Assembly: GCF_021531475.1 (NCBI RefSeq)
Contig: NZ_JADYTX010000013.1
Location: 1-48,643, forward strand
Reading direction: 5' to 3'
Origin: Fusobacterium perfoetens
Lineage (GTDB): Bacteria; Fusobacteriota; Fusobacteriia; Fusobacteriales; Fusobacteriaceae
DNA: 48,643 nt
This document shows positions 1-48,643 of the stretch, in pieces. A program made the position numbers and the translations under genes. The notes beneath the pieces are model-generated. The model saw only the letters and a list, made by a program, of their open reading frames with translations. It made no database searches and had not been told where the DNA came from. Position 1 is the stretch's first letter; each line of letters begins with the position of its first letter.

Positions 1-380
1 AAGATGAATTAGGAGCAGACAGAGTAGTATTCAACGGTCCAGACGAACAATTATTATCAGGACTAGCTATGGGAGCTGACGGAGGAATCGGTGGAACATA
101 CGGAGTAATGCCAGAATTATACTTAGAAATAGAAAGATTATTCAAAGCAGGAGAAATAGCAAAAGCAAGAGAAATCCAATATGAAGCATGTAGAATAATC
201 TATGCAATGTGTGGATGTAAAGGAAACTTATACGCAGTAATGAAAGCAATCTTAAAAATGAGAGAAGGAATTGACTGCGGAAGCGTAAGAAATCCATTAC
301 CAGAATTAGTAGCAGAAGACATGCCAAAAGTAGAAGCATGTGCAAAAATGATAGACGAAGCAATGAAAAAATTCTTCTAA
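1..380 (+). CDS. nanA: N-acetylneuraminate lyase, C-terminal part (5' end outside window)
   Basis: Partial gene, open from the left edge (reading frame begins at base 3), stop at 378-380. The last 125 residues are present. NanA cleaves sialic acid to N-acetylmannosamine and pyruvate in the cytoplasm by a class I (Schiff-base) aldolase mechanism. The visible signature is FNGPDEQLLSGLAMGADGG followed by GIGGTYGVMP, the glycine-rich segment near the end of the NanA TIM barrel, then the usual helical tail. The catalytic Tyr and Lys would lie upstream of the window. Two terminator-like hairpins follow directly, so this is probably the last gene of a sialate-use operon whose other members are not visible. 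Confidence 0.88.
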   Translation, partial: DELGADRVVFNGPDEQLLSGLAMGADGGIGGTYGVMPELYLEIERLFKAGEIAKAREIQYEACRIIYAMCGCKGNLYAVMKAILKMREGIDCGSVRNPLPELVAEDMPKVEACAKMIDEAMKKFF

Positions 381-427
381 TCAATTGAGTAAAAATATAG
401 CTAATTCAAAATTTATAAAAATTAAGG

Positions 428-453
428 GGCTATCTATTTTGATAGCCTTTCTT
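428..453 (+). terminator. Intrinsic terminator after nanA
   Basis: The 7-bp stem GGCTATC (428-434) and GATAGCC (441-447) has a 6-nt loop and is followed by TTTCTT. Confidence 0.7.
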
Positions 454-487
454 AAAATACCAAAGGAAAAATCTTTTGGTATTTTTT
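454..487 (+). terminator. Second tandem terminator hairpin
   Basis: AAAATACCAAA (454-464) pairs with TTTGGTATTTT (475-485) and is followed by more T. It sits directly behind the first hairpin and insulates nanA from the riboswitch promoter. Confidence 0.6.
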
Positions 488-552
488 CTTTTAAAAAATA
501 AAGATACTGTATAATATTTTGTTAAAAAAGATAAAACTTATTTTTCTTTTAC

Positions 553-581
553 TTGACAAAAAAAGTAAAATATATTATGAT
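553..581 (+). promoter_or_regulatory. Sigma-70-type promoter of the riboswitch-purine permease unit
   Basis: TTGACA at 553-558, a 17-bp spacer and TATGAT at 576-581. Transcription would start near 588, about 25 nt before the riboswitch aptamer. Confidence 0.75.
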
Positions 582-611
582 ATGATGTAAAATAATTTAG
601 TTTATTTATTA

Positions 612-682
612 AAGCACTATATAAGCCTATAATATGGTTAGGCGTCTCTACATACAACCGTAAATTGTATACTATGGCCTGC
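612..682 (+). ncRNA. Purine riboswitch aptamer, guanine/hypoxanthine type
   Basis: The three-way-junction purine aptamer is recognisable. J1/2 is TATAA. P2 is GCCTA/TAGGC with loop TAATATGGT. J2/3 is GTCTCTACAT. P3 is ATACAA/TTGTAT around CCGTAAA. J3/1 is ACTAT. The ATATGG and CCGTAAA loops are those that form the L2-L3 kissing contact in this class. The J3/1 base equivalent to position 74 of the xpt aptamer is C (672), which by the known rule selects guanine or hypoxanthine over adenine. It lies just upstream of an NCS2 purine permease, which agrees. P1 is short and imperfect, so the outer boundaries are approximate. Confidence 0.88.
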
Positions 683-705
683 AACAAATTTATTTTATTA
701 TAAGG

Positions 706-737
706 GCCTGAAGCTTTTTCAGGCTCTTTTATATTTT
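706..737 (+). terminator. Riboswitch expression-platform terminator
   Basis: GCCTGAA (706-712) pairs with TTCAGGC (718-724), followed by TCTTTT. The same hexamer GGCCTG occurs at the 3' side of P1 (676-681) and in the terminator's 5' arm (705-710), so both could compete for CAGGC at 720-724. This suggests transcriptional OFF control by guanine. Confidence 0.75.
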
Positions 738-759
738 TTATTTTATTAGGGAGGATTCA

Positions 760-2073
760 ATGGAAAAGTTTTTTAAATTGTCTGAAAAAAACACAACAGT
801 AAGACAAGAAATCATTGCAGGTATCACTACTTTTTTAACTATGGCTTACATAGTTTTTGTTAACCCAGCTATTTTATCAGCTACTGAGATGGATCAAGGA
901 GCATTAATCACAGCTACTTGTCTTTCAGCTATAATTGGTACAGGACTTACAGGTCTTTGGGTAAATGCACCATTTGCTATGGCACCAGGAATGGGACTTA
1001 ACGCTTTCTTTGCTTTTACATTAGTAAAAGGTATGGGAGCAACTTGGGAACAAGCTCTTGGAGTAGTATTTTTATCAGGAATTATATTTGTAATTTTAAC
1101 AGTTACTGGAGTTAGAAAAGCTCTTATCCTTGCAATTCCTATGGAATTAAGACTTGCAACAGGAGCAGGAATTGGTTTATTTATAGCGTTTTTAGGAATG
1201 CAATCAATGGGACTTATAGTAGATAATCCAGCTACACTTGTAGGACTTGGAGCATTTACAAAACCAGTGGCTATTTCAGTTATAGGATTAGTAGTTATGG
1301 CTTTCCTAGAAGTAAGAAAAACTAAAGGTGGAATCTTATTAGGAATAGTAATCACAACTATTTTAGGAATTTTAATGGGAGAAATTGAAGCTCCAAAAAC
1401 AATAATCTCTATGCCACCAAGCATAGCTCCAATAGCTTTCAAACTTGATATATTAGGAGCTTTAAAACCAGCTTTAATGGGAGCAATATTATCATTCCTA
1501 TTTGTTGACTTATTTGATTCTTTAGGAACAATCTTAGCTTGTGCAAATGAAGCAGGGCTTATAGATAAAGATGGAAATGTTGAAAAAATAGATAAAGTAT
1601 TAGAAGTAGACGCTGCATCAACAATGATAGGTTCACTTCTTGGAACTTCAACAGTTACTACATTTGTTGAATCTGCATCAGGAATAGCAGCTGGAGGAAG
1701 AACAGGACTTACTTCTATCACAACAGCAATTTGTTTCTTTATAGCATTATTCTTCTCTCCATTAATCGGAGCCGTACCAGCTTACGCAACAGCACCAGCT
1801 TTAGTTATAGTTGGAGTATTTATGTTTAAAAACTTATTAGACATAGATTTAAGAAATCTTGAAACAGCTATCCCTTGTTTCTTAACAATTGCTATGATGC
1901 CACTTGCTTATAGTATCTCAATAGGACTTGCATTTGGTTTCGTATCATATGTTTTAATCAAAGTGTTTGTAGGAAAAGCAAGAGAAGTAAACTTAATCCT
2001 TTGGATAGTTGCCATATTCTCTTTCTTAGAAATTACAGGTTTAATGAAAGTTTTAGTAGGAAAATTATTCTAG
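760..2073 (+). CDS. NCS2-family guanine/hypoxanthine permease (PbuG/AzgA-like)
   Basis: A 437-residue polytopic inner-membrane protein with about 12-14 hydrophobic segments, expected to import guanine or hypoxanthine with protons. Family hallmarks are the N-terminal FFKLSEKNTTVRQEIIAGIT, then TFLTMAYIVFVNP, NAPFAMAPGMGLNAFFAFT, and in the second half LFVDLFDSLGTI and TSTVTTFVESASGIAAGGRT. These match the AzgA/PbuG branch (COG2252) rather than the UraA or xanthine branches. Its length is normal for the family. GGGAGG lies 7 nt before the ATG. It is preceded by a guanine-type riboswitch with a terminator, so expression should fall when guanine is plentiful. A strong terminator follows, so it is monocistronic. 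Confidence 0.92.
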   Translation: MEKFFKLSEKNTTVRQEIIAGITTFLTMAYIVFVNPAILSATEMDQGALITATCLSAIIGTGLTGLWVNAPFAMAPGMGLNAFFAFTLVKGMGATWEQALGVVFLSGIIFVILTVTGVRKALILAIPMELRLATGAGIGLFIAFLGMQSMGLIVDNPATLVGLGAFTKPVAISVIGLVVMAFLEVRKTKGGILLGIVITTILGILMGEIEAPKTIISMPPSIAPIAFKLDILGALKPALMGAILSFLFVDLFDSLGTILACANEAGLIDKDGNVEKIDKVLEVDAASTMIGSLLGTSTVTTFVESASGIAAGGRTGLTSITTAICFFIALFFSPLIGAVPAYATAPALVIVGVFMFKNLLDIDLRNLETAIPCFLTIAMMPLAYSISIGLAFGFVSYVLIKVFVGKAREVNLILWIVAIFSFLEITGLMKVLVGKLF

Positions 2074-2100
2074 CATAAATTAAAGAAATAGTATATAATA

Positions 2101-2137
2101 TATAGTGTAACATTTTTATGTTACACTATATTTTTTT
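2101..2137 (+). terminator. Intrinsic terminator after purine permease
   Basis: A perfect 13-bp stem TATAGTGTAACAT (2101-2113) and ATGTTACACTATA (2118-2130) has a 4-nt loop and a 7-T tail. Confidence 0.88.
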
Positions 2138-2161
2138 ATTGTAAATTAAGGAGAAAATATT

Positions 2162-3112
2162 ATGTTAGAGAATCTTTTAGTATCGCTAAATGTTGTATTT
2201 CCCATTTTTGTTATGTTGACAATAGGGGTTTATGTGAGAAAGAAAAAAATGGTAACAGATCAGTCCCTATCTGTTATGAATAAACTTGTGTTTAGAATAT
2301 TTATGAGTTCTCTACTTTTTATAAATATCTCAAATATGGATATAAAAGCAGTTCTTGATGTAAGAAATTTAAAATTAGTTTTAATTATCTGGGGAGCTTT
2401 ATTTTCTATAACTGTGCTTTGTTATTTTTTATTTGAAAAAACTATGACTGATAGAAATCAAATACCAGTTATGATACAAGGAGCTTATAGAGCAAACTTA
2501 GCACTTTTTGGAATACCTATGGCAATGTCTTTATATGGAGAAAAGGGTCTTGGAGTGATGTCACTTGTGAGTGCTGCTGCAATTCCTCTTACAAATATGA
2601 TGGCGGTAAGTCTTTTGGAAGGGTATGCTACAAAAAAAGTAAATGTAAAGAAAGTTTTAATCTCTATTGCAAAAAATCCTTTGATTATTTGTAGTACCCT
2701 GGCTTTGATTGTGGTATTTCTTGATATAAAACTTCCAAAACTTATAAAAAATCCTATTGTAAGTCTTGGGCAAGTGGCTACACCTCTTTCATTTGTGGTT
2801 TTAGGGGCAACTTTAAAATTTGACAGCCTTGTAAAAAATCTTAAACTTAGTATGGTAGCAAATACAATAAAACTTATAATTCTTCCATTGATAGCTGTAA
2901 GTATTGGAATAAAAGCTGGATTTACTAATGAATATTTGCTTGGAATTTTAGGGGCAACAGGAGCTCCAGGAGCAGTATCATCTTTTATTATGGTTAAAGA
3001 GATTGGAGGAGATGAAAATTTAGCAGCGGAACTTGTGGTTTCTTCAACTCTTTTATCAATACTTACTTTATTTGTATGGATATTTGTTTTAAAAACTTTT
3101 GGTTATTTATAA
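2162..3112 (+). CDS. AEC-family (auxin efflux carrier-like) transporter
   Basis: A 316-residue membrane protein with about ten hydrophobic segments in two halves. Support comes from the N-terminal VVFPIFVMLTIGVYVRKK, the first-half motif GAYRANLALFGIPMAMSLYG, and the second-half GILGATGAPGAVSSFIM, all typical of bacterial Mem_trans (PF03547) proteins. These export or exchange small organic acids such as malate; the substrate cannot be told from sequence. AAGGAG precedes the ATG at 2162. It stands between the permease terminator and a small gene 17 nt downstream, so it may form a short operon with the next two reading frames. Confidence 0.85.
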   Translation: MLENLLVSLNVVFPIFVMLTIGVYVRKKKMVTDQSLSVMNKLVFRIFMSSLLFINISNMDIKAVLDVRNLKLVLIIWGALFSITVLCYFLFEKTMTDRNQIPVMIQGAYRANLALFGIPMAMSLYGEKGLGVMSLVSAAAIPLTNMMAVSLLEGYATKKVNVKKVLISIAKNPLIICSTLALIVVFLDIKLPKLIKNPIVSLGQVATPLSFVVLGATLKFDSLVKNLKLSMVANTIKLIILPLIAVSIGIKAGFTNEYLLGILGATGAPGAVSSFIMVKEIGGDENLAAELVVSSTLLSILTLFVWIFVLKTFGYL

Positions 3113-3128
3113 GAAAATTGGAGAGAAG

Positions 3129-3260
3129 ATGACAGATAAAGAGATTGAAATTCAAATGGAAAAAGCCATAGATAAAATTCCGTGGGAGATAAAAAAAATA
3201 AAAGTAATACTTTTTTTAATAAAAAACTTTAGAAAATTAAAGGGATTTTTAAAAATATAA
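3129..3260 (+). CDS. Small basic protein of unknown function (43 aa)
   Basis: A short reading frame beginning ATG ACA GAT AAA GAG, ending TAA at 3258-3260, preceded by GGAGAG four bases before the start. The product starts acidic (MTDKEIEIQMEKAIDKIPWE) and ends in a lysine-rich, hydrophobic helix (KVILFLIKNFRKLKGFLKI) that could be amphipathic. It lies 16 nt after the AEC gene and 12 nt before the next gene, so it fills the gap as an operon member would. I do not recognise the family. The good ribosome site and tight packing argue for translation; its small size argues caution. Confidence 0.45.
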   Translation: MTDKEIEIQMEKAIDKIPWEIKKIKVILFLIKNFRKLKGFLKI

Positions 3261-3272
3261 TTGGAGGATAGA

Positions 3273-3554
3273 ATGGATAAAAAAGTTGAAAAATTAGTTA
3301 GAAAAATAGATGAAGAATTTAAAAAAAGAGGATTTGAAATAACTGAGGATTTAGAAGAACTTGTTGAAACAACTCCTAGCGTAGAAAAAGCTTTAGGAAA
3401 TACAAATTTTAATAGCATTGAGATATTTCAAGTAGATGAAGAAAATGCAATAGGATTTACACTAGATGAGATGCAAGTAAACTTCTTTATAGAATATGGA
3501 GAAGATGAAGAAGGACCTTGGTATGAGGCGTCTGCTGAAATAATCAATTTCTAA
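3273..3554 (+). CDS. Small acidic protein of unknown function (93 aa)
   Basis: The start was set at ATG 3273 because the ribosome site GGAGGA (3263-3268) ends five bases before it. A possible upstream TTG at 3261 would put that site inside the coding region. The product is soluble with no signal peptide or membrane segment: a basic N-terminal helix (MDKKVEKLVRKIDEEFKKRG), then an acidic half rich in Asp and Glu ending EGPWYEASAEIINF. The pattern suggests a small alpha/beta cytoplasmic protein. I do not recognise a family. A strong terminator follows. Confidence 0.65.
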   Translation: MDKKVEKLVRKIDEEFKKRGFEITEDLEELVETTPSVEKALGNTNFNSIEIFQVDEENAIGFTLDEMQVNFFIEYGEDEEGPWYEASAEIINF

Positions 3555-3578
3555 AAATAAAAATAAGATAAAAAATGG

Positions 3579-3622
3579 GCTGTTGTGTCATAAAATATAT
3601 ATGATTTACAACAGCTTTTTTT
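3579..3622 (+). terminator. Intrinsic terminator
   Basis: GCTGTTGT (3579-3586) pairs with ACAACAGC (3608-3615), extended by TCAT/ATGA further in, then a 7-T run. It closes the 2162-3554 group. Confidence 0.85.
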
Positions 3623-3638
3623 AATAAAAAAATAATGT

Positions 3639-3667
3639 TTGACTTGAAAAAATTAAAGGAATATAAT
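3639..3667 (+). promoter_or_regulatory. Sigma-70-type promoter for lrgAB
   Basis: TTGACT (3639-3644), exactly 17 bp, then a perfect TATAAT (3662-3667). It lies inside what a longest-frame reading would take as the lrgA N-terminus, so the true lrgA start must be downstream. The first transcribed base would be near 3674. Confidence 0.8.
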
Positions 3668-3709
3668 ATACAGGTATTTTTTAAAAAAGTTAAAAAAGGG
3701 GGCAACATT

Positions 3710-4060
3710 TTGTTTATTCAGCTTTTAATTTTATTGTCTATTAATTTTGTCGGTATTCTTATCCAAAAGTTTTTTCATCTACCTTTACCAGGAACTATAA
3801 TAGGTATGATGATACTTTTTATATTACTATACACAAAAGTTTTAACAGAGAAAACTATTGGAGATATATGTGATTTTCTTATAAAGATAATGGTACTTCT
3901 GTTTTTACCTCCAATAATCGATTTGATAGAAAACTTTGATTTGTTAAGAGTAGGATTTTTGAAAATTATATTTTTATTAGTAGTGACAACAGCTATCACA
4001 ATGGTTGTCACAGGAAAAACAGTAGACTTTTTAATTAGAATGAAAGAGGGGAAAAAATAA
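3710..4060 (+). CDS. lrgA: LrgA/CidA-family holin-like membrane protein
   Basis: A 116-residue protein with four predicted membrane helices. LrgA/CidA proteins form membrane pores or modulate them, influencing murein hydrolase activity, cell lysis and, in some species, pyruvate or glycolate movement. The core starts LFIQLLILLSINFVGILIQK and contains LPGTIIGMMILFILLY, the family's conserved PG-hhG motif. The start was placed at TTG 3710: AAGGGGG (3696-3702) ends seven bases upstream, whereas the ATG at 3635 has no ribosome site, abuts a terminator and precedes the promoter (3639-3667). The gene overlaps lrgB by one base (TAATG), the usual arrangement of these partners. Confidence 0.85.
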   Translation: MFIQLLILLSINFVGILIQKFFHLPLPGTIIGMMILFILLYTKVLTEKTIGDICDFLIKIMVLLFLPPIIDLIENFDLLRVGFLKIIFLLVVTTAITMVVTGKTVDFLIRMKEGKK

Positions 4061-4755
4061 TGAGTATGGAAATTTTAAACAGTCCACTTTTTGGGCTTAT
4101 ACTAACAATTTTGGCTTTTAACATAGGGCTTTATATATTTGAAAAATCTGGAAAATTTCCATTATTTAATCCATTGCTTATAAGTGGAATAATAGTTATA
4201 AGTTTGATGGAGGGATTTAATATTCCACTAAGTTATTATCAAAAAGGTGGGGTTATGTTATCGTTTTTCTTAGCACCAGCCACAATAGCTCTTGCACTTC
4301 CTCTTTATAGACAGGTTGATAAATTGAGAGAACATTTTTTCCCAATCATTGTTGGAGCTTTAGTAGGAGCAGTGACAGCTATTGTATCGATAATATTTAT
4401 AGGAAAAGCTTTGGGAATTGATGAAGTTCTTCTTAAATCTTTTATGCCAAAATCAATCACAACACCTCTTGGAATAGAGTTAAGTGCTTTGGTTGGAGGA
4501 ATTCCTGCAATAACAATTTTCGCTATAATAATTACTGGGATAACTGGAAATGCTATCGCTCCATTTATCTGTAAATATTTTGGAATAAAACACCCAGTAG
4601 CAAAAGGTTTAGGAATTGGAATATCAAGCCACGCTGTTGGAACAGCAAAAGCTATTGAAATGGGAGAGATTGAGGGAGCTATGAGTGCTTTATCAATAGT
4701 AATAGCTGGGATAATTACTTTTTTAGTAGCACCACTTTTATTATTCTTAATCTAG
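4060..4755 (+). CDS. lrgB: LrgB/CidB-family membrane protein
   Basis: A 231-residue protein with about six or seven membrane segments, partner of LrgA. Family motifs are LLISGIIVI, FFLAPATIALALPLYRQVD, the signature PKSITTPLGIELSALVGGIP, and GLGIGISSHAVGTAKAIEMG. Its length is normal. The ATG overlaps the lrgA stop; GAGGGG lies upstream with an A-rich spacer, and a second ATG at 4066 is also possible. In the Bacillus/Staphylococcus models the pair counteracts or supports lysis; in other species it moves small carboxylates. No LytSR-type regulator is visible nearby. The start region (4048-4063) is strikingly complementary to the 5' part of the small RNAs proposed at 13.4-13.8 kb. Confidence 0.9.
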   Translation: MSMEILNSPLFGLILTILAFNIGLYIFEKSGKFPLFNPLLISGIIVISLMEGFNIPLSYYQKGGVMLSFFLAPATIALALPLYRQVDKLREHFFPIIVGALVGAVTAIVSIIFIGKALGIDEVLLKSFMPKSITTPLGIELSALVGGIPAITIFAIIITGITGNAIAPFICKYFGIKHPVAKGLGIGISSHAVGTAKAIEMGEIEGAMSALSIVIAGIITFLVAPLLLFLI

Positions 4756-4764
4756 GGAGGAAAT

Positions 4765-5382
4765 GTGAAAATATATTTTGTACGCCACGGAGAAACTGAA
4801 TGGAATGTAAAAAAAATATTTCAAGGGGTAAAAGATTCTCCTTTAACAAGTCTTGGGAAAGAGCAAGCTAGAAAATTAAAAAATAGATTAAATCAGTTAG
4901 ATTTTGATTATTTTTATTCATCTCCACTTGGGAGAGCCAAAGAAACTTTAAGAATACTTACAGAGGATAGAAAAAATATTACTTTGGGAGAGATAGAAAA
5001 TTTTAGAGAGATTGATATGGGAGAGATGGAAGGAGTTCCAAGAGATGATTTTGAAAGAAAATACCCTGTTCAATTTAATAATCTTTGGTACAATGGAAAA
5101 GATTATGATCCAAGTGAATATAAGGGAGAAAATTTCCAAGGAGTAATAGATAGAGTAAAAAAAGGCTTAGATTTTTTAGTGACAAATCATAAAAAAGATG
5201 ATAAAATTCTTGTAGTTTCTCACGGAATTGCTTTAGAGGCAATATTTGCTTGTATAAATAACGAGGGAGTGGAAACTTTTTCAGAAAGAAAAGTTCCAGA
5301 GAATACAAGTCTTACAATAGTAGAGTATATAGACAATCAATTTAAAATTTTGGATTTTTCTAATACTTCACATCTGGACTAA
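4765..5382 (+). CDS. Histidine phosphatase family protein (phosphoglycerate mutase-like)
   Basis: A 205-residue cytoplasmic protein of the branch-2 histidine phosphatase superfamily. The N-terminal KIYFVRHGETEWN carries the catalytic R7-H8-G9 triad; the second essential histidine is in ILVVSHGIALEAI near residue 153; the conserved acid is in FREIDMGEMEG. These enzymes remove phosphate from small molecules (phosphoglycerate, cobalamin precursors, nucleotides or sugar phosphates); the substrate here is not evident and no cobalamin genes are nearby. It starts at GTG 4765, with GGGAGG just upstream; the ATG two bases before is out of frame. It follows lrgB by 9 nt and precedes dapF by 18 nt, so it is probably co-transcribed with both. 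Confidence 0.88.
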   Translation: MKIYFVRHGETEWNVKKIFQGVKDSPLTSLGKEQARKLKNRLNQLDFDYFYSSPLGRAKETLRILTEDRKNITLGEIENFREIDMGEMEGVPRDDFERKYPVQFNNLWYNGKDYDPSEYKGENFQGVIDRVKKGLDFLVTNHKKDDKILVVSHGIALEAIFACINNEGVETFSERKVPENTSLTIVEYIDNQFKILDFSNTSHLD

Positions 5383-5400
5383 TAAAAAGGGGGAGATAAG

Positions 5401-6237
5401 ATGAGATTTACAAAAATGCAAGGGGCTGGAAATGATTTTTTATTAGTAAATGGTTTTGAATATAATTTGGAAGAAATAGTTCCAAAAATAAAAAATCTAT
5501 GTGATAGAAGATTTGGTGTTGGAGGAGATGGGCTTATGGTAGCTCTTCCAAGCGAAACTTGTGATGTAAAAATGTATTACTACAACAGTGACGGTTCACA
5601 AGGTGAAATGTGTGGTAATGGACTTAGATGTTTTGTAAAATTTGTCTATGAAAAAGGAATAGTAAACAAAGAAAATCTGAAAATAGAAACTTTAGCAGGA
5701 GTTCAATCTGCTGACCTTATAACAGAAAATGGAAAGGTAAAACAAGTTGAAATAGAAATAAGTAATCCTATATTTGAGCCTAAAAAAATTCCTGTGGAAG
5801 TAGAGGGAGAAAATGCTTTTAATCAAGAGTTGGAAGTTTTTGGAGAAAAAGTTAAATTCTCTACAATATTTTTAGGTGTACCTCATACAGTTATCTTTAT
5901 GGATAATGAAAATCAATATGATATAAATAAATTTGGGAAAGAGATAGAAAAACACCCATTATTCCCAAGAAAAACAAATGTAAACTTTATAGTTGTAGAG
6001 GATAGAAAAACTATAAAAATATTTACTTGGGAAAGAGGTGCTGGAAGAACTTTAGCTTGCGGTACTGGTTCTTGTTCAGCTGGTCTTGTATCTTACAAAT
6101 TAGGTTTTACAGATAAAGAGGCAAAAATCATAACAGAAGGTGGAGATCTGTTTGTAAATGTATTAGAAAATAGTGTAAGACTTCGTGGTGGAGCAGAGAT
6201 AACTTTTGAAGGTGAAGTTGATTTATCAAAATATTAA
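5401..6237 (+). CDS. dapF: Diaminopimelate epimerase
   Basis: A 278-residue PLP-independent epimerase converting LL- to meso-diaminopimelate for peptidoglycan cross-links and lysine synthesis. The two catalytic cysteines are visible: Cys71 in EMCGNGLRC and Cys220 in LACGTGSCSAG, with the conserved ERGAGRT just before the latter. The N-terminal FTKMQGAGNDFLLV is also canonical. Fusobacterium nucleatum is known to use meso-lanthionine in its peptidoglycan, and DapF can act on lanthionine, so either amino acid could be the real substrate. GGGGGAG lies nine bases before the ATG. It is the last gene of the lrgA-lrgB-phosphatase-dapF run; a long palindrome and a terminator follow. Confidence 0.95.
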   Translation: MRFTKMQGAGNDFLLVNGFEYNLEEIVPKIKNLCDRRFGVGGDGLMVALPSETCDVKMYYYNSDGSQGEMCGNGLRCFVKFVYEKGIVNKENLKIETLAGVQSADLITENGKVKQVEIEISNPIFEPKKIPVEVEGENAFNQELEVFGEKVKFSTIFLGVPHTVIFMDNENQYDINKFGKEIEKHPLFPRKTNVNFIVVEDRKTIKIFTWERGAGRTLACGTGSCSAGLVSYKLGFTDKEAKIITEGGDLFVNVLENSVRLRGGAEITFEGEVDLSKY

Positions 6238-6249
6238 TCTATAAATAAA

Positions 6250-6409
6250 AAACTTTGAATTACTTCATACTTCAAGAAATTGATTAACTACGGTTTATCT
6301 CTCTAAAATCTCAAAACTCGCTAGCGCTCAAACAGTTGAGATTTTTAGCGTTCGATAAATCCTTGTTATTCTAATTTCTTTCAGTAAATTACGTAATTCT
6401 TAAAGTTTT
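6250..6409. repeat. Long imperfect palindrome (about 160 bp), possible MITE or REP-like element
   Basis: The 300-base gap after dapF holds a large interrupted inverted repeat. Matching blocks, read inward, are AACTTTGAATTAC (6251-6263) with GTAATTCTTAAAGTT (6393-6407), CTTCAAGAAATT with AATTTCTTTCAG, GGTTTATC (6292-6299) with GATAAATCC (6354-6362), and TAAAATCTCAA (6304-6314) with TTGAGATTTTTA (6336-6347). The centre is CTCGCTAGCGCTC. No reading frame lies in it. Its size and symmetry fit a small non-autonomous mobile element or a dispersed structured repeat. No second copy is seen in this window. Confidence 0.6.
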
Positions 6410-6435
6410 TTAAATTAAAATATAATTATGTAAAT

Positions 6436-6491
6436 AAAAATAGGATTTTATTTAGAAAAATTTTTAGAAAAAATCCTATTTTTCTTTTTTT
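6436..6491 (+). terminator. Intrinsic terminator of the lrgAB-dapF unit
   Basis: AAAAATAGGATTTT (6436-6449) pairs with AAAATCCTATTTTT (6470-6483), followed by CTTTTTTT. The stem can also act on the opposite strand. Confidence 0.75.
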
Positions 6492-6574
6492 GAAAAAAAT
6501 TAAAAAATTTTTTAGCAATTTAGCAAAAAATACAGTCTATATAAATGGATAAAAAAATAAATTTTGGAGGAAAT

Positions 6575-7447
6575 ATGGAACTGATTCATAGAGATACCAA
6601 AGATGGTTTAAACTTAGTAGGTTGTTACTGGGAGGGGAAAAAAGAAAAAGCGTGTATTGTATTTACTCACGGTATGTATGATAATATTTTGGAAAATAAT
6701 TTCGTAGAACTTATGGGAGAGGAACTTTCAAAAAAAGGTTACGGATTTATTTTTGGACATAACAGAGGTTATGGGGTTATAAATACAATATTAGTAAAAG
6801 ATAGAGAAAGTGGAAAGTTTAGCAATAAAATAATCGGATCAACTTTTGAAAAATTTGGTGAAAGTATCTATGATGTTGATTTGTGGGTTGAAACTGCCAA
6901 AAGTTTTGGATATTCAAAAATTATTCTAGCCTCACATAGTTTTGGTTGGCTAAAAAATCTATATTATATGTCTAAAAAAGGATTAAGTAATATAGCGGGA
7001 GTTATAATGATATCTCCGCCAGATACAGTTGGACTTGTAGGAAGATGGGAAAAATCAAAGGAGATGTTTGCTGAGGCTTGGGAAAATATCGAGAAGGGAA
7101 ACTCTAAAAAAATAATGGAGCATAAAATGTTAGATATATTTCCCATTAGTTCAAGAACATTTTATTCATATAGAAGAGATGGGATTTTGGATATATTTCC
7201 CCTTGTAGAAAGTCCAGAAGAATTTGGATATTTTTCAAAAATTGATAAACCAATAATTATGTTTTTAGCCGAAAGAGATAATGTAATAGTGGAAACTCCA
7301 CAAAAAGATATAGAAAAAATAAAAAGTTATGCAAAGTCTACTGATGATTTTACAGGAATAGTTATAGAAAAAACAACCCATAAATATATAAAAAAAGAAA
7401 AAGAGCTTGTAAATTATATTGTTGATTGGGTAGAAAAAAGATTTTAG
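6575..7447 (+). CDS. Alpha/beta hydrolase family protein
   Basis: A 290-residue soluble protein with the alpha/beta-hydrolase fold. The nucleophile elbow is ILASHSFGW (G-x-S-x-G variant S-H-S-F-G). HGMYDN after the first core strands would form the oxyanion hole; the likely acid is in FLAERDNVIVE, and the histidine in KTTHKYI near the C-terminus. These hydrolases act on esters or amides; the natural substrate is unknown. The start was set at ATG 6575, because GGAGG (6566-6570) precedes it by four bases; an in-frame ATG at 6545 would place that site inside the gene. It is 20 nt upstream of the DNA glycosylase gene. Confidence 0.82.
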   Translation: MELIHRDTKDGLNLVGCYWEGKKEKACIVFTHGMYDNILENNFVELMGEELSKKGYGFIFGHNRGYGVINTILVKDRESGKFSNKIIGSTFEKFGESIYDVDLWVETAKSFGYSKIILASHSFGWLKNLYYMSKKGLSNIAGVIMISPPDTVGLVGRWEKSKEMFAEAWENIEKGNSKKIMEHKMLDIFPISSRTFYSYRRDGILDIFPLVESPEEFGYFSKIDKPIIMFLAERDNVIVETPQKDIEKIKSYAKSTDDFTGIVIEKTTHKYIKKEKELVNYIVDWVEKRF

Positions 7448-7467
7448 AAAATAAAAGGAGTAAATTT

Positions 7468-8118
7468 ATGAAAAATGAATATTTTTATGAAATAGAAAAA
7501 AAATATTTTGAAATAAAAGATGATATTGATAAAAGACTTGAAGAGTATAAAAAAGTTTGGGAAGAGGGAACAAATGAAGATATTCATGCAGAACTATCTT
7601 TTTGTATATTAACTCCTCAATCAAAAGCTCGAAATGCTTGGAAAGCTATTACAAATATGAGAAATGATAATGTTTTATTTAGTGCTGATGCAGAAACTTT
7701 ATCAGAATATTTAAACATAGTGAGATTTAAAAATAATAAGGCAAAATATCTAGTTGAACTTAGAAACCAAATGACAAAAGATGGAAAAATTATAACTAAA
7801 GATTTTTTTGAAAGCATTCCTACTGTTCCAGAAAGAAGAAATTGGATAGTTGAAAATATAAAAGGAATGTCTTGGAAAGAGGCTGGACATTTTTTAAGAA
7901 ATGTTGGATTTGGACAAGAGGTAGCAATCCTTGATAGACATATTCTAAAAAATCTTGTAAGACTTCAAGTGATACCAGAAGTACCAAAAACTTTATCCAA
8001 AAAAATCTATTTAGAGATAGAGGACAAGATGAAAAATTATTGCAAAGAAGTGGGAATTACAATGGATAGAATGGATTTATTGCTTTGGTATCTAGAGGCA
8101 GGAGAGATATTTAAGTAA
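7468..8118 (+). CDS. ogg: 8-oxoguanine DNA glycosylase/AP lyase, Ogg2 type
   Basis: A 216-residue base-excision repair enzyme of the helix-hairpin-helix-GPD superfamily that removes 8-oxoguanine and nicks the abasic site. The HhH-GPD signature is visible in ENIKGMSWKEAGHFLRNVGF followed by VAILDRHILKNL: the Lys of WKEA is the expected Schiff-base residue and the Asp of ILDRH the catalytic acid. The N-terminal AELSFCILTPQSKARNAW is also typical of the compact archaeal/bacterial Ogg2 group, as is the length. The start was chosen at ATG 7468 since AAGGAG lies at 7455-7460; an upstream in-frame start would overlap the hydrolase gene. The next gene, miaB, has its own promoter immediately downstream. 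Confidence 0.88.
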   Translation: MKNEYFYEIEKKYFEIKDDIDKRLEEYKKVWEEGTNEDIHAELSFCILTPQSKARNAWKAITNMRNDNVLFSADAETLSEYLNIVRFKNNKAKYLVELRNQMTKDGKIITKDFFESIPTVPERRNWIVENIKGMSWKEAGHFLRNVGFGQEVAILDRHILKNLVRLQVIPEVPKTLSKKIYLEIEDKMKNYCKEVGITMDRMDLLLWYLEAGEIFK

Positions 8119-8127
8119 ATAGAAATA

Positions 8128-8156
8128 TTGAAAAAAAAGAGAAATCGTGTTATAAT
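8128..8156 (+). promoter_or_regulatory. Sigma-70-type promoter for miaB-rho
   Basis: TTGAAA (8128-8133), a 17-bp spacer and perfect TATAAT (8151-8156). It lies inside the longest possible miaB frame and therefore argues for the downstream start. Confidence 0.78.
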
Positions 8157-8187
8157 TCTCAAGATACTAAAAAAATGTGGAGGACTG

Positions 8188-9504
8188 ATGAAAAAAAACG
8201 CTACTGTTATAACTTATGGTTGCCAAATGAATGTTAATGAAAGTGCAAAAATAAGAAAAATAATGGAAAACTTAGACTATGATATAACTGATAATATAGA
8301 TGAAAGTGATGTAGTATTCTTAAATACTTGTACTGTAAGAGAGGGAGCTGCAACACAAATATATGGAAAGCTTGGAGATCTGAAAAGAGCTAGAGATGCT
8401 AGAGGAACAAAAATAATAATTACAGGTTGTTTTGCTCAAGAGCAAGGAAAAAAACTTTTAGAAAAATTCCCTTACATTGATATTATAATGGGAAACCAAA
8501 ATATTGGAAGAATTCCTGAGGCATTAGATGAGATAGAACACAACAAAAAAGTAAAACACGTAATCTTAACAGAATATGAAGAAGAATTACCACCAAGAAT
8601 TGATGCAGATTTTGATAATAAAATCACAGCCTCAATTTCTATCGGTTATGGTTGTAATAACTTCTGTACATATTGTATAGTTCCATATGTAAGAGGAAGA
8701 GAAAGATATGTGCCAATGGCTGAGATTGTAGAGCAAGCAAAAGAATTTGTAAAAAAAGGTTATAAAGAAATTATGCTTTTAGCTCAAAATGTAAATTCTT
8801 ATGGAAGAGGGCTTAGCGAAAATGAAACTTTTGCAAATCTTTTACAAAATCTTTGTGATATAGAGGGAGATTTCTTAATAAGATTTGTTTCTCCTCACCC
8901 AAGAGATTTTACAGATGATGTTATTGATGTTATTGCAAAAAATCCTAAGATTGCAAGAAGTATCCATATTCCTTTACAATCTGGTTCTAGTAGAGTTTTA
9001 AAACTTATGAACAGAGGTTACACAAAGGAAAAATATTTAGATTTAATAGAAAAAATAAAAACAAGAATACCTGATATAGCTATTACAACAGATATAATAG
9101 TAGGATTCCCTCAAGAAACTGAGGAAGATTTCCAAGATACTTTAGATGTTGTAAGAAAATCTAAATATGATACAGCATTTATGTTTATGTATTCTATTAG
9201 ACAAGGAACAAAAGCTGCTGTTATGGAAGGACAAATAGATGATGAAGTAAAACACGATAGACTTCAAAGATTAATTGCTCTTCAAACAGAAATTTCAAAA
9301 GGAATAAGTGAAACTTACGAAGGAAAAATCGAAAGAGTTTTAGTTGAAGGGCCAAGTAAGAAAAATAAAGAAGTTTTAAGTAGTAGAACTTCTACAAATA
9401 AAATAGTTTTATTTAAGGGTGAAAAAGAGTTAGAGGGACATTTTGTAGATGTAAAAATTACTGAATGTAAAACTTGGACTTTATATGGTGAGTTAGTAAA
9501 ATAA
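8188..9504 (+). CDS. miaB: tRNA (N6-isopentenyl adenosine-37-C2)-methylthiotransferase MiaB
   Basis: A 438-residue radical-SAM enzyme that adds a methylthio group to i6A37 of tRNAs reading UNN codons. Three domains are visible. The N-terminal UPF0004 domain carries cluster cysteines in YGCQMN, NTCTVR and TGCFAQ. The radical SAM core carries GCNNFCTYCIVPYVRGRE (CxxxCxxC) and IHIPLQSGSSRVLKLMNRGY. A C-terminal TRAM domain occupies about the last 65 residues. The start ATG 8188 follows GTGGAGGA; an upstream TTG frame would run through the promoter (8128-8156). rho begins 18 nt downstream, probably on the same transcript. Confidence 0.96.
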   Translation: MKKNATVITYGCQMNVNESAKIRKIMENLDYDITDNIDESDVVFLNTCTVREGAATQIYGKLGDLKRARDARGTKIIITGCFAQEQGKKLLEKFPYIDIIMGNQNIGRIPEALDEIEHNKKVKHVILTEYEEELPPRIDADFDNKITASISIGYGCNNFCTYCIVPYVRGRERYVPMAEIVEQAKEFVKKGYKEIMLLAQNVNSYGRGLSENETFANLLQNLCDIEGDFLIRFVSPHPRDFTDDVIDVIAKNPKIARSIHIPLQSGSSRVLKLMNRGYTKEKYLDLIEKIKTRIPDIAITTDIIVGFPQETEEDFQDTLDVVRKSKYDTAFMFMYSIRQGTKAAVMEGQIDDEVKHDRLQRLIALQTEISKGISETYEGKIERVLVEGPSKKNKEVLSSRTSTNKIVLFKGEKELEGHFVDVKITECKTWTLYGELVK

Positions 9505-9522
9505 AAATAATGGAGGAGTGAT

Positions 9523-10770
9523 ATGGAGTTTGAAAAATTTCTACTGAAGGAACTTTTAGAAATCTGCAAACAATTAGAGATAGAAAATGTTTCTGGGAAG
9601 AAAAAAAATGAGATAATTAAAATGCTAGAGGAACATTTTGCCAATTCAGATGATCTTACAATAGCAAGTGGGACTTTGGATATAATGGGAGATGGATACG
9701 GATTTTTAAGGGATACAACAGTAGAAGGGAAAAAAGATATCTATATTTCTCTTTCACAAATTAAAAGATTTAAGTTAAGACAAAAAGATATAGTAATCGG
9801 AGTTATCAGAAAACCAAAAGATGATGAAAAAAACTATGCTCTTAGAAAAGTTTTATTTGTAAATAATGAATCAACAGAGAAAGCTGAGGCAAGAGTACCT
9901 TTTGAGGATTTGATTCCGTACTATCCAACACAAAAATTAAAACTTGAAACAAATCAAAAAAATATTTCTGGAAGAATAATAGACCTTATTGCACCTATTG
10001 GAAAAGGACAAAGAGGACTTATAGTTGCACCACCAAAAGCTGGAAAAACTATTCTTATAAGCACAATAGCAAATTCTATAATCGAAAATCATAAAGATGT
10101 AGAAGTTTGGATTTTGCTGATAGATGAAAGACCAGAAGAGGTAACAGATATAAGGGAAAATGTTAAGGGAGCGGAAGTTTATTATTCAACTTTTGACGAA
10201 GATCCGAAAAATCACACAAAAGTAACAGAAGAAATTATAGAGAGAGCTAAGGTAAAAGTTGAAAATGGTGAAGATGTTGTAATACTTATGGACTCTTTAA
10301 CAAGGCTTGCAAGAGCTTACAACATAGTTATTCCATCAAGTGGAAAACTTATATCAGGGGGAATTGATCCAAGTGCTCTATATTATCCTAAAAATTTCTT
10401 TGGAACAGCTAGAAATATAAAAAATGGTGGAAGTTTAACAATAATTGCAACAGCCTTGGTTGATACAGGAAGTAAGATGGACGATATTATTTATGAAGAA
10501 TTTAAAGGAACTGGAAATATGGAAATCCATCTTGATAGAAGTTTAGCTGAGCTTAGAATATATCCTGCAATAGATATTCAAAAATCAGGAACAAGAAAAG
10601 AAGAACTACTTATTGATAAGAAAAAATTATCAGTAATTTGGGATTTTAGAAGATATTTGGCAGGACTTGATAAAGCTTCAGCTACAAAATATTTGATAAA
10701 TGAGATAAAAAGTACAAAAAGTAATGATGAAATGATAGAAAAATATATGAGTTCTGTGGAAAAGAGTTAG
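9523..10770 (+). CDS. rho: Transcription termination factor Rho
   Basis: A 415-residue hexameric RNA-dependent ATPase that ends transcription. An N-terminal Rho_N-like helical region (residues 1-40) is followed by the cold-shock-like RNA-binding domain ([15 protein letters not shown], about 48-120), and then the RecA-type motor with Walker [29 protein letters not shown] and Walker [37 protein letters not shown] is the conserved R/Q-loop region. Its length is normal. GGAGGAG precedes the ATG. It lies between miaB and a wall-hydrolase gene with gaps of 18 nt each, so the three are likely one operon. Confidence 0.97.
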
Positions 10771-10788
10771 AAAGGAGATTTTAGTCAA

Positions 10789-11889
10789 ATGGCTTTTAAT
10801 TTAGAAGAACTTAATAAATTAAGAAAAAAGAATATAAAGCAATATGTAATGGTAAAAAGAAATAAAGAGATTGTTATAATTTTAGGAGTTTTTCTAATAA
10901 TAAATATGATTATTATAAATACCTTTCTAAAACCTTTTAACAGAGAAGTTGTAGATACATCAAAATTTACTGAATTTTATCAAAGTGAAAGCGAAGATAA
11001 AAAAGATTTAGAAGATGTATTTGTTGTTTTAAGCAAAAACTATTATACAATAAAGAAAAATTATAATTTAAAAGATAAGCCAGTAGAAATTACAGAAGAA
11101 CAAGTTTCTAAAATTTTAGGTGAAGAGATAAAAGAGCCTGAAATAAAACCAGAAACGACTACTGCACCAAAAGTAGCTTTAGAAAAAAGAATTTATGAAG
11201 TAAAAGCTGGAGATTCTTTAGATAAGATTTCAAAAGAATTTTCTCAAAGTATAAATATTATAAAAGCTAATAATCCTAAAATTGGTACTACTCTTCAAAT
11301 AGGAGAAGAATTGTTAATACCAACAATAAATGGTATTTATTACAAAGTTAAAAATGGAGATAGTCTTTCTAGAATTTCAACAAAATATAAAGTAAAAATA
11401 GATGTTATAAAAGAATATAATAATTTAACATCAGATACTTTAAAAGTAGGGCAAGAGTTATTTTTAAAAGATCCTAACTTAAAAAATATATCTTCTTCAG
11501 TAAGAACTTTTACAATGCCAGTAAATTATAAAGGGATTACTAGTCCTTATGGAAATAGATTTCACCCAGTATTAAAAAGATATATTTTACATTCTGGTGT
11601 AGATATGGTAGCTAGCTATGTTCCTGTAACAGCTTCAAGAAGTGGAGTAGTTACTTTTGTGGGAGTTGCTGGAGGATATGGAAAATTAATAAAAATAAAA
11701 CACTCAGATGGATATGAAACTAGATATGCCCATCTTAATAGAATTGATGTAAAAAAAGGTCAAAAAGTAAGCCAAGGTCAATCTTTGGGACAAAGTGGAA
11801 TGACTGGAAGAGTAACAGGACCACATTTACATTTTGAAGTTAGAAAAAATGGTAAACCTGTAAATCCAATGAAATATTTAAAAAGATAA
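10789..11889 (+). CDS. Membrane-anchored LysM/M23 peptidoglycan hydrolase or activator
   Basis: A 366-residue envelope protein. A short basic N-terminus precedes one membrane helix (IVIILGVFLIINMIIINTF, about 28-46), so the rest should lie outside the inner membrane. Two LysM domains that bind glycan follow: YEVKAGDSLDKISKEF (about 136-180) and YYKVKNGDSLSRISTKY (about 184-227). The C-terminal M23 endopeptidase domain (about 245-366) has the zinc ligands HSGVD and HLHFE, with ITSPYGNRFHPV and TRYAHL. All expected metal residues are present, so it may be an active endopeptidase rather than a degenerate NlpD/EnvC-type activator. It is the last gene after miaB and rho; a terminator follows. Confidence 0.92.
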   Translation: MAFNLEELNKLRKKNIKQYVMVKRNKEIVIILGVFLIINMIIINTFLKPFNREVVDTSKFTEFYQSESEDKKDLEDVFVVLSKNYYTIKKNYNLKDKPVEITEEQVSKILGEEIKEPEIKPETTTAPKVALEKRIYEVKAGDSLDKISKEFSQSINIIKANNPKIGTTLQIGEELLIPTINGIYYKVKNGDSLSRISTKYKVKIDVIKEYNNLTSDTLKVGQELFLKDPNLKNISSSVRTFTMPVNYKGITSPYGNRFHPVLKRYILHSGVDMVASYVPVTASRSGVVTFVGVAGGYGKLIKIKHSDGYETRYAHLNRIDVKKGQKVSQGQSLGQSGMTGRVTGPHLHFEVRKNGKPVNPMKYLKR

Positions 11890-11894
11890 AACAA

Positions 11895-11932
11895 AAATAG
11901 AGAAAGCCTAAAAAACTTTCTCTATTTCTTTT
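11895..11932. terminator. Bidirectional terminator between converging genes
   Basis: AAATAGAGAAAG (11895-11906) pairs perfectly with CTTTCTCTATTT (11916-11927), followed by CTTTT. It serves the M23 gene on the plus strand and probably the small lipoprotein gene on the minus strand. Confidence 0.8.
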
Positions 11933-11969
11933 ATAATAACTTTTTAAATTTTAACTAAAAACAAAAACT

Positions 11970-12164
11970 CTATTTATTTCTTTCTGCAGCAATAGCTCCA
12001 GCTCCAGCTCCAAGTCCAGCTCCAACAAGAGTACCCGTATCTCCTCCTATTATATGACCAGCCACAGCTCCGACAGCTGCTCCAGTAGCTATATGTTTTT
12101 CAGTTCTTGTACATCCAACAAAAGCGATACTTGCAAGTGCTAAAACAACTAAAAATTTTTTCAT
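11970..12164 (-). CDS. Small glycine-zipper lipoprotein
   Basis: A 64-residue protein on the minus strand. The signal peptide MKKFLVVLALASIAFVGC ends in a lipobox (FVGC), so Cys18 should be lipidated and the protein anchored to a membrane facing the periplasm. The mature part TGAAVGAVAGHIIGGDTGTL is a glycine-zipper repeat (G-x-x-x-G spacing) of the OsmB/Rick_17kDa type, which often packs against or inserts into membranes. GGGAGGT lies upstream of the start on the minus strand. The function is unknown; relatives are osmotic- or envelope-stress lipoproteins. It stands alone between converging and diverging neighbours. Confidence 0.82.
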   Translation of the reverse strand: MKKFLVVLALASIAFVGCTRTEKHIATGAAVGAVAGHIIGGDTGTLVGAGLGAGAGAIAAERNK

Positions 12165-12273
12165 AAATTACCTCCCAAAAAGCAATATTGATATAAAAAA
12201 AGAGGATACCTTTTTTAATAAGACATATCTTTTATAAAAAAAGTTTAAAAAAATTAATAAAATTAAAAAGAAT

Positions 12274-12302
12274 TTGCAAAAGTTTATAAAAAAATATATA
12301 AT
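12274..12302 (+). promoter_or_regulatory. Sigma-70-type promoter for the EIIC-like permease
   Basis: TTGCAA (12274-12279), a 17-bp spacer and perfect TATAAT (12297-12302), 46 nt upstream of the ATG. Confidence 0.7.
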
Positions 12303-12347
12303 AACAATTAGCATATACATCTGACAAGACAGAAAAAAGGAGAAAAA

Positions 12348-13376
12348 ATGGGAGTAAGAGAATTTTTAAGAAAAAAAGATGTTATCTTTAGTACAGAAAG
12401 GTATTTGATAGTTGCAATGAGTAATATGGCAATGGGACTTTTTTCATCGCTACTTGTGGGAACTATTTTAAAAACAGTGGGAACAAAATTAAATATTAGT
12501 TATTTAGTTGAAGTTGTATCACCACTTGCTATGCAAATGACAGGACCAGCAATAGGAGTTTCAATAGCATATGGTTTAAAAGCACCAGGACTAGTTTTGT
12601 TTGCTTCTACAATAACAGGAGCTTTTGGAAATAAAGTTGGTGGACCAGTTGGAGCTTTTTTTGGGACAATAGTTGGAGTAGAAATAGGAAAATTAATATC
12701 TAAAGAAACAAAAATAGATATAATTTTAACTCCAGTACTTACAATTTTAACAGGAATGTTAGCGGGAGAATTAATAGGACCAACAGTTGCAAGAGTAATG
12801 TCATCTTTTGGTAAAGTTATAATGGTAGCAACAGATTTACAACCATTCTATATGGGAATTTGTATCTCAGTTCTTATGGGAATAGCTTTAACTTTACCTA
12901 TAAGTAGTGCAGCTATTTGTATGATGCTTGGACTAAGTGGACTTGCAGGGGGAGCAGCTACAGTTGGTTGTTGTTGTCAAATGGTTGGATTTGCCGTGAT
13001 GAGTTTTAAAGAAAATGGATTTGGTGGACTTGCAGCTCAAGGACTTGGAACATCAATGCTTCAAATGGGAAATATAATTAGAAACTGGAAAATTTGGATT
13101 CCACCTACACTTGCTTCTGCGGTACTTGGACCAGTGGCTACAATAATATTTAAAATGGAAAATAGTCCTATTGGCTCAGGAATGGGAACTTGTGGTTTAG
13201 TTGGACAAATCGCTACAGTTGGTACAATGGAAGAGATTGGAAGAGGGGGAACAAATCTTTATCTTACAATTTTACTTTTACATATTGTACTACCAGCAAT
13301 ATTAACACTTTTCTTTGCTCATATAATGAGAAAGAAAAATTTAATAAAAGATGGAGATTTAAAACTAGAATTATAA
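12348..13376 (+). CDS. PTS EIIC-like membrane permease (PTS_EIIC_2 type), orphan
   Basis: A 342-residue membrane protein with about nine or ten hydrophobic segments, rich in glycine and small residues. The pattern FSSLLVGTILKTVG, PAIGVSIAYGLKAPG, GNKVGGPVGAFFGTIVGVEIG, LPISSAAICMMLGLSGLAGG and MGTCGLVGQIATVG resembles the PTS_EIIC_2 group (PF13303), annotated as PTS IIC although members usually stand without IIA and IIB partners. The substrate is unknown. AAGGAG precedes the ATG. No HPr, IIA or IIB gene adjoins it; the only PTS IIA in the window is 21 kb away. The run of three cysteines in VGCCCQMVG is unusual. It is monocistronic, ended by a hairpin shared with sRNA copy 1. Confidence 0.72.
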   Translation: MGVREFLRKKDVIFSTERYLIVAMSNMAMGLFSSLLVGTILKTVGTKLNISYLVEVVSPLAMQMTGPAIGVSIAYGLKAPGLVLFASTITGAFGNKVGGPVGAFFGTIVGVEIGKLISKETKIDIILTPVLTILTGMLAGELIGPTVARVMSSFGKVIMVATDLQPFYMGICISVLMGIALTLPISSAAICMMLGLSGLAGGAATVGCCCQMVGFAVMSFKENGFGGLAAQGLGTSMLQMGNIIRNWKIWIPPTLASAVLGPVATIIFKMENSPIGSGMGTCGLVGQIATVGTMEEIGRGGTNLYLTILLLHIVLPAILTLFFAHIMRKKNLIKDGDLKLEL

Positions 13377-13387
13377 AAAAATGTAAA

Positions 13388-13461
13388 TAAAAAAGAAGCT
13401 ATTTTCTGGGGGGATAGCTTCTTTTTTTCATTAGTATAACTAATGGGGAAAATATTATGAT
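13388..13461 (-). ncRNA. Candidate small RNA, copy 1 of a three-gene family (about 74 nt)
   Basis: Read on the minus strand, with the first base predicted near 13461. The 5' segment TCATAATATTTTCCCC is followed by hairpin CATTAGT-tat-ACTAATG and a terminator GAAGCTAT/ATAGCTTC whose loop contains CCCCCC, then TTTTTT. The upstream promoter has TATAAT and two TGACA boxes. No reading frame of note exists on this strand. C-rich unpaired segments that can pair with Shine-Dalgarno sequences are a known hallmark of regulatory RNAs, as in the UCCC-motif RNAs of Staphylococcus. The same hairpin read on the plus strand ends with seven T and can terminate the EIIC gene. Transcription itself is inferred. 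Confidence 0.68.
13389..13428 (+). terminator. Terminator of the EIIC-like gene (plus-strand reading of the sRNA copy 1 hairpin)
   Basis: GAAGCTAT (13395-13402) pairs with ATAGCTTC (13414-13421), extended by flanking A/T pairs, with a TTTTTTT tail. It begins 12 nt after the EIIC stop codon. Confidence 0.75.
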
Positions 13462-13467
13462 ACGTTT

Positions 13468-13501
13468 ATTATAGAGATGTTATATGTCACTAATATGTCA
13501 A
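13468..13501 (-). promoter_or_regulatory. Promoter of sRNA copy 1: two TGACA boxes and TATAAT
   Basis: On the minus strand, TTGACA (13501-13496), 5 bp, GTGACA (13490-13485), 11 bp, TATAAT (13473-13468). The boxes repeat every 11 bp, one helical turn. Neither box is at the normal -35 distance, so an activator is expected. Confidence 0.65.
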
Positions 13502-13548
13502 AAATAAAAAATTAGAAAAAATATTATTAAATAAATATTACAAAAAAA

Positions 13549-13618
13549 TAAAAAAGAAGCTATTTTTGGGGGGATAGCTTCCTTTTCATCCATATAATTA
13601 ATGGGGAAATATTATGAT
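13549..13618 (-). ncRNA. Candidate small RNA, copy 2 (about 70 nt)
   Basis: Minus strand. The 5' segment is TCATAATATTTCCCC (one T fewer than in copies 1 and 3). The first hairpin is CATTAAT/ATGGATG with a wobble and a mismatch. The terminator is GAAGCTAT/ATAGCTTC with a CCCCCC loop and TTTTTT tail. The architecture is the same as copy 1, and the differences lie mostly at unpaired or wobble-tolerant positions. Its 5' end can pair with the cas9 start region over 13 bp with one bulged U. Confidence 0.66.
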
Positions 13619-13624
13619 ATTTGA

Positions 13625-13658
13625 ATTGTACTAAATAAATGTGTCAAAACTGTGTCAC
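13625..13658 (-). promoter_or_regulatory. Promoter of sRNA copy 2
   Basis: Minus strand: GTGACA (13658-13653), 5 bp, TTGACA (13647-13642), 11 bp, TACAAT (13630-13625). The spacing is identical to copies 1 and 3, although the 11-bp spacer sequence is unrelated. Confidence 0.65.
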
Positions 13659-13689
13659 AATAAAAAAGTATCAAAAAAATGTTATAAAA

Positions 13690-13760
13690 TAAAAAAGAAG
13701 CTACTTTCTGGGGGAATAGCTTCTTTTTATTAGTATAACTAATGGGGAAAATATTATGAT
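13690..13760 (-). ncRNA. Candidate small RNA, copy 3 (about 71 nt)
   Basis: Minus strand. The 5' segment TCATAATATTTTCCCC and the ATTAGT-tat-ACTAAT hairpin are identical to copy 1. The terminator stem is GAAGCTA/TAGCTTC with a loop containing CCCCC and a TTTTTT tail. It lies nearest to ispG, transcribed away from it. Confidence 0.68.
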
Positions 13761-13766
13761 GGCTTT

Positions 13767-13800
13767 ATTATATCGGTACAATGTGTCAAAAATATGTCAA
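13767..13800 (-). promoter_or_regulatory. Promoter of sRNA copy 3
   Basis: Minus strand: TTGACA (13800-13795), 5 bp, TTGACA (13789-13784), 11 bp, TATAAT (13772-13767). This is the best-conserved box pair of the three. Confidence 0.68.
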
Positions 13801-13820
13801 AGAGAAAAAACTATAAATTT

Positions 13821-13849
13821 TTGAATAATATCATGTTATGTGATAAAAT
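13821..13849 (+). promoter_or_regulatory. Sigma-70-type promoter for ispG
   Basis: TTGAAT (13821-13826), a 17-bp spacer and TAAAAT (13844-13849), 41 nt before the start codon. It is divergent from sRNA copy 3. Confidence 0.6.
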
Positions 13850-13890
13850 ATCTTTATAAAATCTAAATAAAATATAGAGGTGCTTTAATT

Positions 13891-14934
13891 ATGAGAAAAA
13901 CAAGAGAGATAAAAATAGGTAATTTATATATTGGCGGAGAAAATCCTATTATTATTCAGTCTATGACAAATACTCCTACTGAAGATGTAGAAAAAACAGT
14001 GGCTCAAATAAAAGAATTAGAAAAAGCTGGTTGTGAATTAGTAAGAGTTACAGTAAACACAGAAAAAGCAGCAGAAGCTATAAAAGAGATAAAAAAGCAA
14101 ATAAATATTCCACTTGTGGCAGATATACATTTTGATTATAAGTTAGCTTTAAAAGCTATGGAAAATGGAATAGACAAACTTAGAATAAATCCTGGAAATA
14201 TAGGTGATGATGAAAAGGTAAGACTTGTGGTAGAAAAAGCAAAAGAATCAAATGTTCCTATAAGAATTGGAGTAAATAGTGGTTCTGTTGAAAAAAAAAT
14301 ATTAGAAAAATATGGAAGAGTAACTGCTGATGGAATGGTAGAAAGTGCTATGTACCACGTTAATCTTTTGGAAAAATATGGATTTAATAATATTATAATC
14401 TCACTAAAAGCTAGTAATGTAAAAATGATGGTTGATGCTTATAGAAAAATATCAGAGCTTGTTGATTATCCATTACATTTAGGGGTTACAGAAGCTGGAA
14501 CAGAATTTCAAGGAACAGTAAAATCAGCTATTGGAATAGGAAGTCTTTTAGTTGACGGAATTGGAAATACAATAAGAGTTTCATTAACAGAAAATCCAGT
14601 TGAAGAGATAAAAGTGGCAAAAGAAATTTTAAAAGTTTTAGGATTAAGAGAGGGAGTAGAGATAGTTTCTTGTCCTACTTGTGGAAGAACTCAAATAGAT
14701 TTAATTGGACTTGCTAAAAAAGTTGAAAAAGAGTTTGGAAATATAGAAAAAAATATAAAAATAGCTGTTATGGGTTGTGTTGTAAATGGACCTGGAGAAG
14801 CTAAAGAAGCAGACATTGGAGTTGCTGGTGGAAAAGGAGAGGGACTTTTATTTAAAAAAGGAGAGATTGTAAAAAAAGTTAAAGAGGAAGAAATTATCCC
14901 AGAACTTAGAAAAATGTTAGAGGAAATTTTGTAA
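13891..14934 (+). CDS. ispG: 4-hydroxy-3-methylbut-2-en-1-yl diphosphate synthase (GcpE/IspG)
   Basis: A 347-residue iron-sulphur enzyme of the MEP isoprenoid pathway that reduces methylerythritol cyclodiphosphate to HMBPP. The N-terminal TIM-barrel part contains [30 protein letters not shown] and [11 protein letters not shown]. The C-terminal part carries the [4Fe-4S] cysteines in [13 protein letters not shown] and [20 protein letters not shown]. This is the short bacterial form without the extra plant domain. AGAGGTG lies upstream of the ATG. No other MEP gene is in the window. It has its own promoter; the lipoprotein gene 63 nt downstream may or may not be co-transcribed. Confidence 0.96.
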
Positions 14935-14997
14935 AATTTTAAACTAAAATAAAAAAAAATAAGTCAAAAGAGTAAATCAATTTTTAGGAGTATAATT

Positions 14998-15435
14998 ATG
15001 AAAGCGAAGGCAGGGATTTTAGTATTATTAATATTAATTGTAACTAGTCTCAGTGGCTGTAAAGCTTTGGATTCTCTTTTGCCAAAAGATTATAACAATG
15101 AGATAGCTATGGAAAAAATAGAGGGCAGATATGTCTTTCAAGTTAATTATGACCCTCAATATACAAAACATGTATACCTCGATAATGTAAAAATAAGACC
15201 TGGAGTTAAATATTACGTAAAAGAAGGAAAATATTGGTTTAGATATATTGAAGAAGAAAAATATAGATTATCTCTCTTATTTTCAAGACACTCTTTTGAT
15301 GATGAAGATGACTCAGGTAGCGTAATGCAAGACTATGAAACAGTCAGAAGAGTTATAATGAATGAAGACAAAACAATAAATATAGAAGGAAGAAGGTGTA
15401 GAATTGAATTTCAAATCGGCACTGGATGGGATTAA
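14998..15435 (+). CDS. Predicted lipoprotein of unknown function, first gene of an ECF sigma cluster
   Basis: A 145-residue protein with a signal peptide and lipobox: MKAKAGILVLLILIVTSLSGC, Cys21 being the expected lipidation site. The mature part is polar, with YVFQVNYDPQYTKHVYLDNV and GVKYYVKEGKYWFRYIEEEK, suggesting a small beta-rich periplasmic domain. No family is recognised. TAGGAG precedes the ATG. It lies 22 nt upstream of an ECF sigma gene, so a role in sensing or responding to envelope stress is a reasonable inference but not shown. Confidence 0.7.
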   Translation: MKAKAGILVLLILIVTSLSGCKALDSLLPKDYNNEIAMEKIEGRYVFQVNYDPQYTKHVYLDNVKIRPGVKYYVKEGKYWFRYIEEEKYRLSLLFSRHSFDDEDDSGSVMQDYETVRRVIMNEDKTINIEGRRCRIEFQIGTGWD

Positions 15436-15457
15436 AAATTAATATAGGGGGAGAGAG

Positions 15458-15910
15458 ATGGATTTTGATGAAATATATGATGAATATTTCGATCGTATTT
15501 ATTATAAAATCCTAGGCTCAGTAAAAAATGCAGAAGACGCGGAAGATATAGCTCAAGAAGTATTCGTGAGTGTTTATAAAAATTTATCTAAGTTTCGAGC
15601 TGACAGTAAGATTTATACTTGGATATATAGGATTGCTATCAACAAAACTTATGATTTCTTCAGGAAAAAGAAAATTGATTTAGAATTAAATGAAGAGATT
15701 TTAAATATAGAAGATAATAGTGATCTGAATAGTCCTATGATAATTCAAGAAAATCTTAAAAAGTTGAGTAAAGAGGAAAGAGAAATATTGTTGTTGAAAG
15801 ATGTATATGGTTATAAGTTGCGTGAAATTTCAGATTTAAAAGGAAGAAATATATCGACTATAAAATCTATTTATTATAAAGCTTTGAAGAGTTTAGAGGA
15901 GGACAAGTGA
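15458..15910 (+). CDS. ECF-family RNA polymerase sigma factor (sigma-E-like)
   Basis: A 150-residue sigma-70-family protein with only regions 2 and 4. Region 2 (about 1-72) includes DEYFDRIYYKILGSVKNAED, then AEDIAQEVFVSVYKNL and the -10-recognition segment TWIYRIAINKTYDFFRKKK. Region 4 (about 95-148) includes LSKEEREILLLKDVYGYKLR and REISDLKGRNISTIKSIYYK, the helix-turn-helix that reads the -35. GGGGGAGAG precedes the ATG. Its stop overlaps the next gene's start by one base, a tight coupling typical of sigma/anti-sigma pairs. Envelope stress is the likely signal, judging from exported or membrane neighbours. A sigma-E with this role has been described in F. nucleatum; identity with it is not proven here. 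Confidence 0.92.
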   Translation: MDFDEIYDEYFDRIYYKILGSVKNAEDAEDIAQEVFVSVYKNLSKFRADSKIYTWIYRIAINKTYDFFRKKKIDLELNEEILNIEDNSDLNSPMIIQENLKKLSKEEREILLLKDVYGYKLREISDLKGRNISTIKSIYYKALKSLEEDK

Positions 15911-16233
15911 TGACGCCAAAGGAAAGAGTTAGATTAAATGTATATAAGACATTATTAAAAGAAGAAAAAGAAAAAAATAAAAAGAAATCTTATCTGACTA
16001 TGTCTGTATTTGTTGTTGGAATATTTGCAGGTTCTGTTTATAATCTTATTCCAAGTACAGAGTCAAAAACTTTAGAAAAAAATATCGGTGAATATACAAT
16101 ATCAAGAGTTGCAGAAGCTCCAAGAGAAAGAGACTTCAATGATTCAATAGACAATTATTTTAATGTCAACTCAAATCACGATAAATCAGAAATAAAAACA
16201 GATGAGTATTTTGTATTAAATATGCAATCTTAG
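15910..16233 (+). CDS. Probable anti-sigma factor, single-pass membrane protein
   Basis: A 107-residue protein: a basic, lysine-rich cytoplasmic part of about 27 residues (VRLNVYKTLLKEEKEKNKKK), one membrane helix (YLTMSVFVVGIFAGSVYNLI), and a polar extracytoplasmic part of about 60 residues. The topology and its one-base overlap with the ECF sigma stop codon (TGATG) point to an anti-sigma factor. The cytoplasmic part is shorter than a classic anti-sigma domain and lacks a zinc motif, so the assignment is by position and topology, not sequence. Either GTG 15907 or ATG 15910 could be the start; ATG is preferred. Confidence 0.6.
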   Translation: MTPKERVRLNVYKTLLKEEKEKNKKKSYLTMSVFVVGIFAGSVYNLIPSTESKTLEKNIGEYTISRVAEAPRERDFNDSIDNYFNVNSNHDKSEIKTDEYFVLNMQS

Positions 16234-16247
16234 TGGAGGCAAAATAG

Positions 16248-16673
16248 ATGTTAAAGAAATACATACTAATATTTACTATCCTTTTTGGAACTTTATCTTT
16301 TGGAGATACTAATAGTGAAAATTTAGGAATGATAACAGAAGAAGATTTTGCCAAAGTGGGAGTAACAAAAGAAAATATACTAAAAGCTAAAGATATAATA
16401 AATAACTCAAGAAATAAATGTAACTATCTTTTACTTGATAAAAAGAGCAAAGAGTTGGAGATAAATAAATATATTTTAGCTGGAATAGAAAAAAACTGGG
16501 ATAAAGTTTATGACTTAATTGATGAAATAGGAGATATTGAAGCTGATATTTTAAAGGATAAAATAAGAGCTCAGTACGAAGCTCAACAATGTATATCTCA
16601 AGAACAATATTTAAAAGCGAGAGAAATAGCTATAAAAAGAATAGAAAAAGCATCTCAAAATAAGAAAAAATAG
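16248..16673 (+). CDS. Small exported helical protein (Spy/CpxP-like in outline)
   Basis: A 141-residue protein with an N-terminal signal peptide (LKKYILIFTILFGTLSFG, cleavage near 19-20) and a charged, helix-forming mature part. Two cysteines (NKCNYLLL and AQQCISQEQY) are spaced to allow a disulphide. The pattern ITEEDFAKVGVTKENILKAK followed by helices and SQEQYLKAREIAIKRIEKA recalls periplasmic helical chaperones such as Spy/CpxP, but no definite family motif is seen. It follows the probable anti-sigma gene by 14 nt with AGTGGAGG upstream, so it belongs to the ECF cluster. Confidence 0.6.
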   Translation: MLKKYILIFTILFGTLSFGDTNSENLGMITEEDFAKVGVTKENILKAKDIINNSRNKCNYLLLDKKSKELEINKYILAGIEKNWDKVYDLIDEIGDIEADILKDKIRAQYEAQQCISQEQYLKAREIAIKRIEKASQNKKK

Positions 16674-16682
16674 AATATTTTA

Positions 16683-16711
16683 TTGACTGAATAAAATATG
16701 TGTGATATAAT
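16683..16711 (+). promoter_or_regulatory. Promoter of the SRP RNA gene
   Basis: TTGACT (16683-16688), a 17-bp spacer and TATAAT (16706-16711), seven bases before the predicted RNA start. Confidence 0.82.
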
Positions 16712-16717
16712 ACTAAA

Positions 16718-16831
16718 GCCGTGAGAGTGATGGAGGTTTATGGCGTAAAGATATCGAACCGTGTCAGGTCTGGAAGGAAGCAGCACTAAGGTATGTTTGC
16801 GGGTGTAGATTCAAAGTCATTTTTACGGTTT
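16718..16831 (+). ncRNA. ffs: Signal recognition particle RNA (4.5S-type, bacterial small form)
   Basis: The conserved domain IV core GTGTCAGGTCTGGAAGG followed by AAGCAGCACTAAGG is present (about 16760-16792), with the GGAA tetraloop and the asymmetric and symmetric loops that bind Ffh. The ends pair: CCGTGA near 16719 with TTTACGG near 16822. The length of roughly 110 nt fits the short Gram-negative-type SRP RNA without an Alu domain. The exact ends are approximate. Confidence 0.93.
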
Positions 16832-16845
16832 TGATATGTATATCG

Positions 16846-16872
16846 AGGAGAGGGAGACTTCTCCTTTTTTTT
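16846..16872 (+). terminator. Intrinsic terminator after SRP RNA
   Basis: AGGAGA (16846-16851) pairs with TCTCCT (16860-16865), followed by an 8-T run. Confidence 0.72.
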
Positions 16873-16892
16873 ATAACTATGGAGGAGTAAAA

Positions 16893-18125
16893 ATGTATAA
16901 AGTTTTATATGGAGAAGAAATAAAAAAATATACAAATACTTTTAAAAGAATGGAAAAACTTCTTCCAAAATTAAATGAAGCTGAATGTATAATATTGGAA
17001 GAGGATAAAGAAACTATCGGATATATTTCTGCTTGGAAAGAGGATAAAAAATATAAGATAGAAAATATCTTTATAAGAAAAGAAGATAGATATAAATCAG
17101 CTGGAACTAAACTTATTAACTTTTTTATAAATCATAGCAAAAAGAATGGAAAAAGAGAGATTGAATATGTAGGTGGAGAACAAACAGTTATATCTTTTTT
17201 GAAAAAATATAGATTTAAAGAAAAAGATGGAAAAATAGTCCTTGATATATATGAGGATTCTAAAAGGAAAAAAGATGGCTTTGCAGTAGTTATAAGCTCA
17301 ATATTTTTAAATATATTTTTGGCAGTTATAAAGATTTTTGGTGGAATAAAAGGAAAATCAAATGCTTTATTAGCTGACGGATTTAACTCACTATCAGATG
17401 TGGCAAGTTCAACAGCTATTCTTTTAGGGATACATTTCAGTAATATGCCAGAAGATGAAGACCACCCTTACGGTCATGAAAAAATAGAAAGTATAATAGG
17501 AATAATGGTTGGAATTTTTGTTGTTATAACAGGGGTTGAGCTTGGAAAAGATGCTGTGATAAAACTTTTAAATAAAGATTATACAGCTATTCCAAATTTT
17601 TCAACAATATATCTTGCAATGATATCTATCGTTGTAAAATATGGAATGTATTTTTATAAAATGAAAATAGGAAAGGCTACAAAAAATACAGCATTAATAG
17701 CTGATGCAAGAGATAGTAAAAGTGATGTATTATCTTCTAGTGGAGTAGTTATAGGGATTTTACTTTCAATCTATGTGTCTCCAATTTTTGATATAATAGT
17801 TAGTATTGTAGTTGCAGGACTTATTTTAAAAGAGGGAATAAGTACAATATTTGAAGTTTCAGATATAATTCTTGATAGACAAGAGGAAGATTTTATTCAA
17901 GAGATAGAAGATTATATTTATCATAATACAGATATAAAAAATGTTCACGATATATATATGAGACGTTCTGGGGATAAAATATTTTTGAGTTTGCATATAA
18001 GAGTTGATAAAAATATGACAGTTTATGCGTCACACAGCCTTGCAGATAATTTGGAAGAGTCAATAATGACAGATTTTAAAGAAGTGAAAGAAGTTATGAT
18101 TCATATAGATTCGTTATTAGATTAA
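16893..18125 (+). CDS. GNAT acetyltransferase domain fused to a cation diffusion facilitator (CDF) transporter
   Basis: A 410-residue two-part protein. Residues 1-125 look like a GNAT domain: ECIILEEDKETIGYISAW, then IENIFIRKEDRYKSAGTKLI with the acetyl-CoA loop (R-Y-K-S-A-G), and a C-terminal FLKKYRFKEKDGKI. Residues 130-410 are a complete CDF/ZitB-FieF-type exporter of zinc, iron, manganese or cobalt, with six membrane helices, metal-site motifs ADGFNSLSDVASS and ADARDSKSDVLSS, EDEDHPYGHEKIESI and a cytoplasmic tail. The start ATG 16893 follows GGAGGAG; an in-frame ATG at 16836 would run through the terminator. It lies 12 nt upstream of the helicase gene, probably in one operon. Confidence 0.88.
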   Translation: MYKVLYGEEIKKYTNTFKRMEKLLPKLNEAECIILEEDKETIGYISAWKEDKKYKIENIFIRKEDRYKSAGTKLINFFINHSKKNGKREIEYVGGEQTVISFLKKYRFKEKDGKIVLDIYEDSKRKKDGFAVVISSIFLNIFLAVIKIFGGIKGKSNALLADGFNSLSDVASSTAILLGIHFSNMPEDEDHPYGHEKIESIIGIMVGIFVVITGVELGKDAVIKLLNKDYTAIPNFSTIYLAMISIVVKYGMYFYKMKIGKATKNTALIADARDSKSDVLSSSGVVIGILLSIYVSPIFDIIVSIVVAGLILKEGISTIFEVSDIILDRQEEDFIQEIEDYIYHNTDIKNVHDIYMRRSGDKIFLSLHIRVDKNMTVYASHSLADNLEESIMTDFKEVKEVMIHIDSLLD

Positions 18126-18137
18126 AAAGGAGAGGAA

Positions 18138-20333
18138 ATGAAAAGCATACTTGATCAGTTAAATGAACAGCAAAGAAAAGCTGGAGAAAAAATAGATGGA
18201 CCACTTTTAATTTTAGCAGGAGCAGGTTCTGGAAAAACTAGAACAATAACTTATAGAATTGCTCATATGATATTGGAGAGAGGGATTTCTCCTTACTCTA
18301 TATTAGCAGTTACTTTTACAAATAAAGCTGCCAAAGAGATGAAAGAGAGAGTTGAAAATCTTATAGGAGAAGATGGAAAAAAAGTTATGCTGTCAACTTT
18401 CCACTCTTTTGGATTAAGACTTTTAAGAATTTATAGCTCAAAAATAGGATATAATCCCAATTTTACAATTTATGATACTGATGATCAAAAAAGAATAATA
18501 AAACCTATTCTTAAGCAACTGGTAGTAAAAGATAAAGATTTAACAGAGGGAAGAATTGCTTCAATAATCTCTCGTAACAAAGAGGACGGAATCTCTCCAG
18601 ATGAATATTTAGCAGGAAATAAATATGATGGAAATGCAAAAATTGTTTATGAAGTTTTTGTAAGATATAATCAAGAATTAAAAAATAATAATGGAATGGA
18701 TTTTTCTGATATTTTAGTAAATACAAATAAACTTTTGGATAATGAAGAAATCCTTACAAAAGTTCAAGAAAAATTCAGATATATAATGGTGGACGAATAT
18801 CAAGATACAAACAATATTCAATATCAAATTGTAAATAAAATAGCTCAAAAATATAAAAATATTTGTGTTGTTGGAGATGAAAACCAAAGTATATATGGAT
18901 TTAGAGGAGCGAATATAAAAAATATCTTAGATTTCGAAAAAGATTATAAAGATGCCACAGTTATAAAACTAGAGGAAAACTACCGTTCTACAAAAGTAAT
19001 TTTAGAGGCAGCAAACTCTGTTATAAAAAACAATAAAACTTCTAAAGAAAAAAATCTATGGACAAGAAAAGCTACAGGAGATTTAATACTTTTAAAACAC
19101 TGTGACAATGGAAGAGAGGAAGTAAATTTTGTAATTGAGCAAATTCAAAAACTTAAAAAATCTGGAAAAAGATATAATGATTTTACAATCCTTTATAGAA
19201 CTAATGCTCAATCAAGACTTTTTGAAGAGGGATTTTTAAGAGAAAATATTCCATATAAAATTTTCGGTGGAATGCAATTCTATCAAAGAGCTGAGATAAA
19301 AGATATTTTAGGATATTTATCTGTTGTAAATAACCAAATGGACGGAATAAACCTTGACAGAATAATAAATGTTCCTAAAAGAAAAATAGGTGATAAAACT
19401 GTTGAAAAAATTAGAAACTATGCTAATGAAAATAATATCACTTACTATGAAGGACTTAAAAATATAGAAAGTGTTGAAGGAATAGGAAAAACAACAGTTG
19501 AAAAAATAAAAGAGTTTACTAAAATAATCGATACTCTTATAGAGGAAAGTCAAGAACTTCCAGTGTCAGAACTTTTTAATGATTTACTGGAGATGACAGA
19601 ATATAAAAAATATTTAGAAACAAATTATGAAGATTATGAGTCTAGAATAGAGAACGTAGAAGAGTTAAGAACTTCTATAGTGGAACTAGAAAAAATTGTT
19701 GAAAATTTAACTTTAAGAGAATATTTAGAAAATGTTTCTTTAGTTAGTGCCACTGATGATTTAGATGAGCAAAAAGAGTATGTAAAATTAATGACAATCC
19801 ATAATTCTAAAGGTTTAGAGTTTCCAGTAGTATTTTTAGTTGGAATGGAAGATGAAGTTTTTCCTAACACAATGAAAGTAATAATAGATCAAGATCAATT
19901 GGAAGAGGAAAGAAGAATCTGTTATGTAGGAATAACAAGAGCTGAGGAAAGATTATTTATATCTTTCGCATCTTCAAGATATGTTTATGGAAGAGAGGAT
20001 TGGAGAACTCCGTCAAGATTTATAAATGAAATTTCTCCAGATCTTATAGAAAAAGAAGAAAATACTCACACAATTAAAGAGAAAAGTGTAGAAGATAAAA
20101 TTTATGATAAAATAGCTAAAAAATCTTTAAATACTTTTGCAAATACAAAAGAATTAAAACAATCAATTGAAAATATGAAGAAATTACCATATAATATAGG
20201 GGACAAGGTTACTCATGTAAAATATGGACTTGGAAAAGTAGTAGGAATAAACGAAAAGAAAGTAAGTGTACAATTTGTTGATGGTACAAAAGATATAGCA
20301 TTGATATTAGCAGGTAAATTTCTAAAAAAATAG
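18138..20333 (+). CDS. pcrA: ATP-dependent DNA helicase, UvrD/PcrA family
   Basis: A 731-residue superfamily 1A 3'-5' helicase for repair, replication restart and removal of RecA filaments. The motifs appear in order: Q motif LNEQQRKAG, Walker A LAGAGSGKTRTITYR, motif Ia AVTFTNKAAKEMKER, Walker B MVDEYQDTN, motif III VVGDENQSIYGFRGA, motif IV LEENYRSTKVILEAA, motif V LMTIHNSKGLEFPVVFLVGM and motif VI ICYVGITRAEERLFIS. The C-terminal KVTHVKYGLGKVVGI is the Tudor-like domain that in PcrA/UvrD contacts RNA polymerase. The length is typical. AGGAGAGG precedes the ATG. It sits at the head of the lpx cluster, whose first gene begins 10 nt after its stop. Confidence 0.95.
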   Translation: MKSILDQLNEQQRKAGEKIDGPLLILAGAGSGKTRTITYRIAHMILERGISPYSILAVTFTNKAAKEMKERVENLIGEDGKKVMLSTFHSFGLRLLRIYSSKIGYNPNFTIYDTDDQKRIIKPILKQLVVKDKDLTEGRIASIISRNKEDGISPDEYLAGNKYDGNAKIVYEVFVRYNQELKNNNGMDFSDILVNTNKLLDNEEILTKVQEKFRYIMVDEYQDTNNIQYQIVNKIAQKYKNICVVGDENQSIYGFRGANIKNILDFEKDYKDATVIKLEENYRSTKVILEAANSVIKNNKTSKEKNLWTRKATGDLILLKHCDNGREEVNFVIEQIQKLKKSGKRYNDFTILYRTNAQSRLFEEGFLRENIPYKIFGGMQFYQRAEIKDILGYLSVVNNQMDGINLDRIINVPKRKIGDKTVEKIRNYANENNITYYEGLKNIESVEGIGKTTVEKIKEFTKIIDTLIEESQELPVSELFNDLLEMTEYKKYLETNYEDYESRIENVEELRTSIVELEKIVENLTLREYLENVSLVSATDDLDEQKEYVKLMTIHNSKGLEFPVVFLVGMEDEVFPNTMKVIIDQDQLEEERRICYVGITRAEERLFISFASSRYVYGREDWRTPSRFINEISPDLIEKEENTHTIKEKSVEDKIYDKIAKKSLNTFANTKELKQSIENMKKLPYNIGDKVTHVKYGLGKVVGINEKKVSVQFVDGTKDIALILAGKFLKK

Positions 20334-20343
20334 GAGGAAATTG

Positions 20344-21171
20344 ATGAAAAGAAAAACTATAAATCAAGAGATTTTTTATGAGGGGATAGGTCTTCATAAA
20401 GGAAAAAATATAAAACTTCATCTAATTCCAGCTGAAAAAGGTGGAATAATATTTAGAAGAACAGATTTAGAAGAGGGAAAAAATGAAATAGCTCTTCACA
20501 TTGATAATACTTTTGATTTAACAAGAGGAACAAATTTAAAAAATGAATTTGGAGCAGCAGTTTATACAATAGAACATTTTTTATCAGCTCTATATATTTT
20601 AGAAATAACAGATTTAGTTGTAGAATTAAGTGACAATGAACTACCTATTTGTGATGGAAGTTCTCATACTTTTATTGAAGAGATAGAAAAAGTGGGAATA
20701 AAAGAGCTAGATGAAGATGTAAAAGAGATAGAAATAAAAGAGCCAGTTTATCTTGCTAAAGGAGATAAATATGTAATCGCTCTTCCTTATGATGGATATA
20801 AATTAACTTATACAATAAAGTTTGACCATACATTTTTAAAATCTCAAATGTTAGAAACTGAGATTAATTTAGAGAATTATAAAAAAGAGATATCTTTTGC
20901 AAGAACTTTTGGATTTGATTACGAGATAGAGTATTTAAAGAAAAATAATCTGGCTTTAGGTGGAACTTTAGAAAATGCAATCGTTATTAAAAAAGATGGA
21001 GTATTAAATCCAGATGGATTAAGATATGAAGATGAATTTGTTAGACATAAAATGTTAGATATCATAGGAGATTTGAAAGTTTTAAATAGACCTATAAAGG
21101 GGCATATAATAGCAATAAAAGCTGGACATGCTCTTGATATAGAGTTTGCAAATTTGATAAAAAATTTATAA
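20344..21171 (+). CDS. lpxC: UDP-3-O-acyl-N-acetylglucosamine deacetylase
   Basis: A 275-residue zinc amidase for the first committed step of lipid A synthesis. Motifs: QEIFYEGIGLHKGKNIKL at the start, the zinc ligand in YTIEHFLSALYI, the catalytic Glu/Asp region ELPICDGSSHTFIEEIE, the two further ligands in RHKMLDIIGDLKVL, and the catalytic histidine in IKAGHALDIEF. This is shorter than E. coli LpxC (305) but within the family. ATG 20344 was chosen since AGGAGG (20332-20337) is six bases upstream; TTG 20341 is too close. It follows the helicase by 10 nt, and fabZ lies 94 nt downstream with a possible internal promoter. Confidence 0.95.
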   Translation: MKRKTINQEIFYEGIGLHKGKNIKLHLIPAEKGGIIFRRTDLEEGKNEIALHIDNTFDLTRGTNLKNEFGAAVYTIEHFLSALYILEITDLVVELSDNELPICDGSSHTFIEEIEKVGIKELDEDVKEIEIKEPVYLAKGDKYVIALPYDGYKLTYTIKFDHTFLKSQMLETEINLENYKKEISFARTFGFDYEIEYLKKNNLALGGTLENAIVIKKDGVLNPDGLRYEDEFVRHKMLDIIGDLKVLNRPIKGHIIAIKAGHALDIEFANLIKNL

Positions 21172-21265
21172 TTTGAAAAAATATTTTAAGAAACGAAGAA
21201 AAAATCTACAAAAAAAATATACAATATAGTATAATATAGTATAGAAAAAACTCGGAGGTTAATAA

Positions 21266-21703
21266 ATGTTAACAGTTAATGAAATAATGGAAAGAATCCC
21301 ACACAGATATCCTTTTTTGTTAGTAGATAGAATAGTAGATATCGATAGAGAAAATAATAAAGTAATAGGATTAAAAAATATAACAATAAATGAAGCTTGT
21401 TTCCAAGGTCATTTTCCAGGACATCCTATTCTTCCAGGAGTTTTAATAGTTGAAGGAATAGCACAAGCTTTAGGAGTTTTAGTTTTTGAATTAGCTGGAG
21501 ATGACGGAAAAGATAAAGTTCCTTACTTCGCAGCTCTTGATGAAGTAAAATTTAAAGCTCCAGTAAAACCAGGAGACCAATTAATATATGAAGCACAAAT
21601 TATAAAACAAAGAAGAAATATTATAAAAGCAGAAGGTGTAGCTAAAGTAGACGGGAAAGTAGTTACAGAGGTAAAATTTACTTTTAGCATAATGGATAAA
21701 TAA
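21266..21703 (+). CDS. fabZ: 3-hydroxyacyl-[acyl-carrier-protein] dehydratase FabZ
   Basis: A 145-residue hotdog-fold dehydratase of fatty acid elongation. The hallmark IPHRYPFLLVDRIVDID holds the start of the active site; NEACFQGHFPGHPILPGVLI holds the catalytic histidine, and IVEGIAQALGVLVFEL the central helix glutamate. It lies in an lpx cluster, as in many Gram-negatives, where it balances acyl-chain supply between phospholipid and lipid A. The 94-nt gap upstream has a TATAAT at 21230-21235 with only a weak -35, so a promoter here is possible. CTCGGAGG precedes the ATG. lpxA follows after 20 nt. Confidence 0.96.
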   Translation: MLTVNEIMERIPHRYPFLLVDRIVDIDRENNKVIGLKNITINEACFQGHFPGHPILPGVLIVEGIAQALGVLVFELAGDDGKDKVPYFAALDEVKFKAPVKPGDQLIYEAQIIKQRRNIIKAEGVAKVDGKVVTEVKFTFSIMDK

Positions 21704-21723
21704 CTTAGAATGGGGGAGTTAAT

Positions 21724-22497
21724 GTGACTGAAATACACAGTACATCAATAATAGAAGAGGGAGCAGTTATAGGCGAAAATGTAAAAATAGGTCCTTTTTG
21801 CATAATAGGAAAAGATGTAAAAATAGGAAATAATACAACTTTACAATCTCATATAGTTATTGAAGGAATAACAGAGATAGGAGAAAATAATACTATTTAT
21901 TCATTTGCTTCTATAGGAAAAGCTTCTCAAGATTTAAAGTATAAGGGAGAGCCTACAAAAACTATAATAGGAAATAATAATACAATTAGAGAATTTGTAA
22001 CTATTCATAGAGGAACAGATGACAAATGGGAAACAAGAATAGGAAATAATAATCTTTTAATGGCTTATGTTCATGTGGCACATGATGTAATAATTGGAGA
22101 TAATTGTATTTTTTCAAATGCTGCAACATTAGCAGGTCACGTAGAGATAGGAAACTGGGTAATAGTTGGAGGACTGACAGGTGTTCATCAATTTTGTAAA
22201 ATTGGAGATCACGCAATGATCGGAGGAGCTTCAGCAGTTACACAAGATATATGTCCATTTATTTTAGCTGATGGAAATAAAGCAATTCCAGTGGGACTTA
22301 ATAATATAGGATTAAGAAGAAGAGGATTTACAGACGAAGAACTTTTAGATTTAAAAAGAGCTTACAAAGTTTTATTTAGAAAAGGTCTACCTTTAAAAGA
22401 AGCTTTAGCACAGCTTGAAGAAACATATAGTGAAAGTAAAAATGTAATGAATCTTGTAAACTTTATATCTCAAAGTAAACGGGGGATTGCAAAATAA
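21724..22497 (+). CDS. lpxA: UDP-N-acetylglucosamine acyltransferase
   Basis: A 257-residue left-handed beta-helix enzyme that puts the first 3-hydroxyacyl chain on UDP-GlcNAc. Hexapeptide repeats run through residues 1-190 (for example EGAVIGENVKIGPFCIIGKD). The catalytic histidine is in MAYVHVAHDVIIGDN; GGLTGVHQFCKIGDHAMIGG is a conserved segment; the C-terminal helical domain begins with LNNIGLRRRGFTDEEL. It starts at GTG 21724, with GGGGGAG upstream; the ATG two bases before is out of frame and stops at once. The gene ends overlapping lpxI by one base (TAATG). Confidence 0.96.
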   Translation: MTEIHSTSIIEEGAVIGENVKIGPFCIIGKDVKIGNNTTLQSHIVIEGITEIGENNTIYSFASIGKASQDLKYKGEPTKTIIGNNNTIREFVTIHRGTDDKWETRIGNNNLLMAYVHVAHDVIIGDNCIFSNAATLAGHVEIGNWVIVGGLTGVHQFCKIGDHAMIGGASAVTQDICPFILADGNKAIPVGLNNIGLRRRGFTDEELLDLKRAYKVLFRKGLPLKEALAQLEETYSESKNVMNLVNFISQSKRGIAK

Positions 22498-23300
22498 TGG
22501 AAAAAGTGGGAGTAATAGTTGGAAATGGGAAACTTCCCTATTCAATTATGAAAGAGATAGAAAAAGATAAAAATATAGAATTTTTTCCAATAGGTCTTTT
22601 TGATACAGTAGTCAGCGAGATAAAAGCTCATAAAAATTATAAAAGTTTTAATATTGGTCAGGTAGGAGAGATTACAAAATATTTTATCAAATCCAATATT
22701 AAAAAAGTTATTATGCTCGGAAAAGTAGAAAAAGAGTATGTTTTTAAAAATGTAAAATTTGACAAATTCGGAGAGAAAATTCTTGATAATCTTCCAGATA
22801 AAAAAGATGAAACTCTCCTTTTTGGAGTTATAGCATTTTTTAAATTAAATGGAATTTCTGTTATCCCACAAAATTTCTTTCTAAAAAAAATAATGTTTGA
22901 AAAAAAATGTTATACAAAATCTATGCCAAGTGAAGAGGATTTAGTCACAATAAAAATAGGAAAAGAGGCAGCAAAAGCTTTAAGTGAAGTGGATGCTGGT
23001 CAAACTGTTGTATGTAAAAATTCCTCTGTGGTAGCTTTGGAAGGTTTGGAAGGAACTGATAAAGCAATACTAAGAGGAGGAGAACTTGGTGGTGAAGGTT
23101 GTATAGTAGTAAAAATGTCAAGACCTCAACAAGATGCTAGGGTGGATATTCCTACAATTGGAGTAGAAACTATAAAAACTTTGGTAAAAATAAAAGCTCG
23201 TGGAGTGGTTGGGGAAGCTAAAAAAATGATATTTACAGATCAAGAGGAAGCTATAAAACTAGCAGATGAACACAATATATTTATTGTGGGAATAAAATAA
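22497..23300 (+). CDS. lpxI: UDP-2,3-diacylglucosamine diphosphatase LpxI
   Basis: A 267-residue hydrolase making lipid X from UDP-2,3-diacylglucosamine. It belongs to the DUF1009/LpxI family rather than LpxH or LpxG. Visible family segments are EKVGVIVGNGKLPYSIMKEI at the N-terminus, VIMLGKVEKEYVF in the middle, and the C-terminal domain DAGQTVVCKNSSVVALEGLE, GTDKAILRGGELGGEGCIVV and KMSRPQQDARVDIPTIGVET. The expected catalytic Asp in QDARVDIP is present. It is translationally coupled to lpxA, with lpxB 17 nt downstream, a conserved order for organisms using LpxI. Confidence 0.94.
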   Translation: MEKVGVIVGNGKLPYSIMKEIEKDKNIEFFPIGLFDTVVSEIKAHKNYKSFNIGQVGEITKYFIKSNIKKVIMLGKVEKEYVFKNVKFDKFGEKILDNLPDKKDETLLFGVIAFFKLNGISVIPQNFFLKKIMFEKKCYTKSMPSEEDLVTIKIGKEAAKALSEVDAGQTVVCKNSSVVALEGLEGTDKAILRGGELGGEGCIVVKMSRPQQDARVDIPTIGVETIKTLVKIKARGVVGEAKKMIFTDQEEAIKLADEHNIFIVGIK

Positions 23301-23317
23301 AATTTAGAGGTAAATTT

Positions 23318-24400
23318 ATGAAAATATTTGTATCAACTGGAGAGGTATCTGGAGATTTACATCTTTCTTATTTAATAAAAAATATGTTGGAAATAGATAA
23401 AAATATAGAGTTTTATGGAGTAGTAGGAGAGCATTGTAAAGCTTTAGGTGTAGAATCTGTTTTTGATATAAAAGAGTTGGCAATAATGGGTTTTTTAGAA
23501 GCTTTAAAAAAATATAGCTTTCTAAAGAAAAAAGCCTATGAGTATATAGAATTTATCAGAGAAAAAAATATAGAAAAAGTGATACTTGTTGACTATGGAG
23601 GATTTAATTTAGAATTTCTAAAACTTATAAAAGAGATGCTCCCACAAGTAGAAGTTTATTATTATATTCCACCAAAACTTTGGATTTGGGGAAAAAGAAG
23701 AATAAAAAAATTAAGACTTGCCGACCATATTATGGTAATTTTTCCTTGGGAAGTGGAGTTTTATAAAAAATATGGGATAGATGTTGTCTATTACGGAAAC
23801 CCATTTATAGAAAAATATCCCCTTGTAGAAACTGAAGGAGATAAGATACTTTTATTGCCCGGAAGTAGAAAACAAGAGGTTACATCACTTTTACCAGTGA
23901 TGCTTGATTTGGTAGAAAATAATAAAGAAGAAAACTTTCTATTGAAACTACCTGATAAGAAAACTTTTAAATGGGTAAGTTATGATTTAACAAAATATAA
24001 AAATTTAGAAATTTCTGAAGAAAGTTTAGAAGACGTAGTAAAAAAATCAAAAATAGCTGTGGCAGCTTCAGGGACAGTTACTTTAGAGCTTGCTATTATG
24101 GGACTGCCTGCAGTGGTAGTCTATAAAGTGACTTTATTAAACTATTTAATAGGTAAATATATATTAAGATTAAAATATATATCTTTGCCAAACTTAACAG
24201 AAAATAAAGAAGTTTATCCAGAACTTATTGGAAAAGACTGTAATGAAAAAAATATTTTATCGAAGATAAAATATATGTTAGAAAATATAAACAGTATCAA
24301 AAATGACATAAAAGAAATAAGAGAAAAACTTTACGGTAGAGAGATAACAAAAAATTATGGGGATTACATTTTGAAAGGAAAAAAATATGTTCAAGGATAA
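23318..24400 (+). CDS. lpxB: Lipid-A-disaccharide synthase
   Basis: A 360-residue GT19 glycosyltransferase that joins lipid X to UDP-diacylglucosamine. The N-terminal domain opens with MKIFVSTGEVSGDLHLSYLI, then GVVGEHCKALGVESVFDI and IKELAIMGFLEAL; the middle has YYYIPPKLWIWGKRRIKKLR; the C-terminal domain has ILLLPGSRKQEVTSLLPVML and AASGTVTLELAIMGLPAVVV. It is a little shorter than E. coli LpxB (382). AGAGGT lies upstream of the ATG. Its 3' end overlaps the ABC transporter gene by 14 nt. Confidence 0.95.
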   Translation: MKIFVSTGEVSGDLHLSYLIKNMLEIDKNIEFYGVVGEHCKALGVESVFDIKELAIMGFLEALKKYSFLKKKAYEYIEFIREKNIEKVILVDYGGFNLEFLKLIKEMLPQVEVYYYIPPKLWIWGKRRIKKLRLADHIMVIFPWEVEFYKKYGIDVVYYGNPFIEKYPLVETEGDKILLLPGSRKQEVTSLLPVMLDLVENNKEENFLLKLPDKKTFKWVSYDLTKYKNLEISEESLEDVVKKSKIAVAASGTVTLELAIMGLPAVVVYKVTLLNYLIGKYILRLKYISLPNLTENKEVYPELIGKDCNEKNILSKIKYMLENINSIKNDIKEIREKLYGREITKNYGDYILKGKKYVQG

Positions 24401-26156
24401 AATAGCGAAAATATATAGCAGTGATGCTTTAGGGGGCTTTGTAAAGTATAGTTTTAAATATAAAAAATGGCTTTTTGGAACTTTACTTTTATCAGTCATT
24501 TCATCAGCTATGGGGGCGGTACCAGCTTGGTTATCAAAATATTTGGTTGATGATGTCTTAATATCAAAAAATGGAAAGATGATGGTAGTTGTAGGTGGAG
24601 GAATATTTCTGACTACAATGATAAAAGCTCTTTCAGCCTATTATGCAGAAACGACCTCTGTTTATCTAAGTGAAAAAATAAGAAGAGAGGTTAAGATAGA
24701 TATATTTAAACATTTAGAACATCTTCCAATGTCTTTTTTTACTCAAAATAAGCTTGGAGATATAATGGCTAGACTTTCTGGAGATTCCTCAAGTCTTGGA
24801 AGAATAGGGTTTCTTTTATTTGATATGGTAAGAGAGATCATAGCTGTTTCAGCATTTTTAATAAGAATGTTTCAGTTGGATATAACACTTTCTTTTATAG
24901 CTTTAATAGTGGCACCAGCAATTTTTGGAATGGTAAAAAAATACACTAGAAAAATGAAAAGAAGCGGTAAAGAAAGACAAGATACTATTGGAGAGGCAAC
25001 AGCTTTTATGCAAGAATCTTTAGCAGGGATTCAAGTTATCAAGGGATTTAATAAAATTGATAAAATTATAGAAAATTATGAAGATGTAACAGAAACAGAG
25101 ATGCAAAAAATTTATAGAGCAGCTAAGATAAAAGCAAAAATATCTCCAATCAATGAGATTTTAACAGCTTTAATGCTTGTGATGATTGCTGCTTATGGTG
25201 GTTATGCAATAATTTATCTAAAAGATTTTACACCAGGAGATTTAATTTCTTTCTTAACAGCAGCAGGACTTATGCAACAACCACTTAAGAGATTTATAAG
25301 AAGAAACAGTGAACTTTATGAAATTATCCCATCTGGTGATAGGGTAATGGAAATATTTAAAATTAAACCTGAAGTGGATTGCTTTATAGAAGAACCTAAA
25401 AAATTTAGCGGTGAAGTAAATAGCATAGAGTTTAAAAATGTAGGATTTACTTATCCAAATAGTGAAACAAAAGTTTTAAAAGATGTAAGTTTTTCTGTAA
25501 AAAAAGGTGAGGTTGTAGCTTTTGTAGGAAGTAGTGGAAGTGGAAAAACTACAATAGTAAATCTTCTTCCAAGATTTTATGATATTGAAGAAGGTAATAT
25601 AGAAATAAATGGAATAGATGTAAGAGAATATTCTTTAAAACAATATAGACAATATATTGGAATGGTACCTCAAGATACATTTTTATTTAGTGGAACAATA
25701 GCCGATAATATTGGCTTTGGAAAAGAAGGAGTATCGTTTGAAGAGATAGTGGAAGCTTCAAAAATGGCAAATGCTTATAATTTCATAAAAGATTTAGAAA
25801 AAGGATTTGATACAGAAGTTGGAGAAAGAGGAGTTTTACTTTCTGGTGGACAAAAACAAAGAATCGCTATAGCTAGGGCTTTAATTCAAAATCCAGCTAT
25901 AATGATACTTGATGAGGCTACATCAGCTCTTGATACAGAATCAGAAAAACTTGTACAAGAGGCACTTGATAAATTAATGGTAGGAAGAACAACTTTTGTA
26001 ATAGCTCATAGACTTTCAACAATAATTTCTGCTGACAAAATAGTTGTTATGGAAAAAGGAGAAGTTAAAGAGATAGGAAAACACGAAGAACTTCTTGCAA
26101 AAAATGGATTATACGCAAAATTATATAATATTCAATATAATAAATCAGAAAATTAG
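24387..26156 (+). CDS. msbA: ABC transporter, fused permease/ATPase, MsbA-like lipid A flippase
   Basis: A 589-residue half-transporter. The N-terminal domain has about six membrane helices (about 22-310) and the C-terminal ATPase holds Walker [18 protein letters not shown]-loop [13 protein letters not shown], signature [17 protein letters not shown], Walker [14 protein letters not shown] and H-loop VIAHRLSTI. Its place directly after lpxB, overlapping by 14 nt, points to transport of the lipid A precursor across the inner membrane. Sequence alone cannot separate MsbA from other exporters of this fold. rph follows after 11 nt. Confidence 0.87.
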
Positions 26157-26167
26157 AGGGTGAAAAA

Positions 26168-26908
26168 ATGAACGAAGTAATAAGAGAAGATGGAAGAAAA
26201 ATAGATGAAACTAGAAAAGTAGAATGTATAAGAAATTATACAATCCACGCTGAAGGATCTGTACTTATGTCTTGTGGAAATACAAAAGTAATCTGTACAG
26301 CATCAGTTTCAGATAAAGTACCACCATTTTTGAGAAATACAGGAAAAGGTTGGATAACAGCTGAGTATTCAATGCTACCAAGAGCCACTGGAGAGAGAAC
26401 TCAAAGAGAATCAGCTAAGGGAAAACTTTCTGGAAGAACAATGGAAATCCAAAGACTTATTGGTAGAGCTTTAAGAGCTTGTATAGATTTAGATAAAATT
26501 GGAGAAAGAACAATAACAATAGATTGTGATGTAATCCAAGCTGACGGAGGAACAAGAACTACTTCTATAACAGGTGGATATATTGCTCTTGCAATGGCAA
26601 TAGAAAGAATGGTAAGAAACGGAGTTTTAGAAGAAAATCCAATAAAATCTAAAATAGCTGCTATAAGTGTTGGAATTGTTGGTGGAACACCTATGCTAGA
26701 TTTAAAATATAGCGAAGATTCAGCAGCAGAAGTTGATATGAATGTAATTATGAATGACAGAGGAGAATTTGTAGAAGTTCAAGGAACAGGAGAAGAGGCT
26801 ACTTATACAAGAGCGGAACTTAACACACTTCTTGACTTAGCTGAAAAAGGAATAAATGACCTTTTTGAAATTCAAAATAAAAATTTAGAAGAGGAATTTT
26901 CTAAATAG
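26168..26908 (+). CDS. rph: Ribonuclease PH
   Basis: A 246-residue phosphorolytic exoribonuclease that trims tRNA 3' ends. Family motifs: [95 protein letters not shown] and [21 protein letters not shown]. The catalytic Asp region and the phosphate-binding arginines (GGTRT) are intact. It is placed between the msbA-like gene and rdgB; the rph-rdgB pairing is common in bacteria. GAGGGTG precedes the ATG. Confidence 0.97.
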
Positions 26909-26921
26909 GTGAGGTAAAAAA

Positions 26922-27506
26922 ATGAAAATATTTTTAGCAACAGGAAACAAAAATAAAATAGAAGAGATTAAAAAAATCTTTTCAATGGAAAATATAGAAA
27001 TTCTTTCAATAAAAGATGGAATAGAGATTCCAGAAGTTGTGGAAGATGGAACAACTTTTGAAGAAAATTCAAAGAAAAAAGCATTAGAGATTGCAAAATT
27101 TACTAATATGGTAACAATAGCTGATGACTCTGGAATATGTGTTGATGCTTTAGGTGGAGCTCCTGGAGTTTACTCTGCAAGATATTCTGGAGAAAATGCT
27201 ACTGATGAAAAAAATAATAAAAAACTTATAGAAAATTTAAAAGGTATCGAAGATAGAAGAGCAAAATTCGTATGTGTAATAACTCTTGCTAAACCTACTG
27301 GTGAAACATATAGTTATTATGGAGAGGTTTGTGGAGAAATAATAGACGAACCTCGTGGAGAATATGGATTTGGTTATGATCCGCATTTCTATATGAAAGA
27401 ATATGGAAAAACAACAGCAGAGATGAAAGATTTTAAAAATCAGATAAGCCATAGAGCAAAAGCTTTAGCAGAGCTAAAGAAAAATCTAGATGAGATATTA
27501 AAATAA
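26922..27506 (+). CDS. rdgB: dITP/XTP pyrophosphatase (RdgB/HAM1 family)
   Basis: A 194-residue housecleaning enzyme hydrolysing deaminated purine triphosphates (XTP, ITP, dITP). The motifs MKIFLATGNKNKIEEIKKIF, GTTFEENSKKKALEIAKF, TIADDSGICVDALGGAPGVY, SARYSGENATDEKNN, EYGFGYDPHF and KNQISHRAKALAEL are all present, including the catalytic Asp of ADDSG. Its length is standard. It is 13 nt after rph. A terminator hairpin begins at the last base of its stop codon, closing the operon that starts upstream at the CDF/helicase genes. Confidence 0.96.
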   Translation: MKIFLATGNKNKIEEIKKIFSMENIEILSIKDGIEIPEVVEDGTTFEENSKKKALEIAKFTNMVTIADDSGICVDALGGAPGVYSARYSGENATDEKNNKKLIENLKGIEDRRAKFVCVITLAKPTGETYSYYGEVCGEIIDEPRGEYGFGYDPHFYMKEYGKTTAEMKDFKNQISHRAKALAELKKNLDEILK

Positions 27507-27531
27507 GCTAGCTAGTAAGTTAGCTTTTTTT
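27506..27531 (+). terminator. Intrinsic terminator/attenuator between rdgB and hslU
   Basis: AGCTAGC (27506-27512) pairs with GTTAGCT (27519-27525), followed by TTTTTTT. It is only 17 nt before the hslU ATG and no clear new promoter lies between, so hslU may depend on read-through. Confidence 0.75.
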
Positions 27532-27547
27532 ATAGTGGGAGGGAAAA

Positions 27548-28852
27548 ATGATTCCAAGAGAGATTGTAAAAGAACTTGATAAATATATAGTTTCTCAAGA
27601 TGAAGCTAAGAAAAATTTGGCTATCTCTTTAAGAAATAGATATAGAAGACAAAATATAAAAGATGAAAATATGAGAAAAGAGATAACTCCTAAAAATATA
27701 ATTCTTATGGGCTCAACAGGAGTTGGAAAAACAGAACTTGCAAGACGTCTTGCAAAAATAACTAACTCTCCATTTTTAAAAGTAGAGGCTACTAAATATA
27801 CTGAAGTTGGTTATGTAGGAAAAGATGTAGAAAGCATTATAAAAGATATAGTGGCTCTTACAGTAAAAAGAGTGAAATCAGAAGAAACAGAAAAGTTGAG
27901 AGAAAAATATTATGATTTGGCTGTTGAAAAAGTAGCAAAACTTATAAACAATCTTGATACTTTAGATGATGAATTTAAAAATAATCTTGTAGAACATATA
28001 AAATCAGGAAAATTTGACGATGCAATTGTTGAGATGGATAAAAGTCAATATGAACAAAGAGGTCCTATAATAGAAATTATGGGATATTCTGAGGGAAATG
28101 ATATAGAAAATGTTTTACAAAATGTTATGAGTCTTGGAGAAAATAAAAAGCCTAAAAAATCTAAGGTAAAAGTAAAAGATGCTATCACTATGATAATTAA
28201 TAAAGAGATTGAAAATAATCTTGATAATGAAGCGATAGGAATGGAAGCTATAAAAAGAGTAGAGGAAAATGGAATTATTTTTATAGATGAGATAGATAAG
28301 ATAGCTGCTACAAATAATGCAGGAAGAGGAGAAGTATCAAGACAGGGAGTTCAAAGAGATATTTTACCAATTATTGAGGGAACTACAGTTATGACAAAAT
28401 TTGGTGCTGTAAGAACTGAGCATATTTTATTTATAGCAGCGGGAGCTTTTAGTGAGGCAAGTTTTTCTGACCTTATGCCAGAACTTCAAGGAAGATTTCC
28501 TCTTGTGGTAGAGATGGAAGATTTGACACAAAAAGATTTTGTAAAAATTTTAACAGATATAGATTATAATCTTATTGAGCAATATAAAAGTTTATTAGCT
28601 GTTGACAATGTGGAATTAAATTTTTCTAAAACAGCCATAGAAAAAATAGCTGAGTACGCTTATGACCAAAACTGTAATGTTGAAAATATCGGAGCTAGAA
28701 GACTTGCAGGAGTAATTGAGTTGATACTTAGAGATGTGATGTTTGAAGCTCCATATGAAGAAAAGAAAAAAGTAAATATAGATAAAAAAATGGTTGATAA
28801 AATTTTAAAATTTGATACAGAGGAAGAAAATTTAGATAAATATATATTGTAG
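27548..28852 (+). CDS. hslU: ATP-dependent protease ATPase subunit HslU (ClpY)
   Basis: A 434-residue AAA+ unfoldase that normally feeds the HslV peptidase. Motifs: PREIVKELDKYIVSQDEAKK, RRQNIKDENMRKEITPKNII, Walker A GSTGVGKTELARRLA, the GYVGKDVESIIKDI pore-loop region, an intermediate domain about 110-230, Walker B NGIIFIDEIDKIA, GEVSRQGVQRDILPIIEGTT and sensor-2 CNVENIGARRLAGVIE. The C-terminus ends DKYIL, comparable to the tail that docks into HslV. hslV normally precedes hslU, but here the upstream gene is rdgB and the downstream gene smc, so HslV must be elsewhere or absent. GGGAGGG precedes the ATG. Confidence 0.94.
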   Translation: MIPREIVKELDKYIVSQDEAKKNLAISLRNRYRRQNIKDENMRKEITPKNIILMGSTGVGKTELARRLAKITNSPFLKVEATKYTEVGYVGKDVESIIKDIVALTVKRVKSEETEKLREKYYDLAVEKVAKLINNLDTLDDEFKNNLVEHIKSGKFDDAIVEMDKSQYEQRGPIIEIMGYSEGNDIENVLQNVMSLGENKKPKKSKVKVKDAITMIINKEIENNLDNEAIGMEAIKRVEENGIIFIDEIDKIAATNNAGRGEVSRQGVQRDILPIIEGTTVMTKFGAVRTEHILFIAAGAFSEASFSDLMPELQGRFPLVVEMEDLTQKDFVKILTDIDYNLIEQYKSLLAVDNVELNFSKTAIEKIAEYAYDQNCNVENIGARRLAGVIELILRDVMFEAPYEEKKKVNIDKKMVDKILKFDTEEENLDKYIL

Positions 28853-28868
28853 TATATGAGGAGATAAT

Positions 28869-31800
28869 ATGCATTTAAAGGGAGTAGAGATATACGGATT
28901 CAAATCTTTTGGTGAAAGAATAAAGATAGATTTTACTGGAGGAATTACATCAATAGTAGGACCAAATGGGTCGGGAAAATCTAATATATTAGATTCTATC
29001 CTTTGGGTGCTAGGAGAACAATCATATAAAAATATAAGAGCTAAAGAGAGTAAAGATATAATATTCTCTGGTGGAGAATCTAAAAAAAGTGCCAACAGTG
29101 CTGAGGTTTCTCTTTTTATAGACAACAAAGATGGATATTTTCCAACTGATGAAGACACTCTAAAAGTTACAAGAAAAATCTACACAAATGGAGAAAATGA
29201 ATATTTAATCAACGATAAAAAAGCAAGACTTAAAGATATAAGTGATATGTTTATGGATACTGGTATTGGAAAGTCTGCTTACTCTGTAATCGGTCAAGGA
29301 AAAGTTGAGAGAATAATCTCATCTTCTAAAAAAGAGGTAAAAGAGATAATCGAAGAGGCTGCAGGAGTAAAAAAATATCAGATTAGAAAAATAGAGTCTG
29401 AAAAAAAACTAGCCAATGTAGTAAACGAAGTTGAAAAAATAGATTTGATTTTGACAGAAACAGGGGAACATAGAGCTAAAATAAAAAAACAAGCTGAAAA
29501 AGCTTTGGAATTTTTAAAAATAAAAGATGAAAGAGATTCTCTGAATAAGGGAGTTTTTACTTTTGAACTAGCTAGAAACAAAAATCTTTTTGAAAAATCA
29601 AAGGCTAGAGAGCAAGAGCTTGTTGAAAATCTTGAAAAAATAGAAAATGAAAAAAAATCTAAAGAGCAAGAGATAGAGCAAGTAAAAAAAGATATATCCT
29701 TTGTAAAAGAAACTATCGAAAAATTAATGAGCAAAAATGAAGATCTAAAAAATATGATTAATGATTTTGAAAAAGAGAAAGCAAAACTTCTTGAAAGAGA
29801 AAAGGGATTTGAAAGAGAAGAAAAAGAAAGAAATGAGAGAATTGAAAGTTTTAAGGATAAAATCCTAAAAAATCAAGAGGAATGCAATAAGCTTTTGGAA
29901 GAGAAAGAAAATTTAAAATCTTTCTTAGAAACTAGTGAAATAAAAGTAGGAGAACTTGAAAAAGAGATAAACTCTCTTGAAAATAAAAAAAGCTCTCTAG
30001 AAAAAGAGATTGAACTTAAAAAAAGACAGATACTTGATTTTGAAGTAACAAAACTTCAATATGATAACGAAATAGAAAGTTCAGAAAAAAGAGTTAAAGG
30101 AAGTACCGCAAGAATTAACAATTTAACTACTGAACTACAAGAGATAGAGAAAAAAATCTTAGAAAATAAAACTCTTTTGGAAGAAAGTAAAAAAAATAAA
30201 GAAAATTCTGAGAAGAGTTTAAAAGAAAATGAAAAAAATCAAAATGAATGTGAAAAAAATATAAGTGACATCAGTATAAAAATAAATAGAGCTAATGATG
30301 AGCTTAGAAAAAGTGAATTAGATGTTACAAAAGCTCAAGATAGATATAATAGCATTCATAGATTTGAAGAAAATAACGAGGGATTTTATAAAGGAGTTAA
30401 AGAAATTCTTAATCTTGGAATGAAAGGTGTAGAGGGAGCTTTAATCTCTATAATAAATATTCCTGAAAAATTTGAAAAAGCTATTGAGGCATCTATTGCA
30501 GGAAATCTTCAAGATATAGTTGTAGAAAATAGTGGAATTGCTAAAAAATGTATTGAGATTTTAAAAGAGAGAAAGGTTGGTAAAGCCTCTTTCTTGGCTC
30601 TTGATACAATAAAAACTTTTGCTAAAAAAGATATTCCGAGATTTGATGGAGTAATAGGAAGAGGGTCTGAACTTGTGGAGTTTAACCCAAAATACCAAAA
30701 AATAATCGATATGGTGCTTGGAAATCTTTTAATAGTGGAAAATATAGATATAGCTATTGCAATCTCTAAGAAAAATATTTTTTCTGGTAATATTGTAAGT
30801 CTTTCTGGGGAATTGATAAGTGGTAGTGGAAGAATTACAGGGGGGGAAAATAAAAACTCAGCTATCTCTCAAATGTTTGAAAGAAGAAAAGAGATGAGAA
30901 GACTAGAGGAGATAATCTCAAACTCGACTGAAAGAATTGGAAAGATAAAAAAATATCTAGAGGAAAATAGCGAAAAATTATCAGAACTAGAAACTAGAAC
31001 TCAAAATCTTGATAGTGAAAATACTACAATCAGAAAAAATATTAAAAATTATACTGAAGAATTTGAAAATTTAAAATCTAAGTCTGAAAGATTTGAAAAA
31101 GAGAAAAAAGTATCTCTAACTGAAAAGGAAGAGGAAGAAAATTACATAAGAGAATATAATAAAAGAATAAAAGAATCAACAGAAAATAGAGAAAACTTGG
31201 AAAAAAATACAAAAGAGATTAGAGAATCTATTGATGAAAAATCAAAAGAGGTATCTACTCTTGGAGAAAATGTTGATAAAATAAAAATAGAATATTCTGA
31301 TATAAAAATAAAATATTTAAATAGTAAAGATAGAAACACTCAGATTGAAAATGATATGGAGAAAAATCAAACTGAAAAGAAAGAGCTAGAAAATGAAAAA
31401 GTTCAAGCTGTTGAAAGATTGGAAAAATTAAAATTAGAGATAGAAAATATCAAAAAAAATCTGATGGATATAGAAAAAAACAAAGAGGAAAAAGAGTTAC
31501 AATTTGAAAAGGAAAATAAAGAGCTTGGAGTGGCTGATGAAAAGGAACAACTTCTTCAAATAAAAGAAAAGGAACTTATAGGTCTTATAAAAGATATTGA
31601 GGGAAAAAAATATAAAGAGGAAGAAAAAAGAGTAACAGAAAGGGAAAAACTTTCACAATATGAGGAAAAAATAAATTATTTTGAAGAAACACTTGCTGGA
31701 ATGGAAAATATTCCAATAAAAACTATTGAAGAAAGTATTTACAAATCTTCGGTAGATAGAGTAAAATATTTAAATAATAAATTAAAAGATTTTGAAAGTG

Positions 31801-32384
31801 TAAACCTTTTGGCTGTGGAAGAGTTTAAGGAACTTGACGAAAGATATAATTTTATAAAATCGCAAAAAGAGGATTTAGAAGCAAGTAGAAGTTCTCTTCT
31901 TGAGATAATAGAAGATATTGGAAACTCCATAAGAGAGAGATTTTTTGATGCCTATAACAATATAAATAATAACTTTAATCAAATGTGTATGGAAACGATT
32001 GATAACTCTGAGGGAAGTCTGACACTATCCAATGAGGAAGATTTTGAAAACTGTGGAGTAGAGATTTTTGTAAAATTTAGAAATAAAAAAAGACAATCTC
32101 TAACTTTACTTTCTGGTGGAGAAAAATCAATGGTGGCGATAGCATTTATTATGGCAATATTTATGTACAAGCCAAGTCCATTTACATTCCTTGATGAGAT
32201 TGAGGCAGCTCTTGATGAAAAAAATACTAAGAAGCTTATTGGAAAATTAAAAGAGTTTACAGATAAATCTCAATTCATTCTAATAACACATAATAAAGAA
32301 ACTATGAGATCATCTGATAGTATATTTGGAGTTACTATGAATAAGAAAATCGGTATCTCAAAAATAGTCCCTGTTAAACTTTAA
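28869..32384 (+). CDS. smc: Chromosome segregation protein SMC
   Basis: A 1171-residue structural-maintenance-of-chromosomes ATPase. The N-terminal head has Walker A SIVGPNGSGKSNILDSILWV (about 28-47) and Q-loop ESKDIIFSGG. It is followed by a long coiled coil (about 165-500), the hinge (about 505-665, with VEGALISIINIPEKFEKAIE and ISGSGRITGG), a second coiled coil (about 665-1020), and the C-terminal head with signature LLSGGEKSMVAIAFIMAIF and Walker B SPFTFLDEIEAALDEKN. It forms condensin with ScpA/ScpB, not present here. GAGGAG precedes the ATG. It follows hslU by 16 nt. Confidence 0.97.
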   Translation: MHLKGVEIYGFKSFGERIKIDFTGGITSIVGPNGSGKSNILDSILWVLGEQSYKNIRAKESKDIIFSGGESKKSANSAEVSLFIDNKDGYFPTDEDTLKVTRKIYTNGENEYLINDKKARLKDISDMFMDTGIGKSAYSVIGQGKVERIISSSKKEVKEIIEEAAGVKKYQIRKIESEKKLANVVNEVEKIDLILTETGEHRAKIKKQAEKALEFLKIKDERDSLNKGVFTFELARNKNLFEKSKAREQELVENLEKIENEKKSKEQEIEQVKKDISFVKETIEKLMSKNEDLKNMINDFEKEKAKLLEREKGFEREEKERNERIESFKDKILKNQEECNKLLEEKENLKSFLETSEIKVGELEKEINSLENKKSSLEKEIELKKRQILDFEVTKLQYDNEIESSEKRVKGSTARINNLTTELQEIEKKILENKTLLEESKKNKENSEKSLKENEKNQNECEKNISDISIKINRANDELRKSELDVTKAQDRYNSIHRFEENNEGFYKGVKEILNLGMKGVEGALISIINIPEKFEKAIEASIAGNLQDIVVENSGIAKKCIEILKERKVGKASFLALDTIKTFAKKDIPRFDGVIGRGSELVEFNPKYQKIIDMVLGNLLIVENIDIAIAISKKNIFSGNIVSLSGELISGSGRITGGENKNSAISQMFERRKEMRRLEEIISNSTERIGKIKKYLEENSEKLSELETRTQNLDSENTTIRKNIKNYTEEFENLKSKSERFEKEKKVSLTEKEEEENYIREYNKRIKESTENRENLEKNTKEIRESIDEKSKEVSTLGENVDKIKIEYSDIKIKYLNSKDRNTQIENDMEKNQTEKKELENEKVQAVERLEKLKLEIENIKKNLMDIEKNKEEKELQFEKENKELGVADEKEQLLQIKEKELIGLIKDIEGKKYKEEEKRVTEREKLSQYEEKINYFEETLAGMENIPIKTIEESIYKSSVDRVKYLNNKLKDFESVNLLAVEEFKELDERYNFIKSQKEDLEASRSSLLEIIEDIGNSIRERFFDAYNNINNNFNQMCMETIDNSEGSLTLSNEEDFENCGVEIFVKFRNKKRQSLTLLSGGEKSMVAIAFIMAIFMYKPSPFTFLDEIEAALDEKNTKKLIGKLKEFTDKSQFILITHNKETMRSSDSIFGVTMNKKIGISKIVPVKL

Positions 32385-32416
32385 TAAAAAATTGTATAAT
32401 AAAATAAAATTTTTCT

Positions 32417-32445
32417 TTGATTTTTATGTAAATTAAGGGTAAAAT
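32417..32445 (+). promoter_or_regulatory. Sigma-70-type promoter for lpxK unit
   Basis: TTGATT (32417-32422), a 17-bp spacer and TAAAAT (32440-32445), about 38 nt before the lpxK start. Confidence 0.6.
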
Positions 32446-32483
32446 ATAGAAAGCATATAAATAAAGATATTGAAGAGGAAAAA

Positions 32484-33500
32484 ATGAAATTATTATCATA
32501 TATATATTATCTTGTTACGAGCCTGAGAAACTGGCTCTATGATAGGAAAATTTTTAAAATAAAAAAAATAGAAGATCTTTTTGTAATCTGTATAGGAAAT
32601 ATCACAGTTGGGGGAACAGGAAAAACTCCAGCTGTACAATATTTTGCAAAAAAATTACAAGAGCAGGGAAAAAAAGTAGTGGTAGTTTCTAGAGGTTATA
32701 GAGGAAAAAGAAAAGTTGACCCACTGGTTGTATCAGACGGAAAGAAAATTCTTGTTACCTCAAAAGAAAGTGGAGATGAACCATATAGCCACGCCCTTAA
32801 TTTAAAAGTTCCAGTTGTTGTAGGAAGAGATAGGTATGAGGCAGCAAAACTTGCAAAAAAAGTTTTTAATGCAGATACTATTCTTTTAGATGACGGATTT
32901 CAACATAGAAAGTTTTTTAGAAATTGGGATATAGTTTTAGTTGATGCTACAAATCCTTTTGGTTGGAGAGCTTTACTTCCAAAGGGAACTTTGAGAGAGG
33001 CTTTTAGTAGTGGTGCAAAAAGAGCCTCAGAATTTATAATTACAAAATCAGACCTTGTGTCAGAAGAAGATTTAAAAGTTATAAAAAGATTTTTAAAAGT
33101 GAGATATAAAAAACCTGTTTCAGTAGCAGTTCATGGAATAAAAGCTCTGTATGATATGAAAGGAAATATGAAACCTCTGTTTTGGGTAAAAGGAAAGAGG
33201 GTTTTACTTTTTTCAGGACTTGCCAATCCTCTTAATTTTGAAAAAACAGTTATCTCTCTTGACCCAGCTTATATAGAGAGAGTGGACTTTTTAGATCATC
33301 ACAGCTTTAACAAAAAAGATATTGCTCTTATAGAAAAAAGAGCTAAGGATATGAAAGCAGAATATATAATAACTACTGAAAAAGATATGGTAAAATTACC
33401 AAAAGATATAAATATAGAAAAACTATTTGTTTTAAAAATAGAATTTGATATACTAGAGGACAATACTTTAGAGTGTTTGAGAGGAGAAACAAATGAATAA
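32484..33500 (+). CDS. lpxK: Tetraacyldisaccharide 4'-kinase
   Basis: A 338-residue membrane-associated P-loop kinase that phosphorylates the lipid A disaccharide at the 4' position. The Walker A variant ICIGNITVGGTGKTPAVQYF is the family signature; VVVSRGYRGKRKVDPLVVSD, GDEPYSHALNLKVPVVVGRD, DTILLDDGFQHRKFFRNWDI and VDATNPFGWRALLPKGTLRE all match LpxK, with catalytic Asp/His in LDDGFQH. The hydrophobic N-terminal segment fits membrane association. GAGGAA lies upstream of the ATG. It stands outside the main lpx cluster, about 6 kb downstream, under its own promoter, and overlaps the next gene by 8 nt. Confidence 0.95.
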   Translation: MKLLSYIYYLVTSLRNWLYDRKIFKIKKIEDLFVICIGNITVGGTGKTPAVQYFAKKLQEQGKKVVVVSRGYRGKRKVDPLVVSDGKKILVTSKESGDEPYSHALNLKVPVVVGRDRYEAAKLAKKVFNADTILLDDGFQHRKFFRNWDIVLVDATNPFGWRALLPKGTLREAFSSGAKRASEFIITKSDLVSEEDLKVIKRFLKVRYKKPVSVAVHGIKALYDMKGNMKPLFWVKGKRVLLFSGLANPLNFEKTVISLDPAYIERVDFLDHHSFNKKDIALIEKRAKDMKAEYIITTEKDMVKLPKDINIEKLFVLKIEFDILEDNTLECLRGETNE

Positions 33501-34329
33501 TATATCAAACCTAAAAGATTTTAAAGGGGAGAATTTATTTGTAGAGTTAGAAAAAATCTATAATCAAGATGAAAAATCAAGAGAAAAATTTGTTAGACAA
33601 CTTATCCACACTACAAATAAAAGAGCTTTTTTCACAATTGATGAGAATGGAAGAATAAAAAGAAAAGCTGGAAATTATCTTTTGACTATGTCAGTTTTTG
33701 AAGAAGATGATGAAAAGTTTTTAAGATATTTTTATGAACTTATGGATTTTTCAGAACAAGATTCATTAAAAGAAAAATCTCTAAGCAGAATACAAAATAT
33801 AGATACTGCAGATATGAAAAAAAATATAATAAAACTTATTATAAATGGAAAAGTTGAATATGCTATAAAATATCTATACGAACTTTATAAAAGAGATGAA
33901 AAAGAATTTTTTAAATATATCTCTGAGATAATTTTAATGGATAATATGGACTTTGAAAAAACTATATATATCTACTCAATGAAAAAATATTTTGAAAAAT
34001 ATGGATATTCTTTAGAAGTTTTCTATTATGTAATGTCTTATATAATAAAAGCTAGATTCGACTTATATGAGTATGAAAATATTCAAGTAGTAGAGGGAAT
34101 TATAAAAGAAAGTTTAAAAGAAAGAGTAAAAAACAGTTTAGAAAAATATAAAAATAAAAATGGATTAAAAGTAGCAGGATATTTGAAAGTTTTAGAAGAA
34201 GAAACTTATGAAAATGAAAAAATTTATCTAAGTATTTTAAATTCTAGAATGAATAAAATTGAAAATACAAATAATCTTGAAAAATTAACAGATATTGAAG
34301 AGAAGGTTTTTGAAATTCTTATAAAATAA
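33493..34329 (+). CDS. Conserved-looking protein of unknown function (278 aa)
   Basis: A 278-residue soluble, mainly helical protein rich in Lys, Glu and Tyr, without signal peptide, membrane helix or recognisable motif. Notable stretches are EKFVRQLIHTTNKRAFFTID near the N-terminus and IIKLIINGKVEYAIKYLYEL in the middle; the latter has a weak helical-repeat look. Its start overlaps the end of lpxK by 8 nt, and a PTS IIA gene starts 10 nt after it, so it is translated as part of the lpxK-nadD operon. I do not recognise the family and assign no function. Confidence 0.65.
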   Translation: MNNISNLKDFKGENLFVELEKIYNQDEKSREKFVRQLIHTTNKRAFFTIDENGRIKRKAGNYLLTMSVFEEDDEKFLRYFYELMDFSEQDSLKEKSLSRIQNIDTADMKKNIIKLIINGKVEYAIKYLYELYKRDEKEFFKYISEIILMDNMDFEKTIYIYSMKKYFEKYGYSLEVFYYVMSYIIKARFDLYEYENIQVVEGIIKESLKERVKNSLEKYKNKNGLKVAGYLKVLEEETYENEKIYLSILNSRMNKIENTNNLEKLTDIEEKVFEILIK

Positions 34330-34339
34330 GAGGAGAAAA

Positions 34340-34792
34340 ATGGTTAAATATACTAATGAAAAATTAATAAAAATTATTAGGGGAAAGAATACTAAAGATG
34401 AGATACTAGAAAAAATAGTAAATTTAATTGATGAAAATACAGACTTAGTCATTGATAAAAAAATATTCTTGGAAAATATTATGGAAAGAGAAAAAATTGG
34501 AAGTACTGGTATAGGAATGGGGATTGCTATGCCACATACAAGATGTGAAGGGGCAAAAGATCTTGTAGTAAGTATCGCACTTTTAGAAACTCCAGTTGAT
34601 TTTGGGGCTATTGATGGAGAACTTATAAAAGTGGTTGTTCTTGTTGGAGGACCAAAAGAAAAAGGACAAGAGTATCTAAAAGTTATGTCAAGTATTGCTA
34701 GAATTTTTAGAGAAAAAGAAAATAGAGATAATATAAAAACTGCTAGAACAGAGGAAGAATTAATAAAAAGTATAATGGAGATAGAACATTGA
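34340..34792 (+). CDS. PTS EIIA protein, fructose/mannitol (PtsN-like) class
   Basis: A 150-residue phosphocarrier of the PTS_EIIA_2 fold. The phosphorylated histidine is in GIGMGIAMPHTRCEGAKDLV; LLETPVDFGAIDGELIKVVV and EYLKVMSSIARIFREKENRD are other family segments. No IIB or IIC domain is attached or adjacent. A stand-alone EIIA in a cell-envelope operon recalls PtsN (EIIA-Ntr), which acts as a regulator rather than in sugar uptake, but this cannot be decided from sequence. GAGGAG precedes the ATG. Its stop overlaps the TTG start of nadD (TTGA). Confidence 0.85.
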   Translation: MVKYTNEKLIKIIRGKNTKDEILEKIVNLIDENTDLVIDKKIFLENIMEREKIGSTGIGMGIAMPHTRCEGAKDLVVSIALLETPVDFGAIDGELIKVVVLVGGPKEKGQEYLKVMSSIARIFREKENRDNIKTARTEEELIKSIMEIEH

Positions 34793-35355
34793 GAATAGGA
34801 ATTTATGGGGGAAGTTTTGATCCTCCCCATTTTGGACATAAAAGTGTAGCTTATTATACAATAAAAAATCTAAACTTGGATAAACTTTTGATTATTCCTG
34901 TGGGACGTGCTTCTCACGGAAAAAATAATCTTTCAGATAATATCCTAAGATATGAGATGTGTGATATTGTCTTTGGAAGTTTAGATAAGGTCGAAATCTC
35001 TAAAATCGAGATAGAAAAAGATGAAATATCTTATACATACAAAACTTTAAATGAAATTATGGAAATTTATGGAAAAGATAATGAGTATTTTGAGATAATC
35101 GGTGGAGATTCAGCTGCATATTTTACAAAATGGAAAAATTATGAAGAGATCTTAGAAAATTCAACTGTAGTTATACTTAGAAGAAAAGGTTATGTAAGTG
35201 AGATAACCTCAGATAAAATAATAGAATTTGAAAATGAATATTTTGATATATCTTCTACTGAGATAAAAGAAAAACTTAGAAATAATGAAGATTGTAGTGG
35301 GATATTAGATGATAAACTAATAGAGTTTATAAAAGAAAATAATCTATATAGATAA
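34789..35355 (+). CDS. nadD: Nicotinate-nucleotide adenylyltransferase
   Basis: A 188-residue nucleotidyltransferase converting nicotinate mononucleotide to deamido-NAD. The opening RIGIYGGSFDPPHFGHKSVA carries the GGSFDPPHxGH ATP-binding motif; IIGGDSAAYFTKWKNYEEIL and the C-terminal FDISSTEIKEKLRNNEDCSG (the ISSTxIR-type motif) complete the signature. The start is TTG 34789, overlapping the EIIA stop codon, with GGAG eight bases upstream; no other in-frame start would preserve the motif. It is the last gene of the lpxK operon; a terminator follows. Confidence 0.94.
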   Translation: MRIGIYGGSFDPPHFGHKSVAYYTIKNLNLDKLLIIPVGRASHGKNNLSDNILRYEMCDIVFGSLDKVEISKIEIEKDEISYTYKTLNEIMEIYGKDNEYFEIIGGDSAAYFTKWKNYEEILENSTVVILRRKGYVSEITSDKIIEFENEYFDISSTEIKEKLRNNEDCSGILDDKLIEFIKENNLYR

Positions 35356-35362
35356 AAAATAA

Positions 35363-35402
35363 AAAGTTATTGTGAAAGTAAAATCACAGTAACTTTTTTT
35401 AT
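35363..35402 (+). terminator. Intrinsic terminator after nadD
   Basis: AAAGTTATTGTGA (35363-35375) pairs, with one mismatch, with TCACAGTAACTTT (35384-35396), followed by a T run. Confidence 0.82.
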
Positions 35403-35423
35403 TTTGTTTTAAAATAATACTCA

Positions 35424-35447
35424 TTGACAAAAAAAAAGTGGTATAAT
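35424..35447 (+). promoter_or_regulatory. Extended -10 promoter of the phosphoethanolamine transferase gene
   Basis: TGGTATAAT (35439-35447) is an extended -10. A TTGACA at 35424-35429 sits only 12 bp from the -10, too close for an ordinary -35 but near the 11-bp box-to-(-10) distance of the sRNA promoters. The upstream second box is missing. Confidence 0.55.
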
Positions 35448-35473
35448 TCCGTGATTAAGCTTTGGGGAGTGAT

Positions 35474-37132
35474 ATGAAAATGAAATTTTTAAATTTTATC
35501 TGGAAAAAAATAGAAAATATTTTTGAAAATGATTTTTTAGTTTTAATGCAAATAACACTTTTAAATTTTATTCCTTACGGAATTAGTAAATATTTTTTTA
35601 ATAAATATGCAGAACGTCCATTGTATCAGAAAATTTTAAAATTTTTATTGGGTGAAATAGAATTTTTTATTTTTTGTTTAGGGATAATGATAATTTTATC
35701 TTTATTTAAAGAAAAAATAAAAAATATTATTTTAAAAATAATAGTATGTATATCTTATTTTACATTTATAGTAGATATTTTATTATTAAAAAATTTTGGT
35801 GCTTTAATGAATGCTGGATTTTTTCAAATTCTTTTAGAAACAAATCAAAAAGAAGGATTTGAATTTCTAAAAATGTATTTTAATTTTAAAATAGTTATAT
35901 TAATGATTTTTTTAATAGCATTAAACTATTTAATTATTAAAATTTTTAACAGAAAAATAGATATAAATAAATTTTTTAAGATAAAATCTTTTAAAATAAT
36001 TTTTATAATCTATATTATTTATTCAATATTTGATTTTAAAGGAATGAAAATTCTTTCAATAAAAAGATTTTATACTGCCATAAATGGAGCTTATACTAAT
36101 GTAAAAGAGTATAAAGATATTGGAGAAAAATTTAAAGATAATAAACTTACTATAATTTCAAATGATTCTAAAATAAAAAATATTATTTTGGTAATAGGGG
36201 AATCAACTACAAGAAATCATATGAGCTTATATGATTATTCTTTAGAAACTAATCCATTACTAGAAAAGATAAATGAAAAAAATCTTTATAAATTTACAGA
36301 TACAATAAGTCCACATAGTCATACTATTGCTGTAATAAAAAAATTAATGACTTTCTATAATCTAGAAAGTGAAAAAGAGTGGTATAAAAATAATAATCTG
36401 ATAGATGTTATGAAAAAATCAGGATATACAACTTATTGGTTTTCTAATCAAGAATCTAGTGGAGTTAACGGAAACGTGGCTGTAGCATTGGGAGAACAGT
36501 CAGATGAAATAGTATTTAGTGCTTATAGAGATTCAGATACAGAAATAATATCAAACTATGATGAGGAAATAGTAAATAAAAGTGTAAAATATATAGAAAA
36601 AGAAAATAGAAATTTTATAATTTATCACTTAATGGGAACTCACGGAAGTTATAGGCATAGATACCCTAAAGAGTTTAATATTTTTGAAAATGATTCAAAT
36701 GAAAGAATAGGAGAATATGATAATGCTGTTCTTTATAATGATTATGTTATAGATAAAATTATATCTAATTTTAAAGATGAGGATAGTATTATTTTATATG
36801 TTTCAGACCACGGAGAAGAAGTTTATGATTTTAGAGATTTTGCAGGTCACGCTGAAACAAATATTAGTAGATATATGGTAGAAATTCCATTTTTAGTTTA
36901 TACTAGTGATAGATTTATAGAAAATTATCCAGAGAAAGTGGAAAGTATAAAAAATTCTGTAAATAAACCTTATATGACTGATGATTTAATTCATACGATT
37001 TTAGATATAGCAGATATAAAAACTTCAGAGTTTGATGAAACTAGAAGTATCATAAATAAAAATTTTAATGATAAAAGAAAAAGAGTTATCAGTGGAAAAG
37101 ATTATGATACAGAATTAAAAAATAAAAACTAG
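35474..37132 (+). CDS. Phosphoethanolamine transferase, sulfatase fold (EptA/CptA-like)
   Basis: A 552-residue inner-membrane enzyme. About five membrane helices lie in residues 1-200. The extracytoplasmic catalytic domain starts at IILVIGESTTRNHMSLYDYS with the nucleophile threonine of GEST; metal ligands are in SDHGEEVYD and FAGHAETNISRYMVEIPFLV, and PHSHTIAV and YHLMGTHGSYRHRYP are family segments. It would transfer phosphoethanolamine from phosphatidylethanolamine to lipid A or core sugar, lowering surface charge; the acceptor is not determined. ATG 35474 was chosen (GGGGAG four bases before); TTG 35462 overlaps that site. It is the only gene of its transcript. Confidence 0.86.
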   Translation: MKMKFLNFIWKKIENIFENDFLVLMQITLLNFIPYGISKYFFNKYAERPLYQKILKFLLGEIEFFIFCLGIMIILSLFKEKIKNIILKIIVCISYFTFIVDILLLKNFGALMNAGFFQILLETNQKEGFEFLKMYFNFKIVILMIFLIALNYLIIKIFNRKIDINKFFKIKSFKIIFIIYIIYSIFDFKGMKILSIKRFYTAINGAYTNVKEYKDIGEKFKDNKLTIISNDSKIKNIILVIGESTTRNHMSLYDYSLETNPLLEKINEKNLYKFTDTISPHSHTIAVIKKLMTFYNLESEKEWYKNNNLIDVMKKSGYTTYWFSNQESSGVNGNVAVALGEQSDEIVFSAYRDSDTEIISNYDEEIVNKSVKYIEKENRNFIIYHLMGTHGSYRHRYPKEFNIFENDSNERIGEYDNAVLYNDYVIDKIISNFKDEDSIILYVSDHGEEVYDFRDFAGHAETNISRYMVEIPFLVYTSDRFIENYPEKVESIKNSVNKPYMTDDLIHTILDIADIKTSEFDETRSIINKNFNDKRKRVISGKDYDTELKNKN

Positions 37133-37142
37133 AAAAATATAA

Positions 37143-37182
37143 AAGGTCTTGGATAATATTTTAAAATCCAAGTCCTTTTTTT
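37143..37182. terminator. Bidirectional terminator between converging genes
   Basis: AAGG-t-CTTGGAT (37143-37154) pairs with ATCCAAG-t-CCTT (37166-37177), followed by a 7-T run. Its right arm is also the 3' end of the converging DJ-1-like gene. Confidence 0.8.
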
Positions 37183-37700
37183 ACTTTTTCTAATTTATCA
37201 GGAGCTAATATTTTTATAATTTCAAAAGATAAATCTTGAGAATATCCAGTCCCTCTACAAGTAATAAGATTGTCATCTATTGTAATAGGAGAGTTTGAGA
37301 TATTACAAAATTTTTCAGTTTCTTCTAAAAAAGATTGATGAACAGACACAGTTTTTCCAGTTATTAAATCTTTTTTAGCAAGAGCATAAGGAGCTCCAGA
37401 GATAGCCATTACAAGTTTTTGATTTTTTAGATAATATTTTATAAGTTTTAAAGCCTCATCAGATTTTGGAAGATTTTCGTAGTGAGAATATCCACCAGCT
37501 AAGAAAATTCCCTTGGCATCTTTATAATCTCCTAAAAAATCATCAGCTATAATCTTTATATCTTGGGCAGAGTTAACTTCTAAAGTTTTTCCAAGAGATA
37601 GAGTCACGACTTTTATCCCAGCTCTTTTTAAAATATCTATGGGTGTTGTAGTTTCTATAAGCTCAAATCCCTCAGCAAGTAAAAAATAAATTTTTTTCAT
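37161..37700 (-). CDS. DJ-1/PfpI family protein
   Basis: A 179-residue protein on the minus strand with the class I glutamine-amidotransferase-like fold. MKKIYFLLAEGFELIETTTP contains the conserved Glu (GFE); the nucleophile-elbow position is in LVMAISGAPYALAKKDLI, where the usual cysteine (A-I-C-x-G/A) is replaced by Ser-Gly. HQSFLEETEKF and LITCRGTGYSQDLSFEIIKI are other family segments. Members act as glyoxalases, deglycases or stress chaperones; loss of the elbow cysteine makes catalysis by the standard route doubtful. AAGGAG lies upstream on the minus strand. It is monocistronic. Confidence 0.82.
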   Translation of the reverse strand: MKKIYFLLAEGFELIETTTPIDILKRAGIKVVTLSLGKTLEVNSAQDIKIIADDFLGDYKDAKGIFLAGGYSHYENLPKSDEALKLIKYYLKNQKLVMAISGAPYALAKKDLITGKTVSVHQSFLEETEKFCNISNSPITIDDNLITCRGTGYSQDLSFEIIKILAPDKLEKVKKGLGF

Positions 37701-37793
37701 ATATCTCCTTAAAGTTTTTATTTCTTTTGATGAAAAAAATTGTAAAAATGTTTAAAATTTAGGTTATAATATAAAAAAACTTAGGAGAAAATT

Positions 37794-38480
37794 ATGTTTG
37801 AAAAATTTAATATAGAGAAAAAAAATATAATAACCATAACAGGAGCAGGTGGTAAAACAACTCTGATGTTTTTATTAAGTGGAGAACTATCTAAACTTGG
37901 AAAGGTAATGGTTACCACTACAACTAAAATTTATACTCCAGGGAAATCCCAATTTGAAAAAATGTACATTGATAATAAAGAGACGATTGGAGAAAATAAA
38001 AATATTTTTGTGGTTGGAAAAGAGATAAAAGATAAAAAATTAATTGGAATTGGGTATCACGAGGTTGAAAGATTAAAAGATGATTTTGATTATATTTTAA
38101 TTGAGGGAGATGGCTCAAAAGAAAAATTTTTAAAAGAGTGGAATGAGTTAGAGCCTTGTATACCTAATTTTTCTAATGTGATAATAGGAGTTATAAATCT
38201 TGATATTATAGATTTAGATTTGATAGAAGAAAATATCCATAGATTTGAACTTTTTAAAGAAAGATACCCAAAATTTATAAATAAAAAAGTAAATTTTGAT
38301 TTTCTAAAAGAATATATAAAAAATGGAAAATTTTTTGGAGAAAATAAAATTGCTAAAAAATATATTTTTCTTAATGGAGCAGATGGAGAGAAAAAATCAG
38401 AAAAAGAAAAAATAGCAAAAGAGTTACAAGAGATATTTAAAAATGAAAATTTTAAAATAATATATGGAAGTTTAAAATAA
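37794..38480 (+). CDS. yqeC: YqeC-type selenium-dependent hydroxylase accessory protein
   Basis: A 228-residue P-loop protein. Walker A is ITITGAGGKTTLMFLLSGEL; VMVTTTTKIYTP and YILIEGDGSKEKFLKEWNEL are the other family marks (the TTTTKI and EGDGSKxxxxK patterns). YqeC proteins occur with selenium-containing molybdenum hydroxylases and are thought to help cofactor maturation. No selD, xdh or molybdopterin genes are in the window, so the partner system must lie elsewhere. TTAGGAG precedes the ATG; a TATAAT occurs at 37765-37770. A hairpin terminator follows. Confidence 0.8.
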   Translation: MFEKFNIEKKNIITITGAGGKTTLMFLLSGELSKLGKVMVTTTTKIYTPGKSQFEKMYIDNKETIGENKNIFVVGKEIKDKKLIGIGYHEVERLKDDFDYILIEGDGSKEKFLKEWNELEPCIPNFSNVIIGVINLDIIDLDLIEENIHRFELFKERYPKFINKKVNFDFLKEYIKNGKFFGENKIAKKYIFLNGADGEKKSEKEKIAKELQEIFKNENFKIIYGSLK

Positions 38481-38512
38481 AAGCTGTTGCGTTAAAATTG
38501 CAACAGCTTTTA
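38479..38512. terminator. Bidirectional terminator between yqeC and htpX
   Basis: AAAGCTGTTGC (38480-38490) pairs with GCAACAGCTTT (38500-38510) around a 9-nt loop, flanked by A's on the left and T's on the right, so it works in both directions. Confidence 0.85.
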
Positions 38513-38517
38513 AAATT

Positions 38518-39366
38518 TTAATTATTTCTAGCTAATTCATAAAGTCTTTCTATTCTATCTTTTGTAGATGGATGAGTGCTAAAAAGAGTAGCCATTTTAT
38601 CTCTAGATGAAAGAGGATTTACTATAAACATATTTTCAGTAGCTGGATTAGCATTCATAGGATTTCTTCTAACTCCTAACTCTAATTTTTCAAGAGCATT
38701 TGCAAGATAGATTGGATTTCCACAAAGTTTTCCGCCGTATTCATCAGCTTTATATTCTCTAGTACGAGAGATAGCCATTTGAACTAACATTGCAGCAATC
38801 GGAGCTAGAATAGCTACGAAAATAAGACCGATTCCTCCCCCATTGTCATCATCTCTATCACTTCTACCTCCACCAAAAATTGCAGACCATTTTGCCATAT
38901 TTGCCAAGAAAGATATAGCTCCAGCAAAAGTAGCAGCCACAGTTCCAATTAAAATATCTCTATTATTAACGTGTCCTAATTCGTGTCCAATAACTCCAGA
39001 AAGTTCATTATCATCTAAAATATTTAAAATCCCAGAAGTAACAGCCACAGCTGCGTGGTGAGGATTTCTTCCAGTGGCGAAAGCATTTGGTTGAGAACTA
39101 TTTATAATATACACTTTTGGCATTGGAAGATTTGCTTTTTTTACAAGCCCCTCTACAAGTTTATAAACATCAGAGTTTGAAGACACTGGTTTTGCTCCAT
39201 ACATAGCAAGAACTATTTTATCGCTGTACCAATAAGAGATAAAGTTAGTAATTCCTGCAAAGACAAGAGCCATATAAACTCCTTGACGACCTCCTATGGC
39301 ATTTCCTAAAGCTAACATAATAAAAGTCATTACTCCCATCAGTAAAAAAGTTTTAAAATTTTTCAT
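38518..39366 (-). CDS. htpX: Zinc metalloprotease HtpX
   Basis: A 282-residue M48 membrane protease on the minus strand that degrades misfolded inner-membrane proteins. Two N-terminal helices (FLLMGVMTFIMLALGNAIGG and VYMALVFAGITNFISYWYSD) precede the zinc motif LSGVIGHELGHVNNRDILIG (HExxH), followed by two more helices; the third ligand Glu is in TREYKADEYGGKLCGNP. HPSTKDRIERLYEL at the end is typical. It is transcribed divergently from ppx/gppA from a consensus promoter containing a palindrome (39435-39447), so specific control is likely. AGGAGG lies upstream of the start. Confidence 0.96.
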   Translation of the reverse strand: MKNFKTFLLMGVMTFIMLALGNAIGGRQGVYMALVFAGITNFISYWYSDKIVLAMYGAKPVSSNSDVYKLVEGLVKKANLPMPKVYIINSSQPNAFATGRNPHHAAVAVTSGILNILDDNELSGVIGHELGHVNNRDILIGTVAATFAGAISFLANMAKWSAIFGGGRSDRDDDNGGGIGLIFVAILAPIAAMLVQMAISRTREYKADEYGGKLCGNPIYLANALEKLELGVRRNPMNANPATENMFIVNPLSSRDKMATLFSTHPSTKDRIERLYELARNN

Positions 39367-39427
39367 TTGTTCCTCCTAAAAAATATTAAAAAAATTGAAT
39401 ATTTAACTAATTTTTTGTTATAATTAA

Positions 39428-39456
39428 ATTATAAGGGTAGATTACCCAATTGTCAA
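39428..39456 (-). promoter_or_regulatory. Consensus promoter of htpX with a palindromic operator in the spacer
   Basis: Minus strand: TTGACA (39456-39451), a 17-bp spacer and TATAAT (39433-39428), both perfect. The spacer holds the palindrome GGGTA-ATC-TACCC (39435-39447), placed where a bound repressor would block polymerase. Confidence 0.78.
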
Positions 39457-39479
39457 TTAGATGTAAAAAAATATAAAAT
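39450..39479 (+). promoter_or_regulatory. Divergent promoter of ppx/gppA, -35 overlapping that of htpX
   Basis: TTGTCA (39450-39455) with TAAAAT (39474-39479, 18-bp spacer) or TATAAA (39472-39477, 16-bp spacer). Its -35 shares five bases with the htpX -35 on the other strand inside the palindrome AATTGTCAATT. Confidence 0.55.
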
Positions 39480-39503
39480 AGTTGAAAATTTTTAGGAGTG
39501 AAA

Positions 39504-40418
39504 ATGATAAAATATATAAAAGGAATTATTGATATAGGAACAAATTCTTGCAGACTTTTCTTAGCAGAAGTGGGAGAAAGTGAAAATAAAATAGAGATTT
39601 TAAAAAAAATCTACAAAGAAACAAGAATAACAAAACTTGGAAATTTTATACAAAGTGATACAAGTATCTCTAATGATGGAATTGAAAAACTTATAGAGAT
39701 TATAAAATATTTTAAAAATATTTGTGATAAATATGAATGTAAAAAAATTATTGGTTTTGCTACCTCAGCTGTGAGAGAATCTAGCAATAAAGATGAAATA
39801 GTAGAGAGAATAAAAAAAGAATCAGATATAGAAGTAAGAGTTATATCAGGAGATCAAGAGGGAAAAATAACTTTTGCTGGTTCAAGCACAGAGTTTTCTA
39901 AAAAAATTCTTCTTATGGATATTGGTGGAGGAAGTACAGAGTTTATTTTTGGAGATAGAGAGAAGATAGATTATGTAAAAAGTTTTAAGGTGGGAGCTGT
40001 AAGAGAAACTAAAAAATATTTCCAAAATGATAACTATGATGATATTAAAAGTTGCATAACTTCCGTAAGAGAAAGAATTGGTGAGATAGAAAAATTTAAA
40101 GGACAAGATTTTATTTTTGTAGGAGTAGCAGGGACAGTTACAACAAATGTAAGCGTTTATGAAGAGATGAAAGTTTATGATTCTGAAAAAGTTCATCTTT
40201 ATACCTTAACTAAAAAAAATTTAAAAAGAAATTTAGATAAGTTTTTGAGTCTAAGATTAAAAGAAAGAATGGAGATGATAGGTCTTCAACCTGAAAGGGG
40301 AGAAAATATTATAGCTGGGACTTTGATAATTCTTGAAGCAATGGATATTTTAGGAAAAGATGAGATAGTTGTTTCAGAGTGTGATGGTCTTGAGGGAGCT
40401 ATGATAAATTTTAGATAA
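39504..40418 (+). CDS. Ppx/GppA-family phosphatase (exopolyphosphatase or pppGpp phosphatase)
   Basis: A 304-residue ASKHA-fold enzyme. The phosphate-1 motif is IKGIIDIGTNSCRLFLAEVG; AVRESSNKDEIVERI and the catalytic-Glu region VISGDQEGKITFAGSSTEFS follow; the phosphate-2 motif is LLMDIGGGSTEFIFGD; GVAGTVTTNVSVYEEM and IIAGTLIILEAMDIL complete it. It lacks the C-terminal HD domain of long Ppx, matching the short form. Substrate preference (polyphosphate or pppGpp) cannot be decided. The start ATG 39504 was preferred to GTG 39498, because AGGAG at 39494-39498 would overlap GTG. The acylphosphatase gene follows after 11 nt. Confidence 0.9.
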   Translation: MIKYIKGIIDIGTNSCRLFLAEVGESENKIEILKKIYKETRITKLGNFIQSDTSISNDGIEKLIEIIKYFKNICDKYECKKIIGFATSAVRESSNKDEIVERIKKESDIEVRVISGDQEGKITFAGSSTEFSKKILLMDIGGGSTEFIFGDREKIDYVKSFKVGAVRETKKYFQNDNYDDIKSCITSVRERIGEIEKFKGQDFIFVGVAGTVTTNVSVYEEMKVYDSEKVHLYTLTKKNLKRNLDKFLSLRLKERMEMIGLQPERGENIIAGTLIILEAMDILGKDEIVVSECDGLEGAMINFR

Positions 40419-40429
40419 GAGGTGGTGAT

Positions 40430-40699
40430 ATGACGACTTTTCATTATATTATAAGTGGAAAAGTTCAAGGGGTAGGATATAGATTTTATGTTGGATTTAG
40501 ATTGGAAAAACTAGGAGTAAAAGGTTTGGTAAGAAATTTAGAAAATGGAGATGTAGAACTTTTTATGCAAGGTGATGAAGAACAAGTTTTTATTGGTGAG
40601 AAATATATAAAAATGGGTACACCTTGGAGCAAAGTTCAAAATATAGAGAAAGAAATGGTAGAAATGAAAGAATTTTCAAAATTTAATATTGAATATTGA
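40430..40699 (+). CDS. acyP: Acylphosphatase
   Basis: An 89-residue alpha/beta sandwich enzyme that hydrolyses acyl phosphates. The signature YIISGKVQGVGYRFYVGFRL contains the catalytic Arg and phosphate loop (G-x-V-Q-G-V-G-Y-R); GLVRNLENGDVELFMQGDEE contains the catalytic Asn. It is typical in length. GAGGTGG precedes the ATG. It is 11 nt after ppx/gppA. The promoter of the next gene begins inside its last codons. Confidence 0.94.
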   Translation: MTTFHYIISGKVQGVGYRFYVGFRLEKLGVKGLVRNLENGDVELFMQGDEEQVFIGEKYIKMGTPWSKVQNIEKEMVEMKEFSKFNIEY

Positions 40700-40717
40700 T
40701 TTAGTAAATGATATAAT
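40689..40717 (+). promoter_or_regulatory. Sigma-70-type promoter for the TPR gene
   Basis: TTGAAT (40689-40694, inside the acyP end), a 17-bp spacer and TATAAT (40712-40717). Confidence 0.72.
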
Positions 40718-40753
40718 TTCTAATGGTCATTTACTAGAGAAAGGGGAATCTTT

Positions 40754-41308
40754 ATGTTAAGGGCCGAAATTTTTAAAAAATATGACTCAATAGAAGACTT
40801 TGAAAAGAAAGAGGAAGAATTGAGAATCTCATTGCTTGTCAATGGAAATGATATAAAAAATTTAAAAGAGTTGGGATTTTTAACTTATTATAAAAAGGAC
40901 TATAACTCAGCAATAAGAATTTTTAAAAAATTAGTTGAGCTAGAACCAAAAAACAGTAATTTTATAGCTTTTTTAGGATATTTATTTTATGAAAATGATG
41001 AATATGAAAAAGCTATTGATTATTATTTGAAAGCGTTGGAAATTTCTAAAAATATGCCTTTTGTATATTTTCTTTTGGGAAATGCCTATTCAAGAATAGG
41101 AAATGTAGTTGAGGCTATAAAGTGTTATGATTTGGCTATATTTTCAGAAGATGATATTTATGATATTCATATAGATTTTGGTAAAAAATATGAGGAGATA
41201 GGTAGTCTTGATAGAGCTTTAAAAGAGTATAAAACAGCCTATGAGATAGATCCTAGAGATAAAAAAATTTTAGATAAAATTTCTGAGCTTTCTAAAAAAA
41301 TGAGTTAA
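40754..41308 (+). CDS. Tetratricopeptide repeat (TPR) protein
   Basis: A 184-residue soluble protein with about four TPR units: LKELGFLTYYKKDYNSAIRI (about 36-67), AFLGYLFYENDEYEKAIDYY (about 74-103), YFLLGNAYSRIGNVVEAIKC (about 106-137) and IDFGKKYEEIGSLDRALKEY (about 142-171). Each shows the usual W/L-G-Y-A-F-A-P spacing, ending with an EIDPRD-type loop. It is a protein-interaction scaffold; the partner is unknown. AAGGGG precedes the ATG. A J-domain membrane protein is encoded 46 nt downstream, and the two may act together, but nothing in the sequence proves it. Confidence 0.85.
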   Translation: MLRAEIFKKYDSIEDFEKKEEELRISLLVNGNDIKNLKELGFLTYYKKDYNSAIRIFKKLVELEPKNSNFIAFLGYLFYENDEYEKAIDYYLKALEISKNMPFVYFLLGNAYSRIGNVVEAIKCYDLAIFSEDDIYDIHIDFGKKYEEIGSLDRALKEYKTAYEIDPRDKKILDKISELSKKMS

Positions 41309-41354
41309 AAATACCGATCTAAAATTGTAGAGAGATTTTTAATAAGGAGAAAAA

Positions 41355-41918
41355 ATGGAAATAGCTTTGATAATAACAGTGATTTTATTTTTTATAATTG
41401 CTGGGATATTGGGACCACAAAGAGCCATAGGATTTATTCCTGTGTTGCTTGTATTAGGTGTGTTATTTGTATTATTTGGATATATAATAGTTGCATTTTT
41501 CCCGATTATATTAATATTTATGCTTTGGAATATGATAACAGGAAGAAATAAAACTAATACTAGTAATGGTAGAACAAGAACTTATTATTACAGAACTACT
41601 GGAAATGCACAAGACTTTGAAGAATTTTTCAGAAGAGCTAGTGAGCAACAAAGTGGTGGATATTATTATAATGGAAATTACAGCAACAGTGGAAATTCAT
41701 ATAATAGTTACAATAATTATTTTGAAGATAAGTCAAAATATTATAGAGTTTTGGAAGTGGAGCAAGGTGCAAGTCAAGATGAAATAAAAAGAGCTTTCAG
41801 AGCAAAAGCAAAGCTTCATCACCCTGACAAATATGCAAACGCTTCTCACGAGGAAAGAGATTATCACGAAAAGAAATTTAAAGAAATAAATGAGGCTTAT
41901 GAGAAATTAACTAAATAA
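41355..41918 (+). CDS. Membrane-anchored J-domain (DnaJ-like) protein
   Basis: A 187-residue protein. Residues 1-60 contain two hydrophobic segments (ALIITVILFFIIAGIL and PVLLVLGVLFVLFGYIIVAF). A low-complexity linker rich in Tyr, Asn, Ser and Gly (about 75-125) follows. A C-terminal J domain (about 131-187), YYRVLEVEQGASQDEIKRAF, then KLHHPDKYANA with the HPD motif, should stimulate an Hsp70 at the membrane. It lacks the G/F, zinc-finger and substrate-binding parts of DnaJ. The arrangement (membrane helices first, J domain last) recalls DjlA-like or type III J proteins. AAGGAG precedes the ATG. Confidence 0.87.
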   Translation: MEIALIITVILFFIIAGILGPQRAIGFIPVLLVLGVLFVLFGYIIVAFFPIILIFMLWNMITGRNKTNTSNGRTRTYYYRTTGNAQDFEEFFRRASEQQSGGYYYNGNYSNSGNSYNSYNNYFEDKSKYYRVLEVEQGASQDEIKRAFRAKAKLHHPDKYANASHEERDYHEKKFKEINEAYEKLTK

Positions 41919-41939
41919 GAAAATTTTAGTGATTTTTTA

Positions 41940-41967
41940 TTGCATAATTTCGTTTATGTGGTATAAT
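41940..41967 (+). promoter_or_regulatory. Promoter for glmU-prs
   Basis: TTGCAT (41940-41945), a 16-bp spacer and TATAAT (41962-41967) with an upstream TGG extended -10. Confidence 0.72.
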
Positions 41968-41999
41968 TTAGTAAACTAGTTTGTAAGGAGAGAGATAGT

Positions 42000-43346
42000 A
42001 TGCAATTAAAAGCGTTAATTCTAGCTGCTGGAAAAGGAACTAGAATGAAATCTGATTTGCCTAAAGTAATTCATTTAGTAAATGGAGTACCTATGGTTCA
42101 AAAAATACTTAATGAGTTAAAAAAAATAGACACTGAAGAAAATATATTAATATTGGGACACAAAAAGGAAGAAATTCTTGCGAAAATAAAAGATGTTTCT
42201 TATGTAGTTCAAGAGGAACAACTTGGAACAGGTCACGCAATAATGCAAGCTAAAGAACTTTTAAAAGATTATGAGGGAGATGTAATGATCCTTTGTGGAG
42301 ATACTCCTCTTTTAAAAAGTGAAACTTTAGAAAAAATGTACAACTACCACAAAGAAAATGGTTGTACAACAACAGTTCTTACAGCAATCTATGAAAATCC
42401 ATTTGGCTATGGAAGAATAGTTAAAGAAAATGGAGATGTTGTAGGGATAGTTGAGGAAAAAGAAGCAAGCGAAGAAATAAAAAAAATAAAAGAAGTGAAT
42501 GCTGGGGTATATTGTTGTAATTCTAAAGAGTTATTTAAAGCTTTAGACAGAATAGATAATAACAATGAAAAAGGTGAATATTATCTTACTGATATAATAG
42601 GTATCCAAGTAAAAGATGGAAAAAAAGTTTCAAGCTTTGTGTTAGAAGATAGCGAGGAGATTTTAGGAGTTAATTCTAAAGTAGAATTAGCACAAGCTTC
42701 AAGAGTATTAAGAGAGAGAAAAAATAAAGAGTTGATGGAAGAGGGAGTAATACTTATCGACCCAGCAACTACTTACATAGAAGAAACTGTAAAAATAGGT
42801 AAGGACACAGTTATTTATCCTGGTGTTGTACTACAAGGGAATACAGTTATTGGAGAAAATTGTGAAATTATCGGAAATACTAGAATAATAGACAGTACAT
42901 TAAAAAATAATATAAGAGTTGAATCTTCTGTAATAGAAGAAAGTATCTTAGAAGATAAGGTAACAATGGGACCTTTTGCACATCTAAGACCAAAAGCACA
43001 TCTTAAAGAAAAAGTTCATATTGGAAACTTCGTAGAAGTTAAAAAATCTACATTAGAGCCTGGAGTAAAAGCAGGACATCTAACTTATTTAGGAAATGCC
43101 ACTGTTGGTAAAGATACAAACATAGGAGCAGGAACAATAACTTGTAACTATGACGGAGTAAATAAATTCGATACTCATATTGGAGAAAAAGTATTTATTG
43201 GAAGTAGCACAATGTTAGTTGCTCCAGTAAATATAGGGGATAACGCTCTTACAGGAGCTGGTTCAGTAATCACTAAAGATGTTCCAGAGGACTCTTTAGC
43301 TGTTGAAAGAAATAAGCAATTAATAAAACTTAAATGGAGGAAATAG
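42000..43346 (+). CDS. glmU: Bifunctional UDP-GlcNAc pyrophosphorylase / glucosamine-1-phosphate acetyltransferase
   Basis: A 448-residue two-domain enzyme making UDP-GlcNAc for peptidoglycan and lipid A. The N-terminal uridylyltransferase has [41 protein letters not shown] and [12 protein letters not shown]. The C-terminal left-handed beta-helix (about 250-448) has [60 protein letters not shown] and [20 protein letters not shown], including the acetyl-CoA site and catalytic histidine. Its product is the LpxA substrate, linking it to the lpx genes of this window. prs follows after 4 nt, a pairing widespread in Firmicutes. AAGGAG lies upstream of the ATG. Confidence 0.97.
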
Positions 43347-43350
43347 ACAA

Positions 43351-44328
43351 ATGCAAATTGATATGAAAGAAGTAAAAATTTTTTCAGGAACATCAAATGT
43401 AGAATTAGCAGAGAAAATTGCTAAAAGATTAAATTGCAAACTAGGAGATGTACAAATTGTTAGATTCAAAGATGGTGAAATCTATGTAAGAGTAGACGAA
43501 ACTGTTAGAGGAAGAGATATATTTGTAATTCAACCAACTTCTGGTCCAGTAAATGAAAATTTAATGGAACTTTTAATTTTCATTGATGCGTTAAAAAGAG
43601 CATCTGCCAAATCAATCAACGTTTTAATGCCATATTATGGTTATGCTAGACAAGAAAGAAAATCTAGCCCAAGAGAACCAATCACAGCAAAATTAGTTGC
43701 AAACTTACTTACAACAGCAGGAGCAGACAGATTAGTAGGAATGGATTTACACGCTGACCAAATCCAAGGATTCTACGATATACCAGTAGACCATTTACAA
43801 GCTCTACCATTACTTGCAAAATATTTCTTAGATAAAGGATTCAAAGGAGACGATGTTGTAGTTGTTTCTCCAGACATCGGTGGAGTAAAAAGAGCTAGAA
43901 AATTAGCTGAATGGTTAGATTGTAAAATCGCTATCATCGATAAAAGAAGACCAAAACCAAATTTATCAGAAGTTATGAACTTAATCGGAGATGTTGAAGG
44001 AAAAATCGCTATCTTCATAGATGATATGATAGATACAGCTGGAACTATAACAAATGGTGTAGAAGCTATAATCAAAAGAGGAGCTAAAGAAGCTTACATC
44101 TGTTGTAGCCATGCTATCCTTTCAGGACCAGCAGTAGAAAGATTAGAAAAATGTCCAGTTAAAGAAGTAATAGTAACTGACAGTATAAGACTTGCTGATG
44201 AAAAGAAAATAGACAAAATAAAAGTTTTATCAGTAGATGTATTATTTGCGAAAGCAATCGAAAGAATAGTTAAACACGAATCAGTTTCTGAGTTATTTGA
44301 AAGTATCGATACTTTTGAAGACAAATAA
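43351..44328 (+). CDS. prs: Ribose-phosphate pyrophosphokinase
   Basis: A 325-residue class I PRPP synthetase supplying PRPP for nucleotides, NAD, His and Trp. Motifs: [80 protein letters not shown], the cation-binding [20 protein letters not shown], and the PRPP loop [20 protein letters not shown]. All active-site segments are present. Codon use includes more C-ending codons (TTC, ATC, AAC) than its neighbours, consistent with high expression. GGAGG lies ten bases before the ATG. A strong terminator follows. Confidence 0.97.
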
Positions 44329-44352
44329 TATTCTTCGTAAGTAGAAAAAACA

Positions 44353-44390
44353 AAAAAAGCTAGTGATTATACTAGCTTTTTTTTCTTTTT
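44353..44390 (+). terminator. Intrinsic terminator after prs
   Basis: AAAAAAGCTAGT (44353-44364) pairs perfectly with ACTAGCTTTTTT (44371-44382) around a 6-nt loop; the T tract continues. Confidence 0.87.
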
Positions 44391-44455
44391 TATGCTAAAA
44401 TATATTGCGAAAGTTTAAATAAAAAACTTGATTTTTTCACAAGAGGGATACAATA

Positions 44456-45064
44456 ATGGAAATGTCATTGGAGAAAATAGGTATAAGATTAAAGAAAGGT
44501 GAACTTATAATATACCCAACTGATACAGTTTATGGAGTTGGTGGAGTATTAAAAGAGGACACTTTAAAAAAAATATATGAGGCGAAAACAAGAAGTTTTT
44601 CCTCACCACTTATAGCTCTCGTTAATAGTCTTGATAAGGTAGACGAGATAGCAATAATAAGTGACGAACATAGGGAAAAAATAAATAAATTGATTAAAAG
44701 ATTTTGGCCCGGTGGACTAACTATAATTCTTAAAAAAAGAGAGAATGTTCCAGCAATAATGGTTTCAAATGGTGAAACTGTTGGGGTGAGAATGCCAAAT
44801 CATAAACTAGCTCTGGATATAATTGAGAGTGCTGGTGGAATTCTTGCAACAACTAGTGCTAATATTTCTGGTGAAGCTACACCGTCTTCTTTTGTAGAAA
44901 TATCTCCTATTTTCAAAGAGAGAGTTGATATTGTGATAGATGGGGGAAAATGTCCAATAGGAACAGCATCTACAATAATTGATATGAGTAAAAGTAAAAT
45001 AAGTATTTTGAGAGAAGGAAGTATCTCAAAAGAGGAAATAGAAAATATAATAGGGAAAATATAA
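44456..45064 (+). CDS. tsaC: L-threonylcarbamoyladenylate synthase, YrdC/TsaC type
   Basis: A 202-residue YrdC-domain enzyme making threonylcarbamoyl-AMP for the t6A37 modification of ANN-decoding tRNAs. Motifs: LKKGELIIYPTDTVYGVGGV, YEAKTRSFSSPLIALVNSLD (the usual KxR...PL pattern), FWPGGLTIILKKRENVPAIM, TVGVRMPNHKLALDIIES and LATTSANISGEATPSSFVEI. The C-terminal Sua5 extension is absent, so it is the short form. ATG 44456 was chosen, with GAGGG upstream; ATG 44462 is also possible. It is 15 nt before the next gene. Confidence 0.92.
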   Translation: MEMSLEKIGIRLKKGELIIYPTDTVYGVGGVLKEDTLKKIYEAKTRSFSSPLIALVNSLDKVDEIAIISDEHREKINKLIKRFWPGGLTIILKKRENVPAIMVSNGETVGVRMPNHKLALDIIESAGGILATTSANISGEATPSSFVEISPIFKERVDIVIDGGKCPIGTASTIIDMSKSKISILREGSISKEEIENIIGKI

Positions 45065-45079
45065 TTAGTGGAGGTAAAA

Positions 45080-45520
45080 ATGAAAGGTCAAAGAATTAAC
45101 CCAGAAAAAATTAATCCTATGGAAATAAATGCAATGTCTTCTATGATGGGAATGATGGGAATTTTACAAAAAATAGGGAAAGGTAAAAGAAAATACTCTA
45201 TAAAACTTGAAAAGAATCATAAAAAGTTTTTAGCAAGATTTATGGTTGATATAAAGAAAGAATTTGAAAAAACATATGCAAATGTCCCTCAAATGAAAGG
45301 TGTACTATCATTTTTAGATTATATAAAAACTTCTTGTGAAAATAAAGATTTAAAAGAATTAAATGTAAGCTATGAAGAGTTTGATTTCTTAAAAAGAATG
45401 CTTATGGATAACTTAAGAGGAATGGAAGCTATGCAATTAAAGTGGTATCAACTTATTAAAAAAGCCACTTTAAAAATGATGAAAACTCAATATAGAGACA
45501 TTTTAGGGCAATTAAAATAA
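45080..45520 (+). CDS. Protein of unknown function (146 aa)
   Basis: A 146-residue, strongly basic, probably all-helical cytoplasmic protein. The N-terminus is methionine-rich (INPMEINAMSSMMGMMGILQ), followed by a Lys-rich helix (KIGKGKRKYSIKLEKNHKKF) and a region with MKGVLSFLDYIKTSCENKDL and EEFDFLKRMLMDNLRGMEAM. No known family is recognised. The start is placed at ATG 45080 because GTGGAGGT (45068-45075) forms its ribosome site. It is packed between the TsaC-type gene and another unknown gene and probably shares their transcript. Confidence 0.65.
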   Translation: MKGQRINPEKINPMEINAMSSMMGMMGILQKIGKGKRKYSIKLEKNHKKFLARFMVDIKKEFEKTYANVPQMKGVLSFLDYIKTSCENKDLKELNVSYEEFDFLKRMLMDNLRGMEAMQLKWYQLIKKATLKMMKTQYRDILGQLK

Positions 45521-45546
45521 GTAAAAAATAGGAGGAAACAAGTATA

Positions 45547-45807
45547 ATGGAAAATTTAGATTTATTTGATATAGCAGAACTTGTATATCAAGAAGAGTTT
45601 GATAGAATGTACGATTCTTTAGTGGCTGAATATAAAAATGGAGAAATAGATTTAGAAACTTTAGAAAAAAATGAAGAAGAACAACAAAAAGTTTTAATGA
45701 ATGGTCTTTACGAAGGAGAAACAAAATTTGCTCATACTAACGCAATAGTTGATGCACACCAATTCGTAATTACAATGATAAAAACTGGAAAACTTGTAAG
45801 AGAATAA
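45547..45807 (+). CDS. Small acidic protein of unknown function (86 aa)
   Basis: An 86-residue, very acidic, probably helical protein: LFDIAELVYQEEFDRMYDSL, then NGEIDLETLEKNEEEQQKVL and a C-terminal FAHTNAIVDAHQFVITMIKT. No signal peptide, membrane helix or known motif. A good ribosome site (AGGAGGA, 45530-45536) precedes the ATG. It follows the basic 146-residue protein by 26 nt; an acidic-basic pair could interact, which is speculation. A perfect terminator follows and separates it from cas9. Confidence 0.7.
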   Translation: MENLDLFDIAELVYQEEFDRMYDSLVAEYKNGEIDLETLEKNEEEQQKVLMNGLYEGETKFAHTNAIVDAHQFVITMIKTGKLVRE

Positions 45808-45820
45808 TAAAATAAATTTG

Positions 45821-45847
45821 GCTCAGGACTAGTTCCTGAGCTTTTTT
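45821..45847 (+). terminator. Intrinsic terminator before cas9
   Basis: GCTCAGGA (45821-45828) pairs with TCCTGAGC (45834-45841) around a 5-nt loop, with a T6 tail. Confidence 0.88.
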
Positions 45848-45865
45848 AGTTTAGAAATTTTATGG

Positions 45866-45894
45866 TTTACTTTTATGAAAAATAGTGGTAGACT
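45866..45894 (+). promoter_or_regulatory. Possible promoter of cas9
   Basis: TTTACT (45866-45871), a 17-bp spacer and TAGACT (45889-45894) with a TGG extension. The -10 is weak. This is the only candidate in the 80 bases between the terminator and the gene. Confidence 0.4.
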
Positions 45895-45927
45895 TAATTA
45901 AAAGGAAAAATAATGGAGGGGAATATT

Positions 45928-48570
45928 ATGGATTTTAGATTAGGTCTTGATATAGGAATAGCATCTGTTGGGTGGTGTCTTTTAGATAATGAAGATAGAA
46001 TAATGAATGCTGGTGTAAGACTTTTTCCTGAAGCTAAAAGTGATGAAAATCAAACTAGAAGGGCAAGAAGAGGCACTAGAAGATTATTAAGAAGAAGACA
46101 TCATAGGTTAGAAAGAGTAAGAAAATTATTATTTGAATATAAAATAATAAATAATGAAAATTCTGATTTTTATATAAATGAAATAACTCCTTATGAATTA
46201 AGAAGAAAAGGTTTATATGAAAAACTCTCTAAAAGAGAATTAGCAATAGCTTTGTATCATCTTGTAAAAAGAAGAGGAGCAGGAGATTTTAATATTGAAA
46301 GCTCTAATAAAGATGAAGATGAGGGTACAAAAGGCATATTACTAAAAAATCAAAAAAGATTAGAAGAAGGATATATCTGTGAATCTCAATTAAAATATCT
46401 TGAAGAAAATAAAAAAATAAGAGGAATTAATAATAACTACAAAACAACAGATTATATAAAAGAAGCTAAAAAAATATTAGAAATTCAAAAAGAATATTAT
46501 TCTGAGTTAGATAATAATTTTGAAGAAAAATACATAGATATTTTATCAGGAAGAAGAAAATATTTTGAAGGACCGGGAAAAGGAAGTGCTTATGGTTGGA
46601 AAAATCAAGAGGAATGGATGGATAAACTTGTAGGAAATTGTACTTATTTTCCTGAAGAGTTAAGACTAGTAAAAAACTCTTATACAGCTGAATTATTTAA
46701 TCTTTTAAATGATTTGAATAATCTAAAAATTAAAAGATCTGAAAATGATAAGTTAACAAAAGAAGAAAAATTAAGATTAATAGAATTATTCAAAACAGCT
46801 AAAACAGAAAAATCTATTACTCTAAAAAAAATAGCCAGTGAAATAGGTGTTGAAGAAAATGATATTTTAGGTTATAGAATAGATAAAAATGAAAAGCCTC
46901 AATTTACATTTTTGAAAAGTTATGTAGAAATAAATAAAATATATTCTTGTGATAATAGAGATATTTTAGATGAAATAAGCAAAATAGCTACCTATTATCA
47001 AGATTCTAATACAAGAAAAAAAGAGTATGAAGAAATTTTGAAAAATATAGATGAGGAAACTTTGGATATTCTTTCTGAAAAAATAAAATATACAGGGACA
47101 CATTCTTTATCTAAAAAAGCTATTAATTTAATATTAGATGATTTAATAGAAACATCAAAAAATCAAATGGAATTATTTACAGAAAAAGGCTTAGTTCCAT
47201 ATAAAATGGATTTTACTGATGAAAAATATAAATATATTCCTAAAAAGTATGTAGATTATTGGATAATAAGTCCAGTGGTTAAACGTTCTTTAACACAATG
47301 TATAAATGTGATTAATGAAATTTTAAAAACATATGGAACACCTAAAGAAATTGTAATAGAACTTGCTAGAGAGAAAAATTTAAAAGAACAAACAGATAGA
47401 ATAAAAGAAGCTCAAAAGAAAAATGAAAATGAAAGAAATGAAATAAAAGAAATGTTAGAAGGAAAAAAATTAGATAAAAGATATTTCGAACTTTTGAGAT
47501 ATTGGAAAAAACAAGATGGAATTTGTATGTACTCTGGAGAGTATATTCCAATAGAAAATTTAATATCAAATCCACTTGCTTATGAAATTGATCATATTAT
47601 ACCAAGATCAATCTCTTTTGATGATAGCCAAAATAATAAGGTATTGGTTAAAAGAATAGAAAATCAACAAAAAGGTCAAAGAACCCCTTACGAATATTTT
47701 AATCTTTCTATTTCAAAAAGAAGCTATGAAGATTTTAAGACACAAGTATTAGATATGTATAAATCTAAAAAAATAACTATTCAAAAAAGAGATAATCTTT
47801 TATTAGAAGATGATATATCTAAATATTCAAGAACTTTTATAGCTCGTAATTTAGTTGACACTCGTTATGCAACTATTGAATTTATGAATTTACTTATAAG
47901 ATTTTTTAGAGATAAACAGCAAGATGTGAAAATAAAAAATATTAAGGGTAGTTTTACTAGTCAGATAAGAAAACAATGGGATATGACAAAAAATAGAGAT
48001 ATTTCTCACAGTCATCACGCCCAAGACGCATATATTATACTTATGGGAGAAAAAATTCTTAATAATTTAAGATGGGTCAAAGAATATCATCATAAAGATG
48101 AAAATATAAGATATCATATTTCTACTGGAGAAATTTTAGACGATAAAGCTTTTAAAGAGTTATTTAATTATAAGTATTCTCTAGCTATAAAAGAATATAA
48201 AGATTATAAATATTCTCATTTTGTAGATAAAAAACCTAATAGACAATTAATGAATGAAACAATATATAGTACAAGAAAGTATATTGAGAAAGATAAAAAA
48301 GGAAAGGATATTGAAAAAGAATATGTAATTTCTAAAATATCTAATATTTATGATCCTAAAAGTAAGATTGTAGACTTTTTTAAAGATGAGAAAAAACAAA
48401 AACAATTATTGATTTATAAAAATGATCCAATGACTTTTGAAAAATTATTAAAAGTATACAACGAATATAAAGATAAAAAAGGAAATCCATTCTATTTCTT
48501 CTATGAAGAATATAAAAAATATATTACAAAATACGCTAAAAAAGATAATGGACCAGTTGTAATGGATTGA
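45928..48570 (+). CDS. cas9: CRISPR-associated endonuclease Cas9, compact SaCas9-like, truncated before WED/PI
   Basis: 880 residues, type II effector nuclease. RuvC-I is RLGLDIGIASVGW (Asp8), the arginine-rich bridge helix about 46-68, and the recognition lobe includes EGPGKGSAYGW and NCTYFPEELRLVKNSYTAEL. RuvC-II is IVIELAREKN (Glu478); HNH is YEIDHIIPRSISFDDSQNNK (His556) with Asn579; RuvC-III is HSHHAQDAYIILMG (His697, Asp700). The recalled sequence of Staphylococcus aureus Cas9 (1053 residues) matches throughout with almost the same numbering, to KKDNGPVV at 872-878. There this gene ends with MD-stop, so about 170 residues (most of WED and the PAM-interacting domain) are missing. The start ATG 45928 follows GGAGGGG; ATG 45913 overlaps that site. 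No cas1, cas2, tracrRNA or array is visible upstream. Confidence 0.9.
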   Translation: MDFRLGLDIGIASVGWCLLDNEDRIMNAGVRLFPEAKSDENQTRRARRGTRRLLRRRHHRLERVRKLLFEYKIINNENSDFYINEITPYELRRKGLYEKLSKRELAIALYHLVKRRGAGDFNIESSNKDEDEGTKGILLKNQKRLEEGYICESQLKYLEENKKIRGINNNYKTTDYIKEAKKILEIQKEYYSELDNNFEEKYIDILSGRRKYFEGPGKGSAYGWKNQEEWMDKLVGNCTYFPEELRLVKNSYTAELFNLLNDLNNLKIKRSENDKLTKEEKLRLIELFKTAKTEKSITLKKIASEIGVEENDILGYRIDKNEKPQFTFLKSYVEINKIYSCDNRDILDEISKIATYYQDSNTRKKEYEEILKNIDEETLDILSEKIKYTGTHSLSKKAINLILDDLIETSKNQMELFTEKGLVPYKMDFTDEKYKYIPKKYVDYWIISPVVKRSLTQCINVINEILKTYGTPKEIVIELAREKNLKEQTDRIKEAQKKNENERNEIKEMLEGKKLDKRYFELLRYWKKQDGICMYSGEYIPIENLISNPLAYEIDHIIPRSISFDDSQNNKVLVKRIENQQKGQRTPYEYFNLSISKRSYEDFKTQVLDMYKSKKITIQKRDNLLLEDDISKYSRTFIARNLVDTRYATIEFMNLLIRFFRDKQQDVKIKNIKGSFTSQIRKQWDMTKNRDISHSHHAQDAYIILMGEKILNNLRWVKEYHHKDENIRYHISTGEILDDKAFKELFNYKYSLAIKEYKDYKYSHFVDKKPNRQLMNETIYSTRKYIEKDKKGKDIEKEYVISKISNIYDPKSKIVDFFKDEKKQKQLLIYKNDPMTFEKLLKVYNEYKDKKGNPFYFFYEEYKKYITKYAKKDNGPVVMD

Positions 48571-48643
48571 TATGATACCCATAAAGGACACATATATATT
48601 ATCAACAAATTAAAAAATATAAGAAAGTTGGTAATGTATGTCT
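48562..48643. other. Foreign-looking DNA joined to the cut-off cas9 end
   Basis: From about 48562 to the window edge no frame continues Cas9. The in-frame reading after the TGA gives YDTHKGHIYIINKLKNIRKL; the other two frames stop after 16 and 2 residues. This is unlike the IKYYGNKLNAHLDIT continuation expected for the family. So this is not a simple point stop or frameshift. An inserted element or a deletion junction is likely; too little sequence is visible to name it. Confidence 0.5.

What the first reader, a model, noticed from the sequence alone, without database searches (positions are those of the whole stretch)
13388..13800. Three tandem sibling small RNA genes in the EIIC-ispG gap
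Three copies, repeating every 141-161 bp, read on the minus strand. Each has a promoter, a 5' segment TCATAATATTT(T)CCCC, a short hairpin (CATTAGT/ACTAATG or a wobble version) and a terminator GAAGCTA(T)/(A)TAGCTTC with a C5-C6 loop and T tail. The DNA between copies is unrelated, so only promoter boxes and the predicted RNA are conserved. Base changes mostly keep pairing. C-rich unpaired segments are the known way many bacterial RNAs block Shine-Dalgarno sites. Sibling RNAs in tandem (as with OmrA/OmrB or Qrr) usually mark a dose-graded or redundant regulator. The sequence facts are direct; transcription and function are inferred.
Basis: partly seen in the sequence, partly recalled or inferred. 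Interest (0 to 1): 0.9.

Follow-up and report, generated by a model that had tools for sequence, protein, structure and literature searches.

The report
Envelope-stress-linked sibling small RNA trio
Three near-identical small RNA genes sit side by side, each behind the same paired DNA switch that also controls a bacterial membrane-stress sensor, so they look like the RNA arm of that stress response; no transcript has been measured and their targets are unknown.

Summary
Three minus-strand units of about 70 nt (+1 near 13760, 13618 and 13461) lie between a PTS EIIC gene and ispG. Each promoter lacks a -35 box and instead carries a direct repeat, TGACAy-N5-TGACA (11-bp period), exactly 11 bp before a TAyAAT -10. 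The 5' seed AUCAUAAUAUUUUCCC(C) and the terminator are conserved, while the 11-nt spacer, the 6-nt discriminator and the inter-unit DNA are not. Homologous arrays occupy the same gap in three other species of the genus; promoter plus seed occurs in 4 of 98 related genomes, never with the reversed control pattern. The same box precedes the operon of one OmpR-family response regulator and histidine kinase (7 of 7 genomes in the genus; in the window's genome across an assembly break), a second unlinked sRNA family, and Spy/Metal_resist-like periplasmic genes in other genera. In the window's genome the five best box sites are four sRNA genes plus that operon. Best reading: the array is the noncoding arm of an envelope-stress two-component system, working like streptococcal CiaR csRNAs, and blocking translation starts through C-rich seeds. 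Transcription and binding are untested. Target prediction failed its control, so targets remain open.

The parts
13784..13799 (-). Copy 1 activator box, TGACATATTTTTGACA (11-bp-period direct repeat)
13767..13772 (-). Copy 1 -10 element TATAAT, 11 bp after the box
13691..13760 (-). Copy 1 predicted sRNA, 70 nt (seed 13745-13760; terminator stem 13697-13723 and T tail)
13642..13657 (-). Copy 2 activator box, TGACACAGTTTTGACA
13625..13630 (-). Copy 2 -10 element TACAAT
13550..13618 (-). Copy 2 predicted sRNA, 69 nt (terminator stem 13556-13581)
13485..13500 (-). Copy 3 activator box, TGACATATTAGTGACA
13468..13473 (-). Copy 3 -10 element TATAAT
13389..13461 (-). Copy 3 predicted sRNA, 73 nt (terminator stem 13395-13421; on the + strand this palindrome lies 18 bp after the EIIC stop and could also terminate EIIC)
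12348..13376 (+). Flanking gene, PTS EIIC (PF13303), convergent with the array; not part of the system but defines the conserved locus
13891..14934 (+). Flanking gene ispG, divergent from the array; conserved neighbour in all four arrays

Best explanation
The locus is an array of three sibling small RNA genes, each transcribed from its own promoter that a phosphorylated OmpR/PhoB-family response regulator switches on by binding TGACAy-N5-TGACA in place of a -35 box. The regulator is the one encoded with a histidine kinase at G000:C8:56184-56840, whose own operon carries the same box; this system is associated with Spy/Metal_resist-like periplasmic proteins and probably senses envelope stress. 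On stress, each unit makes a roughly 70-nt RNA with an unpaired, C-rich 5' seed (AUCAUAAUAUUUUCCCC) and a Rho-independent terminator. The seed pairs with GGGGAAA-type ribosome-binding sites and start codons and represses translation, probably of envelope proteins. Shown: the anatomy, the shared box, synteny, and the conservation pattern. Inferred: transcription, binding by this regulator, the signal, and pairing. Unknown: the specific targets.
For: Mosaic conservation inside and between copies. Fourteen distinct homologous units share a near-invariant 5' seed, while the terminator stem changes sequence but stays paired (94.9% of cells paired, 44-76% when the partner is slid). Homologous arrays lie in the same EIIC-ispG gap in four species. 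The combined pattern occurs in 4 of 98 genomes with no hit for the reversed control. The box lies at the response-regulator operon: upstream of the regulator in G002, G003, G005 and (1 mismatch) G001; upstream of the Spy-like gene that heads it in G006 and (1 mismatch) G004; and in the window's genome at the end of contig C35, which shares a 15-base overlap and synteny with the regulator contig C8. The best five sites for the box profile in the window's genome are four sRNA genes and this operon. In other genera the box precedes Spy/Metal_resist-like genes next to regulator or kinase genes. Pfam: Response_reg plus Trans_reg_C, and HisKA/HATPase/HAMP. The fusobacterial sRNA FoxI represses through a C-stretch, and FoxJ probably does (PMC11005410).
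Against: No expression data were available. The genus has other OmpR-family regulators, so the assignment rests on the box at the operon's own promoter, which could reflect a different regulator acting on it. In the window's own genome the box and the regulator gene lie on different contigs. No target is conserved across the four genomes at 2 or fewer mismatches to the 16-mer, and sRNA-less genomes have about as many complementary sites. The regulator and kinase score highest against PhoB and WalK models, above CpxR/CpxA, and all are below cut-off, so envelope stress is inferred from the Spy-like partners only.
Confidence: 0.75

Rival explanations
1. The units are real sRNA genes, but a different OmpR-family regulator (for example a PhoB/PhoP-like phosphate regulator) recognises the box; the Spy-associated operon is only another client.
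For: PhoB/PhoP-type boxes are also 11-bp-period direct repeats about 10-11 bp upstream of the -10 (own knowledge). TIGR02154 PhoB is the best NCBIfam model for the regulator itself, below cut-off. The genus has several other OmpR-family regulators.
Against: The box recurs at the regulator-kinase operon in 7 of 7 genomes of the genus and at Spy-like genes beside regulator or kinase genes in other genera. No box site examined was at a recognisable phosphate-uptake operon.
Confidence: 0.15
2. The boxes mainly act as decoy sites that titrate the regulator, and the short transcripts have no base-pairing role.
For: Multiple close copies of a strong site, and no validated target.
Against: A decoy does not need a conserved 16-nt transcribed seed or a structure-conserved terminator; unlinked siblings keep the seed too.
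Confidence: 0.05
3. Each unit encodes a tiny peptide rather than a regulatory RNA.
For: Copies 2 and 3 can be read ATG AAA ... TAG (9-10 codons).
Against: The start codon is ATA in copy 1 and is missing in several homologues; there is no Shine-Dalgarno sequence, and conservation is in the C-rich 5' segment instead.
Confidence: 0.02
4. The palindromes are simply terminators of the flanking genes, multiplied as a repeat element.
For: Copy 3's palindrome lies 18 bp after EIIC and could terminate EIIC on the + strand; a terminator-like + strand site is scored at copy 2.
Against: It does not explain the conserved box, -10 and seed at fixed spacing, the unlinked copies, or the regulator operon sharing the box.
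Confidence: 0.03

Closest known systems
csRNAs (Ccn sRNAs) of the CiaRH two-component system in streptococci (PMC3091779, PMC8186281, PMC11478796)
   Same: Several highly similar short sRNAs per genome, some in tandem; each has its own promoter activated by a response regulator at an N5 direct repeat (TTTAAG-N5-TTTAAG); an unpaired segment is complementary to Shine-Dalgarno/AUG; terminator follows; the sRNA promoters are the strongest of the regulon.
   Different: Different phylum, different box (TGACAy-N5-TGACA), no shared sequence noted, seed at the 5' end rather than between two stem-loops, and a partner operon with Spy/Metal_resist-like periplasmic proteins.
FoxI and FoxJ, sigma-E-dependent sRNAs of Fusobacterium nucleatum (PMC11005410)
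   Same: Noncoding arm of an envelope-stress response; C-stretch (used by FoxI for repression, likely in FoxJ); a bacterium reported to lack Hfq and ProQ.
   Different: Controlled by sigma-E, not tandem siblings under a two-component system; FoxJ is about 156 nt and located upstream of ylmH.
OmrA/OmrB (EnvZ-OmpR) sRNAs of enterobacteria (own knowledge)
   Same: Tandem sibling sRNAs with a conserved 5' seed under an OmpR-family envelope regulator.
   Different: Hfq-dependent, unrelated sequence, two copies, different promoter organisation.
Qrr sRNAs of Vibrio (own knowledge)
   Same: Multiple sibling sRNAs as the main output of a response regulator.
   Different: Sigma-54/LuxO control, mostly unlinked genes, Hfq-dependent, quorum sensing.

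Membership tests
csRNA/Ccn (CiaR-dependent) sRNAs | Promoter with TTTAAG-N5-TTTAAG CiaR box | tested here: not met
   Box is TGACAy-N5-TGACA; CiaR motif from PMC3091779.
csRNA/Ccn (CiaR-dependent) sRNAs | Several similar sRNAs in intergenic regions with regulator-type promoters followed by a terminator | tested here: met
   The analogy is in mode of working, not membership.
csRNA/Ccn (CiaR-dependent) sRNAs | Regulator is CiaR itself | not tested
   The regulator is OmpR-family by Pfam; direct orthology to CiaR was not examined.
FoxI/FoxJ sigma-E sRNAs | FoxJ locus (between der and ylmH) | tested here: not met
   The locus is EIIC-ispG; FoxJ locus from PMC11005410.
FoxI/FoxJ sigma-E sRNAs | Sigma-E promoter | tested here: inconclusive
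   The promoter has an 11-bp-period repeat and a TAyAAT -10, not obviously an ECF promoter, but the fusobacterial sigma-E consensus was not compared.
Any Rfam family | Covariance-model match above gathering score | tested here: not met
   No Rfam 15 family reaches its threshold in 13370-13890; best weak match is 22.4 bits against a cut-off of 60.
Genes activated by an OmpR/PhoB-family regulator | Two direct half-sites with about 11-bp period replacing the -35, at fixed distance to the -10 | tested here: met
   Period 11 bp, spacer 11 bp in the aligned sites; no -35 hexamer at 15-19 bp. Binding itself was not tested.
Cpx/Bae/Zra-type envelope-stress two-component system | OmpR-family regulator and HAMP kinase with a Spy/CpxP/ZraP-like periplasmic partner in the same regulon | tested here: inconclusive
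   Regulator and kinase domains met. Partner proteins pass Pfam Metal_resist only in G010 (42.1 bits, cut-off 29.2); the G005 and G093 proteins score below cut-off, others have no such match.
Cpx/Bae/Zra-type envelope-stress two-component system | Response to envelope or metal stress | not testable with these tools
   Needs expression data.

The most novel reading that the evidence does not exclude
A dedicated two-component system whose direct regulon in this species is almost entirely noncoding: at least four sRNA genes of two families plus its own operon. Tandem duplication, loss and relocation of sibling sRNAs, rather than gain of protein-coding targets, would be how this envelope-stress response evolves in the genus.
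Probability: 0.45. Interest if true: 0.75.

Novelty: new variant of a known kind. Interest (0 to 1): 0.62.

Why it matters
If right, it gives a second, sigma-E-independent noncoding arm of envelope stress in this deep-branching group, found together with its binding site and its probable regulator, so the whole circuit can be tested by removing one gene. It is an independent parallel to the streptococcal CiaR csRNAs and enterobacterial Omr RNAs, and suggests that pairing an OmpR-family regulator with multiplied anti-start-site sRNAs has evolved repeatedly. The conserved array across four species, with duplications, losses and an unrelated sRNA inside one array, is a ready case for studying how sibling sRNAs duplicate and diverge.

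Tried and rejected
(1) The one genome-contig scan was wasted by my own error: I wrote a 12-base instead of an 11-base gap between box and -10. Its five scattered hits therefore only serve as a wrong-spacing control (none in this group), and the named species carrying the array could not be identified. (2) Target search with the 16-nt complement: the own genome has near matches (1-2 mismatches) at start codons of a YitT-like protein, PlsY, an AEC-type transporter, LrgB and a MotA/TolQ-like protein, all membrane proteins by eye. But counts excluding the sRNA loci were 22, 15, 11 and 15 in sRNA-bearing genomes versus 18, 16 and 20 in sRNA-less ones, so I make no target claim. (3) Autotransporter start regions as a shared target class: only one in G005 fits. 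(4) ModRS as the regulator: ModRS lies in a ccdA-trx-msrAB-modRS locus; this operon does not. CarR: its motif is described as 17 bp and AT-rich, between -10 and +1 at radA, unlike this site. (5) A peptide-coding reading (see rivals). (7) Structure prediction of the Spy-like proteins was not attempted, because proteins from genome-search loci are not on that tool's allowed list.

Full report
The observation. Minus strand 13800-13388 holds three units between a PTS EIIC gene (12348-13376, PF13303) and ispG (13891-14934). Each reads: direct repeat TGACAy-N5-TGACA, 11 bp, TAyAAT, 6 bp, then ATCATAATATTT(T)CCCC, a short variable stretch, and a GAAGCTA/TAGCTTC-type hairpin followed by T6. Predicted RNAs are 70, 69 and 73 nt and fold much better than shuffled sequence. 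Within the promoters the box, the -10 and the seed are 75-100% identical between copies, but the 11-nt spacer is 27-36% and the 6-nt discriminator 17-50%; inter-unit spacers do not align better than shuffles. Selection therefore appears to act on a binding site, a -10 and an RNA.

The promoter is not standard. The best -35 hexamer at spacings of 15-19 bp matches 2 of 6 bases of TTGACA. The conserved element is an 11-bp-period direct repeat at a fixed 11 bp before the -10, the classic layout of a promoter activated by an OmpR/PhoB-family regulator (established knowledge). The repeat alone is expected about 3.4 times in this AT-rich 2.0-Mb genome and is found 4 times, so alone it means little. 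With the -10 at 11 bp it is expected 0.06 times and is found 4 times without mismatch, with zero hits in this genome for the reversed control pattern at up to one mismatch.

Relatives. A search of 98 whole genomes with box, -10 and seed hits 4 genomes, all in the window's genus of seven (3, 4, 3 and 3 copies), with no control hits. In G002, G003 and G005 the arrays lie in the same EIIC-ispG gap. G002 and G005 carry one more copy at another locus, beside a tRNA gene. G003 has a diverged sibling elsewhere and, inside its array, a unit with the box but an unrelated RNA. Fourteen distinct units align with a near-invariant 5' seed. The terminator stem keeps 94.9% of pairs across different sequences, against 44-76% when the partner is slid, with only 2 of 9 pairs showing two-sided change: good evidence for a terminator, modest covariation. 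Tandem duplication is recent in places: two G003 units are nearly identical.

The regulator. Allowing one mismatch, box plus -10 was sought in all seven genomes. Besides sRNAs it precedes an operon of an OmpR-family response regulator and a HAMP/HisKA kinase, sometimes headed by a small secreted Spy-like protein. The regulator is present in 7 of 7 genomes, and a box lies at its operon in all seven: upstream of the regulator in G002, G003, G005 and (one mismatch) G001; upstream of the Spy-like gene in G006 and (one mismatch) G004; and in the window's genome at the end of contig C35, which overlaps the end of regulator contig C8 by 15 bases (ATATTATTTTTGTTG) and is syntenic with G003. This last link is inferred across an assembly break.

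Regulon beyond the array. A 33-position profile of the box run over the 98 genomes puts five sites of the window's genome at E below 2e-4: the three units, the operon promoter, and a second sRNA-like gene at C44:10034. These sites were in the training set of the profile, so the scores are not independent evidence; what is informative is that no protein-coding promoter of this genome ranks with them. That second family (GUUCAUAARACCUUUCCUUUUAAA plus a terminator) lies downstream of the same two genes in all four array-bearing genomes. G001, which lacks the array pattern, has the box before yet another terminator-ended noncoding unit with ACCCUACCC. In other genera the box precedes Spy/Metal_resist-like genes, in G026 heading a Spy-like/regulator/kinase operon and in G010 as a cluster of sites on the contig that holds the regulator orthologue. 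Pfam Metal_resist is above cut-off only for the G010 protein, so the name Spy-like is partly by size, signal sequence and Met/His-rich composition. Some profile hits probably belong to other regulators (a microcompartment-like gene in genus g13), and E-values are rough.

Mechanism. The seed is the complement of GGGGAAAATATTATGAT, that is, a Shine-Dalgarno sequence, spacing and start codon. Fusobacterial FoxI represses through a C-stretch, and F. nucleatum lacks Hfq and ProQ (PMC11005410). Blocking start sites is thus the most likely action. I could not support it with targets: complementary sites are as frequent in genomes without these sRNAs, and no target is shared by the four genomes. The membrane-protein character of the own-genome matches is suggestive only.

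Comparison. The closest working analogue is the CiaR-dependent csRNA family of streptococci: several similar sRNAs, their own promoters with an N5 direct repeat, an unpaired anti-Shine-Dalgarno segment, strongest promoters of the regulon, some in tandem (PMC3091779, PMC8186281). The array is not a member: the box differs. No Rfam family matches. It is therefore a new family of a known kind, with an unusual twist: the best sites of the regulator in this genome are nearly all noncoding.

Limits. Nothing here shows transcription, binding or a phenotype. The species name was not established, because my one scan of named genomes used a wrong gap length. Absence of the array in G001, G004 and G006 rests on pattern and BLAST searches, not on inspection of their EIIC-ispG gaps.

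Noticed in passing
G000:C44:10034-10160 (L114:6035-6160); also L112:5777, L113:5591, L115:6230: A second sRNA-like family with the same promoter box, conserved 5' part AATTTGTTCATAARACCTTTCCTTTTAAA and a terminator, downstream of a LemA-like gene pair in four genomes.
   Followed up: partly
L123:5469-5610 (G001:C8): In a species lacking the array pattern, the same box precedes a different terminator-ended noncoding unit with ACCCTACCC.
   Followed up: partly
L175:1739-1880 (G003 array, L007:1776-1880): A box-driven unit with an unrelated RNA sits inside the tandem sRNA array of G003.
   Followed up: partly
L120:4791-4823 and L305:1798-1830 (G005, G002): A weaker box lies upstream of a TetR gene (followed in G005 by TolC-like and efflux genes) in two species, a possible protein-coding branch of the regulon.
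   Followed up: no
G010:C33 (L306, L307): In another genus the contig with the regulator orthologue holds six box sites, several before small periplasmic Metal_resist/Spy-like genes.
   Followed up: partly
L116:5279-5495, L117:5369-5586: In G002 and G005 the leader between the box and the response-regulator gene contains its own terminator-like hairpin and a second promoter-like sequence, so this leader may itself be released as an sRNA or attenuate the operon.
   Followed up: no
window 597-694 and 16732-16824: Purine riboswitch and small SRP RNA matches above Rfam gathering scores.
   Followed up: no
L252, L253, L254, L256, L258: In genus g13 a perfect-looking box lies before a gene resembling a microcompartment shell protein, perhaps a different regulator with a similar site.
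   Followed up: no
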